From positions 1 to 64,000 of the forward strand of contig VGXC01000018.1 in the NCBI GenBank assembly GCA_016873495.1: a stretch of DNA of 64,000 nucleotides. The letters are read 5' to 3'. The stretch is from Nitrospira sp. GTDB lineage: Bacteria; Nitrospirota; Nitrospiria; Nitrospirales; Nitrospiraceae. The notes under the pieces are model-generated. The model was not told the DNA's origin, ran no database searches, and saw only the letters and a list, made by a program, of their open reading frames with translations. Both the position numbers and the translations under genes were made by a program. Positions 1 to 64,000 of the stretch are shown one piece after another; the stretch's first letter is position 1, and the number at the start of each line of letters is the position of its first letter.

Positions 1-114
1 ATCTTGTCGGTGACCATTTTCGAGAAAACCCCATTACAACAGGCCATTCTTGGAGACAACTGGCCCGGGCAATTACTTGAGAACGCGAACCAATTGAACC
101 TATTCACGTTTTAA
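1..114 (+). CDS. IS4-type transposase, C-terminal end (partial)
   Basis: The window opens inside an open frame whose last 37 codons end at TAA 112-114. The peptide ends NQLNLFTF and contains LSVTIFEKTPL; from memory this matches the C-terminal signature of IS4-family DDE transposases (usual ending NQLNLFDF). The catalytic DDE part lies upstream of the window, so intactness cannot be judged. The next bases probably hold the right terminal inverted repeat of the element. Assignment rests on motif memory only. Confidence 0.65.
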   Translation: MLSVTIFEKTPLQQAILGDNWPGQLLENANQLNLFTF

Positions 115-130
115 CCGGACACTACTGATA
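1..130 (+). mobile_element. Right end of an IS4-family insertion sequence (partial)
   Basis: The transposase tail ends at 114 and is followed by CCGGACACTACTGATAA, which looks like the terminal repeat of such an element. The exact boundary near 127-131 is a guess because the left end and target duplication are outside the window. The hairpin at 133-187 starts immediately afterwards. Confidence 0.5.
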
Positions 131-132
131 AG

Positions 133-187
133 TGATGAATGATGAACGGAAGATTCCTCTTCAGCATTTATCGTTCATCATTCATCG
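133..187. repeat. Spacer inverted repeat (ATGA-type arms)
   Basis: Arms 133-148 and 172-187 pair at 15 of 16 positions around a 23-base loop. The arms are built of TGATGAA-like units. It lies between the IS end and the 3' end of the minus-strand HTH gene, so it could act as a transcript-end hairpin for that gene. It belongs to the class seen in several other spacers of this window. Confidence 0.75.
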
Positions 188-195
188 CTCATCGG

Positions 196-663
196 TTAAT
201 CGCTGGGTGGTTCAAAGTGTCCCGGTGGTCTCGATTGCCAGGGAACTGTGGCTTGCCGAGATTGCTTGACCAGACTCCTCAAGCTGGCTTCCGCCGCGCG
301 CACCAGTTTCGGTTCGCCACCCTGGAGCAGGGCCGTCAAGAGTACATAGAGTTCGCGCTCTTCCTTGCTGCCTTGCAAAACCCGTTCGGTGACCGGGTCC
401 ACCGAGACCTCCGAGGGCACAAAAACCGGTTCCCCATCCGGATCGGTCGTGAGCAGGGTCAACTGCTTGGGGTCCCCATAGAGCCAGGGCACGGGAATGC
501 CCAACGCCTTCGCCAGCGCTTCCAGGGTCGAGGCCGGCGGGTCCAGCTCGCCGCCTTCAATCGCCTCCAGGGACGAGGAGGGGAGGCCGGCCTTGTCCGC
601 CAGCCCCGAGACGGACTGCCGCTTCGAGAGACGCCAGGCCTGGATGGTCGAGCCGATCGACAT
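196..663 (-). CDS. XRE-family helix-turn-helix protein
   Basis: A 155-residue protein with an N-terminal Cro/C1-type HTH (about residues 3-60; LADKAGLPSSSLEAIEGG and STLEALAKALGIP are typical). The remaining 90 residues are an unassigned, partly charged region. Start: ATG at 663 is preferred because a TTGCGT-N17-TATCAT promoter places the transcription start on or beside it, giving a leaderless mRNA; a GTG at 684 is the alternative. It diverges from the methyltransferase at 762. The target is unknown. Confidence 0.8.
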   Translation of the reverse strand: MSIGSTIQAWRLSKRQSVSGLADKAGLPSSSLEAIEGGELDPPASTLEALAKALGIPVPWLYGDPKQLTLLTTDPDGEPVFVPSEVSVDPVTERVLQGSKEERELYVLLTALLQGGEPKLVRAAEASLRSLVKQSRQATVPWQSRPPGHFEPPSD

Positions 664-669
664 GGGCGG

Positions 670-698
670 ATGATAGCGAATCACGCTGCATCACGCAA
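670..698 (-). promoter_or_regulatory. Promoter of the HTH gene (leaderless)
   Basis: On the minus strand TTGCGT (693-698) and TATCAT (670-675) are 17 bases apart. The -10 box ends 6 bases before ATG 663, so transcription should begin at or next to the start codon. Confidence 0.55.
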
Positions 699-712
699 TG
701 GCACACAACCGC

Positions 713-741
713 TTGACAGGGTCGTTCCATCCCGGTACTGC
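713..741 (+). promoter_or_regulatory. Promoter of the RNA methyltransferase gene
   Basis: TTGACA (713-718) and TACTGC (736-741) are 17 bases apart. The -10 is weak but the -35 is consensus. The predicted start is near 748, followed by the ribosome site AAGGAG at 751-756. Confidence 0.4.
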
Positions 742-761
742 TGGTCTGCAAAGGAGAACCC

Positions 762-1580
762 GTGCCTGCTCATTCCGCCAAACCGCTCACAGCGGCCAAC
801 GCCCAGTTCATCCGCTCGCTCGTGAAGCAAAAGAAGGAACGGAATCGGGAGAAGGCCTTCGTGCTGGAAGGGGAGAAGCCGATCCTTGAGTTGCTCGAAT
901 CAGATACGCAGGCATTGCTGGCCTTGGTGATCGGCGAGACCCGGCTCTCGCAAGCCGATGCGGGCCTGCGACAGACCTTGCGTCGCCAGTCCGTCCCGAT
1001 CCACACATGCCGTGACTCGGTCTTCGACAGTTTGTCGGATGTCACGAGTCCGTCCGGCATCCTGGCGGTGGTGCAACAACCGGCCTGGGACCAGAAAGCG
1101 ATCCTCGGCCGGCCGTTGTCGCTTGGCCTCTACGGCGAGACCTTGCAGGACCCGGCCAACGTCGGCGCGATCGTCAGGACGGCGCTCGGCTTCGGGCTTG
1201 ATGCCCTCTGGCTTTCGGCCGACTCGGCTGATGTCTTCAATCCCAAGGTCGTGCGGGCGACGGCCGGATGCATCCTGAAACTGCCGGTGTTCTATATCAA
1301 GGATGTGGCTGAGCTGGCAGACCAGGGCTGCATGCTCCTGGCTTCCGTACCGGCCGGCAAGGCCAGCCGCCCCATCACGGACCTCACGGACCTGCCGGAG
1401 CGATCGGTGCTGGCCTTCGGGAACGAAAGCCGCGGCTTGTCCGACGCCACGTTGCAACAAGCGGCAATCCGCTTTCACATCCCTGTAACCCAGGCCATCG
1501 AATCCCTGAACGTGGCCGCCTCGGCGGCCATCGCCGCCTTCTACTTTCGGACAATCGCCGAACGGAAACCGCCTTCATAA
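762..1580 (+). CDS. TrmH/SpoU-family RNA 2'-O-methyltransferase
   Basis: 272 residues. The N-terminal part (about 1-90) resembles the substrate-binding domain of SpoU methyltransferases. The C-terminal SPOUT domain shows the three family motifs: NVGAIVRTALGFG (about 131-143), LAFGNESRGLS (about 211-221) and IPVTQAIESLNVAASAAIAAF near the end. It should transfer a methyl group from SAM to a ribose 2'-OH in 23S rRNA or tRNA; the exact target cannot be told. The GTG start has AAGGAG five bases upstream. Confidence 0.88.
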   Translation: MPAHSAKPLTAANAQFIRSLVKQKKERNREKAFVLEGEKPILELLESDTQALLALVIGETRLSQADAGLRQTLRRQSVPIHTCRDSVFDSLSDVTSPSGILAVVQQPAWDQKAILGRPLSLGLYGETLQDPANVGAIVRTALGFGLDALWLSADSADVFNPKVVRATAGCILKLPVFYIKDVAELADQGCMLLASVPAGKASRPITDLTDLPERSVLAFGNESRGLSDATLQQAAIRFHIPVTQAIESLNVAASAAIAAFYFRTIAERKPPS

Positions 1581-1934
1581 CATCGGTCATCGCCGGGAAA
1601 GTGCTCGGGGAGGGAGAGGACCAGGTCTCCGCGGCACTTGTTTATTCACCTGTTACGTATGGCCGAAGTAACGCGGACTCTCGCTGATTGGTTACTCAGG
1701 AAGTAGTAGACGCCTAGTTGTGCAGGACGACCGTGAGGAGGGAACTGTGAAAGTGCAGCCCGCCGTTCAACCGAAGGGGAATCTAAGTTACTGGAAGAAA
1801 GGTACCACTCCGCCGCGAGTTGATCGAACGCGGCGGATCAACCAAAGAAGTGAAGGAAGCACATGCAAGAAGAACGCTGGTGGTATTTAGCGGATCGCCA
1901 CAGGAATAGAGGCTCCCGCCACGCAAGCGAGGGG
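1581..1934. other. Intergenic stretch with alternative hairpins and a possible tiny ORF
   Basis: 354 bases without a convincing gene. CCGCCGCG (1810-1817) pairs perfectly with CGCGGCGG (1829-1836), while GTTGATC (1819-1825) pairs with GATCAAC (1836-1842), so the two hairpins exclude each other. A GTG at 1747, preceded by GAGGAGGG, opens a 47-residue basic reading frame ending at 1890; with no homology evidence it is not called a gene. Confidence 0.4.
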
Positions 1935-2010
1935 TGGTGCCGAGGGACAGAATCGAACTGTCGACACCAGCCTTTTCAGGGCTGTGCTCTACCAACTGAG
2001 CTACCTCGGC
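1935..2010 (-). tRNA. tRNA-Phe (anticodon GAA)
   Basis: A complete 76-base cloverleaf on the minus strand. Acceptor GCCGAGG/CCTCGGC, D-stem GCTC/GAGC, anticodon stem CAGCC/GGCTG with loop CTGAAAA (GAA), T-arm GACAG-TTCGATT-CTGTC, discriminator A and encoded CCA. The 3' end has no clear poly-T terminator. Confidence 0.97.
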
Positions 2011-2019
2011 ACGGGCGCC

Positions 2020-2049
2020 ACCATAACAAGCGGCCTTTCTCACTGTCAA
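2020..2049 (-). promoter_or_regulatory. Promoter of tRNA-Phe
   Basis: On the minus strand consensus TTGACA (2044-2049) and TATGGT (2020-2025) are 18 bases apart, putting the start a few bases upstream of the mature 5' end at 2010. Confidence 0.6.
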
Positions 2050-2227
2050 GCCGGCATCGCGCTCATTTTCGCTATAATTTTGACGTTTTATTCCCGTTCT
2101 ACGTGTGAGGCTGTTCGGCGACGGGACCAGTTCCATCACCTTGACGCCCTCAACAACGACAGAGTATTCTCATTCCACGTCAGCCGGCACAACCGTCATC
2201 ACCGACTCGGTAAGGACAGCCCCGTTT

Positions 2228-3577
2228 ATGGACACACAGGCTCCGCTCACTGATGCGTCGGACGCTTCGCTTGAACCGGTCTCGCCCGAGGCCCTCGTTC
2301 CCGAAGCTCCGCCCAAGACGAACCAGGAATATATCGAGGACTTGGTGAAGCAGGCCCGCTCCGCCGCCGGGAAGCTGGCTTCGCTGTCGACCACCGTGAA
2401 GAACCAGGCGCTGGTCGCCATGGCCGACGGCCTCGAAGCCAAGACAGACGAGATCCTGGCCGCGAACGAGGAGGACCTGAAGGCCTTCGAGGAGGGCGAG
2501 AAAGGCAAGGACAAAGCCTTCGCGGACCGCCTCCGGCTCACGTCCCAACGGATCGCCGAGATGGCCAAGGGCCTACGAGAGGTGGCCAAGCTACCCGATC
2601 CGGTCGGGGAATCGCTCAAGATGTGGCAGCGGCCCAACGGGATGTTGGTCGGCCGCGTGCGCGTACCCATCGGCGTGATCGGGATCATCTACGAATCGCG
2701 CCCCAACGTCACCGCCGACTCGGCCGCGCTCTGCCTCAAGTCCGGCAACGTCTGCATCCTGCGGGGCGGATCGGAAGCGATCCATTCCAACCGCGCCATC
2801 GCCGCCGTGCTGGCGGAGGCGGCGGTACAGGCCGGCGTGCCGGCGGGCGCCATCTCGCTCGTCGACCGGACGGACCGGGAGGTGGCGTTGGAGCTGCTCA
2901 AGCAGGACCGATACGTGGATTTGATCATCCCGCGGGGCGGGGAGTCTCTGATGAAAACCGTCACGGAGGAGTCCCGCATTCCGGTCATCAAGCATGACAA
3001 GGGCATCTGCCATACTTATGTGGATGTGGATGCGGACCTGGCCATGGCCACAACCGTCTGCATCAACGCCAAGGTGCAGCGCCCCTCCACCTGCAACGCG
3101 ATGGAAGCGCTGCTGGTCCATGAGAAAATCGCCAAAGCCTTCCTGCCCGAGTTGGTGAAGGAGCTGAGCGAGGCCGGCGTGGAGGTGCGCGGCTGCGCCA
3201 AGACCTGCCAGATCGCCCCGGAGGCCAAGCCTGCGTCGGAAGAGGATTACGGCCAGGAGTTTCTGGCCCTGATCCTGGCAGTCAAGGTGGTCAAGAACAT
3301 GGACGAAGCGATGGAGCACATCGTCAAGTACGGCTCCCGCCACACGGAGGCCATCATCACCAACGACTATGGACGGGGGCTGCGCTTCCTCCGCGAGGTG
3401 GATGCCAGCGCCGTCATGATCAACGCCTCGACCCGGCTCAACGACGGCTACCAGTTCGGGCTCGGGGCGGAGATCGGCATCAGCACCACCCGCATCCATG
3501 CCCGAGGCCCGATGGGGCTGGAAGAGCTGACCTGCTCGAAGTTTGTGGTGTACGGCTCCGGCCAGATCAGGGAGTAG
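2228..3577 (+). CDS. proA: Glutamate-5-semialdehyde dehydrogenase (gamma-glutamyl phosphate reductase)
   Basis: The second step of proline synthesis: NADPH reduction of gamma-glutamyl phosphate to glutamate semialdehyde. From ATG 2228 it is 449 residues, about 30 more than usual, with an extra N-terminal segment rich in Ala, Ser and Pro. Family blocks include VPIGVIGIIYESRPNVT, the catalytic-region Cys in NAKVQRPSTCNAME, and the C-terminal GLGAEIGISTTRIHARGPMG. The frame extends upstream to a GTG at 2105, but that part looks like non-coding sequence. proB is not in the window. Confidence 0.95.
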   Translation: MDTQAPLTDASDASLEPVSPEALVPEAPPKTNQEYIEDLVKQARSAAGKLASLSTTVKNQALVAMADGLEAKTDEILAANEEDLKAFEEGEKGKDKAFADRLRLTSQRIAEMAKGLREVAKLPDPVGESLKMWQRPNGMLVGRVRVPIGVIGIIYESRPNVTADSAALCLKSGNVCILRGGSEAIHSNRAIAAVLAEAAVQAGVPAGAISLVDRTDREVALELLKQDRYVDLIIPRGGESLMKTVTEESRIPVIKHDKGICHTYVDVDADLAMATTVCINAKVQRPSTCNAMEALLVHEKIAKAFLPELVKELSEAGVEVRGCAKTCQIAPEAKPASEEDYGQEFLALILAVKVVKNMDEAMEHIVKYGSRHTEAIITNDYGRGLRFLREVDASAVMINASTRLNDGYQFGLGAEIGISTTRIHARGPMGLEELTCSKFVVYGSGQIRE

Positions 3578-3668
3578 GTTGAGGCTGAGGTCAAGGCTAA
3601 GCCGGTGGGACCGCTCAGCATGAAGCTGCAAATGGTTTTTCTCTCAACCTGAGCCTGAGCCTCAACCT
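3576..3668. repeat. Spacer inverted repeat (GAGGCT-type arms)
   Basis: Arms 3576-3590 and 3654-3668 match at 14 of 15 positions. They are built from GGTTGAGGCTGAGG-like units, with extra partial copies inside. The left arm begins within the proA stop codon and the right arm ends at the GTG start of the next gene. Confidence 0.75.
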
Positions 3669-5456
3669 GTGGATTCTCTGATCCTCTCCGTCCTGACCCA
3701 ACCAGGCAGCCTGACCTTTCCTTCCAATCTCTCCTTCGCGAAGGACTTTGCGTCCGCCGGCGTCCAAGTCGTCCGCCAACCCAGCGGGCACCTGGTTTTT
3801 TACGGACCGGACCGGCGACGCTTTCTCGCCACCGATCCGAAGGGCCACCCCCTGCACGAATGCGAGTGGGGACCGGCCCCCGATGGCCGGACTTCGCTCC
3901 TCCGCGCCCGCCTGTGTCTGGACTGGGGCCAATGGGTGGGACTCAAGCCGGGCGGCCTCGTCAACTCGACTCAACTGGACCTATCCAAAAAACCGGGGTG
4001 GCAACGGTTGCGCGCCGACGACCTCCGGCAGATGGCGGCCCAGGCGATGCACGTTCCCTTCGAGGAAGTCAAATTCTTCTACGGCGACGAGGATCTGGTC
4101 ATCGATGCGCGCGGGCAGGCCACCATCCGGCACAAGAAGGATTCCTTTTACGTTCTCAACGACAGGACCTTCGCCCAGGCCCGATTCATGGCCTGCATGG
4201 GCGCGATGCATTGGAGCCGGATCGACTTCCTGCCGGTCGTGGAACTGTTTCAGTCGCTTCTGCCGGGCACCGGCTCGGCCGCCTTCGAGCTGATCCGTGG
4301 GCTCTATGACGACCAGAATGAAGGCCAGGCCCAGCCGCTGCCGCTCCGGTATCGCGGCATCCCGACCTATCCGTCCGAAGCAGCCTACCGGCTGTTCAGC
4401 GCCTTTTTCACCCCGCACCTTCCTCACGGCGGCGATCCGCTGCCGATCTTCATGGATCAGTCGCGTTCGCATGAAGTCCTGTGGCTGCCCGCGGCCGATC
4501 AGCCGCGGCGCTATTTCGAGCAGGCGCACCGGCTCTGTCTCACCATCAAAGGAGAGGCCGTCCAGAAAGTCACCAAGGCCGACGACCCGACCGGGCTGCC
4601 CTTCGTGAAGCCGGGCCCCAACGGGTTCGCCCCCTGCGAACGCCGCGTCACGGTCAAGGGGGGAGCCCTGTTGCTTCACGACGGCCATGAGACGGCGGGC
4701 ATTTCGCTCAGCCCGGCATGGGGCAGGATCGAGGAAACGGCGCGCTCATCCGGCGGGGGCACGCCGGCAGGGAAGGGGTGGCAGTCGCTGTTCGGCGGGC
4801 ACCCGTTATCCGTCGAGCCGGCCCAAGCCTTTTCGGCGGTCCTAATCTATCCGGATGACGACCGAGAGATCGGCGAACTCGAAAGCCAGCCCTTCGTCGC
4901 CGATTACCTACAGGACATGATCGAGCAAGTGCCGGAATTGTCGTCGCGCGTCGGCCGCAGCGCGACCGTGTTGATCGACGGATTCGATGCGGCCATCACC
5001 ACCTGCCTCAGACTGGATGGCCTCCGCAACCACACGATCCTCTACACCCATCGGGCCTTTGCTCAAAAGCAGGCCCAAATCCTCTGGAACCAACTGGCCC
5101 AGACCGACCATCTGGATTGGCTCCCACGCTTCACATTTTTTCCGGCGGCCAGCCATAGCGAATCCGTCTACCGGCAGCCGCATGATGTGCTCTTCGCCTG
5201 GACTCCCTTTCAGGACTCAGCCCGGCCGGAGACGCTCCAGCGGGCCTGCCGCCGGACAGCGGCCGCCTTACGCCCAGGCGGCCTCGTGTTTCTAGTCGGG
5301 CCAAGCGCTGCGCGGCCCCACCTGGCCTCCTCGGGCCTGACCGTCCTTCAGCAGACTCCGGTGGAACAACTGCCGACCTTCGCCATGCACCGCACGATCC
5401 TGCCGGCAGCCCGCCTCAAGCCCGACCTTATGCTGTGCCTCGCAACCAAGCGCTAA
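3669..5456 (+). CDS. Large protein of unknown function
   Basis: 595 residues; not recognised. There is no signal peptide and no clear membrane segment, so it is probably cytoplasmic. The C-terminal 165 residues (around TVLIDGFDAAITTCLRLDG and AAALRPGGLVFLVGPS) resemble the second half of a Rossmann SAM-methyltransferase fold, but the glycine-rich SAM motif is not evident. The GTG start abuts the spacer repeat and has no obvious ribosome site; a start farther in is possible. The coding bias matches its neighbours. Confidence 0.75.
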   Translation: MDSLILSVLTQPGSLTFPSNLSFAKDFASAGVQVVRQPSGHLVFYGPDRRRFLATDPKGHPLHECEWGPAPDGRTSLLRARLCLDWGQWVGLKPGGLVNSTQLDLSKKPGWQRLRADDLRQMAAQAMHVPFEEVKFFYGDEDLVIDARGQATIRHKKDSFYVLNDRTFAQARFMACMGAMHWSRIDFLPVVELFQSLLPGTGSAAFELIRGLYDDQNEGQAQPLPLRYRGIPTYPSEAAYRLFSAFFTPHLPHGGDPLPIFMDQSRSHEVLWLPAADQPRRYFEQAHRLCLTIKGEAVQKVTKADDPTGLPFVKPGPNGFAPCERRVTVKGGALLLHDGHETAGISLSPAWGRIEETARSSGGGTPAGKGWQSLFGGHPLSVEPAQAFSAVLIYPDDDREIGELESQPFVADYLQDMIEQVPELSSRVGRSATVLIDGFDAAITTCLRLDGLRNHTILYTHRAFAQKQAQILWNQLAQTDHLDWLPRFTFFPAASHSESVYRQPHDVLFAWTPFQDSARPETLQRACRRTAAALRPGGLVFLVGPSAARPHLASSGLTVLQQTPVEQLPTFAMHRTILPAARLKPDLMLCLATKR

Positions 5457-5571
5457 CCGCCCGGCGCCCCAGTCCGACACCCTTCAAGTTCCGTCAAGAT
5501 TCGACCGATGAAGAACCAGAGAAGGATTCACACCCGCGAACTGGACACGTCCGGTGTAAGAGAGGACCGCA

Positions 5572-6435
5572 ATGAGCCAGACCTCCGATCTCCTGACCCC
5601 TGAGCCTCTCCGGAAGCTGCTTGCAAACATGCAGACGCTCCCCAGTCTCCCGTCCGTCTACCGCGAACTGATGGACGTCCTGCACGCCGACGACGCGTCC
5701 GTCGAGCAGGCCGCGCGGATCATCTCCAAGGACGTGGGCATGGTGACCAAGGTCTTGCAGGTCGTCAATTCGCCCCTCTATGGGCTGCGCGGCCACGTGT
5801 CGAACCCAACCCAGGCGGTCGCATTGCTGGGACTGAACTCTCTCAAATCGCTGGCGCTCTCGACCAAGGTCTTCGCCCAATTCGACCAGAGCAAGCTCCC
5901 GTTCTTCTCGTTGGAATCGCTCTGGCAGCACGGCATGACCACCGCCATGCACGCGCGCGCCATCGCGAAAGAGGAAGACGCCGAACAGGCAATGGTGGAG
6001 GATGCCTTCACGGCCGGACTGTTGCACGATGTCGGCACGCTCGTCCTGGCCAGCAACCTGCCTCATCAATACAGGGACATGCTCGCGATCATGCAGGATC
6101 AAGGGCTTTCCGAATGGGTGGCGGAGCGTGAGGTTTTCGGCGCCACACACGCCGATGTGGGGGGGTATCTGCTCGGGCAATGGAGCCTGAGCCACACGAT
6201 CGTCGAGGCGGTGGCCTACCACCATGAACCGTCCTCCTGCCCCGCGTCGTACTCAATCGCCTTGGCCGCCGTGCACGTGGCGAATGCCGCGGAAGAAGAA
6301 GCCCAAGCCATGGACATGGGGGAGCCTGTCCACCTTATGGACCTCGATTATCTCGCCGGTTGCGGCCTCGCCGACCGGCTCCCTCTCTGGCAGGCCCTCT
6401 GTCGCGGTGAGAGTGTGAGCCGAGCGGGGCATTGA
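5572..6435 (+). CDS. HDOD-domain signalling protein
   Basis: 287 residues, nearly all one HDOD domain. LPSLPSVYRELMDVL opens it, and the block IISKDVGMVTKVLQVVNSPLYG is diagnostic. HDOD proteins are HD-related, usually lack phosphohydrolase activity, and act in chemotaxis, type IV pilus or cell-cycle signalling. An HD-like pair is kept (GLLHDVGTLVLAS near 145), so loss of activity is not certain. The ATG start has AGAGAGGA upstream. Confidence 0.88.
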   Translation: MSQTSDLLTPEPLRKLLANMQTLPSLPSVYRELMDVLHADDASVEQAARIISKDVGMVTKVLQVVNSPLYGLRGHVSNPTQAVALLGLNSLKSLALSTKVFAQFDQSKLPFFSLESLWQHGMTTAMHARAIAKEEDAEQAMVEDAFTAGLLHDVGTLVLASNLPHQYRDMLAIMQDQGLSEWVAEREVFGATHADVGGYLLGQWSLSHTIVEAVAYHHEPSSCPASYSIALAAVHVANAAEEEAQAMDMGEPVHLMDLDYLAGCGLADRLPLWQALCRGESVSRAGH

Positions 6436-6481
6436 GGCGTCGCCCGGTCCGCTCCGATCTCCGTCGCACGCAAGTCGGTTC

Positions 6482-6511
6482 TTGACACTCCGGCATCCAA
6501 CCCCGTACAAT
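6482..6511 (+). promoter_or_regulatory. Promoter of the pyrimidine operon
   Basis: TTGACA (6482-6487) and TACAAT (6506-6511) are 18 bases apart. The expected transcript starts near 6518 and carries the PyrR leader described next. Confidence 0.65.
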
Positions 6512-6524
6512 GCGGCTGCCTTTA

Positions 6525-6555
6525 ACGCTCATCCAGTGAGGTGAGCAAGGAGCGT
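6525..6555 (+). promoter_or_regulatory. PyrR-binding RNA loop
   Basis: The leader contains CATCCAGTGAGGTG (6530-6543), which fits the PyrR consensus ARUCCNGNGAGGYU. The first A-U pair of the consensus is replaced by C-G, a compensated change. The lower stem ACGCT/AGCGT (6525-6529 with 6551-6555) and a purine-rich 3' bulge (AGCAAGG) complete the known shape. When UMP-bound PyrR holds this loop, the downstream terminator should form. Confidence 0.8.
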
Positions 6556-6608
6556 GACTATGCGAAGCGGCCTGCACTGCGCCGTCGCCGACAACCGAAC
6601 CTTCTTGC
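6545..6608 (+). promoter_or_regulatory. Predicted antiterminator pairing of the pyr leader
   Basis: GCAAGGAG (6545-6552) can pair with CTTCTTGC (6601-6608) over 8 bases with one G-U. This uses the 3' side of the PyrR loop and the 5' side of the terminator, so the structures are mutually exclusive as in known PyrR attenuators. Confidence 0.65.
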
Positions 6609-6633
6609 CGTTTTCGGGCGAGAAGGTTTTTTT
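6600..6633 (+). terminator. PyrR-controlled attenuator terminator
   Basis: A 10-bp stem (6600-6609 with 6617-6626, one G-U) closes a 7-base loop and is followed by seven T residues. It lies 67 bases ahead of pyrR. Confidence 0.85.
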
Positions 6634-6642
6634 ATGCCTTCC

Positions 6643-7272
<630 letters not shown>

Positions 7273-7275
7273 CTT

Positions 7276-7401
7276 GCAGGCTGTTCAACACGGTCGTTCG
7301 ACAAGGCCGCAGGCCGCGAAGGCCCCGAGGCGTACCGGAAAGGTACGTCGAGGGGAATGAGCGGCCGAGAACGAAGTCGGCGGCCGTTTTCAGCGGCCTG
7401 C
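7276..7401. repeat. 124-bp repeat family, copy 1
   Basis: A 126-bp element between pyrR and pyrB. Its ends (7276-7296 and 7381-7401) match as inverted repeats at about 15 of 21 positions. The core CCGAGGCGTACCGGA and GGTACGTCGAGG, then CGAGAACGAAGTCGG, align with the copy at 44580-44703. Confidence 0.7.
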
Positions 7402-7417
7402 TTAACGGAGGCGCGCC

Positions 7418-8338
7418 ATGAGCCTCAAACAGAAAGACCTCACAACCATCGCCTCGCTGTCGCCGGACGAGATCATGCTGATCCTGGAGACCGCCGACTC
7501 GTTCAAGGAGGTCAGCGGCCGCGAAATCAAGAAAGTGCCGGCCCTCCGCGGCAAGACCGTGGTGAACTTCTTCTTCGAGCCCAGCACGAGAACCCGCACA
7601 TCCTTCGAATTGGCCGCCAAGCGGCTCAGCGCCGACGTCATCAACTTCTCCCCCTCCTCCAGCAGCGTGGTCAAAGGCGAGACGCTCCTGGACACGGCGC
7701 GTAATATCGAAGCGATGCAAGCCGACATCATCGTGTTGCGCCATCAGGCGGCGGGCGCCGCGGACACCCTGGCCCGCGGCGTGAAGTCCTCGGTCATCAA
7801 CGCCGGGGACGGGTGGCACGAACACCCGACCCAAGCCCTGCTGGACCTGTTTACGATGCGCGAGAAGCACCCGACCTTCAAAGGGCTCACGGTCGCCATC
7901 GTCGGGGATATCGCGCACAGCCGCGTGGCCCGGTCGAACATCTATGCCCTCACCAAGATGGGGGCGGAAGTTCGGGCCGTGGGCCCGGCCACCATGATTC
8001 CGGCCTTCCTCGACCGCCTGGGCGCCACGGTCCACTACGATATGGACGAGGCCCTGCGCGGCGTGGACGTGATCATGATGCTGCGCCTGCAACTGGAACG
8101 GCAGGGGCGGGCGCTGTTTCCGACGATCCGCGAATACTCTCGGCTCTACGGGCTGACGGCGGACCGTGTCAGGCTGGCCAATGCCGGCGCAATGATCATG
8201 CATCCGGGTCCCATCAACCGGGGCGTGGAGATCGCGCCGGACGTGGCGGACAGCTTCTCCTCCGTCATTCTGGATCAAGTCACCAACGGGGTGGCCGTCC
8301 GCATGGCGGTCCTCTACCTTTTAGCGGGAGCGAATTGA
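7418..8338 (+). CDS. pyrB: Aspartate carbamoyltransferase, catalytic subunit
   Basis: 306 residues, full family length. It joins carbamoyl phosphate and aspartate to N-carbamoyl-aspartate. The carbamoyl-phosphate loop STRTRTS is at 56-62; [13 protein letters not shown] and the C-terminal [12 protein letters not shown] are also present. Ribosome site GGAGG lies 8 bases before the ATG. No pyrI is adjacent, so control is probably by PyrR at the RNA level. Confidence 0.97.
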
Positions 8339-8422
8339 GGAATTGCGCCAGTGGATCATTTATTCATTGATCCACTGACTAGGAAAATCGCCAAATGACA
8401 AAATCGCACAATGGCACAATTC
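8332..8422. repeat. Nested spacer inverted repeat reaching into pyrC
   Basis: The inner arms CAGTGGATCA (8349-8358) and TGATCCACTG (8368-8377) pair perfectly around 9 bases. The outer arms 8332-8347 and 8405-8422 are an imperfect pair of GAATTG-type units. The left outer arm overlaps the last codons of pyrB and the right outer arm encodes the first residues of PyrC. Confidence 0.75.
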
Positions 8423-9702
8423 TTATAAAGGGCGGACGGGTCATCGATCCGGGCCGGCTTAACGGCCCGGCTGAGGTCCTGATCGAAAACGGCACGGTCG
8501 CCGCCGTCGGCCAGAACCTCCTGGCCGCCACCGGTCGAACCAAGGGTTCCGTCACCGTCGTGGACGCAACCGGCAAGCTCGTCCTGCCCGGCTTCGTGGA
8601 CCTCCACGTCCACTTCCGAGAACCGGGCTTCGAGTACAAGGAGACGATCGCCACCGGCGGCGCCTCGGCCGTGGCCGGGGGCTTCACCTCGGTCTGCTGC
8701 ATGCCCAACACCAATCCCGTCAACGACAGCCAGTCCGTCACGGAATTCATGTTGGAAAAGGCCCGCGCCGCCGGAAATTGTTCCATCTTCCCCGTCGGCG
8801 CCATTACCAAAGGTTCGGAAGGGAAGGAACTGGCGGAGATCGGCGACTTGCGGCGCGCCGGCTGTGTGGCGATTTCGGACGACGGGCGGCCGGTGATGAA
8901 CAGCATGGTCATGCGGCGGGCCATGGAGTATGCGCTGGCCTTCGACATGCCCGTGATCGACCATTGCGAAGACCTACACCTCTCCGAAGGCGGCTGCATG
9001 AACGAAGGGCTGGTGTCCACGGAGTTGGGCCTCGCCGGCATCCCCGCCGCGGCGGAAGACGTCATGGTCGCCCGCAACATTGCGCTGGCCGAACTGACCG
9101 GCGCCCGGCTGCACCTGGCCCACGTCAGCACGGCCGGGTCGGTACGGATGGTGCGCGAGGCCAAGGGCCGGGGCATCCGCGTCACGGCCGAGGCCTGCCC
9201 GCATCATTTTTCCCTGACCGAGGAGGCCGTCCGGGGTTTCAATACCCTGGCCAAGATGAACCCGCCGCTCCGCGCCTGGCAGGACGTGCAGGCCATCAAG
9301 GAGGGGCTGACGGACGGAACCATCGACGTGATCGCCACGGACCATGCGCCCCATGCGGTCCAGGACAAGCAGCGCGAGTTCTCGGATGCGCCCTTCGGCA
9401 TCGTCGGCCTGGAGACCGCGCTCCCGCTCACCCTGGCCTTGGTGGAGGAAGGCGTCCTCACGTTGGAGCAGGCCGTCGCCAAGCTGACGTCGGAACCGGC
9501 TAAGGCCTTCAGCCTCGCCAAAGGCAGCCTGGCTCCCGGCGCGGATGCGGACCTGGTGATCGTGGATCAGCAGCAGGGCTGGGAAGTGGACCCGTCTCGG
9601 TTCCGTTCCAAGAGCAAGAACACGCCCTTTGCCGGCTGGAAAGTCAAAGGCCGCGTGCTCCGGACCTTCGTGGCCGGACGGACGGTCTACGAGTCAGACT
9701 GA
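8395..9702 (+). CDS. pyrC: Dihydroorotase
   Basis: 435 residues, class I type. It cyclises carbamoyl-aspartate to dihydroorotate. The metal motif HVHFREPG is at 71-78; further metal or active-site blocks are MPNTNPVND, the His in DHCED, AHVSTAGS and ATDHAPHA. The first seven residues (MTKSHNG) come from the spacer repeat, since family proteins usually begin near the ILIKGGRVIDP block. It follows pyrB by 56 bases. Confidence 0.96.
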   Translation: MTKSHNGTILIKGGRVIDPGRLNGPAEVLIENGTVAAVGQNLLAATGRTKGSVTVVDATGKLVLPGFVDLHVHFREPGFEYKETIATGGASAVAGGFTSVCCMPNTNPVNDSQSVTEFMLEKARAAGNCSIFPVGAITKGSEGKELAEIGDLRRAGCVAISDDGRPVMNSMVMRRAMEYALAFDMPVIDHCEDLHLSEGGCMNEGLVSTELGLAGIPAAAEDVMVARNIALAELTGARLHLAHVSTAGSVRMVREAKGRGIRVTAEACPHHFSLTEEAVRGFNTLAKMNPPLRAWQDVQAIKEGLTDGTIDVIATDHAPHAVQDKQREFSDAPFGIVGLETALPLTLALVEEGVLTLEQAVAKLTSEPAKAFSLAKGSLAPGADADLVIVDQQQGWEVDPSRFRSKSKNTPFAGWKVKGRVLRTFVAGRTVYESD

Positions 9703-9704
9703 GC

Positions 9705-10241
9705 ATGTTCGATCGCGACGGCCAGCGAGGGTTGCTCGTCTGTCACACGCTGGAGCTGGTCGCGCTGGCGGTCTGGGTGGGGGGGTTGGTCGTGATCATC
9801 GGCGCGGTCATTCCGGCCGTCTTCAACTCCTTCGGAATGGAGCCGGGCGGACGCTTCCTCACCAGGGTCTTCGACGGGTATAATCGGCTGACCATGGCAG
9901 CCATCGTCGTCCTGGCCGGCACGACCGCCTGGCGGGTCCGACAAAGCCGGCACGCATCGACGGACGCACCGTCGGCCGGTGAGGTGCGTCGGGCGGAGGG
10001 TCTGCTCTTGACCGTGATGATCCTGCTCGCCGGGCTGATCATCCTGATACTGGGCCCCTCCTCCGTCACGCTCCAGGAGCAGGCCTTTGCGGCACAAGGG
10101 GAGGCGGCCAAGAAAGAAGCCTATGATGCCTTCTTTCGGACCCACATGATCGTGCGCGCATTGTATGTGATCAATCTCGGGCTTGGCATTGCGTTACTGG
10201 CGGTAAAAGCGAAGCAATGGATCAACGGGACGAATGTTTAA
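9705..10241 (+). CDS. DUF4149-like integral membrane protein
   Basis: 178 residues with about four hydrophobic helices (near 15-38, 63-78, 98-118 and 147-166). The pattern GGLVVIIGAVIPAVF plus a late RTHMIVRALYVINLGLG resembles the DUF4149 family. Function unknown. It starts 2 bases after pyrC and is probably co-translated; its place inside a pyr operon is unexplained. Confidence 0.75.
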   Translation: MFDRDGQRGLLVCHTLELVALAVWVGGLVVIIGAVIPAVFNSFGMEPGGRFLTRVFDGYNRLTMAAIVVLAGTTAWRVRQSRHASTDAPSAGEVRRAEGLLLTVMILLAGLIILILGPSSVTLQEQAFAAQGEAAKKEAYDAFFRTHMIVRALYVINLGLGIALLAVKAKQWINGTNV

Positions 10242-10307
10242 TTGTGACTGCTGAATTGGTCATTGCGGGCTCTGACATTTAAACATTAACCATTCACAAT
10301 TCAAAAT
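10234..10307. repeat. Spacer inverted repeat before carA
   Basis: Arms 10234-10247 and 10294-10307 match at 12 of 14 positions (core AATTGTGA/TCACAATT perfect). A second, gapped pair lies at 10254-10265 and 10284-10294. The left arm includes the stop codon of the upstream gene and the right arm ends one base before the carA ATG. Confidence 0.65.
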
Positions 10308-10308
10308 T

Positions 10309-11496
10309 ATGCGCAAGGCAATTCTGGCATTGGCGGATGGGACGGTCTTCGAGGGCCGCGCTCTCGGTTTTCCTGGTGAAACCGTCGGCGAGCTGGTGTT
10401 CAATACGTCCATGACCGGGTATCAGGAAATTCTGACCGACCCTTCCTACAAAGGCCAGATCGTCACGATGACCTGTCCCCATATCGGCAACTACGGCGTG
10501 AACCAATCGGACGTCGAGTCCCGCCGCACCTGGGCCGACGGGTTCGTGGTCAAAGAGTCCAGCCGTAGGCCAAGCAACTGGCGCGCGGAACTGGGGTTGA
10601 GCGAGTATCTGGCGGAATCGCGCATCGTCGGCATCGAGGGACTGGATACCCGGGCCCTCACCCGGCACTTACGGGACGGGGGTTGCCAGCAAGCCGTGAT
10701 TTCGCACGTGGATCTCGACCCCAAGCGGGCGACCGAAAAGGCGCGGACCGCTCCCGGCATCGTGGGCCGGGACCTGGCCGCCACCGTCACCTGCGCCGCA
10801 CCCTACGAATGGACGGAAGGCTCCGGCGCCTGGCCGCCGGAGGCCACGACGAACGGCGATCACCGCCCGTCGGGCCGGGCAGGACAGCGGCCCTTCCGGG
10901 TGGTCGTCTATGACTTCGGCGTCAAGCAGAACATTCTCCGCCGGCTCGTGGACGTCGGCTGTGCCGTCACCGTCGTGCCGGCCTCGACCAACGCCGAGGC
11001 CGTGAAGGCGATGCATCCCGACGGGATCATGTTCTCCAACGGGCCCGGCGATCCGGAGGCCGTGCCCTATGCGGCGGAATCGCTCCGGCAATTGATCGGC
11101 TGGCGCCCGCTCTTGTGCATCTGCCTGGGCCACCAGATTCTTGGGCTGGCGTTGGGGCTGAAGACCTACAAGTTGACCTTCGGCCACCACGCCGGCAACC
11201 ACCCGGTGATGGACCTGCGTACCAGGAAAGTCGAGATCACCGCCCAGAACCACAACTTCGCGGTGCAGCTGCCCCAGCCCTTCGATCCCGCCAAGCCCGC
11301 AGCCACGGTGGACACGAAGTTCGGACGGGTGGCCGTCAGCCACCTCAGCCTGAACGACGGCTCGGTCGAAGGGCTAGCTTGCCTGGACCATCCGGTCCTG
11401 TCGTTGCAGTATCATCCGGAAGCCTCGCCCGGGCCGCACGACTCGGCCTATTTATTCCGCCAGTTCGCCCAGATGATGGAGACACACCATGCCTGA
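10309..11496 (+). CDS. carA: Carbamoyl-phosphate synthase, small (glutaminase) subunit
   Basis: 395 residues. It releases ammonia from glutamine for CarB. An N-terminal CarA domain ([21 protein letters not shown]) is followed by a class I glutamine amidotransferase domain with the nucleophile Cys272 in CICLGHQ and the late HPEASPGP motif. Its stop overlaps the sppA start by 8 bases, so the two are translationally coupled. CarB is two genes further on. Confidence 0.97.
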
Positions 11497-12478
11497 GGGA
11501 ATCACGAACGGTCGCGTCGGAGCGGCGCCCGGCCTGGCCGTCGCCGCGGCCCTGCTGTTGCTGTCCGGCTGTATCACGATCAACCTACTCCCCGGAGCCG
11601 GACCGCTGAAGGAAGAAGAGGTGGGCGGGAGCGGCAAAGCCAAGGTGCTCCTCATCGAACTCTCCGGCCTAATCAGCGCGCAGGATAGCGACGGGCTCGT
11701 AGAGCAGCCCAACCTGGTCGCCCGTCTGAAAGAAGAACTGACTCGCGCGGGGGAGGACCCGGCGGTCAGCGCCATCGTGCTGCGCATCAACAGCCCGGGC
11801 GGCACCGTCACGGCATCGGACATCATGTACCATGAGCTGAAAGTCTTCCGCGAGAAGCGCAAGGTCCCGATCATCGCCTCGATCATGGACATCGGCGCTT
11901 CGGGGGGCTACTACGTGGCGACGGCGGCGGACAAGATCCTGGTCCACCCCTCGACCGTCACCGGGAGCATCGGCGTGATCATGCTCACCATGGACGCCCA
12001 CGGACTGCTGGACAAGATCGGCCTGGAAGCCAGGGCGGTGACGTCCGGCCCGAAAAAAGACATGGGCTCTCCCTTCAGGGCCATGACGGCCGACGAGCGG
12101 GCGATCTTCCAATCGGTGATCGATTCCTTTTACGAACGGTTCCTGACGGTCGTAAAGGAAGGTCGGCCGAACCTGTCCGCCGAGCAGATCCGCAAGCTGG
12201 CCGATGGGCGCATCTACTCAGGGGAACAGGCCAAAGCGGTCGGGCTCGTCGACGGCATCGGCTACTTGGATGACGCCGTGGACCTGGCCAAGCAGCAAGC
12301 CGGGGTGGCCGAGGCAAAAGTGGTGGTGTACCGCCGGGCCGGCGAGTACCGCCCCAACATCTACGCGAAATTCATGGGGACAAGCGGGAGCGCCGGCTGG
12401 GGCTCCCTGTCGAGCTTCGATCTGATGGGACTGGTGCGCGGCGGCTCACCCCAGTTCATGTATCTCTGGATGCCGTAG
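11489..12478 (+). CDS. sppA: Signal peptide peptidase SppA (S49), probable lipoprotein
   Basis: 329 residues. The N-terminus carries a hydrophobic stretch ending in the lipobox LSGC (about residues 27-30), so it is probably lipid-anchored facing the periplasm. The S49 domain shows [14 protein letters not shown] and the catalytic Ser in [16 protein letters not shown]. It would cut cleaved signal peptides. The E. coli enzyme has two tandem domains; this is the single-domain bacterial type. Confidence 0.92.
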
Positions 12479-12485
12479 GCTTGAA

Positions 12486-12581
12486 GAATTGTCTCATCGA
12501 TCCATTGATTCATTGACGATTGAGGCCAGAAACCAGGTTCTTCAATGAAGCAATCCGTCAATCAGGAAATGACTCAATTTC
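12486..12581. repeat. Spacer inverted repeat reaching into the M48 protease gene
   Basis: ATTGACG (12512-12518) pairs perfectly with CGTCAAT (12556-12562). The flanking segments 12486-12497 and 12569-12581 pair imperfectly. The right arm falls inside the coding sequence that starts at 12545 and supplies its first dozen residues. Confidence 0.6.
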
Positions 12582-13516
12582 TCGGAACGCCGATCGGGCG
12601 GCGCGCGGCCTTATGCCTGGGTGCGCGCGGAGCGTTCGGCCTTTGGACGGCCTTGGGCGCCGGGGCCGCGTTAGGCTTGTTCGAATCCCTGACCGGCTGC
12701 GTCCGCGCGCCGGGCACTGCCCGCGACCAGCTCATTTTCATCTCCGAGGAACGTGAGATGGAAATGGGCGTGCAGGCCTTTCGCGGGGTCTTACGGGGCA
12801 CTCGACTCAACGAAAACCCCGAGATCAACGAGATGGTCCACCGGGTGGGGCAGCGTATCGCCGAGGCGGCGCGGAAGCCGGAGTACCAGTGGGAATTCGC
12901 CGTGATCCAGGACGATCGCATGATCAACGCCTTTGCCTTGCCGGGCGGCAAAGTCGCCGTCTTCACGGGCATCCTTCGGTTGACGCGCGACGACGACGGC
13001 CTGGCCACCGTCATGGGTCACGAGGTCGCGCATGCACTGCAGCGGCACGGCGCGGAGCGTATGAGCCGCGGCATCCTCGAGCAAATCGCGCAAGTCGGCA
13101 CCATGGCGGCCTCGGCGGCCGGCGCCATCGACCCCGCCGCCATGCAAGGCCTCCAGAGCGCCTACGGCGTCGGCGTGTCCTTGCCCTTCAATCGCAAGCA
13201 GGAATCGGAAGCGGACTTCGTGGGGCTTCGCCTGATGGCCCAGGCCGGCTACGATCCGAGAGCGGCGGTGCCCTTCTGGGAACGGATGAGCGGCTGCCCC
13301 AAGCAGATGATCGGCAAACTCTGCTTCCGCACGCAAAACGCGATCCCGGAGTTCCTGTCGACCCATCCGTCGGACGCCACCCGTATCAACCAGATCGAAG
13401 CCTGGCTGCCGGACGCCATGCGCTTCTATCGCCTGCCGGACGGGTCCGTCCCGGTTCAAGAGGTGCCGGCTCCGAGGCCGATCTACAAACCGCAAATCGG
13501 GCCGATGCCGGGATGA
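12545..13516 (+). CDS. M48-family metalloprotease, probable lipoprotein
   Basis: 323 residues. It has the zinc motif HEVAHALQRH (about 158-167) and the third ligand region ESEADFVGLRLM (about 220). This is the BepA/LoiP type of periplasmic protease that handles outer-membrane proteins. The N-terminus has GRRAAL followed by a long hydrophobic stretch and a lipobox-like LTGC at about 54-57, so it may be a Tat-exported lipoprotein. The first residues (MKQSVNQEMTQF) derive from the spacer repeat; a later start is possible. Confidence 0.9.
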   Translation: MKQSVNQEMTQFLGTPIGRRAALCLGARGAFGLWTALGAGAALGLFESLTGCVRAPGTARDQLIFISEEREMEMGVQAFRGVLRGTRLNENPEINEMVHRVGQRIAEAARKPEYQWEFAVIQDDRMINAFALPGGKVAVFTGILRLTRDDDGLATVMGHEVAHALQRHGAERMSRGILEQIAQVGTMAASAAGAIDPAAMQGLQSAYGVGVSLPFNRKQESEADFVGLRLMAQAGYDPRAAVPFWERMSGCPKQMIGKLCFRTQNAIPEFLSTHPSDATRINQIEAWLPDAMRFYRLPDGSVPVQEVPAPRPIYKPQIGPMPG

Positions 13517-13534
13517 GATGAAAAGGAAGCCCCC

Positions 13535-13607
13535 AGCCGACCGCTATCAGCTCTCCATTAGTGAGAAAGTATGCTGAGAAGAGGCTGACAGCTGATGGCT
13601 GACAGCT
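13535..13607. repeat. Spacer inverted repeat before carB
   Basis: Arms 13535-13555 and 13587-13607 match at 16 of 21 positions, with ATCAGCT/AGCTGAT perfect. The right arm is itself a direct repeat of GCTGACAGCT. It ends 5 bases before the carB ATG at 13613. Confidence 0.65.
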
Positions 13608-13612
13608 ACTGT

Positions 13613-16600
13613 ATGCCCAAACGCACCGACATCAAAAGCATTCTCCTAATCGGCTCCGGCCCCATCGTCATCGGGCAGGCCTGCGAGTTCGACTATTCCG
13701 GCACCCAGGCCTGCAAGGCCCTCAAAGAAGAGGGCTACCGGGTGGTGCTGATCAACAGCAATCCGGCCACGATCATGACCGACCCGGAGTTGGCCGACCG
13801 GACCTATATCGAGCCCATCACCCTGGACGTGGTTGAGCAGGTGATCGAACGGGAGCGGCCGGACGCCCTGCTGCCGACGATGGGCGGCCAGACGGCCCTG
13901 AACACCGCGATCGGCCTGGCCAAGCGCGGCACGCTGGCCAAGTACGGAGTCCAGCTCATCGGCGCCTCGGCCGAGGCGATTCACAAGGCGGAGGACCGAA
14001 ACGCCTTTCGAGAAGCGATGTGGAAGATCGGTCTGAAGGTTCCGAACAGTGCCGTCGTGCGCAGCGTATTGGATGCCAAGGATCAAATCGGGGACATTGG
14101 CTTTCCCGCCATCGTTCGGCCCTCTTTTACGATGGGTGGAACTGGCGGGAACATCGCCTACAACATCGAAGAGTTCGAGCGTCACATTGAATGGGGACTC
14201 GCTATGAGTCCGGTCGGGGAGGTGCTGATCGAACAGTCCGTGATCGGCTGGAAGGAATTCGAGCTGGAGGTGATGCGAGACATCAAGGACAATGTCGTCA
14301 TCGTCTGCCCGATCGAGAATTTCGACCCGATGGGCATCCACACCGGCGACAGTATCACCGTCGCCCCGGCCATGACCTTGACCGACAAGGAATACCAAAT
14401 GATGCGGGACGCGGCCGTCCGCATCATCCGGGAGATCGGCGTGGACACAGGCGGCTCCAACATTCAATTCGGCCTGCACCCGGATACGGGCGAGATGGTC
14501 GTCATCGAGATGAACCCGCGCGTCTCCCGCAGCTCGGCCCTGGCCTCCAAAGCCACCGGCTTTCCGATCGCCAAGATCGCGGCGAAACTGGCGGTCGGCT
14601 ACACGCTCGACGAGATCACCAACGACATCACCCGCGTGACCAAAGCCTCCTTCGAGCCGACCATCGACTACGTTGTCGTGAAAATCCCGCGCTTTACCTT
14701 CGAGAAATTTCCCGGCGCCGACCCGACCTTGACCACCCAGATGAAATCCGTCGGGGAGGCCATGGCGATCGGGCGCACGTTCAAGGAGGCCCTGCAGAAA
14801 GCCGTCCGCTCGATGGAGATCGACCGCTACGGCCTGGTCTCCCTGGTGGGCCTGGACCGGGGAATCCCGGCTGCCGCCGACCGGGAGGAATTGGCGGCCA
14901 AAGTCCGCGACCGTCTCCGCTGCCCCCACCCGGACCGGCTCTGGCACTTGGCGGATGCGATGCGGCTGGGCCTGCCGACGGAGGAATTGTATCAACGCAC
15001 CAATATTGATCCCTGGTTCCTGGAACAGATTCGCGAGATTGTGGCCTGCGAAGACCGGCTGGTTTCTTTCCCCCCTCATCCCGCACCCCTCACCCATGAC
15101 CTCCTACATGAGGCCAAGCAGCTCGGCTTCTCGGACGAACGAATCGGCCAATTGAACGGCATGGACGGCAAGACTCTCCGCGAGCGCCGCCTCAATCCGC
15201 CGGTCGAGGCCGAGGCAATCCGCGCCACGTACAAGCGTGTGGATACCTGCGCCGCGGAATTCGAAGCCAAGACGCCATACCTCTATTCCACCTACGAGCG
15301 GGAATGCGAAGCGGCTCCGACCCGGAAGAAGAAGGTGGTGATCCTGGGCGGAGGACCGAACCGGATCGGGCAGGGTATCGAGTTTGATTACTGCTGCGTC
15401 CATGCCGCGTTCGCCCTCCGTGAGGAGGGGTACGAGACCATCATGGTCAACTGTAATCCGGAAACCGTGAGCACCGATTACGACACCTCCGACCGGCTCT
15501 ACTTCGAACCCTTGACGCAGGAGGACGTGCTGAACATCATTCGGGTCGAGCAGCCGTTGGGCGTGGTCGTCCAGTTCGGCGGGCAGACGCCGCTCAAGCT
15601 GGCCCTCCCGCTGGCTCAAGCCGGCGTCACGATTCTCGGCACCAGTCCAGACGCCATCGACCGGGCGGAAGACCGGGAACGGTTCCGCGACTTGCTGGAG
15701 AAGCTCAAGCTGCGCCAGCCGGACAGCGGGATCGCCCGTTCCGTGGAGGAAGCGGTCCAGCGAGCCGCCGCCATTAGGTATCCTGTGATGGTCCGCCCCT
15801 CGTATGTGCTGGGCGGCCGCGCGATGCGCATCGTCTACGACGAGGCCGGCTTGAGGAGCTACATGACCTCGGCGGTCACCGCGTCCCCCAACCATCCGGT
15901 CTTGATCGACAAGTACCTGGAAGATGCGATCGAAGTGGACGTGGACGCCCTGTCCGACGGGCGGCAGGTCGTGGTCGCCGGAATCATGGAGCACATTGAA
16001 GAGGCGGGCGTCCATTCGGGTGATTCGGCCTGCTCGCTCCCGCCCTATACGCTCGGCAGCGCGGTCGTGGAGGAAATTCGCCGACAGACTACCGCCCTGG
16101 CCGTGGAGTTGGGCGTGATCGGCTTGATGAACGCCCAATTCGCCGTCCGGGACGAAAAAGTCTTCGTGCTCGAAGTGAACCCGCGCGGCTCGCGGACCGT
16201 GCCTTTCGTCAGCAAGACCATCGGCGTCCCCCTGGCCAAATTGGCCATGAAGGTCATGATGGGCAAGACGCTTCACGAACTCGGTTTTACCGCCACCCGT
16301 CCGTTTCAGCATGTCGCCGTAAAGGAAGCCGTCTTTCCCTTTATGAAATTCGCCGGGGTGGACGTGCTCCTCGGCCCGGAGATGCGCTCCACCGGCGAAG
16401 TGATGGGCGTGGACGGGGACTTCGGCTGGGCCTTTGCCAAATCTCAAGCCGGCGCCGGCGTGGCCCTGCCGCGCGGCGGTACGGTCTTCCTGAGCGTGAA
16501 GGACCAGGACAAGCCGGCGGCCCTGGACGTAGCGCGGCGCCTGCAGCGCCTCCGATTCACGATCGAAGCCACCAGCGGCACCGCCGCGTACCTGCGCGAC

Positions 16601-16882
16601 CAGGGAGTCGAGGTCCAGACGGTCAACAAGGTCAACGAGGGGCGCCCGCACATTGTGGACCACATCAAGAACGGGGAGATCAGCCTCGTCATCAACACGG
16701 TCGGGAGCGAGGCGTCGCAGGCCGACTCCGCTTCGATCCGGCGCGAGGCGCTTCAAAAGGGCTTGCCCTACTATACGACCATGCGCGGCGCGCTGGCGGC
16801 CGCTTTAGGGATCGAGGCATCGCTCCGCAAGGCATTGACGATTCGGTCGCTCCAGGAATACCATGCGCGCAGGGAATGTTGA
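13613..16882 (+). CDS. carB: Carbamoyl-phosphate synthase, large subunit
   Basis: 1089 residues from ATG 13613, chosen because [22 protein letters not shown] matches the family N-terminus; an ATG 18 bases earlier is in frame. Two homologous ATP-grasp halves are visible: [16 protein letters not shown] in the first and [16 protein letters not shown] in the second. An oligomerisation domain lies between and an MGS-like allosteric domain at the end. It makes carbamoyl phosphate for pyrimidines and arginine. Two protease genes separate it from carA. Confidence 0.97.
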
Positions 16883-16935
16883 ACGATGAGCGATGAACGA
16901 ACAGACGCACCCCTTCCCGATCATCATTCAACATT
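16875..16935. repeat. Spacer inverted repeat between carB and greA
   Basis: Arms 16875-16892 and 16918-16935 pair at 16 of 18 positions around 25 bases. The units are TGTTGAACGATGA-like. The left arm overlaps the carB stop codon. Confidence 0.75.
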
Positions 16936-16960
16936 TTGCATTCACCTTTAAGGGGTAACA

Positions 16961-17437
16961 ATGCCGACACCGATTACCAAGAAGGGCTACGACGCGCTGA
17001 AAGCGGAACTGGACCGTTTGCACAAGGTGGAGCGGCCCAAGGTCATCGAAGCGATCGCCGAGGCGCGCGCGCACGGCGACTTGAGCGAGAACGCCGAGTA
17101 CGACGCAGCCAAGGAGCGTCAAGGGTTCATCGAGGCGCGGATCGGCGAACTCAATCACAAGCTGGCCGATGCGCGGATCATCGACACCTCCAAACTGTCG
17201 AGCGAGACCGTGGTCTTCGGCGCCACAGTCCTGATCGTCGAGAGCGAGTCAAAGCTGAAAAAACAGTACACCCTGGTCGGCCAGGACGAAGCCAACCTCA
17301 AGGACGGAAAGATTTCCGTCCAATCGCCTGTGGGCAAGGCTCTGATCGGAAAACGAGTCGGGGACCTGGTCGAAGTCACGACCCCGGCCCGGGTGGTGGA
17401 GTACGAAGTCTGCGAAATCCGGTTCGAGGAACTGTGA
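16961..17437 (+). CDS. greA: Transcription elongation factor GreA
   Basis: 158 residues, the standard length. An N-terminal coiled coil (about 1-75) carries the acidic tip in LSENAEYDAAKERQ, and the C-terminal FKBP-like domain includes SPVGKALIGKRVGD. It stimulates RNA cleavage in backtracked RNA polymerase. AAGGGG lies about 7 bases before the ATG. Confidence 0.97.
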   Translation: MPTPITKKGYDALKAELDRLHKVERPKVIEAIAEARAHGDLSENAEYDAAKERQGFIEARIGELNHKLADARIIDTSKLSSETVVFGATVLIVESESKLKKQYTLVGQDEANLKDGKISVQSPVGKALIGKRVGDLVEVTTPARVVEYEVCEIRFEEL

Positions 17438-17515
17438 TGCGTGATGAGTGATCAGTGATGCGCAATACGCAGAGCGAATCCTCTTACCCTTTACCCATCA
17501 CTCATCACTTCTCAC
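17434..17515. repeat. Spacer inverted repeat after greA
   Basis: Arms 17434-17452 and 17497-17515 match at 16 of 19 positions, with GTGATGAGTGAT perfect. The left arm includes the greA stop codon and the right arm ends 7 bases before the next start. Confidence 0.75.
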
Positions 17516-17522
17516 CCGTTGA

Positions 17523-18335
17523 ATGACCATGCCGTCCGCCATTTCCGTCATCACGCTCCTGACTGACTTCGGCACCCGCGACTACTTCGTGGCCAGCATG
17601 AAGGGGGTGATCCTCAACATCAACTCCCAAGCCAGGATCGTCGACTTGTCCCACGAAGTCCCGCCACAGTCCATCGAGGAAGCGGCCTACTTGCTTAAAT
17701 CCTCCTACCGCTACTTCCCGGACGGCACCATCCACGTCGCCGTGGTGGACCCGGGCGTCGGCAGTGCCAGGCGGCCGCTGCTCGTGACGACCTCCCGCTA
17801 TTTTTTCATCGCGCCGGACAACGGACTCCTCAGCTACATCTTCGAGGAAGAAACCGGGGTGGAAGTCCGGGCGATCGAGAACAAACAGTATCGGCTGGAT
17901 TCGGAAGGCGCCACCTTCGACGGGCGGGATCTGTTCGCGCCGGCAGCCGCCTGGCTGACCAGGGGACAGAGCCCCGGCTCCTATGGGCGATTGATTCGGG
18001 ACTATGTGAAGCTGCCCATCGAAGAACCGGCGGTGGCCCATAAGGTCCTGACCGGCCGGATCGTCTACGTGGATCGCTACGGGAACCTGATCTCGAACAT
18101 CACCCCGCTGCATCTCAAAGAACTGCAGGGGGTGACCCGAAAGTCCAGCGTCGAGGTCACAATCCGTCTTGCCGGCGTCGAAATCCAGGGGCTCGTCGGC
18201 TGCTACGCGGACGGGGACAAGGCCGACCCCAACGCCCTGATCAACAGCAACGGGCAGGTGGAAGTCTTCGTCAAGGAAGGCAGCGCCGCCGAAACCCTCA
18301 AGTGCTCCCGCGGCGAGAAGATCGAGTTATTCTAA
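17523..18335 (+). CDS. SAM hydrolase / SAM hydroxide adenosyltransferase (DUF62)
   Basis: 270 residues. The family signature ITLLTDFGTRDYFVASMKG at the N-terminus, VVDPGVGSARRPL and APDNGLLSYI identify it. Such enzymes cleave SAM to adenosine and methionine. It is cytoplasmic and the last gene of the pyr-greA run. An alternative start is the second Met (17529). The link to pyrimidine synthesis is unknown. Confidence 0.88.
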   Translation: MTMPSAISVITLLTDFGTRDYFVASMKGVILNINSQARIVDLSHEVPPQSIEEAAYLLKSSYRYFPDGTIHVAVVDPGVGSARRPLLVTTSRYFFIAPDNGLLSYIFEEETGVEVRAIENKQYRLDSEGATFDGRDLFAPAAAWLTRGQSPGSYGRLIRDYVKLPIEEPAVAHKVLTGRIVYVDRYGNLISNITPLHLKELQGVTRKSSVEVTIRLAGVEIQGLVGCYADGDKADPNALINSNGQVEVFVKEGSAAETLKCSRGEKIELF

Positions 18336-18370
18336 GCGAACCCTCCACGGAATCCGCAGCAAGTCCAGCC

Positions 18371-18411
18371 AAGCGACCGACAACGAAGCTGGAGGGCGTT
18401 TTCAGCAGCCT
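18371..18411. repeat. 3' remnant of the 124-bp repeat family
   Basis: AAGCGACCGACAACGAAGCT and GGAGGGCGTTTTCAGCAGCCT align with the right third of the copy at 44580-44703. It ends on the stop codon of the convergent ppgK gene. Confidence 0.5.
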
Positions 18412-19129
18412 ACCCGCGCCAGAGAAAGATGCCGCCCAAGAGCCCCGCCACATTCGGCACGATTTTCACATTGGAGGGGAGAGGAACGGCAATGTGCTTG
18501 GTGTTCCCGCCGCCGATATAGAGCACATCGTAGTTGAAGAGGGCGTCCAGCGCCTGGATGGCCTTGCCCAGCCGGCTGTTCCACTTGTCCTTGCCCGCCT
18601 TCTTCAGCGCCGCATTGCCGAGCTGCTCTTCGTAGGTCATGCCCTTGCGGAACGGATGATGGGCCAGTTCCAGATTCGGAACCAAGCGGCCGTCCACAAA
18701 GAGAGCCGATCCCATGCCGGTGCCCAGCGTCATGACCACTTCGACGCCGCGACCCGCAATGGCCCCGAACCCTTGCACATCGGCATCGTTGGCGACACGG
18801 ACCGGCTTCCCCAGCATGCGTTTCAGCGAAGCCGCCAACTTGTAGCCTTGCCAGCTCGCATCCAGGTTGGGCGCCGTCACCGTCACACCTTGCCGCACCA
18901 CGCCGGGAAAGCCGACGGACACTCGCTCGAACGGCCCCTTCGCCTTGGCCAGACCGGCGATCACGTCGAGCACCGACTTCGGCGTGGCCGGCTTGGGAGT
19001 CTCCACGCGGCTTCTGGTCGTCAAGGGATGGCCGGATTCGTCCAGCAGCAGCGCCTTGATTCCGCTCCCGCCGATATCGACGGCCAACGTCTTGATCCGA
19101 GCCTGCGGCTCCGCTGTGCCTTTCGCCAT
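18410..19129 (-). CDS. ppgK: Polyphosphate glucokinase-like ROK kinase
   Basis: 239 residues from ATG 19129, which has GGAG six bases upstream; an ATG at 19147 is in frame. The N-terminal LAVDIGGSGIKALLLDESG is the phosphate-binding motif of polyphosphate glucokinases. NDADVQGFG and LGTGMGSALFVDGRLVPNLELAHHPF complete the active site. It should phosphorylate glucose with polyphosphate and/or ATP. The upstream glucoamylase, probably in the same operon, would supply the glucose. Confidence 0.85.
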   Translation of the reverse strand: MAKGTAEPQARIKTLAVDIGGSGIKALLLDESGHPLTTRSRVETPKPATPKSVLDVIAGLAKAKGPFERVSVGFPGVVRQGVTVTAPNLDASWQGYKLAASLKRMLGKPVRVANDADVQGFGAIAGRGVEVVMTLGTGMGSALFVDGRLVPNLELAHHPFRKGMTYEEQLGNAALKKAGKDKWNSRLGKAIQALDALFNYDVLYIGGGNTKHIAVPLPSNVKIVPNVAGLLGGIFLWRG

Positions 19130-19148
19130 CACTCGCTCCGCATGCATC

Positions 19149-21155
19149 CTAACTGGAGAGGGCCCGCCACTTGACCAGATATTCCTGCACGGTCGCCACG
19201 AAAGTGGCATGGCTCCAGGTCAGGGGCGACACGGACAGGGGAGCATGGGTCTCGGGATGCACTTGCTCCGCCAGGACCCCGGAGGCCAGCCCATGCGTGA
19301 CGCACCAGGTCAGCACGTCGGCCGCAGGCTTCAGATCCCCCCGCTTCACGGCCGTCGCGATGGTCCACTGGGCCAGCCAGAGCGTGCAGATGAACCAGGG
19401 ATTGCCGGGCACATTGGCCACATCCTGGCTCTGCTGGTGGTAGTAGTCGTTTTCGTAGCGGGCCACGCCGCCAACGCCGGTTTTGATCCACAGCCGTTCG
19501 CGGATCGCCTTCATCGTGCGGACGATGCGCGGATCATCCGGCCCAAACATCCCGAAGTACCAGAGCCCGAACATGGAGGCGTCCAGCGTCTCGTCGAACT
19601 CCCAACTCCCATCGGGCTTCTGGTTGGCCATCCTGACGAACCGGTCTCGTTCCGGCCGATACAGGACTGCTTCCACGCCGGCCTTGATCTCCGCCGCGGC
19701 GGCTAGATACTGCTCGCCCTGTTTCATTTCTCCGAAGGCTTGCGCAAAGCTCGCGGCGGCCGTCAAGCCGGCCCAGACCGCCGCGGTGGTGAACGCCAGG
19801 ACTCCGCGACGTTCTTCCCAGAGATCGTAGGAGGGGAGGGGAAGCCCGGTTTTCTTGTCCCGATATCCGACCATGAAATCGGCGGCCCGGACGATCAACG
19901 ACCGGTACAGCGGCTTAATGTATTCGACGTCCTTCCACCGTTCGAAGTGATTCCAGAGAGCCCAAATGACGAGCGCGGTCTCGTCCTCCTGAATCGGCAA
20001 ATCCTTGCGCCCATCGCGCACCCAGGGATGCCAGCTCGAAGCCAACGTACCGTCGGGGTTGTACTTGTGCAGGAGATAGCCTTCCTTGCTCAAAATCTCC
20101 CGACAGAAATTGAAGAAGGCCTGCGTGATGGGCAAGTACCCGGCCAGGTTCATGGCCTGGGCGACCAGCGCGCCGTCGCGGGGCCACATATAGGAATAGG
20201 TATCACGCACGGCGGAGGCGATATCGGAATCGTTCGCCGCGATAATGGCGCCGCCGTTGTCGATCTGCGTCCGCAGGATCAAGAGACTCGCCAAATAGAG
20301 ACGGCTGACCTCGGCGGGCAGACCGGCAAAGTCCGGCCGGTGCACATCCAGCCAGAGATGCCAGTAGGACGCGGTCCGACTCAGAAAGTGCCAGGGCCCT
20401 CGGTGACGGACGGAGCGGTTGAGTCGCGTCACTTCTTCGAAGTTGTTGCCCACCGCCAGCCAGTAATAGGCGGTCTGCATGGTCTGAGGAGGGAGCGTCA
20501 GGTGCACCGCCACGGTGGAGTCCACCGAGCCCTGGGCGATCGGGTTGCCGGACAGAACCCCGTCCTCTGCATCTCGCCACGTGCCTTGCAGCCCGCTGAC
20601 GCCCTTATGCCCGCAGGCCCATTGTTGCAACCCGATGTGCCAGCCGGCCGCCGAATCGGTCGCATCTTCCGGCCGTTTGCCGGGCGTCGCCCCGTTGATC
20701 AGGAACCACCGGGCCCCCTTGTAGTGATAGACCGCCCGGCGCTCCGGCTCGTAGTAGGCTGTGTCGCCCACTTCATGGGAGGAGATATGCAGGTCGTGGT
20801 GAAAGAAGAAACGGACCTCGCGCGACCGGTCCGTCTCGTTGTTGACGTCGATCCGGCGCACATAGAGGTTCTCGTGAAAGTCCACCGCATCATGGCACAC
20901 CAGATCGAGTTCCAGTTCAGGATGCGACAACTGGACTTGGGTCACCAGGGTCTCCTCCTGATAACAGAGGCGCCGCGTCCACCCGGGGTCATCCAGCCAT
21001 TTGAAGCGCCCCTCCACCCAGACGCCGAATCGGAAGACTTGTCCTTTGCTATGATTTTCCAGCCCCACATGCGGCCAGTACAGATCGCGGAGCTGGTAGG
21101 TCTGGTCGAAGTTAATGAGGAGTGCGCCGTTTCCGATGGGCAAATCACGCGGCAT
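19149..21155 (-). CDS. Glycoside hydrolase family 15 protein (glucoamylase-like)
   Basis: 668 residues without a signal peptide, so probably cytoplasmic. The N-terminal beta-sandwich (about 1-280, MPRDLPIGNGALLINFDQTY) precedes an (alpha/alpha)6 barrel with SYMWPRDGALVAQAMNL and the basic/acidic pair ETALVIWALWNHFE. Likely substrates are maltodextrin, glycogen or trehalose; the sequence does not decide. It pairs with polyphosphate glucokinase downstream. Confidence 0.9.
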   Translation of the reverse strand: MPRDLPIGNGALLINFDQTYQLRDLYWPHVGLENHSKGQVFRFGVWVEGRFKWLDDPGWTRRLCYQEETLVTQVQLSHPELELDLVCHDAVDFHENLYVRRIDVNNETDRSREVRFFFHHDLHISSHEVGDTAYYEPERRAVYHYKGARWFLINGATPGKRPEDATDSAAGWHIGLQQWACGHKGVSGLQGTWRDAEDGVLSGNPIAQGSVDSTVAVHLTLPPQTMQTAYYWLAVGNNFEEVTRLNRSVRHRGPWHFLSRTASYWHLWLDVHRPDFAGLPAEVSRLYLASLLILRTQIDNGGAIIAANDSDIASAVRDTYSYMWPRDGALVAQAMNLAGYLPITQAFFNFCREILSKEGYLLHKYNPDGTLASSWHPWVRDGRKDLPIQEDETALVIWALWNHFERWKDVEYIKPLYRSLIVRAADFMVGYRDKKTGLPLPSYDLWEERRGVLAFTTAAVWAGLTAAASFAQAFGEMKQGEQYLAAAAEIKAGVEAVLYRPERDRFVRMANQKPDGSWEFDETLDASMFGLWYFGMFGPDDPRIVRTMKAIRERLWIKTGVGGVARYENDYYHQQSQDVANVPGNPWFICTLWLAQWTIATAVKRGDLKPAADVLTWCVTHGLASGVLAEQVHPETHAPLSVSPLTWSHATFVATVQEYLVKWRALSS

Positions 21156-21189
21156 GCGTCTGACTCCCTTCCTTGGAGATTGAGCCGCC

Positions 21190-21218
21190 AGTGTACCTTA
21201 TCGGCGCAATCGTCCCAA
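21190..21218 (-). promoter_or_regulatory. Promoter of the GH15-ppgK pair
   Basis: On the minus strand TTGGGA (21213-21218) and TACACT (21190-21195) are 17 bases apart, with AAGGAAGGGAG before the start codon at 21155. Confidence 0.45.
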
Positions 21219-21238
21219 TACAAAATGCTTTTCCAGAA

Positions 21239-22642
21239 TTATGCCCGCACGCGTCGGCGCCGGCCGGCGGCCGGCGGAGACTCGGTCACTGTCCGGATCG
21301 CCGCACCGACTAGCGCCACCATGCGGGACAGCTCCCTCGCCGTGACCGCCAACGGCGGCATCAGGACCACGACGTTGCCCAAGGGTCGGAGCAGCAGGCC
21401 GCGTCGACGCGCCTCCATCGCCACCCAATGACCTGTGCGCTCCGTCAGCGGATAGGGCTCCTTCGTCGCTGGATTCTTGACCAGCTCGATGCCGACCATG
21501 AACCCTCGTTGACGGACGTCCCCCACATGAGCCAAGCGGGACACCGGCGTGAGCAGCCGGCGCAACGTGCGAATCTTGCCTTGCATCCGAGCCAGCGTCC
21601 GTTCCGTTCGGAACACTTCCAGGTTCGCCAAGGCGACCGCGCAGGCCAGGGGATTGCCCGTGTAGCTGTGACCATGAAAGAACGTCTTCCATTCCCCGTA
21701 TTGTCCCAAGAACGCGCGATAGATTGTCTCCGTCGCCAAGGTCGCCCCCAGCGGGAGATAGCCCCCGGTGAGACCTTTGCTGACGGCCATCAGGTCCGGC
21801 GTGACCCGTTCATGCTGACACGCGAACAGTTTCCCGGTCCGCCCGAATCCCGTCGCCACCTCGTCGGCGATCATGAGAACCTTGTACTTCGTACAGAGCT
21901 CCCTGATGCGGGTCAGATAGCCTGGCGGCGCCGTCAGCATTCCGGCGGCGGCTTGCACCAGGGGCTCGATGACCAGCCCGGCAATGTCGCGATGGCGTCG
22001 CTTCAGAATCTGCTCGATCGGGTCGACACAGGCCAAACCGCAAGCCGGATAGGTCTTTTTCAAGGGGCAGCGGTAACAATATGGCGGCTCCGCCGCAATC
22101 GTCGGCACCAGCAGAGAATCGAACCGATCTCGGAACAGACCGATCCCGCCGATGCTCATCGCTCCGGCCGTATCGCCATGGTAGGCAAGCTGGAGATGCA
22201 GAAAGGTCCGCTTGGGACCGGCCCTGGGATGGCGCTGCCGCCAGTACTGGATGGCCATCTTCAGCGCGACCTCCACGGCGGTGGAGCCGTCGTCCGAGTA
22301 GAACACCCGCGTCAACCCGCGGGGAGCCAGCTTCACCAACGATCGGGCCAAGGCAATGGCCGGCGGGCTGGACAGGCCCAGCAAGCTGCTATGGGCGACT
22401 TTTCCGAGTTGAGTGCGGATCGCGCGATCAAGGATGGGATGTCGGTGGCCGTGGACATTGACCCAGATCGAGGAGACTCCATCGAGGTACTTCCGCCCCT
22501 GCATATCGACCAGCCATGCGCCGCGGCCTCGATCAATGATCAGGGGAGGCTCTTGCTCCCATTCCTGCATCTGGGTGAAGGGGTGCCAGAGATACCGGCG
22601 GTCCCAGTCGGCCAGCTGCTTTGCGTCAACATCGGGGGTCAT
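21239..22642 (-). CDS. bioA: Adenosylmethionine-8-amino-7-oxononanoate aminotransferase
   Basis: 467 residues from ATG 22642; the frame runs 21 codons further but crosses the predicted promoter. It makes DAPA from KAPA with SAM as amino donor in biotin synthesis. Seen: YLWHPFTQM near the start, VFYSDDGSTAVEVALKMA, LMIADEVATGFGRTGK, and LPLGATLATE after the PLP lysine in AVSKGLTGG. A basic C-terminal tail (RRRRVRA) is unusual. No other bio gene is in the window. Confidence 0.93.
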   Translation of the reverse strand: MTPDVDAKQLADWDRRYLWHPFTQMQEWEQEPPLIIDRGRGAWLVDMQGRKYLDGVSSIWVNVHGHRHPILDRAIRTQLGKVAHSSLLGLSSPPAIALARSLVKLAPRGLTRVFYSDDGSTAVEVALKMAIQYWRQRHPRAGPKRTFLHLQLAYHGDTAGAMSIGGIGLFRDRFDSLLVPTIAAEPPYCYRCPLKKTYPACGLACVDPIEQILKRRHRDIAGLVIEPLVQAAAGMLTAPPGYLTRIRELCTKYKVLMIADEVATGFGRTGKLFACQHERVTPDLMAVSKGLTGGYLPLGATLATETIYRAFLGQYGEWKTFFHGHSYTGNPLACAVALANLEVFRTERTLARMQGKIRTLRRLLTPVSRLAHVGDVRQRGFMVGIELVKNPATKEPYPLTERTGHWVAMEARRRGLLLRPLGNVVVLMPPLAVTARELSRMVALVGAAIRTVTESPPAAGRRRRVRA

Positions 22643-22676
22643 GCAAGCCAAGCACCTCCACGCCGCGAATCGCCGG

Positions 22677-22705
22677 ATTATACGGACCGTGCACTTCTTT
22701 GACAA
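22677..22705 (-). promoter_or_regulatory. Promoter of bioA
   Basis: On the minus strand TTGTCA (22700-22705) and perfect TATAAT (22677-22682) are 17 bases apart. Its -35 box overlaps that of the lepA promoter by five bases. Confidence 0.7.
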
Positions 22706-22727
22706 CCCGGCGATGACCGCCTATAAT
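22699..22727 (+). promoter_or_regulatory. Consensus promoter of lepA
   Basis: TTGACA (22699-22704) and TATAAT (22722-22727) are both perfect and 17 bases apart. The predicted start is near 22734, only about 10 bases before ATG 22744. The in-frame ATG at 22726 lies in the -10 box and cannot be the main start. Confidence 0.8.
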
Positions 22728-22743
22728 GGGCCGATTTACGAGC

Positions 22744-24555
22744 ATGAGCAAGGACTTGCAAACCCACATCAGGAATTTTTCCATTATCGCCCATATCGAT
22801 CACGGGAAATCTACCCTCGCTGACCGGTTCCTCGAAACGACGGGCGCGATCACCGCCCGCGAGTCCCGAGACCAGATCCTGGATGCCATGGACCTGGAAC
22901 GGGAGCGCGGCATCACCATCAAGGCTCATGCGGTGGCCATCCGGTACAAGGCGGACGACGGGCAGACGTACCAGTTGCATTTGATCGATACGCCGGGCCA
23001 CGTGGACTTCACCTATGAGGTCTCCCGCAGCCTGGCGGCCTGCGAAGGCGCCATCCTGTTGGTGGATGCCACGCAGGGGGTGGAAGCCCAGACGATCGCC
23101 AATGCGCATCTGGCCATGGCCAACAATCTTATGATCCTCCCGGTCATCAACAAGATCGACCTGCCGAGCTCGGACGTGGAGGGGGTCAAGCACCAGATGC
23201 AAGAGGTCTTGGGGCTGGATGTGGCCGACACGTTGCTGGTCAGCGCCAAAGAGGGGCGGGGCGTCAGAGAAATCCTGGAAGCCGTGGTGGCTCGGGTGCC
23301 GCCGCCATCGGGAGACCCGGACAAGCCCTTGAAGGCCCTGATCTTCGATTCCTGGTTCGATAATTACCAGGGCATCATCGTCCTGACTCGGGTCGTGGAC
23401 GGTTCGATCAAACCCGGCACGAAGATCCGCCTCATGTCGAACAACAAAGTCTTCGACGTCCTGGAGGTGGGCCAATTCACGCCGAAACGCACGAAAACCG
23501 AGCGGCTGAACACCGGGGAAGTCGGCTACGTCTGCGCCGGCATCCGGGAAGCCGCGGACACCAAGATCGGCGACACGATCACCGATGCGAACCGTGCTAC
23601 CGACGCGGCGCTGCCAGGCTACAAAGAGGTCAAGCCCCTGGTCTTTTGCGGACTCTATTCCACGGACACGGCCCGGTTCGAGGACCTGCGCGACGCCTTG
23701 CAAAAGCTGCGGCTGAACGATTCCTCGTTCGCCTACGAACCGGAAACCTCGCTGGCGCTGGGGTTCGGATTTCGCTGCGGTTTCCTCGGGCTCCTGCACA
23801 TGGAGATCATCCAGGAACGACTCGAGCGGGAATACGAACTCACGCTCATCACCACCGCGCCCACCGTGGTCTACCAAGTCCTCACCACGAAAGGGGAGGT
23901 CCTCCAGATCGACAATCCGTCGAAACTGCCCCCTCCCTCGGCCATCGCCAGCTTCGAAGAACCCTTTATCCAGGCCACGATCATCACGCCGGAGCGCTAT
24001 GTCGGCAACATTCTCCAGCTCTGCCAGGATCGGCGCGGCACCCAGAAGGGGTTGCACTACCTGGACCCGACGCGGGTCATGCTCACGTACGAATTGCCGT
24101 TGAACGAGGTCATCCTGGACTTCTACGACCGGTTGAAATCCAAGACGCAAGGCTATGCGTCGCTCGACTATGAGTTGATCGGCTACCGTGAAGCGGACCT
24201 CGTCAAGATCGACATGCTGTTGAACGGGGAGACCGTCGACGCCCTGTCCTTCATCGCCCATAAGGAGAAGGCTCAGCTTCGAGGCCGGCAGATGGCCGAG
24301 AAAATGAAAGAACTCATCCCCAAACAGATGTTCGAGATCGCCATCCAGGCGGCGATCGGCAACAAGGTGGTGGCCCGCGAAACGGTGGGTGCGATCAAGA
24401 AAAACGTGACCGCCAAGTGCTACGGCGGCGACATCTCGAGAAAGCGGAAACTGTGGGAGAAACAGAAAGAGGGCAAGAAGCGGATGAAACAGATCGGGCG
24501 CGTCGAGGTGCCGCAGGAGGCCTTCCTGGCCCTGCTGAAGGTGACGGGCGAATGA
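22744..24555 (+). CDS. lepA: Elongation factor 4 (LepA GTPase)
   Basis: 603 residues, the family length. The start fits both the promoter and the family N-terminus [18 protein letters not shown]1 is HIDHGKST at 17-24, G3 is DTPGHVDF, and NKIDLP provides G4. The C-terminal [19 protein letters not shown] is diagnostic. It back-translocates or rescues stalled ribosomes. There is almost no 5' leader and no clear ribosome site. Its stop overlaps the lepB start. Confidence 0.97.
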
Positions 24556-25340
24556 GCCTGGAACAGGACCAGCCCCGAGTGGAGGACTTATCGGGGCCCG
24601 CGGCGAACCATACCGATCCGGCCATGCCCGAGTCCGTCTCGGCAGTCGAGCCTGTCGCGACGGCCGGCGCCGCGTCACGCGCCGGCAAATCCCTGCTCCG
24701 CGAATATGCGGAGGCGATCGTCGTCGCCATGGTGCTGGCTTTTGCGATCCGTGTCTTCGTCGTGCAGGCGTTCAAGATTCCCTCCGGCTCGATGATCCCC
24801 ACGCTTTTGATCGGAGACCATATCCTGGTCAGCAAGCTCTCCTATGGGGTCCAGTGGCCCACCGACTGCAAGGTCCGCATGAGCTTTCCGCCGGTCACCT
24901 GTTATGCGTCCCGGACGGTGCTGTCCTTCGGCCGCCCGGAGCGCGGCGACGTGATCGTCTTTCGGTACCCGGAGGATGAGGAGAAGGATTTCATCAAGCG
25001 CATCGTGGGCCTGCCCGGCGACACCATCGAAATCCGCCGCAAGGTCGTGCATGTGAACGGAGCCCCCTTGGACGACCGGGCGTTCACCCAGCGGGTCTAT
25101 CCCGGCGTCATCGACGGCCATATCAACCCGCGCGACAACTTCGGGCCGATCACGGTCCCGGCGCATTCGTACTTCGTCATGGGCGACAATCGGGACCAAA
25201 GCCTGGACAGTCGGTTTTGGGGGTTCGTGAGCGAGGAAAAGGTCAAGGGCAAGGCGTTCCGGATCTATTGGTCCTGGAGCGGACAAGGCGCCTGGCAGGA
25301 ATGGGTACGATGGGAACGATTCGGCAAGGCCATCCGTTAG
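24552..25340 (+). CDS. lepB: Signal peptidase I
   Basis: 262 residues. The ATG overlaps the lepA stop in ATGA, fixing the start. A 45-residue acidic/Ala-rich N-terminus precedes one membrane segment (about 52-70). The catalytic Ser80 is in PSGSMIPT and Lys149 in [26 protein letters not shown] follows. It cleaves signal peptides at the periplasmic face. lepA-lepB pairing is conserved in many bacteria. Confidence 0.96.
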
Positions 25341-25351
25341 GGCAATGGTGA

Positions 25352-26380
25352 ATGATGAATGGTGAATTGAGGCGAAGGCCGATGAATTCGAAATTAAAAA
25401 TTCACAATTCAACGCTGATCGGGCACGTCCGACGCTTTCCCCGGGCCTCCGTCCTCGTCCTCGGCGACCTGATCCAGGACCATTATATTTGGGGGAAAGT
25501 CAGCCGCATCTCCCCCGAAGCCCCGGTGCCGGTCGTCCACGTCCAGTCGGAGTCCCGGCAACTCGGGGGCGCGGCCAACGTATACAACAATATCTTGGCC
25601 CTCGGAGGCAAAGCCGACCTCTGTGGCGTGGTGGGATCGGACGAGGAGGGGCGACGCCTGCTCAAGCAGTTGGGCGGCGGACCGACCTCCAGAAGCGGCA
25701 TCGTGGTCGATCCGGACCGGCCGACCACCTGCAAGACCCGTGTCGTGGCCCACCATCAGCAAATCGTCCGCTTCGACATCGAGCGGGCGGTCGAGATTAA
25801 AGACGCGATCCAGCGCCGCCTCATCCGGCACGTCGAGTCCCGACTGCGACACATTTCCTGCCTAGTCGTCTCCGATTACGCCAAAGGCGTGGTCACGGCG
25901 CCGCTTATGGCCGAGTTGACCCGCCTGGCCGCGCTCCGCCGCATCCCGATCATCGTGGACCCCAAGGTCGAACACTTTGCCTACTATAAAGGCGTGACGG
26001 TCATGACCCCGAATCATCTGGAGGCGGGACAAGCCGCTGGCATCCAGGCCGAGGACGACCTATCCGTGACCGAAGCCGGCGAAATTATCCGCCAACGGCT
26101 GGGCTGTCACTCGGTTCTCATTACCAGAGGCGAGAAGGGGATGAGCCTGTTCGAGCCGGACGGAGCGGCCTGGCATATTCCGACGATGGCCCAGCAAGTC
26201 TTCGACGTGACCGGCGCAGGAGACACGGTCATCGGCACCCTGGCGCTGGCTCTGGCGACCGGCGCGTCTCTGAGAGACAGCGCGATCCTGGCGAATCAGG
26301 CGGCCGGCATCGTCGTCGGCATGGTAGGCACGGCGACGACGACCGCGGCGCAACTGACCGAGGCCCTGCGACATGGCTAG
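25352..26380 (+). CDS. rfaE1: D-glycero-beta-D-manno-heptose-7-phosphate kinase
   Basis: 342 residues if ATG 25352 is used; ATG 25382 is an alternative, and the first 25-30 residues come from spacer repeat. This is the kinase half of HldE: VLVLGDLIQDHYIWGKVSRISPEAPVPVV opens the domain, and LGGAANVYNNI and DVTGAGDTVIGTLALALA (PfkB anion hole) are clear. It phosphorylates heptose-7-phosphate for LPS inner core. The nucleotidyltransferase half is absent here. Confidence 0.92.
   Translation: MMNGELRRRPMNSKLKIHNSTLIGHVRRFPRASVLVLGDLIQDHYIWGKVSRISPEAPVPVVHVQSESRQLGGAANVYNNILALGGKADLCGVVGSDEEGRRLLKQLGGGPTSRSGIVVDPDRPTTCKTRVVAHHQQIVRFDIERAVEIKDAIQRRLIRHVESRLRHISCLVVSDYAKGVVTAPLMAELTRLAALRRIPIIVDPKVEHFAYYKGVTVMTPNHLEAGQAAGIQAEDDLSVTEAGEIIRQRLGCHSVLITRGEKGMSLFEPDGAAWHIPTMAQQVFDVTGAGDTVIGTLALALATGASLRDSAILANQAAGIVVGMVGTATTTAAQLTEALRHG
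25357..25410. repeat. Spacer inverted repeat before and within the start of rfaE1
   Basis: Arms 25357-25368 and 25399-25410 match at 11 of 12 positions. Further TGAATGATGAATGG units precede the left arm. Both arms lie inside the reading frame that opens at ATG 25352, so the protein N-terminus is repeat-derived. Confidence 0.65.
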
Positions 26381-27149
26381 CCCAACGACATCGGTCACCG
26401 TCGTCATTCCGGCCCGCTATGGGTCGTCGCGCTTTCCCGGCAAGCCCCTGGCCCGTCTTGCCGGCAAGCCCATGATTCAGCACGTCTACGAACGGGTGCG
26501 GGATGTCCCGCACATCCGCCAGGTCCTGGTGGCCACCGACGACCCACGAATCCGCGACGCCGTCACGGGTTTCGGAGGCCGGGTCATTCTCACGCAGGAG
26601 CCTTATCGAACCGGGACCGACCGGGTCGCAGGCGTGGCCCGCCAGGTTCCGGGGGAGGTCTTCGTCAACCTACAGGGGGACGAGATCGCGCTGCACCCAG
26701 GCCTCTTCGGCGATTTGATCGGGCCGTTTCTCGACAGCCAGGCCGAAATGGGCACCCTCAAACGGCGCCTGACGACGGCGGATGAGATCGCCAACCCCGG
26801 CATCGTGAAAGTCGTCACGGATCGCGAGGGCCACGCCCTCTACTTCTCGCGCGCGCCCATCCCCCACGTGCGGGACGGGGAGCCCACGCCGGGAGAGTCC
26901 GGGTTGCATTATGTGCACTTGGGCATTTACATTTATAGGCGCGAGACGCTGCTGCGGATCGCCGGGCTGCCGACCGGCACGCTTGAAGAGGCCGAGAAGC
27001 TCGAGCAATTGCGGGCGCTGGAACAGGGCATCCGCATCCGGGTCTGGGACACGCAGCATCCCTCGCTGCGGATCGACACGCCGCAAGATTTGGAGGACGC
27101 GGCCAAGACCTTGGAACGGCTGGCGCCTTGTTCCGCCACGTCGTCATGA
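26373..27149 (+). CDS. kdsB: 3-deoxy-manno-octulosonate cytidylyltransferase
   Basis: 258 residues overlapping rfaE1 by 8 bases. It activates Kdo with CTP to CMP-Kdo. VVIPARYGSSRFPGKPLA at the N-terminus, VNLQGDEI, and HLGIYIYRRETLL with RIDTPQDLE near the end are typical. The next gene, pyrG, makes CTP, its substrate. Confidence 0.96.
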   Translation: MASPTTSVTVVIPARYGSSRFPGKPLARLAGKPMIQHVYERVRDVPHIRQVLVATDDPRIRDAVTGFGGRVILTQEPYRTGTDRVAGVARQVPGEVFVNLQGDEIALHPGLFGDLIGPFLDSQAEMGTLKRRLTTADEIANPGIVKVVTDREGHALYFSRAPIPHVRDGEPTPGESGLHYVHLGIYIYRRETLLRIAGLPTGTLEEAEKLEQLRALEQGIRIRVWDTQHPSLRIDTPQDLEDAAKTLERLAPCSATSS

Positions 27150-27191
27150 GGCAATCAATCCGGACCGTAGGGCATTCAGGCGGAGGGTGAC

Positions 27192-28802
<1,611 letters not shown>

Positions 28803-28828
28803 ACAATGACGATGAATGCTGAAGGCAC

Positions 28829-28878
28829 AATGATGAACGAAATTCATGAAAGAGCCGGCAGCTCTGCCGTTCATCATT
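28829..28878. repeat. Spacer inverted repeat between pyrG and kdsA
   Basis: AATGATGAACG (28829-28839) pairs perfectly with CGTTCATCATT (28868-28878). Inside, CGGCAG (28856-28861) pairs with CTGCCG (28864-28869). Degenerate outer units extend from about 28804 to 28900. The full structure fills the spacer. Confidence 0.75.
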
Positions 28879-28908
28879 CATCGTTCATCATTTATCATTG
28901 GATCTGCC

Positions 28909-29742
28909 ATGCATGACGTAGACCTCGGCCCGTTCAAAATCGGCGCCTCGCACCGTCACTTCCTCATCGCCGGCCCCTGCGTCATCGAAAGCGAAGGGCT
29001 GGCGCTCGAGACCGCCCAACGCATTGCCGAGATCACCCGTGCGCTCGGCATCCCCTATGTCTTCAAATCGTCCTACGATAAGGCCAACCGGACCTCCATC
29101 GCGTCCTTCCGCGGTCCCGGGTTGGAGGCCGGACTCGCCGTGCTCAAGAAAGTGCGCGAGCAAGTGGGCGTGCCGGTGCTCACGGATGTGCATGGGCCGG
29201 AGGAGGCCACGCGGGCAGGGGAGGCGGTCGACGTGCTTCAGATTCCGGCATTTCTGTGCCGGCAGACCGACCTGCTGGTCGCCGCGGCCAAGACCGGCCG
29301 GGTCGTCAACGTCAAGAAGGGCCAGTTCCTGTCGCCGGGAGAAATGGGCAACGCCGTCAAGAAGCTGGAAGAGGCCGGCACCCGGCGTATCATCCTGACC
29401 GAGCGGGGCTCCTCCTTCGGCTACAACAACCTCGTCGTGGACATGCGCGCGCTGCCGATCATGCGGAGCTTCGGCTACCCGGTGGTCTTCGACGCCACCC
29501 ACAGCGTCCAGTTGCCGGGCGGCGCCGGCACCAAGTCCTCGGGGCAGCGCGAATTCATCACTCCTTTGGCCAGCGCCGCGGCGGCAGCGGGTTGCGACGG
29601 ATTTTTCATGGAAGTCCATCCGAATCCGGACGTCGCCTTGTCGGACGGCCCCAACATGGTGCCATTGCACGCATTGAAGCCGCTGTTGGAGCGGCTGCTC
29701 AGGATCTGCGAGGCGGCAGGGAAAGGCGCACCGACGGCATGA
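28909..29742 (+). CDS. kdsA: 2-dehydro-3-deoxyphosphooctonate aldolase (Kdo-8-phosphate synthase)
   Basis: 277 residues from ATG 28909; upstream in-frame codons are spacer repeat. It condenses PEP and arabinose-5-phosphate. Seen: [45 protein letters not shown] and FMEVHPNPD. The PNPD near the end is where metal-dependent and metal-independent forms differ, but I do not assign the type. Its stop overlaps kdsD by 3 bases. Confidence 0.96.
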
Positions 29743-30695
29743 GCGTTCCGGAAGGCAAACGCGTGCTTGCGATCGAGGCCAAGGCCATCGCCGGCCTGGT
29801 CGAACGACTCGACCACCGGTTCACCGAAGCCGTGGACTTGCTGTACGGCTGCACCGGAAAAACCGTGGTCTCGGGCATGGGCAAGTCCGGCCTTATCGGA
29901 CAGAAAATCGCCGCCACCATGGCCAGCACCGGCACCCCGGCCTTCTTCCTCCATCCGGCCGAGGGCATTCACGGCGACCTGGGCATGCTGGCCCGTCGCG
30001 ACACGCTGATCGCCATCTCCAACAGCGGCGAGACGGAAGAACTGCTCAAGCTCTTGCCCTTCGTCAAGCGTCTGAACATCCCCGTGATCGCCATGACCGG
30101 GCGGGTCCAGTCCACGCTGGCCAAGAACAGCGAGGTCGTCCTGGACGTTTCGGTGCCGGAGGAGGCCTGTCCTATGGGCCTGGCTCCGACCGCCAGCACG
30201 ACGGCTACGCTCGCCATGGGAGACGCCCTGGCCATTGCCTTGCTGCAAAAACGCGGGTTCAAGGAAGACGACTTCGCGCAATTTCATCCGGGCGGCACGC
30301 TTGGCCGCCGGCTCTTGCTCAAAGTTCGGGACCTCATGCATCAGGGCGCGGCGATCCCGCAAGTGTCGGGCCAGGCCTCCGCCCATCATGCCATCCTGGA
30401 GATGACGGCCAAGAAGCTCGGCATGACCACCGTCGTCGACCAGGCAGGCCAACTCCTGGGCATCATCACGGACGGAGACTTGCGCCGGGTTCTCGAAAAG
30501 GGCATGGATTTGGCCACGGCCCGCGCGGGCGATCTGGCGACGAAACGGCCCAAGACCATCGGACCGGACGAACTGGCGGCCAAGGCCCTGCAGATCATGG
30601 AGCAGTATTCCATCACCGCCCTGGTGGTGGAGGACTCAGGCCGCATCGCCGGCATCATCCATTTGCACGACCTGTTGAAGAGCGGCGTCGTCTGA
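29739..30695 (+). CDS. kdsD: Arabinose-5-phosphate isomerase
   Basis: 318 residues; ATG 29739 overlaps the kdsA stop in ATGA. An SIS domain (about 30-165; [21 protein letters not shown] and [16 protein letters not shown]) is followed by two CBS domains (about 200-318; [28 protein letters not shown]). It converts ribulose-5-phosphate to arabinose-5-phosphate for KdsA. The expected next gene kdsC is missing here. Confidence 0.95.
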
Positions 30696-30730
30696 AATCG
30701 TCCGAATCCGAATTGGAGCGGTCATAGGAC

Positions 30731-31345
30731 ATGCGCGCGACGGACTCAGCCCCCAGCCTCCTGGCTACCACGCGGGCCACCTTGGCCAGCAACGCCACCC
30801 TGGCCAATCTCCTGACTTTCGCGCGCATCCTCTTGATCCCCGTGTTTGTCGCCCTCTTCGCCGATCCCACGCCGGACCGGTCCCTGGCCGCCGCCTTCGT
30901 CTTCGTGGTGGCCGCGGTTACGGACCTGCTGGACGGCTACGTGGCGCGACGCACCGGCCAGATCACGACGTTGGGCAAGCTTTTGGACCCGATCGCCGAC
31001 AAGCTGCTGGTCCTGTCCGGTCTCATCCTGCTGGTCCAGTTCGAGCGGGTGGCGTCCCTGGTGGCGATCGTCATCATCGCGCGGGAGCTGGCGGTGACCG
31101 GGGTCCGAGCCATTGCGGCGACGGAAGGGGTGGTCTTGGCGGCGGAGACGATCGGGAAGTGGAAGATGGTCATGCAAGTGGTGGCCATCGTCATGCTCAT
31201 CCTGGAAGACAGCCTGACCGCCGTCGCCTGGCCTTTGCACTTTCTGGGGACAACCATCTTATACCTGGCCCTGGCACTTGGCTTACTCTCCGGCGGCCAA
31301 TACCTCGCCAGCTTTTGGCGGCAGGTCGCCTCGAAATACATCTAG
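30731..31345 (+). CDS. pgsA: CDP-diacylglycerol-glycerol-3-phosphate 3-phosphatidyltransferase
   Basis: 204 residues, several membrane helices. The CDP-alcohol phosphotransferase motif is complete: DLLDGYVARRTGQITTLGKL followed by LDPIADK. It makes phosphatidylglycerol phosphate in the inner membrane. The first 25 residues are polar and Ala/Thr rich; a start at NLLTFARILLIPVF would be shorter, but no in-frame ATG with a ribosome site is evident there. Confidence 0.94.
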   Translation: MRATDSAPSLLATTRATLASNATLANLLTFARILLIPVFVALFADPTPDRSLAAAFVFVVAAVTDLLDGYVARRTGQITTLGKLLDPIADKLLVLSGLILLVQFERVASLVAIVIIARELAVTGVRAIAATEGVVLAAETIGKWKMVMQVVAIVMLILEDSLTAVAWPLHFLGTTILYLALALGLLSGGQYLASFWRQVASKYI

Positions 31346-31386
31346 CATCACTTGAACAATACCGCGCAGACAATTGAGCCGCTGAG

Positions 31387-31992
31387 ATGGCTGAAGAATG
31401 GATCGCCGCCGGTTTGGCGGTAGCCGGATACCTGCTTGGCGCCATCCCGTTCGGGGTCCTGGTGTCCAAGGGCTTGGGCTTGCCGGACCCGCGCACCGTC
31501 GGCAGCAAAAACATCGGGTTTACCAATGTGCTGCGGGTGTCCGGAAAAACAGCCGGCCTCCTGACCCTGATCGGCGATATGGGCAAGGGCTGGCTGGTCG
31601 GGTGGATTGCTGTCCAGAGCCTGAACCAGGAGCCGCTGATTCTGGCCGTAGCGGTGACGCCCATCCTGGGCCATTTGTTTCCGGTCTTTCTGGGTTTCCA
31701 CGGCGGCAAAGGCGTCGCTACCGCCATGGGGGCGGTCGCCGGCGTGGCCCCTTGGTTGGGACTCATGCTCTTGGCCACCTGGCTGATCACGGTCGGAATC
31801 TGGCGCTATTCGTCGGGGGCAGCCTTGACCGCATTTGCTCTGCTTCCGATTGGCGCATGGACGGCCGGGAGGAGCCCGGCCTTCGTAGCTTTTACGATCG
31901 CAGTGAGTGGAGCAATCTACTGGAAGCACCAGGACAATATCAAACGGCTCCTGAGCGGGACCGAAACGAAGATCGGCCAATCCAAGAGTTGA
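31387..31992 (+). CDS. plsY: Acyl-phosphate glycerol-3-phosphate acyltransferase
   Basis: 201 residues with five predicted membrane segments. GYLLGAIPFGVLVSKGLGLPDPRTVGSKNIGFTNVLR contains the conserved PlsY GS-xN-xG-xxN block, and LGFHGGKGVATAMG the second loop. It acylates glycerol-3-phosphate from acyl-phosphate, the first step of phospholipid synthesis, just downstream of pgsA. Confidence 0.95.
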   Translation: MAEEWIAAGLAVAGYLLGAIPFGVLVSKGLGLPDPRTVGSKNIGFTNVLRVSGKTAGLLTLIGDMGKGWLVGWIAVQSLNQEPLILAVAVTPILGHLFPVFLGFHGGKGVATAMGAVAGVAPWLGLMLLATWLITVGIWRYSSGAALTAFALLPIGAWTAGRSPAFVAFTIAVSGAIYWKHQDNIKRLLSGTETKIGQSKS

Positions 31993-32056
31993 CATAATCG
32001 ATCTTATCCGACGCTGAACATTTGACCGCGGCGAGTAAATAAGGTCCAATAAGCCC

Positions 32057-32683
32057 ATGACGACCGAGTTCCTCCATCGCATCCGTAAAGAACTCACCAT
32101 CACCCTCACCGGGCTGCACGAAGTCATTATTGCCGTGTCCGAGCGTGTGAATCGGAAAGTGCAGATCCTCAAGCTCCACTGGCAGGCCTCGGTCGTGGAT
32201 CAACAGATCGAATCCATCCACCAGAGGGTCGGCGAGCACATCATCGCCCGCCTGACAGAAAACGGCGCGGCAACGAACTCTGACGCCAACCGGCAAGAGA
32301 TCACCCACCTCCTCGCCGAGGCCGCCTCCAGAATTCGCCTCCTCAAAGGCGACCTGGGCCAAGTGGAAGCCTTGATGCGGGAACTGGAGGCCGAAACCCT
32401 TCGCGAGACATTGCTCAAGGTCCAGCATGACTTGTTCACCCGCACCGCCTCCCTGGAACGGGTCGTGGTCAGCCATGGGGCTTCAGCCGGCGGCCGCTCG
32501 CCCGCGCAACTCGGACTGGCCGCTTCCACTCACGTCGTCGCGATCCTCCGGGGAACCGCCATCCTGGCCCAGCCGGACAGTATTGCGCTTCATCCCGGCG
32601 ACATCGTCATCCTGATCGGCCGGCGGGACGACTTGCAGACCGACATGCAACTCTTCACCCAACGTCAGCGCGCCCTGGCATAA
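32057..32683 (+). CDS. TrkA-C (RCK_C) domain protein
   Basis: 208 residues. The first 130 are helical and charged, with coiled-coil potential. The C-terminal 70 (SPAQLGLAASTHVVAILRGTAILAQPDSIALHPGDIVILIGRRDDL) form a TrkA-C ligand-binding domain. No NAD-binding RCK_N domain and no channel segment are present, so it may be a regulatory subunit of a K+ or other transporter not encoded here. Confidence 0.8.
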   Translation: MTTEFLHRIRKELTITLTGLHEVIIAVSERVNRKVQILKLHWQASVVDQQIESIHQRVGEHIIARLTENGAATNSDANRQEITHLLAEAASRIRLLKGDLGQVEALMRELEAETLRETLLKVQHDLFTRTASLERVVVSHGASAGGRSPAQLGLAASTHVVAILRGTAILAQPDSIALHPGDIVILIGRRDDLQTDMQLFTQRQRALA

Positions 32684-32699
32684 GAGAGAGGCCTCGCCC

Positions 32700-34067
32700 A
32701 TGATGCTGAAAACCCTGCGAATCGCCTTCATCCTCTGCGCCCTCGTTGCCTGGCCCTTGCCGCAGCCGGCCGACGCGGACAGCAACGGGCTCCGCATGCT
32801 GGAAGAGATGCAGGGGGTGATCACGGACTTGGCCGAACGGGTCAAGCCCTCGGTCGTCAATATCCTGCCCTCCCCGGGCCCGGGGCGTTCCAAAGACAGC
32901 CCGAAGGACCGGCCGCCGCCCAATTCTCCCGGCACCGGTTCGGGCGTGATTATCGACGGAAGCGGCTATATCCTCACCAACAACCACGTGGTCAGCGAGG
33001 CCAACGAAGTCGAAGTGCGCCTCTCGGATCGCACCAAGCTCATCGCGCAGGTCATTGGGAAGGACCCGGACACGGACCTGGCCGTGCTGAAGGTATCCAC
33101 CGATCGCCCCCTCCCCAGCGCGACGTTCGGCGACTCGGGCTCCGTGAAAGTCGGCCAGTGGGTGCTGGCCGTGGGGAATCCCTTCGGTCTGGAGCGCACC
33201 GTGACCCTGGGCGTCGTCAGCGGCATGGGCCGGGAGAACATGAACCTGTCGCGGTACGAGAATTTCATCCAGACCGACGCCTCCATCAATCCCGGCAATT
33301 CGGGCGGTCCCCTTTTCAACGTCCACGGCGAGGTCATCGGGATCAACACGGCCATCATCAACTTCGCCCAGGGGATCGGCTTCGCGATCCCCTCCAACAT
33401 GGCCAAACAGGTCTTCGAGCAACTGCGCACTCACGGCAAGGTCGTTCGAGGTTGGCTGGGCGTCGGCATTCAACCGGTCACGGTCGAGCTGGCCGCCAAG
33501 TTCGGCGTCTCGGAAAACGAAGGGGTCCTGGTCAACGAGGTGTTCGAGCACGATCCGGCGGCGCGCGGCGGCATCAAGCCGGGCGACATTATCACCAAGG
33601 TGGACAGCAAGGTCGTGGACACGCCCAACGCCTTGTCCCGCCTGATCGCCGCGCTGGAACCGGGCGCCACCACCTACATCGAAGTGGTCCGCGACGGACG
33701 GCGGCAGACGCTAGCCGTGGCCCTGACCGAACGGAAGGATGCCCCCATCGTCGCCTCCCTCCCCGCCTCCCGCGCCGAGATGAAGCTGGGCATCGACGTG
33801 CAGGATCTGACCGCCGAGCTGTCCGAGAAGTTCAAGCTGCGCGACACCAAGGGGGTATTGATCGCCAAGGTGGACATGGGCAGCATCGCCTACACGGAGG
33901 GCTTGCGGGAGGGCGACCTGATCAAGGAAGTGAACCGCAGCGAGGTCGGCACGGTCAGCGAGTTTTCGGCGGCGGTCAAACAGGTCCGGCGCGGCGAAAC
34001 GATCCTGCTGCGCGTCCTGCGCGAAACCCGCGCGTTTTATGTGGTGCTGAAACCCAGCGACAAGTGA
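32700..34067 (+). CDS. HtrA/DegP-like periplasmic serine protease
   Basis: 455 residues. A signal peptide (about 1-24, ending PADADS) is followed by an S1C protease domain with the triad His in NNHVVSEA, Asp in DTDLAVLKV and Ser in GNSGGPLF. Two PDZ domains follow (about 255-350 and 365-450; GWLGVGIQPV, and MKLGIDVQDLTAEL with EGDLIKEVNRSEV). It degrades or refolds damaged envelope proteins. Confidence 0.95.
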   Translation: MMLKTLRIAFILCALVAWPLPQPADADSNGLRMLEEMQGVITDLAERVKPSVVNILPSPGPGRSKDSPKDRPPPNSPGTGSGVIIDGSGYILTNNHVVSEANEVEVRLSDRTKLIAQVIGKDPDTDLAVLKVSTDRPLPSATFGDSGSVKVGQWVLAVGNPFGLERTVTLGVVSGMGRENMNLSRYENFIQTDASINPGNSGGPLFNVHGEVIGINTAIINFAQGIGFAIPSNMAKQVFEQLRTHGKVVRGWLGVGIQPVTVELAAKFGVSENEGVLVNEVFEHDPAARGGIKPGDIITKVDSKVVDTPNALSRLIAALEPGATTYIEVVRDGRRQTLAVALTERKDAPIVASLPASRAEMKLGIDVQDLTAELSEKFKLRDTKGVLIAKVDMGSIAYTEGLREGDLIKEVNRSEVGTVSEFSAAVKQVRRGETILLRVLRETRAFYVVLKPSDK

Positions 34068-34164
34068 GGAGACGCCAGCGGCTCCTGTCGTCGCCCGCTC
34101 CGTCTGCCCTACTCCCCCATCCTTCCATTGATTCAAGACCGCCACGGCTGAGGAAGGGCAGAAA

Positions 34165-34258
34165 GGGGCGGCCTGGTTAATCCCCTGTGCTCGCAGAGCC
34201 CGCACGATCAGAATGTGCTCGCTCGATGCGCGCAGTGGGGGATCAACCAGGCCACCCC
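34165..34258. repeat. Inverted-repeat element (21-bp arms)
   Basis: Arms 34165-34185 and 34238-34258 match at 19 of 21 positions (GGGGATnAACCAGGCCnCCCC). The 52-base centre carries a direct repeat TGTGCTCGC at 34186-34194 and 34214-34222. It has the size and form of a MITE-like or REP-type element. Confidence 0.7.
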
Positions 34259-34296
34259 TGAAACTTTTCCATCTGCGGCGAAGAGAGAAAAAGAGA

Positions 34297-34329
34297 ACGG
34301 GGCCAGACCGCTTCTTGGTCTGGCCCCGT
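34297..34329. terminator. Strong palindrome, probable bidirectional terminator or REP
   Basis: ACGGGGCCAGACC (34297-34309) pairs perfectly over 13 bp with 34317-34329 around a 7-base loop. T-rich tracts follow on the minus strand (TCTCTTTTTCTC). It lies between the convergent htrA-type gene and the small ORF at 34355. The GGGGCCAGACC palindrome also resembles REP sequences linked to RAYT transposases. Confidence 0.65.
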
Positions 34330-34354
34330 CTTTAATCGCGCTTGGACATCTTTG

Positions 34355-34657
34355 TCATTCAACAATGTTCATTGAGACTTTCTTGCCTGCCAGGAGGCAT
34401 GCTTCTGGCTTAATGTTGAATGGTCCCCAGATTTTGCCTCCGCCATAGTGATCTAGCCCAACAAGGAGAACACGTTCAACTTCATGCTTGGGTATCCGAG
34501 CTGTTGGTCCGTTGTGAAGAATGTATTCAGCAAATTCTAATCCGTCATCCGCTAGAACAGATTTAAAGATGCCGGTTCGCCAAACTCCCCCGTTTTTCCA
34601 ACCGGCTGGGACACGCCGTTTCCACACTCCTTTGCTTATCCTCGCCCTCCTTATCAC
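34355..34657 (-). CDS. Small hypothetical protein in low-GC DNA
   Basis: 100 residues from GTG 34657 (start uncertain). It is basic at the N-terminus, then a regular-looking sequence with HEVERVLLVGLDHYGGGKIWGP. Not recognised. The DNA here is clearly lower in GC than the neighbours, which suggests recent transfer or a relic. It could be the tail of a larger broken gene, since the region just upstream is non-coding in this frame. Confidence 0.4.
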   Translation of the reverse strand: MIRRARISKGVWKRRVPAGWKNGGVWRTGIFKSVLADDGLEFAEYILHNGPTARIPKHEVERVLLVGLDHYGGGKIWGPFNIKPEACLLAGKKVSMNIVE

Positions 34658-34707
34658 CAGGAACCCCGTCTGGATTCGTGGATACTAACTTCAATATATG
34701 TTCTCGG

Positions 34708-36816
34708 CTACTGGTGCACGGCTTGTTTGGCCGCCTTGGCTGCTTTGTGTTCGTCGATGATGCGCTGGGCCTGGTCGCGGGGGACTTCTTCGTAGGCATG
34801 GAATTCCATGGCATAGCTGCCGCGGCCGCCGGTGATGGAGTTGAGCGTGGGCGTGTATTTCAGCAGCTCGACCAGGGGCACCAGGGCCTTGATGGTCTCG
34901 GTGGCCCCTGAGGCGTTGACACCGAGGATGCGGCCACGGCGGGAATTCAAATCCCCGATCACGGCGCCCACCGCGTCGTCCGGCGTGGTCACTTCCACCG
35001 TCATGATCGGCTCCAACAGGATCGACTGCGCCGTCTCCAGGGCCTTTTTGAAGCCCATCGAGGCGGCAATCTTGAACGACATTTCCGATGAGTCCACCGT
35101 ATGGTAGGACCCGTCATAGACAGTCGCGCGCAGGTCCACCACCGGGAACCCGGCGAGAATTCCTTCGTGCGAGGCTTCGATGACTCCCTTTTCCACCGCC
35201 GGGATGAAGTTGCGGGGGATAGCCCCGCCGACCACCTTGTTGACGAACTCAACCCCCTTCCCGCGCGGCAAGGGATCGAGTTGGAGCCAGCAGTCCCCGA
35301 ACTGGCCGTGCCCGCCGGTTTGTTTCTTGTACTTCCCCTGGGCTTGCGCCATTTTTCGGATCGTTTCCTTGTAGGGCACCTTCGGCGTATGGATGTTGAC
35401 GTCCACGCCATACTTCCGCCGCAGTTTCTCGAAGGTCACGTCCACGTGCAACTGGCCCATGCCGCTGAGGATCATTTCCTTGGTTTCGTTGTTGCGGATG
35501 AACTCCAAGGTCGGGTCCTCCTCCACCAGCTTGTGGAGCCCCAGGCTGACCTTTTCGATATCCGCCTTGGACTTCGGCTCCAAGGCGAAGGACATAACCG
35601 GCCTGGATAAGTGCGGGCTCGGATATTTGACTGGATGATGGTCATCGCAGATCGTGTCGCCGGTCTGGGTGTCCTTGAGTTTGCCGATGGCGCCGATCTC
35701 CCCGGCCTTCAGCGCCGGCACCTGGACATATTTCTTCCCGAGAATCCAGAAGACGTGGCCGCCTTTTTCTTTCACTGTGCGGGTCGAATTGTAGAAAGCC
35801 GCGTCCGCCGCCAGCGTCCCGGAGAGCAGGCGCACATAGCTCAACCGTCCCATGAACGGATCGATGATGGTCTTGAAGACGAAGGCCGACATGGGCTCGG
35901 CCGGATCGGCGCGACGCGTCACCGGCTCCCCCGTCTGGGGATGGAGCCCGGCCAGCGGCGTCTGAGCCGCCCGCTCGACCGGCGACGGCAGGCACCCGGC
36001 CAGCATGTCCAGCAGCAAGGTCGAGCCGATGTTCCGCACCGCCGAGCCGCAGAGAACCGGCAGAAAGCTCAGCCGTTGTGTCCCATTCTTCAACCCCTTG
36101 GTGAGCTCTTCCCCCGTCAGATCGCCTTCGGCCAGATACTTTTCCAGCAACCGGTCATCCGTCTCCGCCACCCCTTCCGCCAGTTTCTTGCGCGCCTCCG
36201 CGCACTGGCCGGCCAAGGCTGCGGGAATCGTCCCCTGCTGCACCTTGGGACTGTCTTTGACCGGCCGCCAGCTCGCCCCTCCGATAAGGTCCACCACCCC
36301 TTCCAACTGTGGCCCTTCCCCGATCGGGACCGCCACCGGCAGCCCTTTGAATTCGAGCGCTTTCTCGCAGCTCTCCAGCACCGGCCCAAGGAGGGTCCGA
36401 TCCTTATCGAGGTCGTTCACGAACAACAGGCAAGGCAAGGCCAACTCCTTGACGGTGGGCCAAATCTTTTCCAGCTCGGTCTTCATGCCGGCTGCCGCAC
36501 TGACCACGATCAGGACGCCATCGACGGCCCGGAGCGCCATCCTGGCCTCGCCCATGAAGCTCAGGGCCCCGGGGGCGTCAATGACGTTGACCCGCACCCC
36601 CTTCCAATCGAAGTGCGCGACCGATGCGCCGATGGACACCTTGTGGTGCACTTCCTCCGGCTCGTAATCGCAAACCGTCGTGCCCCCGGGCACCGATCCC
36701 ATCGCGGGAATGGCCCCGGCCGTATAGAGGAGAGCCTCGACCAACGACGTTTTCCCCGCGCCCGTATAGGACACGAGCGCGAGGTTACGGATGTTGCTGG
36801 TGGTCAATTCTTTCAT
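34708..36816 (-). CDS. EF-G-like translation GTPase (FusA2 type)
   Basis: 702 residues from ATG 36816, which has GGGAGGTGCC upstream. EF-G domains run in order to the C-terminus (GGRGSYAMEFHAYEEVP). The G1 loop is YTGAGKTS. The G3 motif reads DAPGALSF where true EF-G has DTPGH, so the catalytic His is Ala, and the G4 motif reads NDLD instead of NKxD. It is therefore a paralogue rather than the main translocase; its role is unknown. Confidence 0.9.
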   Translation of the reverse strand: MKELTTSNIRNLALVSYTGAGKTSLVEALLYTAGAIPAMGSVPGGTTVCDYEPEEVHHKVSIGASVAHFDWKGVRVNVIDAPGALSFMGEARMALRAVDGVLIVVSAAAGMKTELEKIWPTVKELALPCLLFVNDLDKDRTLLGPVLESCEKALEFKGLPVAVPIGEGPQLEGVVDLIGGASWRPVKDSPKVQQGTIPAALAGQCAEARKKLAEGVAETDDRLLEKYLAEGDLTGEELTKGLKNGTQRLSFLPVLCGSAVRNIGSTLLLDMLAGCLPSPVERAAQTPLAGLHPQTGEPVTRRADPAEPMSAFVFKTIIDPFMGRLSYVRLLSGTLAADAAFYNSTRTVKEKGGHVFWILGKKYVQVPALKAGEIGAIGKLKDTQTGDTICDDHHPVKYPSPHLSRPVMSFALEPKSKADIEKVSLGLHKLVEEDPTLEFIRNNETKEMILSGMGQLHVDVTFEKLRRKYGVDVNIHTPKVPYKETIRKMAQAQGKYKKQTGGHGQFGDCWLQLDPLPRGKGVEFVNKVVGGAIPRNFIPAVEKGVIEASHEGILAGFPVVDLRATVYDGSYHTVDSSEMSFKIAASMGFKKALETAQSILLEPIMTVEVTTPDDAVGAVIGDLNSRRGRILGVNASGATETIKALVPLVELLKYTPTLNSITGGRGSYAMEFHAYEEVPRDQAQRIIDEHKAAKAAKQAVHQ

Positions 36817-36829
36817 GGCACCTCCCTGT

Positions 36830-37591
36830 TCAGCCCGCACCTGGGGTTTCAGGAACATGCGCATCAACTCCGACGATGGACCGGGTCCCGGACCGTCCCC
36901 GCCGGTCCAAGGCTTGGATCTGGCCGGGGAGTTCCGGCCTGTCGTTCAACTCCTGCCAAAGATCGGCCGGATTTTTCTCGAAGATGCTCGTGGCATCCGC
37001 CGGCAGCACCCGCCAAGAGCCTTGGGCCATTTCCGATGCCAGTTGTCCTGGCCCCCACCCAGCATAGCCGGCAAAAGCCCGAAACGTCTCGGCCGGCGCC
37101 GGCTTCACGATGATCCGTTCGAGATCCTTAAGATTACCCCCGAGGTAGATGCCATCCAACACCCGGCGCGCCTGCGCCGGTTCCTGCACCAGCCGGAAGA
37201 GCATGAGCATCGCGTCCGGCTGGACCGGTCCCCCGGCAAACAAGAGATGGGCCGTGCCTTGGAGGGACGGCACGTCGGACAGGGCTTCAGACAAGAGGAG
37301 ATTGGTCGGACGATTGAGGATTAGGCCCAGCGTCCCCGCGGAACTATGGTCGCAAATCAGAATGACCGTTCGGCGGAAGTTCGGATCCACGAGACTGGGA
37401 CTGGCGACGAGGAATACCCCTTTTCCCAGGGGCGTCGAAGCGGCGCTGGTGAGGCGTGCAGCGGCGGCAAGCGGCCAAGACGAGAATGCCAGCACGGTCG
37501 CCACGATCACAGAGACGGCCAGGACCAGGCACACACCGAATGTCGGCCCCGCCAGGACCGTCCGCTGCTCCCTTGGCCCGTGGTTGGTCAT
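36830..37591 (-). CDS. YqgE/AlgH-family protein with N-terminal membrane segment
   Basis: 253 residues from ATG 37591; an in-frame ATG at 37615 is possible. The YqgE domain (about 53-240) shows KGVFLVASPSLVDPNFRRTVILIC, GLILNRPTN and FAGYAGWGPGQLASEM. Unusually, a long hydrophobic stretch (about 17-45, ending PLAAAA) precedes it, so the domain is probably periplasmic or membrane-anchored. It ends 13 bases before the EF-G-like gene. Biochemical role unknown. Confidence 0.88.
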   Translation of the reverse strand: MTNHGPREQRTVLAGPTFGVCLVLAVSVIVATVLAFSSWPLAAAARLTSAASTPLGKGVFLVASPSLVDPNFRRTVILICDHSSAGTLGLILNRPTNLLLSEALSDVPSLQGTAHLLFAGGPVQPDAMLMLFRLVQEPAQARRVLDGIYLGGNLKDLERIIVKPAPAETFRAFAGYAGWGPGQLASEMAQGSWRVLPADATSIFEKNPADLWQELNDRPELPGQIQALDRRGRSGTRSIVGVDAHVPETPGAG

Positions 37592-37626
37592 CCTCGACCA
37601 CCCCCCTGCCGACATCTCGCGGCGAG

Positions 37627-37654
37627 CTTATAGCAAACCCACGGGTCCCCGCAA
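37627..37654 (-). promoter_or_regulatory. Promoter of the yqgE / EF-G-like operon
   Basis: On the minus strand TTGCGG (37649-37654) and TATAAG (37627-37632) are 16 bases apart. Confidence 0.45.
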
Positions 37655-37686
37655 ATGGTTTTCGCGGCCTCTCCCCTTCCCGTTCA

Positions 37687-38508
37687 TCAGGCGTTTGGCC
37701 CGCCGGCTGCGGGCCGCTTCCTTGCGGCTTGCGGTCGACGTCCGGGCCGACGCGTCGCCGGAAGCGCGGTGCCGGCTGGCAACGGACCGCTCCGCTCGCT
37801 CAACCAACCCTGATCGGCGAAACTGACATAGCGGCCGTCCCCGACGATCAGGTGATCCAGCACGGCAATGCCCAGGAGCTGGCCGACCGAGACCAGCCGT
37901 TCGGTCAGCAGCCGGTCTTCCTGGCTGGGAGCCGGGTCGCCGCTGGGGTGATTGTGCAAAAAGATTACGGCCGCCGCCGATTCCCGCACCGCCAAGGTAA
38001 ACACTTCACGCGGGTGAACGATGCTGAGCGTGAGGCTTCCCACGGACACCGTCGCGTCCCGAATGATGGCGTGTTTCGCATCCAGCAAGATGATCTTGAA
38101 GATCTCGTGCCGCAGATCGCGCAGGAGCGGATAATAGTGCGCAAACAAGTCCTGGCTGGACCCGATGCGCGTCCCCGTCGAAAGCGGGGCCGCCAGCACG
38201 CGCTTGCCCAATTCGATGGCCGCCTTCAATTGTGCCGCCTTGGCCGGGCCAATCCCCGGCACCTGACAGAGTTCCTCGAATCCCTGGCTCGCCAGACTCC
38301 CCAACCCGGACGATTGCGCCAACAGATCCATCGCCACCTGCACCGCGGACCGGTCCTGACGCCCCACGCGCAAGAGAATGGCCAAGAGTTGTGCATCGGA
38401 CAGGGATTCCGGCCCTTCACGAGCCAGCCGTTCGCGGGGCCGCTCGCTCTCAGGCCACCGGCTGATCCCTCCTGGACGATGGTTTTTCTCCACTCCATCC
38501 CTCCGCAT
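37687..38508 (-). CDS. radC: RadC-family JAB-domain protein
   Basis: 273 residues from ATG 38508; GTG 38493, with GGAGG upstream, is an equally good start. An N-terminal HhH-like UPF0758 part (PRERLAREGPESLSDAQLLAILLR) is followed by the JAB/MPN metal motif HNHPSGDPAPSQED (about 190-203). A basic, Pro/Ala-rich tail of some 40 residues is extra. The historical DNA-repair role is doubtful; function is unknown. Confidence 0.92.
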   Translation of the reverse strand: MRRDGVEKNHRPGGISRWPESERPRERLAREGPESLSDAQLLAILLRVGRQDRSAVQVAMDLLAQSSGLGSLASQGFEELCQVPGIGPAKAAQLKAAIELGKRVLAAPLSTGTRIGSSQDLFAHYYPLLRDLRHEIFKIILLDAKHAIIRDATVSVGSLTLSIVHPREVFTLAVRESAAAVIFLHNHPSGDPAPSQEDRLLTERLVSVGQLLGIAVLDHLIVGDGRYVSFADQGWLSERSGPLPAGTALPATRRPGRRPQAARKRPAAGGPNA

Positions 38509-38706
38509 ACACAGGCGGAAAACCACTTATGTGTGACAATTTTAACTCAGCAAAGTGACATTTTTTGGAACCACTGCCATTATTATGACGCCCTTCGCTC
38601 TGGACACCAATGACATAACACATTGATATTACTTAATTGACTCCCATGGTCTGATATTTGCTTCAATAACCGCCACAGTACTGCACTAATGGCTAGGGAG
38701 GATGCC

Positions 38707-38880
38707 ATGGAATGTCCCAAATGTAGCGGGCTGATGATGTCGGAACGTTTTTCCGATTTCTTCCTCATCTTCTACGCCTGGAAATGCATCAACTGCGGTT
38801 CGATCATCGACCGCACCATCTCCATGAATCGACGCAAGAGCCTGACCGCCCCAGAGTTGCAGCCGGTGCCGACGCGCTGA
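38707..38880 (+). CDS. Small zinc-ribbon-like protein
   Basis: 57 residues. Two cysteine pairs, CPKC (3-6) and CINC (about 28-31), 21 residues apart, suggest one zinc site. Between them is a hydrophobic SDFFLIFYAW. ATG 38707 is chosen because AGGGAGG ends five bases before it. Function unknown. The upstream 180 bases are AT-rich with no clear promoter. Confidence 0.7.
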   Translation: MECPKCSGLMMSERFSDFFLIFYAWKCINCGSIIDRTISMNRRKSLTAPELQPVPTR

Positions 38881-38895
38881 GCCTCCGAGGCTCAG
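38877..38895 (+). terminator. Hairpin at the end of the zinc-ribbon gene
   Basis: CTGAGCCT (38877-38884) pairs perfectly with AGGCTCAG (38888-38895) around CCG, including the stop codon. No T-run follows, so it may stabilise rather than terminate. The rest of the spacer to 39157 shows only a possible weak promoter near 39095-39120. Confidence 0.4.
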
Positions 38896-39157
38896 CCGCG
38901 GCACCCCTCAGCGATTCCACCGCCGCTGTTCCCTTGCTTCTCCCATACCACGTTCACCAAGTCGCCCTCCGCGCCGCGCAATTATAGGCGTTAGGCCAGC
39001 CTCCGTCAAAATGGGCCAGCCGACCGCCTCCCTGTCGGACTCCGTCCGCCGATCACTCCCCTCGGTTCCCACGGTAAAGACCGGCTCTTTCGTTGCCTTG
39101 ACCCATGAAAAATCGCTGTGATAGAGTCAGCCACGATTCATTCTCGGAGAGCAAACC

Positions 39158-39724
39158 ATGCGGGTGATTGCCGGCGCGCAGAGAGGGCGACGCCTGATGG
39201 GACCGAAGGGCCCAGGGTTGCGCCCCACCTCCGACCGCGTCAAGGAAGCGCTGTTTTCGATCCTCAGCCCTCGGCTCGCCGGAGCGCGGGTCTTGGATCT
39301 CTATGCCGGCACTGGCGCGATCGGCATCGAAGCCCTGAGTCGCGGGGCCAGGCACGCCTCCTTTGTCGAGCCTCATATCTCATCCCTAAAGGTCCTGCGC
39401 GCCAATCTTGAACTCTGCGGACTGAGCACCCAGGCCACCATCCACCCCTGCACGGCCGAAACTTTTTTCAAGCGCCGGACTGCGGCGGAGTCGGCCTATG
39501 ACATCATTTTTGCCGACCCACCCTATGACGACGAAGGCGCCTCCGCCTTGCTGTCCGCCATCGGCCAGCACCTGAGCCTCCAGTCCACCGCCACGTTGGT
39601 GCTGGAACACGGCTCGAAGACCGAACCGGTCATCGACGGGCTGGTGATCGTCCGGCGCTATCGCTATGGAGACACGACGCTGTCGCTATTCCGCCCCCGC
39701 CAGGAGGAGACCCTCGCCCCATGA
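39158..39724 (+). CDS. rsmD: 16S rRNA (guanine-966-N2)-methyltransferase
   Basis: 188 residues. MRVIAGAQRGRRL and RPTSDRVKEALFSIL open the protein, LDLYAGTGAIGIEALSRGA is the SAM site and FADPPYDD the catalytic motif. It methylates G966 of 16S rRNA. Its stop overlaps the coaD start in ATGA. Confidence 0.95.
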   Translation: MRVIAGAQRGRRLMGPKGPGLRPTSDRVKEALFSILSPRLAGARVLDLYAGTGAIGIEALSRGARHASFVEPHISSLKVLRANLELCGLSTQATIHPCTAETFFKRRTAAESAYDIIFADPPYDDEGASALLSAIGQHLSLQSTATLVLEHGSKTEPVIDGLVIVRRYRYGDTTLSLFRPRQEETLAP

Positions 39725-40209
39725 AGATCGGGGTCTATCCAGGCACCTTCGACCCCGTCACCCACGGGCACACGGACATCATCGTACGGAGCCGCCGGGT
39801 CTTCGATCGGGTGATCGTCGCCGTGGCGTTGAACCCCAGTAAACGGCCGCTCTTCGATTTGACCGAGCGCGTCGAGATGGTGAAACTGGTCACCAAGAAT
39901 TTGTCCCATGTGGAGGTGGAGGCCTTCGACGGACTCCTGGTCGAGTACCTCCGACAGCACAGCGCCCATGCCGTGATTCGAGGCTTGCGGGCCATCGCGG
40001 ATTTCGAGTACGAGTTTCAGATGGCGTTGATCAATCGCAAACTGGACAATAACTTTGAAACGGTGTTCCTCATGCCCAGCGAAGAATATTCGTATCTTAC
40101 CTCCAGCATCATTAAGGAAGTCGGCGGGCTGGGCGGCTCGCTCAAGGACTTCGTGCACCCCGAGGTCGCCGATCGTTTGCGCCAGCGTCTGCGGAGGCCC
40201 ACCGCATGA
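39721..40209 (+). CDS. coaD: Phosphopantetheine adenylyltransferase
   Basis: 162 residues. YPGTFDPVTHGHTDII has the HxGH nucleotide motif and PSEEYSYLTSSIIKEV the second conserved region. It makes dephospho-CoA from 4'-phosphopantetheine and ATP. It is coupled by 4-base overlaps to rsmD before and the aminotransferase after. Confidence 0.97.
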   Translation: MKIGVYPGTFDPVTHGHTDIIVRSRRVFDRVIVAVALNPSKRPLFDLTERVEMVKLVTKNLSHVEVEAFDGLLVEYLRQHSAHAVIRGLRAIADFEYEFQMALINRKLDNNFETVFLMPSEEYSYLTSSIIKEVGGLGGSLKDFVHPEVADRLRQRLRRPTA

Positions 40210-41402
40210 AACTGGCAGCCCGCGCCGGACGCATCCTCCCCTCGCCGACGCTCGGCATCACCGCAACCGCCAAGGCGATGGCGGCCCAAGGCCTCGACGT
40301 CATCGACTTCGCCTCGGGCGAGCCGGACTTCGACACGCCCGAACCGGTCAAGGCGGCGGCGGAGGCCGCGATCCGGGCCGGGTTCACCAAATACACGGCA
40401 TCTTCCGGGATCGATGAACTCAAAAGCGCCATCGTCGACAAATTCCAGACCGAACAGGGATTGCAGTATGAAAAATCGCAGGTCTTGGTGTCTTGCGGCG
40501 CCAAACATACGCTCTACAACCTGGCACAGGCCCTGTTCGACGCGGGCGATGAAGTCCTCATCCCCTCGCCTTTTTGGGTCTCCTACCGCGATCAAGTCCT
40601 CCTGAACGATGCGACCCCGGTGTTGGTGGAAACGAGCGAGGACTCCGGCTACGCCGTCACCAGGGCCCTGCTGGAGGCGCACCTGACGTCCAGGAGCAAG
40701 GCCATCATCGTCAACAGCCCCAGCAATCCGACCGGTGCCACTTACGACCGCGCCACGCTGGAAGTCATCGCCGACATCGCGCTTCGACACGATCTCGTCG
40801 TTATTTCCGACGAGATCTACGAAAAGATTCTCTATGACGGAGCGCAGCACATCAGCATCGCCACCTTGAGCCCTGAGATCGCCGCAAGGACTGTGGTCGT
40901 CAACGGCGTCTCCAAAGCTTATGCGATGACCGGCTGGCGCATCGGCTATGCGGCCGGCCCCAAGCCGCTGATTACCGCCATGGCGGACATTCAAAGCCAG
41001 AGCACATCCAATCCCACGTCCATCTCGCAGAAGGCCGCCGTGGCCGCGCTGCGCGGGGGCGATGTCTTCCCTCGACAGATGGTTGTCGAGTTCGATCGGC
41101 GACGACGGTTGATGGTCGAACGACTGAACAAAATGCCCGGCGTGAGCTGCCGCATGCCGGCCGGCGCCTTCTACGCGTTTCCCAACATCGCTGGCCTGTT
41201 CCAGCGCCGCCACGGCCAGACCCCCATCGACACGCCGGCCGCCGTAGCCACCTATTTACTCAAGGATGCCCAGATCGCGGTCGTGCCCGGCGAGCCCTTC
41301 GGCAGCGCTTCCCACATCCGCCTCTCCTACGCCACTGGTATGGAGGCCATCGCGCGCGGCATGGACCGGATGGAGGCCGCGCTGAAGAAGCTGACCTCGT
41401 AA
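40206..41402 (+). CDS. aspC: Class I aminotransferase, aspartate type
   Basis: 398 residues. The order ASGEPDFDTPEPVKAAA, NSPSNPTGATY, SDEIYEKI, and VNGVSKAYAMTGWRIGY with the PLP Lys identifies subgroup I-gamma aspartate aminotransferases. A dual role on prephenate or arogenate cannot be excluded. The start overlaps the coaD stop. Confidence 0.9.
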   Translation: MKLAARAGRILPSPTLGITATAKAMAAQGLDVIDFASGEPDFDTPEPVKAAAEAAIRAGFTKYTASSGIDELKSAIVDKFQTEQGLQYEKSQVLVSCGAKHTLYNLAQALFDAGDEVLIPSPFWVSYRDQVLLNDATPVLVETSEDSGYAVTRALLEAHLTSRSKAIIVNSPSNPTGATYDRATLEVIADIALRHDLVVISDEIYEKILYDGAQHISIATLSPEIAARTVVVNGVSKAYAMTGWRIGYAAGPKPLITAMADIQSQSTSNPTSISQKAAVAALRGGDVFPRQMVVEFDRRRRLMVERLNKMPGVSCRMPAGAFYAFPNIAGLFQRRHGQTPIDTPAAVATYLLKDAQIAVVPGEPFGSASHIRLSYATGMEAIARGMDRMEAALKKLTS

Positions 41403-41588
41403 CCGTCATGCCTCCCACAATGGGACAAGAGCGGGTACAATGAGTTCCTGTGCGCGCCTGCTGAGCAGACTGGAAGACTGTAGACAGCGTGAGCGATTGA
41501 CTTTGCGGATTGAAGACTTACCTCAACGGCGACTCCGGCCGTAGAGGATCGGTTTCGCGGCGTCAGCTACAGAGAGATGAGGTGAGTC

Positions 41589-41999
41589 GTGCCGATTTAC
41601 GAATACATCTGTCAGGGCTGCGAGCATCGCTTTGAAATCAAACAAAAGATGAGCGACCCGCCGGTCACCGTCTGCCCCCGTTGCGAACAACCGGTCACCA
41701 AGGTGATCTCGGCCCCGGCTATCATGTTCAAAGGAACCGGCTGGTATGTTACCGATTACTCGGACAAGCTGAAGCCGCCCGGACAATCGGAATCAGCCGG
41801 GAAACCCTCGAACGGCCAATCCGAACAAAAGAAAGACCCGACGGCAACCCCGGCTGCCCCGACCGCCGGCTCCTCGGAAAGCGCGCCGGCCGCCGCCCCT
41901 TCGCCCAGCAGCGGAACGGGTGGGACGAGCAGCAGCGTCCCATCAAGTCAACCGGCCGGCGCGTCGTCGTCCTCGACTCCGACCTCAAGCACATCCTAG
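41589..41999 (+). CDS. FmdB-type zinc-ribbon protein with low-complexity tail
   Basis: 136 residues. The first 60 are the FmdB zinc ribbon: MPIYEYICQGCEHRFE with CxxC at 8-11, then CPRC at about 34-37 and ISAPAIMFKGTGWYVTDY. The rest (about 65-136) is almost only Ser, Ala, Pro, Thr and Gly, likely disordered. Proposed roles for the family are regulatory; the real function is unknown. Confidence 0.85.
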   Translation: MPIYEYICQGCEHRFEIKQKMSDPPVTVCPRCEQPVTKVISAPAIMFKGTGWYVTDYSDKLKPPGQSESAGKPSNGQSEQKKDPTATPAAPTAGSSESAPAAAPSPSSGTGGTSSSVPSSQPAGASSSSTPTSSTS

Positions 42000-42017
42000 A
42001 CGTCCAGGGCTACTCTC

Positions 42018-42437
42018 TCAGGCTTTTTTCTTGGCATGGGTCTTCGCCTGAGTCTTGGCCGCCGGCTTCTTCGTCGGTGTCGGCGCAGGCTTTGCCGCCG
42101 CCTTGGGGGCCGCCTTCGTACCGGACTTGCCCAGCTTGGCGGTCTTCTCGCGCTCGGCATCCAAGGCTTGTTTGAGGTTGGCGATGTTGCCGGCCAGTTC
42201 GCGGTTCAACCGTGACAGTTCATCCAGGCGCGCCTGGATTTCCTCCTTGGCCTTCACCGCGTCCTTCAGCTGGTTATCGAGGTTGGCTCGTTCGGCGGCC
42301 GCCGTCTGCACCTCGGCCTTGAGCTGCTCGATCTGAGCCTGGAGCGCCGGCGGCCAATAGTCGCAGCCAGTGAGCATCATGGCCATTCCCGCCGCCAACA
42401 CCAGTCCCCGAACGCCGGTCCGCATTGCAGACATCAT
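42018..42437 (-). CDS. Coiled-coil lipoprotein with Lys/Ala/Pro-rich tail
   Basis: 139 residues from ATG 42437, which has GGAAGGAGT upstream; the longer frame upstream is not supported. A signal peptide ends at the lipobox LTGC (about 22-25). A heptad-rich coiled coil follows (about 33-95), then a basic AAPKAAAKPAPTPTKKPA-type tail. It resembles cell-envelope tethers such as Lpp in design; binding of peptidoglycan by the tail is conjecture. Confidence 0.8.
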   Translation of the reverse strand: MMSAMRTGVRGLVLAAGMAMMLTGCDYWPPALQAQIEQLKAEVQTAAAERANLDNQLKDAVKAKEEIQARLDELSRLNRELAGNIANLKQALDAEREKTAKLGKSGTKAAPKAAAKPAPTPTKKPAAKTQAKTHAKKKA

Positions 42438-42525
42438 GCTTGTCCACTCCTTCCTTTTCGAATGGTGACGTACCCGTTGAGCTTTCCCATCATACCTACC
42501 CGGGCGATCGGCGTCATCCGATTCC

Positions 42526-43215
42526 TCACAGGGACGACGCCAGCCCCGCCGCTGCGAGGACCGCCAGGATCTGCGCAGAGGCGATCGGCCCTTCCCGCAA
42601 CACCCGAATGGCACCGCTGACATCGACCACCGTCGAGGGCCGCGCCGCCGGTGTCGGCCCTCCGTCGAGAATCATATCCACCTCGCCTCCCACAGCCTGG
42701 CCGACTTCCTCCGCCGTCCTCGCCGGAGGCGCACCGGATCGGTTCGCGCTCGTGCCGGTTAAAGGACCGGTCCGACGCAGCACTTCCTGCAAGATAGGGT
42801 ACGCCGACAACCGGACCCCCACCGTACCGGTCCCGGCGGTCAGCTCATCGGGCAACCCCTCAGCCGCGGGAAACACGATCGTGAGCGGACCAGGCCAGAA
42901 CTGTTGCATCAACACCGTTGCGGCACGAGGCACCACCGTCACCAAAGAATCCAGCTGGGCTTGGTCTGCAATCAATACCAGCAGGGGCTTGCCATCCCCC
43001 CGCCCCTTGATGCGGCAAATGCGGCCGATCGCGTCAGCTTGCTTCGCCGTACAGCCGACCGATGCGCCGAGCGCATAAAAACTTTCGGTCGGCACAGCCA
43101 AAACCCCGCCGGCCTGCGCGATGCGGCCCGCCTCCGCCAAGGCCAGTTCCATGGCGGACGGATCGGTCTTGGTCAACCTCAGGACACGTGCCACGGATAT
43201 TCCGTTCCGTCCCAT
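42526..43215 (-). CDS. Sua5/YciO/YrdC/YwlC family threonylcarbamoyl-AMP synthase
   Basis: 229 residues; the start may be a later GTG or ATG since the first 15 residues are not family-like. GGVLAVPTESFYALGASV, RIKGRGDGKPLLVLI and GTSANRSGAPPA (the conserved S-x-N) are typical. It makes threonylcarbamoyl-AMP for tRNA t6A37. It lies downstream of purD on the same strand. Confidence 0.9.
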   Translation of the reverse strand: MGRNGISVARVLRLTKTDPSAMELALAEAGRIAQAGGVLAVPTESFYALGASVGCTAKQADAIGRICRIKGRGDGKPLLVLIADQAQLDSLVTVVPRAATVLMQQFWPGPLTIVFPAAEGLPDELTAGTGTVGVRLSAYPILQEVLRRTGPLTGTSANRSGAPPARTAEEVGQAVGGEVDMILDGGPTPAARPSTVVDVSGAIRVLREGPIASAQILAVLAAAGLASSL

Positions 43216-43228
43216 CGCATGAAGGCCT

Positions 43229-44506
43229 TCACACAGTGGGCCGAATCGCCCTGGCTCCGATATCCGACCGGAAGTGGCAGCCGTCGAACGAAATGGCGCG
43301 CGCCTGGCCGTAGGCGCGATCGCGGGCCTCCGCCAACCCTTTGCCGGTCGCCGTCACGCCCAGGACACGGCCTCCGGCCGTCACCACCGTTCCGTCTTGC
43401 CGCTTCGTGCCTGCATGAAACACTACGACATCCGAAGCCGACGGGAGATTCGGCAGACCGGTAATCGGCGTGCCGGTCGCATAGGCCCCGGGATATCCGC
43501 CGGCGGCCATGACCACACAGACAGCCGCTCGATCGTGCCACTCGATCTGAAGCTGATCCAGGCGATGTTCCACCACCGCCTCCAGGACCGTCACCAGGTC
43601 AGTTTTCAGGAGCGGCAATACCACTTGCGTTTCCGGATCGCCGAACCGGGCATTGAACTCCAGGACATAGGGTTGGCCGCGGACGATCATGAGGCCGGCG
43701 TACAGGACACCCTGGAAGGGACTGCCCATTTTCGACAGGGCTTCGATCGTCGGACGGAGCACCTGTTGCAACACCATCTCGCGCAACGCCGGAGTGGCCA
43801 AGGGAGCCGGCGCATAGGCCCCCATCCCTCCCGTGTTGGGTCCCGTGTCGCCATCCCCCACCCGTTTATGATCCTGCGCCCCCACCATCGGCACCACCGT
43901 CTTGCCGTCGGCAAAGGCCATGAGGGTCAGCTCCTCGCCGTCCAGAAATTCCTCGATCACCACGCGGCGGCCGGCTTGCCCGAATGCATCTTTTTCCAAC
44001 ATATCCGTCACCGCCTGCGCCGCCTGTTCGCGGCTGGCGGCAATAACGACGCCTTTGCCCTGCGCAAGCCCGTCGGCTTTTACCACGAGCGGGAGCGGAT
44101 GTCGCTCCAGATAGTCCAGCGCCGGCTTGAGCGTCTCGAAACTGCGCGCCGCAGCCGTGGGAATGCGCTGCCGGACGAGCAGGTCTTTCGTAAAGCTTTT
44201 GCTGGCCTCAATCTGCGCGGCCGCACGAGTCGGCCCGAAGACGCGGAGCTTGCCCTTTCGGAATTCGTCCACAATGCCCGCGGCAAGCGGCGCCTCCGGT
44301 CCGACCACGGTCAGATCGATCCGCTCCGTCGTCACAAACGCTTTCAGCGCCGCCACATCGTCCGCTTTGATCGGAACGCACTTCGCCAATTGTTCGATGC
44401 CGGCATTGCCGGGCGCACAGAGGAGAGCAGACACCCGAGGGCTCTGGGCAAGCTTCCACACGAGGGCATGTTCGCGTCCCCCGCCACCGATGACAAGTAC
44501 CTTCAC
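43229..44506 (-). CDS. purD: Phosphoribosylamine-glycine ligase
   Basis: 425 residues from GTG 44506, where the family sequence VKVLVIGGGGREHALVWKL begins; the longer frame crosses into the repeat. ATP-grasp blocks KADGLAQGKGVVIA and NARFGDPETQVVLP are clear, with GDTGPNTGGMGAYAP between them. Second step of purine synthesis. It follows purH after a spacer that holds a repeat element. Confidence 0.96.
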   Translation of the reverse strand: MKVLVIGGGGREHALVWKLAQSPRVSALLCAPGNAGIEQLAKCVPIKADDVAALKAFVTTERIDLTVVGPEAPLAAGIVDEFRKGKLRVFGPTRAAAQIEASKSFTKDLLVRQRIPTAAARSFETLKPALDYLERHPLPLVVKADGLAQGKGVVIAASREQAAQAVTDMLEKDAFGQAGRRVVIEEFLDGEELTLMAFADGKTVVPMVGAQDHKRVGDGDTGPNTGGMGAYAPAPLATPALREMVLQQVLRPTIEALSKMGSPFQGVLYAGLMIVRGQPYVLEFNARFGDPETQVVLPLLKTDLVTVLEAVVEHRLDQLQIEWHDRAAVCVVMAAGGYPGAYATGTPITGLPNLPSASDVVVFHAGTKRQDGTVVTAGGRVLGVTATGKGLAEARDRAYGQARAISFDGCHFRSDIGARAIRPTV

Positions 44507-44579
44507 GCGAGCCCCGTGTCGATGGAAAAAGAGAACAGAAGGAGGATTAAACATCCAAGGATGGCACCGGACCACCCGA

Positions 44580-44703
44580 CAGGATGTTCAAAAAGGCCGC
44601 CCAGCGCGGCTGCAGCGAGCGAAAAGCCGAGGCGTACTGGAGGCAGTACGTTGAGGCCTTGAGCGATGCGAGAACAAAGCTGGAGGCCTTTTTCAACATC
44701 CTG
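44580..44703. repeat. 124-bp repeat family, best copy
   Basis: Terminal inverted repeats 44580-44598 and 44685-44703 match at 18 of 19 positions (CAGGATGTTnAAAAAGGCC). The centre carries GAGGCGTAC and GTACGTTGAGG as a smaller inverted pair. There is no ORF, so it is MITE-like and non-autonomous. It lies between purH and purD. Confidence 0.8.
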
Positions 44704-44704
44704 A

Positions 44705-46258
44705 TTAGTGCCTGAAATGTCTCATCCCGGTCAGAATCATTGCGATGCCCTGTTCATCAGCCGCGTTGATTATCTCTTGGTCGCGAATCGACCCGCCCGG
44801 CTGGATAACCGTGGTAATCCCCGCCTGTGCCGCCGCGTCCAACCCGTCCCGGAAGGGAAAGAAGGCGTCCGAGGCCATCGCGCAGCCCTTTACCGGCAGC
44901 ACCGCCTTCATGCCGGCCAGTTTGACGGAATCCACCCGGCTCATCTGGCCGGCTCCGATCCCCACCGTCTGCCCGGCCCGCGCATAGATGATCGCGTTGG
45001 ACTTGACGTGCTTGCAGACTTTCCAGGCAAAGGCGCAGGCGGCATACTCCTCGTCCGTCGGCTTTCGCTTGGTCGGCACCGTCAGCTTGCGCAAGTCGCC
45101 CAGCGCGCCCAAATCACGGTCTTGCACGATCAGCCCGCCAACCAGCTTCTTGAGGTCCATGCCGTCGCGTACCGCCACCGTGAGCGGCCCCACATCCAGC
45201 AAGCGCAAGTCTTTCTTGCGCTTCAGTTCGGCCAGCGCATCCGCCTCATACCCGGGGGCCACGACTACTTCCACGAACGTGGCGGTGATTTCCTTGGCCG
45301 CCGCCAGATCCACCGGCCGATTGAAGGCGATCACCCCGCCGAAGGCCGAGACCGGATCGGTTTCCCGCGCCTTCACATAGGCTTCGACGGGGCTCGTACC
45401 CAGGGCTACGCCGCAGGGATTGTTGTGTTTCACAATGACGACGGCGGTCGAGTCGGTGAACTCTTTCACCAGCTCCAAGGCCGAATTCGCATCCAGGAAG
45501 TTGTTATAGGACATGGCCTTGCCGTGTAGCGTCTTGGCGCGGGACACGGACGGCTCGCGGGCCCCCAACTCACGGTAAAAGGCCCCCTGTTGATGCGGGT
45601 TCTCCCCGTAGCGAAGCGTCTCGACTTTTTCAAAGATCAGCGACAGCAAGGGCGGGAACTGGGCGCTGCCCCCCTGCTGCTGCGCCAGATAACTGGCGAT
45701 CAGGCTGTCGTAGCGGGCCGTATGCTGGAACACTTTGCCGGCCAACTCCCGACGGAGATCCTTGGTCACCGTCCCGGCCTTGAGCGCCTCCAGCACCCGG
45801 CCATAGTCGGCCGGGTCTACGACGACCGTCACGTCCTCGTGGTTCTTGGCCGCGGACCGGAGCATCGACGGCCCGCCGATATCGATGTTCTCGATGGCTT
45901 CCTCGAACAGGCAATTGGGCTTGGCAATAGTGGCTTCGAAGGGATAGAGATTGACGACGACCACATCGATGGGACCGATCCCATGCTGCTGCATCTGCGC
46001 GACGTGCTGCGGCAGCGAGCGGCGCCCGAGCAGACCGCCGTGAATCTTGGGATGCAAGGTCTTCACGCGGCCGTCCAGAATCTCCGGCGAGCCGGTATAG
46101 GCGGCCACGTCCGTGACCGCCACGCCCGCGTCCCGCAGCGCCTTGGCCGTGCCGCCGGTGGACAGGATTTCCGCGCCCAGCGCGACCAGTCCCTTGGCCA
46201 TCTCCACCACGCCGGTCTTGTCCGAGACACTAATCAACGCCCGCTTGATTCCGGCCAT
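44705..46258 (-). CDS. purH: Bifunctional AICAR formyltransferase / IMP cyclohydrolase
   Basis: 517 residues, family length. The N-terminal MGS-like cyclohydrolase domain (KRALISVSDKTGVVEMAKG, STGGTAKALRDAG) is followed by the AICARFT domain (KHNNPCGVALG, SDAFFPFRDGLD, late IQPGGSIRDQEII). Last two steps to IMP. GGGAGAGG lies before the ATG. Confidence 0.97.
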   Translation of the reverse strand: MAGIKRALISVSDKTGVVEMAKGLVALGAEILSTGGTAKALRDAGVAVTDVAAYTGSPEILDGRVKTLHPKIHGGLLGRRSLPQHVAQMQQHGIGPIDVVVVNLYPFEATIAKPNCLFEEAIENIDIGGPSMLRSAAKNHEDVTVVVDPADYGRVLEALKAGTVTKDLRRELAGKVFQHTARYDSLIASYLAQQQGGSAQFPPLLSLIFEKVETLRYGENPHQQGAFYRELGAREPSVSRAKTLHGKAMSYNNFLDANSALELVKEFTDSTAVVIVKHNNPCGVALGTSPVEAYVKARETDPVSAFGGVIAFNRPVDLAAAKEITATFVEVVVAPGYEADALAELKRKKDLRLLDVGPLTVAVRDGMDLKKLVGGLIVQDRDLGALGDLRKLTVPTKRKPTDEEYAACAFAWKVCKHVKSNAIIYARAGQTVGIGAGQMSRVDSVKLAGMKAVLPVKGCAMASDAFFPFRDGLDAAAQAGITTVIQPGGSIRDQEIINAADEQGIAMILTGMRHFRH

Positions 46259-46302
46259 GGCCTCTCCCTTGTAATGCAGTTGGCAGCGTCAAAAGCGGGG
46301 CA

Positions 46303-46332
46303 AGAATATCAGATACCTTCCCGAAGTTTCAA
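46303..46332 (-). promoter_or_regulatory. Promoter of purH-purD
   Basis: On the minus strand TTGAAA (46327-46332) and TATTCT (46303-46308) are 18 bases apart; the leader to ATG 46258 is about 40 bases. Confidence 0.5.
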
Positions 46333-46366
46333 GGCAATGTAACCCTGCCCTACGAGTTCTGCAGAC

Positions 46367-46384
46367 CTACTTTGACTACTTTGA
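46367..46384. repeat. Tandem 9-base direct repeat
   Basis: CTACTTTGA occurs twice head to tail (46367-46375 and 46376-46384), upstream of both the purH and dnaE promoters. It could be an operator; no regulator is known. Confidence 0.3.
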
Positions 46385-46493
46385 CACTCAGTGATCTTTG
46401 GCCTAAAAACCCTATGCTTTGGAGAGTGCACATCTCTATGCCGCAATCGAACTCACGCGCCGTTCGCCATCCTGCTTCCCCCCACCCTTTCCA

Positions 46494-46522
46494 TTGACTT
46501 CCCGCCCCCCGGCGACTACAAT
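46494..46522 (+). promoter_or_regulatory. Promoter of dnaE
   Basis: TTGACT (46494-46499) and TACAAT (46517-46522) are 17 bases apart. The start near 46529 leaves a 15-base leader with GAGGG (46532-46536) before GTG 46544. Confidence 0.6.
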
Positions 46523-46543
46523 TTCCCCACTGAGGGACCCCCC

Positions 46544-49500
46544 GTGCCTGCCCAATTCGTTCACCTGCACCTCCATACCCAATACAGCCTCCTTGACGGG
46601 GCGAACCAGATTGACCCGCTGATCCAGCAGGTCAAGGGTTTCGACATGCCGGCCGTGGCGATTACGGACCACGGGAACATGTTCGGTGCCATCGAGTTCT
46701 ATCAGAAGGCCAAGGCCGGGGGCGTAAAACCGATCATCGGCTGCGAGGCCTACCTGACCCCGGGCAGCCGCACCACCAAGGACAGCGGCCTCGCCAATAA
46801 CGACTACTATCACCTGATCCTGCTCGCGGCCAACCTGAAGGGCTATCAGAACCTGATCAAACTCGTGAGCAAGGCCTATCTGGAAGGTTTTTATTACAAG
46901 CCGCGCATGGACAAGGAGCTGCTCAAGGAACATCACGAAGGGCTGATCGCCTTGTCCGGCTGCCTGAGCGGCGAAGTCGCCTACCTGATCGGACAGAGGG
47001 ACATGGATGGGGCGACCAAGGCGGCCGGCGAATACCAGGATATCTTTGGGAAGGACCATTACTACCTGGAAATCCAGGCCAACGGGCTGGAGCACCAGCG
47101 CATCGCGAACAAAGGACTGCTGGAGATTCACAAAAAGCTGGGCATTCCCCTCGCCGGCACCAACGACTGCCACTACTTGAAAAAGGACGACGCCAAGCCG
47201 CACGACGTCATGCTGTGCCTGCAGACCGGCAAGACGCGAAACGATCCGAACCGGATGAAGTTCGACACGGATCAGCTCTACGTCAAGTCCACCGACGAGA
47301 TGGTCGCGGAGTTCGGCGAGACGCCGCAAGCCGTACTGAATACCTGCCGCATCGCGGAACAGTGCGACCTGAATCTCCCGCTCAACAAGAGCTATCTCCC
47401 CCAGTACAAAGTCCCGGAGGGGGAGACCCGGGAGAGCTACCTGGAGAAACTTTCCCTTCAAGGGCTTGCCGACCGCCTTAAGGAACGGCCACCCTGCGCG
47501 TTGCGCGAAGCGTACGACTTGCGGCTGCGCGAGGAACTGACCGTCATCATGTCGATGGGCTATGCCGGGTACTTCCTCATCGTCTGGGACATCATCAACT
47601 ATGCCCGCTCCCACCGCATCCCGGTCGGCCCGGGCCGCGGCTCGGCGGCAGGCAGCCTGGTCGCCTATGCGCTGCGGATCACCGACTTGGACCCCCTGGC
47701 CTACGGCCTCCTGTTCGAACGGTTCCTGAACCCCGAGCGCATCTCCCTCCCAGACATCGACATGGACTTCTGCATGGACCGTCGGGGCGAGGTTATCAAC
47801 TACGTGATCGACAAATACGGCAAGGACCACGTCTGCCAGATCATCACGTTCGGCACGATGAAAGCCAAGGCCGCGATCCGGGACGTGGGCCGAGTGCTGG
47901 AGATGCCCTATGCGGACGTGGACCGCATCGCCAAGCTGGTGCCGGACGATCTCAAGATGACCCTGGACAAAGCCCTGGAACAGGAACCGCGCCTCAAGGA
48001 GCTGACGGAGACCGATCCGAAGGTGGCCGAGCTGATGGAGACGGCCCGCGCGCTGGAAGGGCTGGCACGACATGCCTCCACCCATGCCGCCGGAGTCGTC
48101 ATTTCAGACGAGCCCCTCACGAACCACGTGCCCCTCTATAAAGGCGCGAACGACGAAATCGTGACCCAATACTCGATGGGCGACGTGGAGAAGATCGGGC
48201 TGGTGAAGTTCGACTTTCTCGGTCTCAAGACCCTGACCATGATCGCCCATGCCGAACGGCTGATCAACGCGAGACAGCCCGAAGGGCCGCTTTTCTCGAC
48301 GGCGACCCTGCCTCTGGATGACGCCCAGACCTTCGCCCTCCTCTCCTCCGGCAGGACCATGGGCCTCTTTCAGCTGGAAAGCGCCGGAATGCGCGACCTC
48401 CTCGTCGGGCTCGGGCCGGACCGGTTCGAAGACATTATCGCCATCATCGCCCTCTATCGCCCCGGTCCGATGGATCTGATCCCGGATTTCATCAAAGCCA
48501 AACAGGGCAAGATTCCTGTCACCTACTTCGGCATCCCCGCGCTGGAACCGATCCTCAAGGACACCTATGGGGTCATCGTGTACCAGGAGCAGGTGATGGC
48601 GATCGCCAACAAGATGGCCGGCTTCTCGCTCGGACAAGCCGATATCTTGCGGCGCGCCATGGGCAAGAAGAAGCAGGAGGAGATGGACAAGCTCCAGGCT
48701 AAGTTCCTGGAGGGCGCCAAGCAACACAAGCTTTCCGAGAGCAAAGCCCTGGCCCTGTTCGAACTGATTAAGAAATTCGCCGGGTACGGGTTCAATAAAT
48801 CCCATGCGGCGGCCTACGCGTTGGTCACCTACCAGACCGCCTACTTAAAGGCCCATTACCCGACCGACTTCATGGCTGCCCTGCTCACCAGCGAAATGGG
48901 GAACACCGACAAGGTAGTGCGGTACATCGCCGAGTGCCGCGAGTTGGACATCCGCATCTTGCCGCCGGACGTGAACGAAAGCGATAAGGACTTCTCCGTC
49001 ACCGCGGAGGGCGTCCGATTCGGCCTGGCCGCCATCAAGAATGTCGGGGACGGGCCGATCGAAGCCATTATCGAGGCGCGCACCAAACAGGGACACTATG
49101 CCTCATTCTTCGATTTCTGCCACCGGGTGGATACGCGAAAAATCAACAAACGGACCATCGAGTGCCTGATTAAAGCCGGCGCCTTCGATTCCACCGGCGC
49201 AAGGCGGGCCCAAATGGCCGCCGTGCTCGACCGCACCGTGGACCAGACGGCAGCGGCCCAACGGGCCGCGTCACACGGACAGACCAGTATTTTTTCAGCG
49301 ATGGAGCCGGAAGTGGACGCGACCTCCGGCCGGGCCGTGCTGCCCGTGGATGAAAGCCTGCCGGAGGTGCCGGAATGGGACCAGGGGCAACGGTTGAAAT
49401 ACGAACGGGAGCTGACCGGGTTTTACATCACCGCCCACCCGTTGGCCCGCTATGAAGCCGCCATCGCCAAGTTTGCGACCACGAGCACGGATAAACTCGC

Positions 49501-50014
49501 GGATACGCCCGATGGCAAAGAAGTCAAACTCTGTGGCATCATTACGACGATCAAGAGCCTGACGACCAAGAAAGGCGACCGGATGGCCTACATCCAGCTC
49601 GAAGATCCCCAGGGCTTAGTCGAAGTGATCGTGTTTCCAAACCTCTTCCAAGCCGCCGGCCCGCTCCTCACGGCCGAGAGCATCATCCAAGTGACCGGCA
49701 CCGTGGACCGGGCAGAGAAGGGCACCAGGATCAAGGGCACCAAGATCGAAGCCCTGCCGGACCTCCAGGCCAGATCCGTAGCCAAGGTGCACCTTCACAT
49801 CGGCGAAGCGCCGGAGACGCCCAAACGCTTGAACCAGCTTTATACCGTGCTGAGCCGGCACCCGGGGCCAGCGGCGATTTCGCTGACGTTCCATCTGAAC
49901 CCAGATCTGGAGGCCGATACGACCCCGCTCCCCAGCTTCACCGTATCGCCGAGCGAGAAGTTCGTCACCGAGGTGGAAGACTTGCTGGGAAAGGGAACCG
50001 TAGCGTTACTGTAG
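46544..50014 (+). CDS. dnaE: DNA polymerase III, alpha subunit
   Basis: 1156 residues from GTG 46544, supported by the promoter, ribosome site and family N-terminus FVHLHLHTQYSLLDGA (PHP domain). Palm motifs include PVGPGRGSAAGSLVAYAL and LPDIDMDFCMDRRGEV; then KSHAAAYALVTYQTAYLKAHYP and a C-terminal OB-fold region (CGIITTIKSLTTKKGDRMAY). It is the replicative polymerase. In-frame codons upstream to 46391 lie before the transcription start. Confidence 0.97.
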   Translation: MPAQFVHLHLHTQYSLLDGANQIDPLIQQVKGFDMPAVAITDHGNMFGAIEFYQKAKAGGVKPIIGCEAYLTPGSRTTKDSGLANNDYYHLILLAANLKGYQNLIKLVSKAYLEGFYYKPRMDKELLKEHHEGLIALSGCLSGEVAYLIGQRDMDGATKAAGEYQDIFGKDHYYLEIQANGLEHQRIANKGLLEIHKKLGIPLAGTNDCHYLKKDDAKPHDVMLCLQTGKTRNDPNRMKFDTDQLYVKSTDEMVAEFGETPQAVLNTCRIAEQCDLNLPLNKSYLPQYKVPEGETRESYLEKLSLQGLADRLKERPPCALREAYDLRLREELTVIMSMGYAGYFLIVWDIINYARSHRIPVGPGRGSAAGSLVAYALRITDLDPLAYGLLFERFLNPERISLPDIDMDFCMDRRGEVINYVIDKYGKDHVCQIITFGTMKAKAAIRDVGRVLEMPYADVDRIAKLVPDDLKMTLDKALEQEPRLKELTETDPKVAELMETARALEGLARHASTHAAGVVISDEPLTNHVPLYKGANDEIVTQYSMGDVEKIGLVKFDFLGLKTLTMIAHAERLINARQPEGPLFSTATLPLDDAQTFALLSSGRTMGLFQLESAGMRDLLVGLGPDRFEDIIAIIALYRPGPMDLIPDFIKAKQGKIPVTYFGIPALEPILKDTYGVIVYQEQVMAIANKMAGFSLGQADILRRAMGKKKQEEMDKLQAKFLEGAKQHKLSESKALALFELIKKFAGYGFNKSHAAAYALVTYQTAYLKAHYPTDFMAALLTSEMGNTDKVVRYIAECRELDIRILPPDVNESDKDFSVTAEGVRFGLAAIKNVGDGPIEAIIEARTKQGHYASFFDFCHRVDTRKINKRTIECLIKAGAFDSTGARRAQMAAVLDRTVDQTAAAQRAASHGQTSIFSAMEPEVDATSGRAVLPVDESLPEVPEWDQGQRLKYERELTGFYITAHPLARYEAAIAKFATTSTDKLADTPDGKEVKLCGIITTIKSLTTKKGDRMAYIQLEDPQGLVEVIVFPNLFQAAGPLLTAESIIQVTGTVDRAEKGTRIKGTKIEALPDLQARSVAKVHLHIGEAPETPKRLNQLYTVLSRHPGPAAISLTFHLNPDLEADTTPLPSFTVSPSEKFVTEVEDLLGKGTVALL

Positions 50015-50057
50015 CGACAGTATTTATCGTTTTGCTAGAATGATTTAGAAGAAAATC

Positions 50058-51026
50058 ATGAAGGACTATCTGGAGTTTGAAAAGCCGATCCGCGAGCTGG
50101 AGGAGCGGATCGAAAAGCTGGCCGGCGCCGCGGCAGGCCGCGCGTCGGCACAGGAAGAAATCCGCAAACTGAAGGCCAAGCTCGCCCAGACCGAAACGGA
50201 GATCTACGCCTCCCTCTCGCCCTGGCAGCGGACTCAGATTGCACGCCACGCCCAGCGTCCCTCGATCCTGGACTATATCAACGCCTTCTGCCGCGACTTC
50301 CTAGAACTCCACGGAGACCGGGCGTTCGCCGACGATCAAGCTATCCTGGGCGGGCTGGCGACATTCGGCGGGCGCTCCGTCATGGTTATCGGCCACCAAA
50401 AGGGCAAGACGCTGAAGGAACGGATGCAGCGGAACTTCGGCATGCCGAATCCGGAAGGATACCGCAAAGCCCTGCGCCTCATGAAGCTGGCCGAAAAGTT
50501 TGGCCGACCGATCCTCACGTTTATCGATACGCCCGGCGCCTACCCGGGCATCGGCGCCGAAGAACGGGGACAGGCGGAGGCCATCGCGCGCAACCTGCTG
50601 GTCATGGCGCGGTTGCGGGTACCGATCATCTCGGTGGTGATTGGAGAGGGCGGAAGCGGAGGGGCGCTGGCGCTGGGCGTCACCGACCGCGTCCTGATGC
50701 TGGAACATTCCGTCTATTCGGTGATTTCGCCGGAGGGCTGCGCGGCGATTTTGTGGGACAATCCCGCCAAGGCGCCGGATGCGGCGGCGGCGCTCAAAAT
50801 GACCGCCACCGACCTGGCGGCCCTCAAGATCATCGATGATATTCTCCCCGAACCGACCGGCGGAGCGCACCGAGACCCGCAGGCCATGGCGGAACGAGTG
50901 GCCAAGGCCCTCACGACGCATCTATCGCGGTTGGAAGAACTGCCGGTGGAGGAGTTATTGGCCCAGCGCGATCAGAAGTATCGGCAGATGGGAGTCTTTA
51001 CCGATCCACCCGCCCCGGCTGCCTAA
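50058..51026 (+). CDS. accA: Acetyl-CoA carboxylase carboxyltransferase, alpha subunit
   Basis: 322 residues, family length. LEFEKPIRELEERIEKL opens it; HGDRAFADDQAILGGLA, PNPEGYRKALRLMKLAEKF, FIDTPGAYPGIGAEERGQ and IGEGGSGGALALGVTDRV are diagnostic. With AccD it carries CO2 from biotin to acetyl-CoA in the first step of fatty-acid synthesis. It lies 43 bases after dnaE, a common pairing. Confidence 0.97.
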   Translation: MKDYLEFEKPIRELEERIEKLAGAAAGRASAQEEIRKLKAKLAQTETEIYASLSPWQRTQIARHAQRPSILDYINAFCRDFLELHGDRAFADDQAILGGLATFGGRSVMVIGHQKGKTLKERMQRNFGMPNPEGYRKALRLMKLAEKFGRPILTFIDTPGAYPGIGAEERGQAEAIARNLLVMARLRVPIISVVIGEGGSGGALALGVTDRVLMLEHSVYSVISPEGCAAILWDNPAKAPDAAAALKMTATDLAALKIIDDILPEPTGGAHRDPQAMAERVAKALTTHLSRLEELPVEELLAQRDQKYRQMGVFTDPPAPAA

Positions 51027-51061
51027 CACGGACTCCCGATCAGGCACATGCGAGCCCCCGC

Positions 51062-52192
51062 TTAACCAGCGACGAGCTGATGCTTCCCCAGTGGAACCCG
51101 CGTACCCAACAGGGCTTCGATGGCGTGGAGTTGTCCCTTTTCTTCGGGCGTCACAAAGCTGGAGGCCCGGCCCGTGGCCTCGATGCGAGCCGTCCGGCCG
51201 ATACGGTGGACGTAATCCTCGGGGGAGTTCGGCAAGTCAAAGTTGATCACATGGGCGATCCCGGTGACGTGGATGCCCCGCGCCATGATGTCGGTCGCCA
51301 CCAGCACCCGGTAGCGTCCCCGCTTGAACCCTTCCAGGGCCTCCCGCCGCTGGCCCATCGTCCGGTCCCCGTGCAACACCGCCACGGAAAGCCCATCCGC
51401 CTGGAGCATCTTACCCAGCCTATCGGCCCGCGACTTCGTGCGCGTGAACACCAGAGTAGAGCCCGGCTCTTCCTTTAACAACCGACGCAAGAGCACGGTT
51501 TTCTGCTCCCGGCTGGTATGGAAGAGATGCTGTTCGGCCCGTGCCGCCACCGTGCCGCTGGGCGCGATTTCGATTCGAGCCGGATGTTTGAGGCAGGCCT
51601 TGGCCAACGCGGCCACATCGCTCGGCATGGTCGCCGAGAAGAGCATGGTTTGCCGTTCTTCCGGCAACGCGTCCAGGATTTGGTTGATCTGCGGAGCGAA
51701 CCCCATATCCAGCAGCCGATCCCCTTCGTCGAGGACAAAGATCTGTACGGCCAGTAGATTGATATTGCCCCGCCACATGTGGTCGAGAACCCGGCCCGGC
51801 GTGGCGACCAACACGTCCGGCCGCTGCCTGAGCGCCCGTTCCTGCTGGGCCATATCGGCGCCGCCGACGATCAGGGTGGCGTATACCCCTCTAGGCTGCC
51901 CGAGCAGTTCGAAAGTTTTCTGGATTTGCATCGCCAGTTCGCGCGTCGGAGCCAGGATCAGGGCACGCGGACCCTCCCCCCCGGCGAGCCGCTCGATCAT
52001 CGGAATTGCAAACGCGGCGGTTTTTCCCGTGCCGGTCTGCGCGCAGCCGATGACGTCTTTCCCGGCCAGGGCCGGAGGGATGGCACGGGACTGGATCGCC
52101 GTCGGTTCGGCATATCCGGCCTTGGCCACCGCCTGCAACATCGCGGCGGAGAGGCCGAGGTCATGAAATGAATGGATCGTTGGTGTGGTCAC
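51062..52192 (-). CDS. ATP-dependent RNA helicase, DEAD-box family with DEGD motif
   Basis: 376 residues. Motifs in order: Q (PTAIQSRAIP), I (AQTGTGKTA), Ia (PTRELAMQ), II (VLDEGDRLLDMGF), III (SAT), V and VI (HRIGRTAR). Motif II reads D-E-G-D rather than D-E-A-D. RhlE-like core with no long basic tail. It starts with GTG 52192 after AAAGGATG. A promoter about 180 bases upstream gives it a long leader. Likely in rRNA or mRNA remodelling. Confidence 0.92.
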   Translation of the reverse strand: MTTPTIHSFHDLGLSAAMLQAVAKAGYAEPTAIQSRAIPPALAGKDVIGCAQTGTGKTAAFAIPMIERLAGGEGPRALILAPTRELAMQIQKTFELLGQPRGVYATLIVGGADMAQQERALRQRPDVLVATPGRVLDHMWRGNINLLAVQIFVLDEGDRLLDMGFAPQINQILDALPEERQTMLFSATMPSDVAALAKACLKHPARIEIAPSGTVAARAEQHLFHTSREQKTVLLRRLLKEEPGSTLVFTRTKSRADRLGKMLQADGLSVAVLHGDRTMGQRREALEGFKRGRYRVLVATDIMARGIHVTGIAHVINFDLPNSPEDYVHRIGRTARIEATGRASSFVTPEEKGQLHAIEALLGTRVPLGKHQLVAG

Positions 52193-52379
52193 GCATCATC
52201 CTTTAGTTGGGGTCGCGGCGGGGGGCAGGGAGTCAACAAGTGGAAGGCGCAAGGCGGGACAACTATCGTGAACCAGCCACTCTGAATGAATCCAAACTCT
52301 CGCGGACCCGATATCGGCCCGTGTCTCCTACCCGACTGCATGCCGCCGCCACAGACCGTTGGAAACGACGACGAGACAT

Positions 52380-52408
52380 ACTATACAGGAAAAACCCTAT
52401 CCTGTCAA
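52380..52408 (-). promoter_or_regulatory. Promoter of the RNA helicase gene
   Basis: On the minus strand perfect TTGACA (52403-52408) and TATAGT (52380-52385) are 17 bases apart. The start near 52373 leaves about 180 untranslated bases with no other ORF; the rest of 52193-52428 is this leader. Confidence 0.65.
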
Positions 52409-52428
52409 TGCAGGTTGCCCCCGTCTGC

Positions 52429-52707
52429 TCAGGGATTCTGCCACATGGCCCCGTCGTGGACAGGGTTGAACTGATGGGTCAGCTTCACCGTATCCCCGTC
52501 CTTGACTTTCGAGTCCAGCCCGCCGACTTTCCGGTTGACCGTGATGAGCAACTCCCCCTTGTTCATGAACGGAAGCAGGCCGCCGAGACGGTCCTGATTG
52601 TGTTCCAGCAACGCCTTGAACGTCACCGGCTCCGAGACCTCGCACTGGAACTCGGATTCGCCCGTCGCTTGGCGCAAGGTTTCCCCGAACAACAAGAGCG
52701 TGACCAT
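52429..52707 (-). CDS. MoaD/ThiS-like ubiquitin-fold protein lacking the C-terminal GG
   Basis: 92 residues from ATG 52707. VTLLLFGETLRQATGE at the start and ELLITVNRKVGGLDSKVKDG then DTVKLTHQF fit the MoaD/ThiS beta-grasp fold. Sulfur carriers of this fold end in Gly-Gly, but this one ends GAMWQNP, so it cannot be thiocarboxylated unless processed. It follows the diheme protein gene by 10 bases. Partner unknown. Confidence 0.75.
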   Translation of the reverse strand: MVTLLLFGETLRQATGESEFQCEVSEPVTFKALLEHNQDRLGGLLPFMNKGELLITVNRKVGGLDSKVKDGDTVKLTHQFNPVHDGAMWQNP

Positions 52708-52717
52708 AGTTCCCTTT

Positions 52718-52963
52718 CTATCCTCGTTCTTCCTGGCGGTGGCACCGGAAACAATCCTGTCGCTTGGGATGCCGGTCGACCAAGGGACGGCTCTGTCCCG
52801 CCGCATGACATCGGAGACAGTCCTTCTCCGACGTCAGGTTGCGATGCTTCGGAGTGCCTGGGATCGGCGGATTCCGCTCACGCGGCGACGGGAGCAGCGA
52901 GACCATGAGCACCACCAGGGCCGCCGCCAGAAGGAAGACCCAGTCTGCCCGCCTGATCGTCAA
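52718..52963 (-). CDS. Small membrane-anchored diheme c-type protein
   Basis: 81 residues. One N-terminal membrane segment (about 8-25) is followed by two heme c motifs, CLRCH (about 49-53) and CFRCH (about 71-75), so it should face the periplasm with two hemes. The TTG start overlaps the TGA of the upstream oxidoreductase (TTGA). It looks like an electron acceptor or donor for that enzyme; this is inference from position. Confidence 0.75.
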   Translation of the reverse strand: MTIRRADWVFLLAAALVVLMVSLLPSPRERNPPIPGTPKHRNLTSEKDCLRCHAAGQSRPLVDRHPKRQDCFRCHRQEERG

Positions 52964-55785
52964 GATGCACCAACCGGGGGTGGCCCCTGTGCGGCCTCCT
53001 GCAACAACTCGGCCACGTGCGCGACCCGTACCCGGTCATCCAGCCCATTCCTCAATTGAATCATGCAGGCCGGACAACTGGTCGCCACCACCTCCGCCCC
53101 GCTTTCCAGGATCGCGCGCCGCTTCCGCTCGAAGATGTTCTGCGAGGTCGTGTAATCTTTGACGAGATAGGTCCCCGCCCCTCCCGCGCATCGATCCGCA
53201 TCCTGCATGTCGACAAACTCAACGCCCGGCAGCTTGGCCAAGACCTGTCGCGGCTGCTTCATCACCCCGGCCGCACGCAGATGACAGGAGGAATGATAGG
53301 TGACCCGCTTTCGGTCAAGCCCGGTCCGATACTGCACGGATATCGGGGATGCCGCGACCACCTCCGTCACGTGTTTGACCTTGGCCGCCAGCCGTTCGGC
53401 CTCGGCCCGCTCCGGACCGGCCTCGAACAGCCTGGGATAATCCTTGAGCATCAAGGTGCAGGAGGCGCACCCGGTCACGACGGTTTCAAAGGACGCGAAG
53501 GAGGCCAGATTGAACCGGGCTGCATCGAGCACCAGATCGGTATGGCCGTACGTTTGGATGGGGGTTCCCGAGCAACGTTGGGGCGGCAAGACCGGCTCGA
53601 TCCCATGCTGGCGCAAAACGGCGATGACGGCGTCCCCGACTCCGTCGTCGAAATACTTGGCGGCGCAGCCGTGAAAGTAGGCCACCTTCCGCCCTGCCGG
53701 TCCGCCGCCGACACCAGATGTCGCAAGATCGGGGTATCGTTCAGGCAGTTGCCGGGTCGCCAAGCGAGGGAGCCGTAAGTCATGCGGGATCCTGGCCGTC
53801 TTGGCCAGACAGCGCATCATAGGACCCGTGAGCCGTTCCAGCCAGAGGCGTGGCCAGGGGCGGTCCCAAAGCGATTGCGTAAACGCGGCGCCTTTCAACA
53901 ACAGATCGAACAACCATCGACGCGCTTGCAGTTTGAAGATATACCCGGCCAGCCGGTTGGGCTGCTCCGCACGCCGCTTCAGAATCAGATCCGACACATC
54001 CACGCCGGCGGGGCAGACGGTCCGGCAGGACTTGCAGTTCAGACAGGCCTCCACCACCCGTTTCGAGTTCAGGTAACTGTAATCCTTGGCCGTGACGATC
54101 TCGAACCAGCCGCGCGCGCTCATGTCCTCGGACTGGAACACATCGTAGACCGGACACACGGAATTGCACTTGGCGCAGGTCGCGCACGGCTTGGCCAGGC
54201 GGGGGAAGTCGATATGGTCGGTAAAAGGCGCGTCGCTGATCTTCACCCCGGGATTCAACACTCCGGCCGGATCCAGGCTGCGCTTAACCTGAAGGAACAG
54301 GTCATAGAGTTCAGGCCCGAACATCCGGCGGACGAACGAGGCCCGCACCCGCCCGTCTCCATGTTCGCCGCAGATGGAACCGCCGAACCGGGTAAGCACC
54401 GTCTCGTGGATCTCGCGATGACCCTCAACCATTCGGACATAATCGGTCTGGTTATTGATATCCAGCAAAGGAACGATGTGGGCGTTGCCGTTCCCGATGT
54501 GGCCGAAAATGGCGACGGGGACTTGTTGCGCGCCGAAGTACCCTTCCAGATATCGAATCAGCTCGCCGATCCGTTCCGCAGGCACCACGACATCATCCAC
54601 GTAGTTGATCGGCTTCTTCCTGGAATCGTAGCGATAGAGCGTGGGATAGAGCGCTTTGCGCGCCTTCCATAAGGCATCCCGTTGTTCCCGCTCAAAGGCT
54701 ACCGCCGGCTCCCCAGCCATGCGGTAGCGTCGGCAGACCGAGATCAGGCGGCCGGCCAGCTCCTCGAGGCTCGGCCCTCCCGCCTCCTGGTCCAATTCGG
54801 CCAACAGCGTGGCGGCCGCATCGGACGGAATGCCATGCGCGGCCCGCCCGATCAGATTCAACGTGTTGCCATCCATGACCTCCAGTGCGCTGGGGGACAG
54901 GGCCAGCAGGCGGGGGATCGCCTCCCCGACGTCTTCCAGATGCCGAAAGTGCAGCAGGGCCGTGGCGCTGGCCTTCGGGCGGTCCACCAGTTTGATTGTC
55001 GCTTCGCTCATGACTCCCAGCGTGCCCTCGCTGCCGACAAAGAGGCGCGGCAGGTCGAACTGAGCCCGATCCAACCCATCGACCAATCCGAACAGATTAT
55101 ACCCGCAGCTGTTCTTGCTCACGGTCGGTCGCTTGGCCCTGATCGTCTCCGCATGGTCCTGCACGAGCCGCAGGACCCCGCGCAAGGACGGATGGTCGCT
55201 CAGCACCTGCGCCAGGGCTGGATCGGTCAGAGACAAGGGATGCGCATCCAGCCAGCCGGAGGCCAGGCAGACCCTCAAGGTCAGGACATTATCCTTTACC
55301 GAGCCATAGCGGAGGGTATGGGGCCCCGAGGAATTGTTGGCCAACATCCCGCCCAATTTGCACATGTCTCCGCTGGACGGATCCGGACCGAACAACAGGT
55401 CGGATGGCGCAAGCCGTCGATTCAGCTCCGCATAGACGATCCCGGGCTGCACACGCGCCCATCGCTCTTCCTGATTGACCTCCAGAATCCGGTTCAGCTT
55501 GGACACGTCGAGAATGATGCCCGGGCCGATCGCGGAACCGGTGAGATTGGTCCCGGCTGCCCTAGGCGTCAGCGGCACCCCCTGCCGGACCGCATAGTCC
55601 AAAGCCCGTTCGATATCCGCCTCGGAATCCGCCAGCACGACCGCCAGCGGAACGATTTTGTAGATGCTGGCGTCCACGGCATAGGCGGTCAACGTGGGAG
55701 CGTCGTCGCGCACCCGCTCGGCGCCCAACAGACGGCGCAAATCCGAGGCCACGGACCTGGGTTTTTCAGGCAGCAGCAGTTCCAT
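52960..55785 (-). CDS. FAD-linked oxidase / Fe-S fusion (GlcD-GlcF type)
   Basis: 941 residues. A PCMH-type FAD domain (about 40-230; PRAAGTNLTGSAIGPGIILD) and FAD-oxidase C domain (FGHIGNGNAHIVPL, GEHGDGR) are fused to two 4Fe-4S clusters (CATCAKCNSVC and CLNCKSCRTVC, about 545-610) and two CCG-type domains (GCAAKYFDD, SCHLRAAG). This is the layout of D-lactate, glycolate or D-2-hydroxyglutarate dehydrogenases; the substrate is not decidable. The next gene encodes a diheme protein. Confidence 0.9.
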   Translation of the reverse strand: MELLLPEKPRSVASDLRRLLGAERVRDDAPTLTAYAVDASIYKIVPLAVVLADSEADIERALDYAVRQGVPLTPRAAGTNLTGSAIGPGIILDVSKLNRILEVNQEERWARVQPGIVYAELNRRLAPSDLLFGPDPSSGDMCKLGGMLANNSSGPHTLRYGSVKDNVLTLRVCLASGWLDAHPLSLTDPALAQVLSDHPSLRGVLRLVQDHAETIRAKRPTVSKNSCGYNLFGLVDGLDRAQFDLPRLFVGSEGTLGVMSEATIKLVDRPKASATALLHFRHLEDVGEAIPRLLALSPSALEVMDGNTLNLIGRAAHGIPSDAAATLLAELDQEAGGPSLEELAGRLISVCRRYRMAGEPAVAFEREQRDALWKARKALYPTLYRYDSRKKPINYVDDVVVPAERIGELIRYLEGYFGAQQVPVAIFGHIGNGNAHIVPLLDINNQTDYVRMVEGHREIHETVLTRFGGSICGEHGDGRVRASFVRRMFGPELYDLFLQVKRSLDPAGVLNPGVKISDAPFTDHIDFPRLAKPCATCAKCNSVCPVYDVFQSEDMSARGWFEIVTAKDYSYLNSKRVVEACLNCKSCRTVCPAGVDVSDLILKRRAEQPNRLAGYIFKLQARRWLFDLLLKGAAFTQSLWDRPWPRLWLERLTGPMMRCLAKTARIPHDLRLPRLATRQLPERYPDLATSGVGGGPAGRKVAYFHGCAAKYFDDGVGDAVIAVLRQHGIEPVLPPQRCSGTPIQTYGHTDLVLDAARFNLASFASFETVVTGCASCTLMLKDYPRLFEAGPERAEAERLAAKVKHVTEVVAASPISVQYRTGLDRKRVTYHSSCHLRAAGVMKQPRQVLAKLPGVEFVDMQDADRCAGGAGTYLVKDYTTSQNIFERKRRAILESGAEVVATSCPACMIQLRNGLDDRVRVAHVAELLQEAAQGPPPVGAS

Positions 55786-55881
55786 CAGATGCAGTCATCC
55801 CTTGCTGGATCATTCTAGGGAGGATGCGGGCGGAGGGCAAGGGCCATGGTGGGACAGCGGCAACGGGCAAACGGGCGCCGG

Positions 55882-56691
55882 TCAGACTTGCTCCAGCGTT
55901 GCCTGCTCGATTGGTTCGGAAGATTCTTCGTCGGCGGCGGGGCCAGATCCGACTACTATGAGAGGATCGTCGCCGACCGGCAGCATCTCCTGCTCCGGCT
56001 CCCCCAGTTCCTTGAACTCCCGCAACGGCGGCAGTTCCGCAAGATCGCGAAGGCCGAAGTGCTGGAGAAAATACTTGGTCGTTCCATACATGATGGGCCG
56101 CCCTGGCATCTCCTTCCGTCCGACCATGCGAATGAGCTTGCGCTCGAGCAACGTCCGGATGACTCCAGAGGCTTCCACACCGCGAATCTGCTCGACCTCC
56201 GCACGGACGATCGGTTGCTTGTAGGCGATGATCGCCAGGGACTCCAGCGCCGAGCGCGACAGCTTCGGGGCCGGCTTGTTCTTTTCCAGCCGTTTGATCC
56301 AGGGACCATAATCGGACCGGGTAACGAGCTGGAATCCCCCGGCCACCTCGACGATCTGCAACCCCCGTCCCGCCTGGTCGAACTCGTCCTGCAAGCTGCG
56401 CAAGGCCTGCCGCACTTCGGCCTTCGGCACCCCTTCCAGCACCGAGGCCAACCGCTCCACCGTCACCGGCCCGTGCGACACGAACAAAAGCGTCTCGAGA
56501 ATCGCCTTCAACTCCCGCAGCGCGAGCGCATCGGACGCGGCCGGCGCTTGAACAGCCTCGACAGCCTGCCCCCCTGGCACGGCCTGTTCATGGCCGCCAC
56601 CGGCATCCGCCAGCTCTTCGAACAGGACCAAGTCCCCAGCCGCCTGCTCCGGCACGACTTCAGATACCGGCGCCTCCGACCTTGCACTCAT
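55882..56691 (-). CDS. scpB: Segregation and condensation protein B
   Basis: 269 residues. A core of tandem winged helices (about 58-215; LKAILETLLFVSHGPVTVERLA, ALESLAIIAYKQPIVRAEVEQIRGV) matches ScpB. An N-terminal tail of about 55 residues and an acidic C-terminal tail of about 45 are longer than usual. With ScpA it forms the SMC-kleisin condensin. It follows scpA by 9 bases. Confidence 0.94.
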   Translation of the reverse strand: MSARSEAPVSEVVPEQAAGDLVLFEELADAGGGHEQAVPGGQAVEAVQAPAASDALALRELKAILETLLFVSHGPVTVERLASVLEGVPKAEVRQALRSLQDEFDQAGRGLQIVEVAGGFQLVTRSDYGPWIKRLEKNKPAPKLSRSALESLAIIAYKQPIVRAEVEQIRGVEASGVIRTLLERKLIRMVGRKEMPGRPIMYGTTKYFLQHFGLRDLAELPPLREFKELGEPEQEMLPVGDDPLIVVGSGPAADEESSEPIEQATLEQV

Positions 56692-56700
56692 ACCATCCTC

Positions 56701-57474
56701 CTACACGTAATCCGAGAATTCCCCCTCGACGCCCTGCTCCATCGGCGAAAACGCGCGGGTGAGCAAAATCTGGCCGAAGGTCTCGGCCTGAAACACCCGG
56801 ACTAACTTGAGCCGCGTCAACTCCAGCAAGGCCAGAAACGTCACAATGATGAACAGTCTGTGCCCTTGCTCTTCGAACAGCGCCACGAAGGTGACCGATT
56901 CCTTGCCTTCTAGGATTTCCAAAATCGCGTTCATCCGGTCCTTCACCGTAAGTTGGTCCGCGGCAATCTCCATCAACTGTCGATGCGGCGTACGGACCAG
57001 CACCGACTGCAAGGCATCCACCAGATCGAAGAGCGTAACCTCATCTAGCAGCGTCTCGGCCGCCTTGGCCGGTGTCGGCAAGACTTCCACCCTGGCAAAG
57101 ACATCGCGCCATTCCCGCTCACGGGTATCCAGTTGGCTGGCAACGTCCTTGAACTGCTTGTACTCCAAGAGCCGCCGGATCAACTCCTCCCGCGGGTCCG
57201 GTCCATCCTCTTCGTCCCCTTCGATCTGCTCGGCCGGCAACAGCATCCGCGCCTTAATTTGCACAAGGGTTGCGGCCATGACGAGGAACTCCCCCGCCAC
57301 CGTCAGGTTCAGCGACTTCATAAGACTCAAATACTCGATATACTGTTGGGTTATCAGCGCGATAGGAATGTCGTAGATATTGATCTCGCTCTTTTTAATC
57401 AGGTGGAGCAGGAGGTCAAGCGGGCCCTCAAACTTCTCGAGCCGAACTTGATATTGAATTTCAAGCTGTTCCAC
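56701..57474 (-). CDS. scpA: Segregation and condensation protein A (kleisin)
   Basis: 257 residues from GTG 57474. The family start YQVRLEKFEGPLDLLLHLIKKSEINIYDIPIALITQQYIEYL and LVMAATLVQIKARMLLP are clear, with a C-terminal winged helix. It bridges SMC heads. First gene of the scpA-scpB pair. Confidence 0.95.
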   Translation of the reverse strand: MEQLEIQYQVRLEKFEGPLDLLLHLIKKSEINIYDIPIALITQQYIEYLSLMKSLNLTVAGEFLVMAATLVQIKARMLLPAEQIEGDEEDGPDPREELIRRLLEYKQFKDVASQLDTREREWRDVFARVEVLPTPAKAAETLLDEVTLFDLVDALQSVLVRTPHRQLMEIAADQLTVKDRMNAILEILEGKESVTFVALFEEQGHRLFIIVTFLALLELTRLKLVRVFQAETFGQILLTRAFSPMEQGVEGEFSDYV

Positions 57475-57512
57475 TGATTTCTTCCTACTCTTCCTGCCAA
57501 GAAACCTAGCCG

Positions 57513-57541
57513 CTTATACTATCTTATGGGGATAAACGCAA
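57513..57541 (-). promoter_or_regulatory. Promoter of scpA-scpB
   Basis: On the minus strand TTGCGT (57536-57541) and TATAAG (57513-57518) are 17 bases apart. Confidence 0.5.
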
Positions 57542-57592
57542 GTTAATTTCTATATGTAGTGGGTCTGTGGATAACATTCCCTACGAAGTCGT

Positions 57593-58687
57593 TCAGGAAT
57601 TCTTTTTCAGCAGAAAGACAAACCAGACCAGAAACAGGGTCAAGGCAGCCACAATCCCATACATGATGCGCGGATCCTGCAAGCCGCGCGGGATCGGACG
57701 CTCCCCGGTCAACTTGGTCCTGGCGAACCGCGGTTCGAGCGCGAACATAACCTTGGAAAAATCCTCCAGCCCACGGAACTCCGCATCCGAAAAGTCGGCC
57801 ACCCCTGCAAACGTCGCACGGCGAAAATAGGCGTCTTTCGCAAACAGCGTATACGTGAAAAATGCTTCCCGATCGAACCGCGCCTCGGAAAAATCGACGA
57901 GGCCGTCGAACCGGCTTCCCGAAAACCCGGTACCCAGCTTGAAATAAGTCTGGGCGAACCAAGCCTCCTGTGAAAACTGGGCTTCCAGAAACTCGGCCAG
58001 TCCGTTGAAACCCGCCCGCTTGAACGAGACCGACCCGGCGAACGTCGCTTTATGAAAGCGCGAGTGTGTGCCCAATGCGGTGGCTTCAAACCTGGCCCCC
58101 TCGGCAAACCAGGCATGAATAAAAAACCCTTCGCGCAGCAGAATGGCATTCGAAAAGTCCACCGGCCCGCCGAAGGCCGCATAGGATAAATCCACCATAC
58201 GTTCGAAGGTCGTCCCGGTCATTGTGACGGGCCCATTGATCACCAGCAGCCCGGTCGTGAGATTGGTCTTGATGGTTCCTCGCACCAGGGAGTCCTTGAT
58301 TGTCACCGGGCCGGCGATCAAACGGACATCCCGAATATTCTCCACTGGAATGATGTCTTGAATGCGCGGAGGCAGCGTGAACACCCGTTCAGGGCTCAGC
58401 GGTGGCAGCTGATCCAATGCCAAGTCTCCGGTCACCACCACCCCGTTGAGATCGAGACCCCGCCCGGCCTTCAACGCTGCCAGCAACTCCGCAACAGGAA
58501 TGGCCTGCGCCTCCCGCTCCTGCGCACTACAGTCTCGCCCTAAGTGTCTGGTCAGAGGAGCGGCCGGTGCCGCAGACCCCCGGTCCACGGAACAGGCACT
58601 CCATACGGGAGACCAAGAGAGCAGCACGGCGAGAAGAGTGCCGAGGCTTGCCGACCCGAGGGGCGAGACTTGTGCAATCGATCGCAT
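57593..58687 (-). CDS. Secreted pentapeptide-repeat protein with C-terminal membrane anchor
   Basis: 364 residues from ATG 58687. A signal-like segment (about 15-30) is followed by a unique region and then about 20 pentapeptide repeats (about 150-325; FANVxF-like units such as FAGSVSFKRAGF, FDGLVDFSEARF). A final hydrophobic helix (about 338-358) precedes KKNS. It probably forms a right-handed quadrilateral helix outside the inner membrane. Function unknown. The promoter implies a leaderless mRNA. Confidence 0.8.
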   Translation of the reverse strand: MRSIAQVSPLGSASLGTLLAVLLSWSPVWSACSVDRGSAAPAAPLTRHLGRDCSAQEREAQAIPVAELLAALKAGRGLDLNGVVVTGDLALDQLPPLSPERVFTLPPRIQDIIPVENIRDVRLIAGPVTIKDSLVRGTIKTNLTTGLLVINGPVTMTGTTFERMVDLSYAAFGGPVDFSNAILLREGFFIHAWFAEGARFEATALGTHSRFHKATFAGSVSFKRAGFNGLAEFLEAQFSQEAWFAQTYFKLGTGFSGSRFDGLVDFSEARFDREAFFTYTLFAKDAYFRRATFAGVADFSDAEFRGLEDFSKVMFALEPRFARTKLTGERPIPRGLQDPRIMYGIVAALTLFLVWFVFLLKKNS

Positions 58688-58694
58688 CGCGCCT

Positions 58695-58723
58695 CTTATA
58701 CGAGCCCCGGCCATCAAAAGCAA
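58695..58723 (-). promoter_or_regulatory. Promoter of the pentapeptide-repeat gene (leaderless)
   Basis: On the minus strand TTGCTT (58718-58723) and TATAAG (58695-58700) are 17 bases apart. The -10 ends 7 bases before ATG 58687. Confidence 0.55.
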
Positions 58724-58739
58724 GGACGCGGGTGGACGA

Positions 58740-58768
58740 TTTACAGTCCACTGGTTTCCCCCTATAAT
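58740..58768 (+). promoter_or_regulatory. Promoter of the secreted S16 protease gene
   Basis: TTTACA (58740-58745) and perfect TATAAT (58763-58768) are 17 bases apart. The start near 58775 is about 3 bases before ATG 58778. Confidence 0.65.
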
Positions 58769-58777
58769 TAACGGATC

Positions 58778-59482
58778 ATGGACTTAGCTATACGCAATCC
58801 GACTAGGTATTCTGCAAGGTTGATGAGGCCGATTCTCGTGTTGCTGGCCGTTCTGGCGCCAACAGGTTTCTCCCTCGGCGCTGCCGACTCGGTGTCAGCC
58901 GCCCATGTGGTGGAAGTGCCCGTCTTGTCGGCCGTCACTTTCAACAATAAGGGCGCCTTCCAGGTCATGGTCATGAGTTGGGACCGGCAGGCGGCGCCGG
59001 ACCCCGCCGAGGTCAAGTGGGGGAACAACCGCGTGAGAGTCAGAGGAACCGCGCTCGGAGCCATGGGGACTGCGTTTGTATATGCCGCGGAGCAGAGCAG
59101 CTCGCTTCACCCGACTGGCACAATCACGATCTACGCCGCCTCGTATGCGCCGACCAGCAGCGACGGCCCCAGTGCCGGTGCCGCCATGGCCATTGGGTTT
59201 CTGGCTGTCTTGCGGGGGGACCCGATTCTCCGCGGGGTCGCCCTCACCGGCACGCTGCAGCCGGAAGGGCGGATCGGCCCGGTGGGCGCGATCCCGGACA
59301 AAGTTCGCGCGGCGGCGCGCGAGGGGTACCGCACAATCCTCATTCCCCAAGGCCAATTTAACGGACCGTTGAGCGACCCCAAATGGAACCTCAACGGGCT
59401 GGCCATGGAACTGGGGCTGACCATCAAGGAAGTGGCGACGATTCACGAGGCCTATGAACTCATGACCGGACGCCGGCTGTAG
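58778..59482 (+). CDS. Secreted Lon-type (S16) serine protease domain protein
   Basis: 234 residues. A signal peptide ends near GFSLGAADSVSA. What follows is the proteolytic domain of Lon without any AAA+ ATPase: the catalytic Ser lies in SSDGPSAGAAMAIG (about 129-142) and the catalytic Lys in IPDKVRAAAREGY (about 170-182), with LTGTLQPEGRIGPVG between. It would act outside the cytoplasm without ATP. ATG 58778 fits the promoter; ATG 58823 would give a shorter signal peptide. Confidence 0.85.
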   Translation: MDLAIRNPTRYSARLMRPILVLLAVLAPTGFSLGAADSVSAAHVVEVPVLSAVTFNNKGAFQVMVMSWDRQAAPDPAEVKWGNNRVRVRGTALGAMGTAFVYAAEQSSSLHPTGTITIYAASYAPTSSDGPSAGAAMAIGFLAVLRGDPILRGVALTGTLQPEGRIGPVGAIPDKVRAAAREGYRTILIPQGQFNGPLSDPKWNLNGLAMELGLTIKEVATIHEAYELMTGRRL

Positions 59483-59536
59483 CGCACACCAGCCTCCGCC
59501 TCCCCCGCCGGCTGGTCACGCCGGACAGGGGGCGGA

Positions 59537-59980
59537 TCAACTCAACCCTGCGAGTATCGCGTCGTACTGTTCCTGAGTCAGGCGATGCATGCCGAGGTTT
59601 AATCGGCGAGTCAACTCAGCCTGATCCGGCACTGCGAGTACCCGATGCAGCAGGGTCAAGCTGGCATCAGGAGTGCTCTGCCAATTCTGCGTGACCTGGA
59701 TCCGCACGAACCCGAAGCGCGATTCCTCGCGGAGTTCGTCCCGGACAAATTGATCCAAGTCCTCGGGAGGCAGCACGCGAGATCGGATGGCAAAGCCGGC
59801 TCGAAGCCCTTGCTTCAAGATATACACCAGCCCGCAAGAGTCATCGGTCAGGTAGGTTCGCAGGTTGTCTCGAATCAGCGCGGTGCGAAGCCCCCAGAGC
59901 TCATGCGATAACTGGACTTCCGCGCTGGCCTGGGAACTGCGATCCCTCAGCGCGCCGGCGATAAACAAAAAATGGCTCAT
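59537..59980 (-). CDS. Hypothetical protein
   Basis: 147 residues; not recognised. No cysteine cluster, signal peptide or membrane segment. It has a mixed helix/strand pattern, with ELWGLRTALIRDNLRTYLTDD near the start and LTQEQYDAILAGL at the end. Its neighbours are also orphan genes, so context gives no clue. Confidence 0.6.
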   Translation of the reverse strand: MSHFLFIAGALRDRSSQASAEVQLSHELWGLRTALIRDNLRTYLTDDSCGLVYILKQGLRAGFAIRSRVLPPEDLDQFVRDELREESRFGFVRIQVTQNWQSTPDASLTLLHRVLAVPDQAELTRRLNLGMHRLTQEQYDAILAGLS

Positions 59981-60096
59981 GTCGTAATAAAGACGGAGAG
60001 ACGTTCCGGAGACGTCGCGCCGGAGTCCGCGCCCGGGGCATACATCACCGAATCTGAGAAGCCCGTTCCAGCTCCGGGGACAAGCAGGTAGGCAGA

Positions 60097-60630
60097 TCAG
60101 GCATTGTGGTAGTCGTCGCTTTCGCCCGAGAGGTCGTCCGGTTTATCCAAGTAATCCGGCTCCGCTTCTTCGTCATCGAGCGACAATTCCTCGTCGCGTA
60201 TATCCTCCGCTAACTCCTCTTCCATCTCTTCTTCGGGAAGCTCCAGTTCTTCCGCCAGCTCCTCATGCATGGCTTTTGGTTCTTCGTCTCTCTCGGGCCT
60301 GGCCGGCCGGTGCAAGGCTTTGGCCGAAGAGGGAGCCGTGGCGACGGCTTTCTTGATGACAGGAGCGGGAGACGCTTGGGGAGCAGCTTTCTTCGAAGGC
60401 TTTTCAGCGGCCTTCTTCGCGACCTTCTTTGCAACTCGAGCTGCTTTTTTAGGCTTGGTAGTCGTCTTGCGTTTGACGGCCGCTTTCTTGACCGCCTTCT
60501 TCGCGACAGCCTTCTTGCTCGCGGTTTTGGCCTTCTTGGTCTTGCCCTTTGCGGCTTGCCCCTTGGCTCCGGCTTTCTTGGCGGTCTTCTTCACGGATGT
60601 TTTGCTCGGCTTTTTCCGTTTCGTCGCCAT
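60097..60630 (-). CDS. Histone H1-like Lys/Ala-rich protein with acidic tail
   Basis: 177 residues in two opposite halves. Residues 1-95 are Lys/Ala/Thr repeats (KKTAKKAGAK, KKAVAKKAVKK) like bacterial histone H1-type DNA-binding tails. Residues 110-177 are strongly acidic (EELAEELELPEEEMEEELAED). The basic half could bind DNA or RNA and the acidic half could regulate it. GGAGGGG precedes the ATG. Confidence 0.75.
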   Translation of the reverse strand: MATKRKKPSKTSVKKTAKKAGAKGQAAKGKTKKAKTASKKAVAKKAVKKAAVKRKTTTKPKKAARVAKKVAKKAAEKPSKKAAPQASPAPVIKKAVATAPSSAKALHRPARPERDEEPKAMHEELAEELELPEEEMEEELAEDIRDEELSLDDEEAEPDYLDKPDDLSGESDDYHNA

Positions 60631-60807
60631 CGTCCCCTCCTCTACTCACAATCCCGGCGCAACCACGCCTGCGCCGCACCCATCTAGCATGAATCAGGCA
60701 CGGCTTGCAACTATGGCCAAAGACAAGGCCTCGGACATTGCCCCCAAGCTTCCAAGAGGCCCGTCAATAGTCGCTGGATCGTGAATGGCGAAATCGAAAA
60801 GAAGGAG

Positions 60808-61818
60808 TTAGGGAATGACCCACACGTTGACGAAGGACGGCAGGCTGTCGGCGCCTTTGACCGTATCGGGTCCTTTCATGTCCGTCACCCGCAGTTTGAA
60901 TCGCAACAAGCGCTTGGCTGACACCTTGGGCGCCACAAAGGTCGCCTTGGAGGAGTCTGCGTCGAGCAGCGACACCTTGTTGCCCCGGACCTGGGCCCAT
61001 TCATATCGAAGGGGATCTCCATCCGGGTCTCTGCTTTGGAGCGCGCTGAGCACCACTGTCGCTCCGGCTTTCACGGTTTGGTCGGGACCGGCTTGGGCGA
61101 TCGGCACCCCGTTGGGCTCCGCCTCCGATTTCACCACCACATCCATCCGCCCTTCACGGCCACGATTCTTGACCGTCAGCGTCGCGGTCCCGTTTCCGAT
61201 GACCCGCACGAAGCCTCCCGGATAGATCGCCAGCACCCCTTCGTTCGAGCTGTCATAGCGGCTGCCCGCCAAAGTCCCACCGATCCAGCGGGCGACGCCA
61301 TCGGCGAACTGGCCGATGACCGGCACCTCGAGGATCTTGCCGATGGTATCTAACCGCCAGGGTTTTTCGACCTCGAACTCGATCCCCGTCAACGCCGCCG
61401 GGGGCTCGACCTGCAGGAGGATTTCATCGAACTCTTCCTGGCCGGCAAGGCGGCCCCTGGTCACCTCGCCGACAGCCAGCAGCCGCATGGCGCCGACCAC
61501 CCCATTCGGCACAGTCAAACGCCCCCCGAACGGCGGAGTCGCCGCGCTGGTGGACTCCAGCGCCAGCTGCGCCTGCTGCGCCACAAGCGGCTCCTCCCCG
61601 AAGCGATACCAGTAGTACAGGACCCGGCTGACGCCGATCTCCGTCCCAAGGTCCACTCGAACATCCAGCGATTGGCCGGCCACCAGCACCGCCCCGTCCG
61701 TGGGAGCCGTGATCCGAAAGGCCCAGGCAGGAGCCGCAGCCCAGAACATGCCGGCAAGGGTCGATAACAAGAGGGTAATAAAAAGATAGCGACGTTGGCG
61801 GGACAGGAATCGGCGCAT
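60808..61818 (-). CDS. Secreted PKD-type Ig-fold protein
   Basis: 336 residues from ATG 61818, with AAGGA six bases upstream. A signal peptide ends AAPAWA. Three beta regions follow: an Ig-like region (about 35-125), a Big2-like central part (IYPGGFVRVIGNGTATLTVKN, about 200) and a C-terminal PKD domain (IAQAGPDQTVKAGATVVLSALQ with DPDGDPLRYEWAQV). Periplasmic or surface role, partner unknown. Confidence 0.8.
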   Translation of the reverse strand: MRRFLSRQRRYLFITLLLSTLAGMFWAAAPAWAFRITAPTDGAVLVAGQSLDVRVDLGTEIGVSRVLYYWYRFGEEPLVAQQAQLALESTSAATPPFGGRLTVPNGVVGAMRLLAVGEVTRGRLAGQEEFDEILLQVEPPAALTGIEFEVEKPWRLDTIGKILEVPVIGQFADGVARWIGGTLAGSRYDSSNEGVLAIYPGGFVRVIGNGTATLTVKNRGREGRMDVVVKSEAEPNGVPIAQAGPDQTVKAGATVVLSALQSRDPDGDPLRYEWAQVRGNKVSLLDADSSKATFVAPKVSAKRLLRFKLRVTDMKGPDTVKGADSLPSFVNVWVIP

Positions 61819-61852
61819 GCTCATTCCTTGCATACCGAGATAGTCGCGCGCC

Positions 61853-61881
61853 AGTATAGCAAGATCCGAGACCCTGGTCAC
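61853..61881 (-). promoter_or_regulatory. Promoter of the PKD-type protein gene
   Basis: On the minus strand GTGACC (61876-61881) and TATACT (61853-61858) are 17 bases apart. The -35 overlaps that of the divergent promoter. Confidence 0.5.
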
Positions 61882-61903
61882 CGTCGGCTGGTTCCGCTAC
61901 ACT
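61875..61903 (+). promoter_or_regulatory. Promoter of the RlaP-like gene
   Basis: TGGTCA (61875-61880) and TACACT (61898-61903) are 17 bases apart, sharing five bases with the divergent -35 box. Confidence 0.4.
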
Positions 61904-61938
61904 AGCGAAGGCAGAGCCTGTTCCATACCGGGACAACG

Positions 61939-62604
61939 ATGAACGCGAAGGAACAGACGATCCTCAAGGTACTGGTCGGCTCTCAAGCTCATGGGCTGGC
62001 CGGCCCGGAGAGCGACGCGGATTATCGGGGCGTCTTCGTCACTCCGACCGATTGGCTGTTTCGTCTCGACTTCAAATACAAGGGCAGCCGCTGGATTGAA
62101 GGCCAGGAGGATGAAACCTATTGGGAAGTCGGCCGGTTCCTCTCGCTGGCGACCCATGGCCATCCATTGGTGATGGAAACCTTTTTGGCGCCGGTCGTGA
62201 CGGCAGACGCATGGGGCCAAGAACTCCTCACGCTGTTCCCCTCCCTCTGGGCTCCCCAGACTGCCTACGAAGCCTTCGTCAGCTATGCGCTCAATCAGCG
62301 CAAGAAGTTGCTCGAGAAAAAAGATGCGCGGCCCGGCAAGTACGCCCTGGCCCACTTACGGGTCCTGTTCAATCTCTGCGAACTGCTCGCGACCGGAACG
62401 TTCACCGTCCGGACTGCCGACACCAGCCTTGGCGAAACCCTTCGCCAGGTGCAAGCCGATGCGCTCACGGTCGGCCAGATCGTCGACGCAGGCGAACGGC
62501 TGCTCCAGGAGGCCACTCAACGCCTGGCCCGCTGTTCCCATCAACCAGATCTCGAAGCCGTCAATGCCTTCCTGGGACGGTTGAGGAAAGCCTTCCTCGT
62601 TTAA
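61939..62604 (+). CDS. RlaP/YcgL-like nucleotidyltransferase
   Basis: 221 residues. LVGSQAHGLAGPESDADYRGVFV (residues 11-33) is the polymerase-beta-type nucleotidyltransferase motif GS-x-G plus S-D-x-D of the RlaP family. It continues with KLLEKKDARPGKYALAHLRVLF in a helical C-terminal half. RlaP proteins often sit with RNA ligases in RNA repair, but no ligase is nearby. Substrate unknown. Confidence 0.8.
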   Translation: MNAKEQTILKVLVGSQAHGLAGPESDADYRGVFVTPTDWLFRLDFKYKGSRWIEGQEDETYWEVGRFLSLATHGHPLVMETFLAPVVTADAWGQELLTLFPSLWAPQTAYEAFVSYALNQRKKLLEKKDARPGKYALAHLRVLFNLCELLATGTFTVRTADTSLGETLRQVQADALTVGQIVDAGERLLQEATQRLARCSHQPDLEAVNAFLGRLRKAFLV

Positions 62605-62622
62605 ACAGCGAACACGCTCTCT

Positions 62623-63858
62623 CTAGCGTACGACCGCCGCCAGAAAACGTTCCACCACATAGGTGCTGAGTTGGCCGCATGGCCCGCTGAAGTTGATGTC
62701 ACAGCCATGGGTCGCCCATGGCAGTCGCAACAAGAAGAGGGACCGTCCCGCGTGAGCCAGCCGCGCCGCAAGTCGCTCGCTTTGGATCGGCTTGACCAGT
62801 TCGTCCCGCTCCCCATGGATGAGCAAGGTAGGCGGCGTGCCGGCGCCGACGAAATTCAACGGCGAGGCCGCCGCATAGGCTTCCGGCCGTTCCTCCGGAC
62901 TGCCCCCCAGATAGGCCGTGAGCACGCCGCGCGAGTCCAGCACCAAGGGATTGCCCGGATGCTCATAGCTATATCGCAAGTCGGCCGGCGCATAAAAAGC
63001 GATAGCGCCACGGATCGCCGGATCCCCGGCTGTGTAGGCCACCAGCAGCGCCAGTTGGCCCCCGGCCGAACGGCCCAACAAGACGATTCGTTGCGGATCG
63101 AGCCCCAGGTCGGACGCATGGGTTTGCAGAAAGGACACCGCGGCCCGCACATCATCTCTGGCCGCGGGAAATGGCCACCGTGGGGCAAAGCGATAGCCGA
63201 CCGCAGCCACGACATAGCCTCGGGAAGCAAGATGGCGATTGAGATCGGCCAGTTGGCCGCGATCTCCGCTCTGCCACGAACCCCCGTGAATCACAATGAC
63301 CGCCGGAGCGGGTGACGAGAGATTCGCCGACCGGTAGAGGTCCAGTCGCAGAGGTTCTCCCGCCGGCGCCGCATAGACCAGGCTGCTGTGCTGTACCGGC
63401 TCCTGCGCCACCCCCGCCAAGAGATGCGTGAATTGCAGGGGCTGCCTTCCGGCGGACACCACGCCTCTGCCGGATGATGGAGCCGGACTGAGTGGAAGCG
63501 CCGCCGCCAGGTCTTGTTCGAGCTGCTCAGCAACCAGCAGCGCCCGCAACAGCGGGGACAGGAGCAGCACAGCCCCGGCCAGGGCCAACACACGGCCCAG
63601 CCGCCCGGCCCATCGCCAGCCGACGCTCGCTTCTCCCGCAATGCGATGGCAGGAGGGCAAGAAGGAACAAGCGAGCGCGATGGGAACCAGCCAATAGCCC
63701 CATTCGGTAACGCCGACGGCCACCATCCATAAGAAATGGGTCGGCGCCTCTAGGACCGCCAGCAACCCGACCGCCGACAAGGCGGTTCCGAGGAGAAGGC
63801 GAATGCATGCCTCAAGGGAGTCCCGGGAACAGCAAGGCAAAGAACAAGGGTTGAGCAT
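62623..63858 (-). CDS. Membrane-anchored alpha/beta hydrolase (esterase type)
   Basis: 411 residues. The first 115 hold three hydrophobic helices (about 17-40, 52-68 and 88-108). The C-terminal hydrolase has the oxyanion motif VIHGGSWQ (about 190), the nucleophile in LLGRSAGGQLA (about 265), an Asp in GERDELVKP and the His in WATHGCD. It belongs to the hormone-sensitive-lipase/carboxylesterase group. The active site is probably periplasmic; the substrate is unknown. Confidence 0.85.
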   Translation of the reverse strand: MLNPCSLPCCSRDSLEACIRLLLGTALSAVGLLAVLEAPTHFLWMVAVGVTEWGYWLVPIALACSFLPSCHRIAGEASVGWRWAGRLGRVLALAGAVLLLSPLLRALLVAEQLEQDLAAALPLSPAPSSGRGVVSAGRQPLQFTHLLAGVAQEPVQHSSLVYAAPAGEPLRLDLYRSANLSSPAPAVIVIHGGSWQSGDRGQLADLNRHLASRGYVVAAVGYRFAPRWPFPAARDDVRAAVSFLQTHASDLGLDPQRIVLLGRSAGGQLALLVAYTAGDPAIRGAIAFYAPADLRYSYEHPGNPLVLDSRGVLTAYLGGSPEERPEAYAAASPLNFVGAGTPPTLLIHGERDELVKPIQSERLAARLAHAGRSLFLLRLPWATHGCDINFSGPCGQLSTYVVERFLAAVVR

Positions 63859-63917
63859 CAGCTCTCAGTGATTACCATAAATTCGTGTTGCGTGGGCCCC
63901 TTATCGCCGGCTATAAA

Positions 63918-63928
63918 AATGGTATAAT
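63918..63928 (+). promoter_or_regulatory. Extended -10 promoter near the window end
   Basis: TGGTATAAT (63920-63928) is a perfect extended -10 element. No good -35 is present at the usual distance. Its gene would lie beyond the window; 63929-64000 shows no clear start. Confidence 0.35.
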
Positions 63929-64000
63929 GTGTTCGTTTCTGATGTGGGAATAAGAAAGAAGATGGAGCTTGTCTAGTTTTGGAAGTCTTTTTATGCTGAA

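Follow-up and report, generated by a model that had tools for sequence, protein, structure and literature searches.

Within the window (the whole stretch of 64,000 nucleotides of Nitrospira sp. DNA that was analysed), three consecutive genes encode an enzyme with fused FAD and Fe-S domains, a small protein with two CxxCH motifs, and a protein resembling MoaD (Table 1). Both the TTGA stop/start overlap of the first two genes and the distance of 10 bases from the diheme stop to the start of the MoaD-like gene, as given in the initial annotation, were confirmed from the ORF coordinates. The start of the MoaD-like gene was placed at the ATG at position 52707; the mechanically called ORF opens further upstream, at 52806.

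Table 1. Features of the three-gene locus, in positions of the window.
Feature	Positions	Strand	Remarks
Fusion ORF	52960-55785	minus	941 aa, ATG start; FAD / 4Fe-4S / CCG dehydrogenase, YdiJ/Dld-II-like
TTGA stop/start overlap of fusion and diheme genes	52960-52963	minus	TTG of diheme on TGA of fusion
Predicted membrane-anchored diheme c-type cytochrome	52718-52963	minus	81 aa, TTG start
Single hydrophobic anchor of diheme, residues 6-24	52892-52948	minus	Hydropathy; model helix 5-22
Diheme heme 1 motif CLRCH, residues 49-53	52805-52819	minus	Cys49, Cys52 and His53 invariant in 34-sequence alignment
Diheme heme 2 motif CFRCH, residues 71-75	52739-52753	minus	Cys71, Cys74 and His75 invariant in 34-sequence alignment
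Diheme His40, candidate distal heme ligand	52844-52846	minus	Invariant in 34 sequences; putative ligand role
Diheme His65, candidate distal heme ligand	52769-52771	minus	Invariant in 34 sequences; putative ligand role
GG-less MoaD-like beta-grasp protein	52429-52707	minus	92 aa; Pfam ThiS match, fold model, structure search
C-terminal tail of MoaD-like protein, residues 80-92 (...DGAMWQNP)	52432-52470	minus	Conserved; probably flexible (low pLDDT)

Pfam analysis of the fusion enzyme showed FAD_binding_4, FAD-oxidase_C, a 4Fe-4S dicluster region (Fer4_8 and Fer4_17) and two CCG stretches, so that the elements of the Dld-II/YdiJ-type architecture (FAD_binding_4, FAD-oxidase_C, 4Fe-4S and CCG) are all present on one chain. 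Against the YdiJ family NF049975 it scored 265.2 bits, short of the curated cut-off of 1350. Segments reading GHIGNGNAH and GEHGDG were seen by eye. No membrane span was found by hydropathy, and no signal-like start was seen when the sequence was inspected by eye. The enzyme is best read from its domains as a YdiJ/Dld-II-like D-2-hydroxyacid:quinone dehydrogenase, with small hydroxy acids as its probable substrates.

The second protein has one strong hydrophobic segment (mean hydropathy 2.44) followed by its two CxxCH motifs which, together with the conserved candidate distal histidines, were invariant in 34 aligned sequences, as expected of a c-type diheme protein. Relatives occurred in 44 of 61 genomes, its own genome counted, and dN/dS was 0.148 and 0.158 between the window and two congeners; this conservation and constraint indicate that the ORF is more than a chance reading frame. 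Among the 34 members, 30 matched Cytochrome_C7 (best E 8.1e-5) and 21 matched Paired_CXXCH_1 (best E 2.2e-6) at E<=0.01; the Pfam and NCBIfam matches of the window's own copy were sub-threshold only. The Foldseek search with the predicted model returned a single match, the diheme protein DHC2 (2czs, E 1.5). The genome also encodes the cytochrome c maturation protein ResB, a hint that heme c formation is possible. In profile searches the best solved relative was NapB (E 0.0016), followed by the LIM-domain protein PINCH (E 0.022). Profile alignment gave hhalign probabilities of 89 and 84 against NapB vs. 8 against NapC, the latter as a single control, while a search of the whole genome with Pfam NapB (PF03892) gave no match at E<=1. 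The likeness to NapB is weak, and the protein is tentatively read as a weakly NapB-like diheme carrier.

The third protein matched Pfam ThiS with 22.8 bits, barely over the cut-off of 22.5, and its predicted model was assigned by Foldseek to the MoaD-type beta-grasp fold. It shares this fold with the MoaD/ThiS sulfur carriers, which end in GG, whereas its own family carries a tail of the DGAxWxNP or DGTxDIPx type. The description of the protein as lacking GG in the initial annotation was borne out: the copy in the window ends in DGAMWQNP, and none of the 52 complete copies ends in GG. A function as molybdopterin sulfur carrier was rejected on the missing GG and on a separate ORF of the same genome (G000:C21), which reads by eye as a MoaD-MoaE fusion with GG. 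The Foldseek matches of the model included 8ahx_H (E 1.1e-3), chain H of the Azotobacter vinelandii Rnf structure, which we take to be RnfH. By analogy, the MoaD-like protein is best read as a GG-less beta-grasp docking subunit, RnfH-like in role. A possible link between a second paralogue of the MoaD-like protein and a further CCG protein was set aside, because in the one locus inspected their genes were divergent and separated by about 1.6 kb. Next to a second GG-less copy in another genome (G004, locus L137), no recognisable FAD/Fe-S gene was found.

Each of the two small proteins admits a different assignment. The 81-residue protein could be a cytoplasmic, membrane-anchored zinc ribbon (CxxC-x18-CxxC) instead of a cytochrome, as the spacing of its cysteine pairs would allow and as the two LIM-type zinc proteins among its weak profile matches (PINCH at rank 2, the other at E 0.63) might suggest. 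Both histidines following the CxxC pairs and two more histidines are, however, invariant, and most members match the two cytochrome families given above, which makes a zinc ribbon hardly credible. The MoaD-like protein might still act as a sulfur carrier or modifier if it were trimmed before use after Gly86, a residue invariant in 35 sequences; in a paralogue from the same genomes, a short extension follows HDGxGG. Against this stand the consistent absence of a GG end and the separate GG-bearing MoaD-MoaE-like ORF, and we consider such trimming very unlikely.

The distribution of the cassette was surveyed in 146 genomes from the order to which the window's genome belongs, that of Nitrospira and its relatives. 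The fusion and MoaD-like genes were adjacent in 127 genomes; the diheme gene lay between them in 53, and in 74 the two stood side by side with no diheme gene detected. Of 58 named loci, 51 had fusion and diheme genes overlapping by 4 nt and another 4 by 1 nt, with ATGA as the overlap sequence in 50 of the 58. Three genomes of lineage f2 and six named loci had fusion and diheme genes but no MoaD-like gene close by. Genomes with only the diheme gene or only the MoaD-like gene exist, as do four with only the fusion gene, a count made without a one-by-one check for contig ends. The MoaD-like gene was kept where no fusion gene was detected at E<=1e-20 (G009, G026) or E<=1e-100 (G070, G095), so that it may have another role. 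In three genome pairs with the fusion gene undetected in both members, diheme dN/dS was 0.159, 0.146 and 0.361; dihemes persist under purifying selection in these genomes. The neighbourhood search upheld the trio of the initial annotation as a conserved arrangement, with fusion and diheme genes nearly always overlapping where both occur. Its 'coupled trio' as an obligate unit did not survive, given that each pair was found without the third gene and single genes were found on their own. Because any part may be present while one of the others is missing, the cassette looks like a modular electron pathway and not a fixed three-part machine.

The genes might also merely travel together, the diheme and MoaD-like proteins serving other processes and having inherited their place beside the fusion gene. 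The constraint on dihemes in the fusion-less pairs favours this explanation, and so do four loci (L031, L032, L156, L157) in which the MoaD-like gene lies downstream of scpB without a fusion gene. Genes matched around the cassette loci were scpB, helicase, accA and dnaE. With the window's protein as tblastn query, by which a very divergent scpB could escape, scpB was found just upstream of the fusion gene in 16 of the 71 loci that had room for it, and regional synteny as the sole explanation was rejected on this count. Fusion and MoaD-like genes stayed together in 43 of 55 loci lacking scpB at that position, three of which still had accA downstream (L056, L061, L126). This persistence and the prevalence of the 4-nt overlap argue against mere co-travel, which we regard as rather unlikely.

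The initial annotation had proposed that electrons pass from FAD and Fe-S directly to membrane hemes, by-passing quinone, and that the three proteins form one complex. Such a complex would agree with the gene overlap in 55 of 58 loci and with a cassette that stays contiguous in changed surroundings. On the other side, attachment of c-type heme takes place exclusively on the outer side of the cytoplasmic membrane, the fusion enzyme has neither a span nor a signal-like start, and the cassette includes no membrane-spanning redox subunit. Since no export signal or span was seen in the fusion and c-type hemes are made outside, direct Fe-S-to-heme transfer is unlikely, and the proposed preference for hemes over quinone is unsupported and disfavoured. 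The findings come close to placing fusion enzyme and hemes on opposite sides of the membrane with no link between them. The 74 genomes with an adjacent fusion and MoaD-like pair but no detected diheme, and the intact dihemes where the fusion was undetected, further weaken the case, and the direct-route complex appears decidedly improbable. Either of diheme and fusion can be present where the other is undetected, a pattern more in keeping with contact through a shared pool than with a hard-wired chain.

The reading that we tentatively prefer, while it falls short of being probable, is a modular respiratory cassette comprising a cytoplasmic dehydrogenase that feeds quinone, a periplasmic diheme connected through the pool, and a docking MoaD-like protein. 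In such a cassette, the fusion would oxidise a D-2-hydroxyacid at its FAD, most likely D-2-hydroxyglutarate or D-lactate. From there the electrons would run over two 4Fe-4S clusters and on through the CCG domains, reaching the quinone pool on the inner side of the membrane, which is also the route assumed for GlcDF- and GlpC-type enzymes. The diheme, co-produced with the fusion through the overlapping genes, would be anchored through a single membrane helix, its two bis-His hemes facing the periplasm. It would accept electrons from quinol or a quinol oxidiser and, much like NapB in nitrate reduction, deliver them to an acceptor in the periplasm. The MoaD-like protein, not acting as a sulfur carrier, would use its conserved tail to dock either on the dehydrogenase or on the membrane site of that enzyme, in the manner of cofactor-free RnfH as part of the Rnf complex.

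A bolder reading, to which we give little credence, is a dedicated membrane complex in which a YdiJ/Dld-II-type dehydrogenase has an outlet of its own, provided by a mini-NapB diheme cytochrome and a clamp of ubiquitin fold without GG, such that intracellular 2-hydroxyacid oxidation would reduce cytochromes of the periplasm with no need for the usual complex III. If true, an acceptor could be named for a family of enzymes that so far lacks a known one. With its gene overlapping the gene of a membrane-anchored diheme cytochrome, this YdiJ relative makes the acceptor question directly testable in Nitrospira, which are known as nitrite oxidisers, and the distribution supplies natural controls in genomes with, without or with part of the cassette. 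A literature search, covering the title or the start of the abstract, turned up no description of the cassette, in line with the initial remark that the trio was unfamiliar as a described system.

Among known systems, YdiJ has been identified as the D-2-hydroxyglutarate dehydrogenase of Escherichia coli and Pantoea, with a physiological electron acceptor stated as unknown (PMC9504171). The fusion shares its flavin plus Fe-S architecture within one chain and differs in sequence (26% identity across 839 columns). The E. coli YdiJ gene adjoins menI, and the annotation of the 12 kb examined shows neither a diheme nor a MoaD-like gene. Dld-II, the D-lactate dehydrogenase of Shewanella, is likewise a one-chain flavin and iron-sulfur enzyme (PMC4481167). 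By its description it has the same kind of domains as the fusion. Its length is similar, and we know of no overlapping diheme gene beside it. With NapB, the diheme cytochrome of periplasmic nitrate reductase, the diheme has in common the order of a PxIP segment, C(L/M)xCH, a histidine and P(K/R)R..C..CH; it differs in being about half as long, in its helix anchor and in a shifted IPH histidine. RnfH has been described as a cytoplasmic subunit of the Rnf complex that carries no cofactor (PMC12174285). The RnfH of A. vinelandii Rnf1 and the MoaD-like protein are both small beta-grasp proteins tied to a redox enzyme, although they belong to different sequence families and different enzymes, and the interaction is putative in the present case. 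The GG-less MoaD-like protein joins RnfH as a candidate case of a beta-grasp protein that has been taken over for a structural role in a redox enzyme.

All three genes of the cassette were borne out by the open reading frames of the window, which represents nearly the entire contig C18 (64,090 bases) of a 3.19 Mb genome. Places and spacing were as initially annotated, with all three genes on the minus strand (see table), as was the TTGA junction, in which the fusion stop TGA overlaps the diheme start TTG.

Coordinates of the cassette genes and of one further gene in the window
Feature	Position	Strand	Length	Remark
FAD/4Fe-4S/CCG dehydrogenase (fusion)	52960-55785	-	941 aa	
Membrane-anchored two-CxxCH protein (diheme)	52718-52963	-	81 aa	TTG start
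Beta-grasp protein (MoaD-like)	52429-52707	-	92 aa	10 bases past diheme gene
Protein with signal-like start	58778-59482	+	234 aa	presumably recalls Lon (S16) protease domain

Scanning genome contigs with the diheme alignment yielded 60 loci, 59 of them labelled Nitrospira, its family or its phylum, including N. moscoviensis (L062) and Ca. N. defluvii (L079), and one Nitrosospira (L095). The whole trio, complete or clipped by a contig end, was present in 52. The MoaD-like gene was missing from six (L067, L069, L081, L083, L087, and L089), and the fusion was not found in the locus sequence of L071 and L108, the latter stopping within the diheme, so that its MoaD-like gene was out of view. Among 146 genomes of the order Nitrospirales, chosen at ≥90% completeness, a neighbourhood check found the fusion and a close MoaD-like gene adjacent on one strand in 127: 53 with the diheme in between (fusion-MoaD-like gaps of 255–497 bases) and 74 with the diheme undetected (33–322 bases, median 103). 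The other genomes held fusion and diheme (3), fusion only (4), MoaD-like only (4), diheme only (2), diheme and MoaD-like (1), fusion and MoaD-like on separate contigs (1), or none (4); in two with the MoaD-like gene only (G103 and G147) it lay less than about 1.2 kb from the contig start, and the fusion may therefore be cut off there. The proposal of a coupled trio thus stood as regards the contiguity in those 53 genomes and the 4-nt overlap in 51 of the 58 named loci holding fusion and diheme (50 ATGA, one GTGA; four overlapped by 1 nt and three were separate or broken), but the cassette is not an obligate trio, and its parts occur apart.

Regional synteny was controlled for with scpB, which lay no more than 600 bases upstream of the fusion, in the same orientation, in 16 of the 71 loci with room. 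In 43 of the remaining 55 the fusion was still followed by the MoaD-like gene, and three of these loci (L056, L061, and L126) retained accA downstream. The other 12 comprised the six named loci missing the MoaD-like gene and six from outside the order (L150–L155), which showed neither diheme nor MoaD-like gene in 12 kb per locus.

Several loci departed from the usual layout. Tandem GG-less MoaD-like genes directly followed the fusion in L158 (G076:C89; 4074-4331 and 3665-3922), in the diheme's usual place. By eye, the diheme frame of L067 (7989-9074), and likewise of L033, continued stop-free into secreted-phosphoesterase-like sequence, representing a chimera, gene fusion or assembly error. 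The diheme match in L109 (8001-8229) and the fusion match in L104 (1506-4107) were each split in two, indicating a broken copy or sequencing error.

A FastTree phylogeny covered 79 fusions, of which 59 came with a diheme, 14 lacked one (a sparse sampling of the diheme-less fusions) and 6 were from outside the order. With local support only and long outgroup branches flagged, it required at least three changes in diheme presence within the order. The earliest-branching group of the order has the diheme, and we take the gene to be ancient, with three or more losses. Both accessory genes directly followed scpB in G009 (98% complete) and G026 (89%), where no fusion relative was found genome-wide at E ≤ 1e-20; in G070 and G095, which gave no fusion match at E ≤ 1e-100, the MoaD-like gene remained, likewise downstream of scpB, and G039 and G045 had the diheme with neither partner. 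Diheme dN/dS in genomes or loci without a detected fusion was 0.159 (G026 vs. L108) and 0.146 (G039 vs. G045), and between the window and two congeners 0.148 and 0.158. These values indicate that the diheme is still constrained where the fusion was not found, though one pair (G026 vs. G009) gave 0.361.

Eight residues were invariant in 34 aligned dihemes (Cys49, Cys52, His53, Cys71, Cys74, His75, His40, and His65), as expected for two predicted bis-His hemes, and the maturation protein ResB for cytochrome c is present in the window's genome. The structural model (mean pLDDT 79, pTM only 0.45) placed a single helix, residues 5–22, ahead of the heme motifs. At E ≤ 0.01, Pfam Cytochrome_C7 matched 30 and Paired_CXXCH_1 21 of the 34, the window diheme's own matches falling under curated cut-offs. 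Against solved sequences, the diheme profile ranked NapB top (1jni, E 0.0016) and a LIM-domain protein second (E 0.022), followed by further NapB and DHC2 chains (0.11–0.37). With hhalign, the probability reached 89 for E. coli NapB and 84 for a set of six NapB sequences, vs. 8 for the sole control, NapC. The Pfam NapB model had no match anywhere in the window's genome at E ≤ 1. We call the diheme weakly NapB-like in its core, not a NapB.

The initial annotation suggested that electrons pass from FAD and Fe-S to the membrane hemes rather than straight to quinone. The best 19-residue hydropathy mean of the fusion was 1.58, compared to 2.44 for the diheme, and no signal-like start was seen by eye at its N-terminus; lacking both features, the fusion should be cytoplasmic, judging from its sequence. 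Hemes of the c type are attached on the outer side of the membrane. Direct Fe-S to heme transfer is thus not plausible, since no spanning redox subunit would connect a cytoplasmic fusion with outside hemes, and the electrons of the two proteins most likely meet through quinone, a step whose occurrence and direction we infer. Meeting through quinone also fits the finding of fusion and diheme each without the other. The dehydrogenase would reduce quinone on the inner side and quinol would deliver electrons to the diheme on the outer side, and the gene overlap may serve to balance the quantities of donor and outlet.

The MoaD-like protein was modelled as a beta-grasp fold (mean pLDDT 84) whose tail, roughly from residue 80 onwards, was of low confidence. 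A GG end occurred in none of the 52 complete copies, confirming its description as GG-less; 51 carried Asp/Glu-Gly followed by five or six terminal residues, mostly of the DGAxWxNP or DGTxDIPx type, a tail that could plausibly act as a docking peptide. By eye, another ORF of the window's genome looks like a fused MoaD-MoaE that has GG, and cofactor synthesis should therefore not need the GG-less copy. A second MoaD-like paralogue occurred in many genomes of the order (G000:C5:97149-97376, L119 from 9150; also L120, L121, L122, L123, L124, L136, and L138); the copies read ended in HDGxGG plus 1 to 9 residues, as if trimming were needed to expose the GG. The G034 copy (L122) was divergent from a GlpC-like CCG protein about 1.6 kb off, the two being separated by a rubrerythrin-like gene (by eye). 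Extra GG-less copies lay off-cassette in L137 (7934-8209; G004), adjoining cobalamin-type and metE-like genes by eye, and at G034:C1:523943-524218.

Foldseek ranked E. coli MoaD first for the MoaD-like model (1fm0_D, E 1.9e-6) and, at rank 18, chain H of the A. vinelandii Rnf structure (8ahx_H, E 1.1e-3), which we take to be RnfH. RnfH has been described as an extra cytoplasmic subunit without redox cofactor (PMC12174285), and Iyer et al. (PMC1779556) placed RnfH and TmoB among the stand-alone ubiquitin-like domains within redox-enzyme gene clusters, in a main text where the words glycolate and FAD are absent.

The fusion combined FAD_binding_4, FAD-oxidase_C, a dicluster 4Fe-4S domain and two CCG stretches (Pfam), the closest solved sequences to its flavin half being glycolate oxidase, D-lactate dehydrogenase, LctD and D-2-hydroxyglutarate dehydrogenase. 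In agreement with the initial annotation, which knew the trio as no described system, no description of the cassette was found in the open-licence literature searched on Nitrospira with the relevant enzymes, YdiJ, and D-lactate dehydrogenase/diheme cytochrome. E. coli YdiJ (from MG1655), whose electron acceptor has been stated as unknown (PMC9504171), shared 26% identity with the fusion over 839 columns, and the NCBI YdiJ model scored 265, under its cut-off of 1350, which ruled out a YdiJ equivalog. By architecture, the fusion is therefore a predicted 2-hydroxyacid dehydrogenase of the YdiJ/Dld-II kind, and we regard the cassette as a dehydrogenase of known type to which two new accessory proteins have been added.
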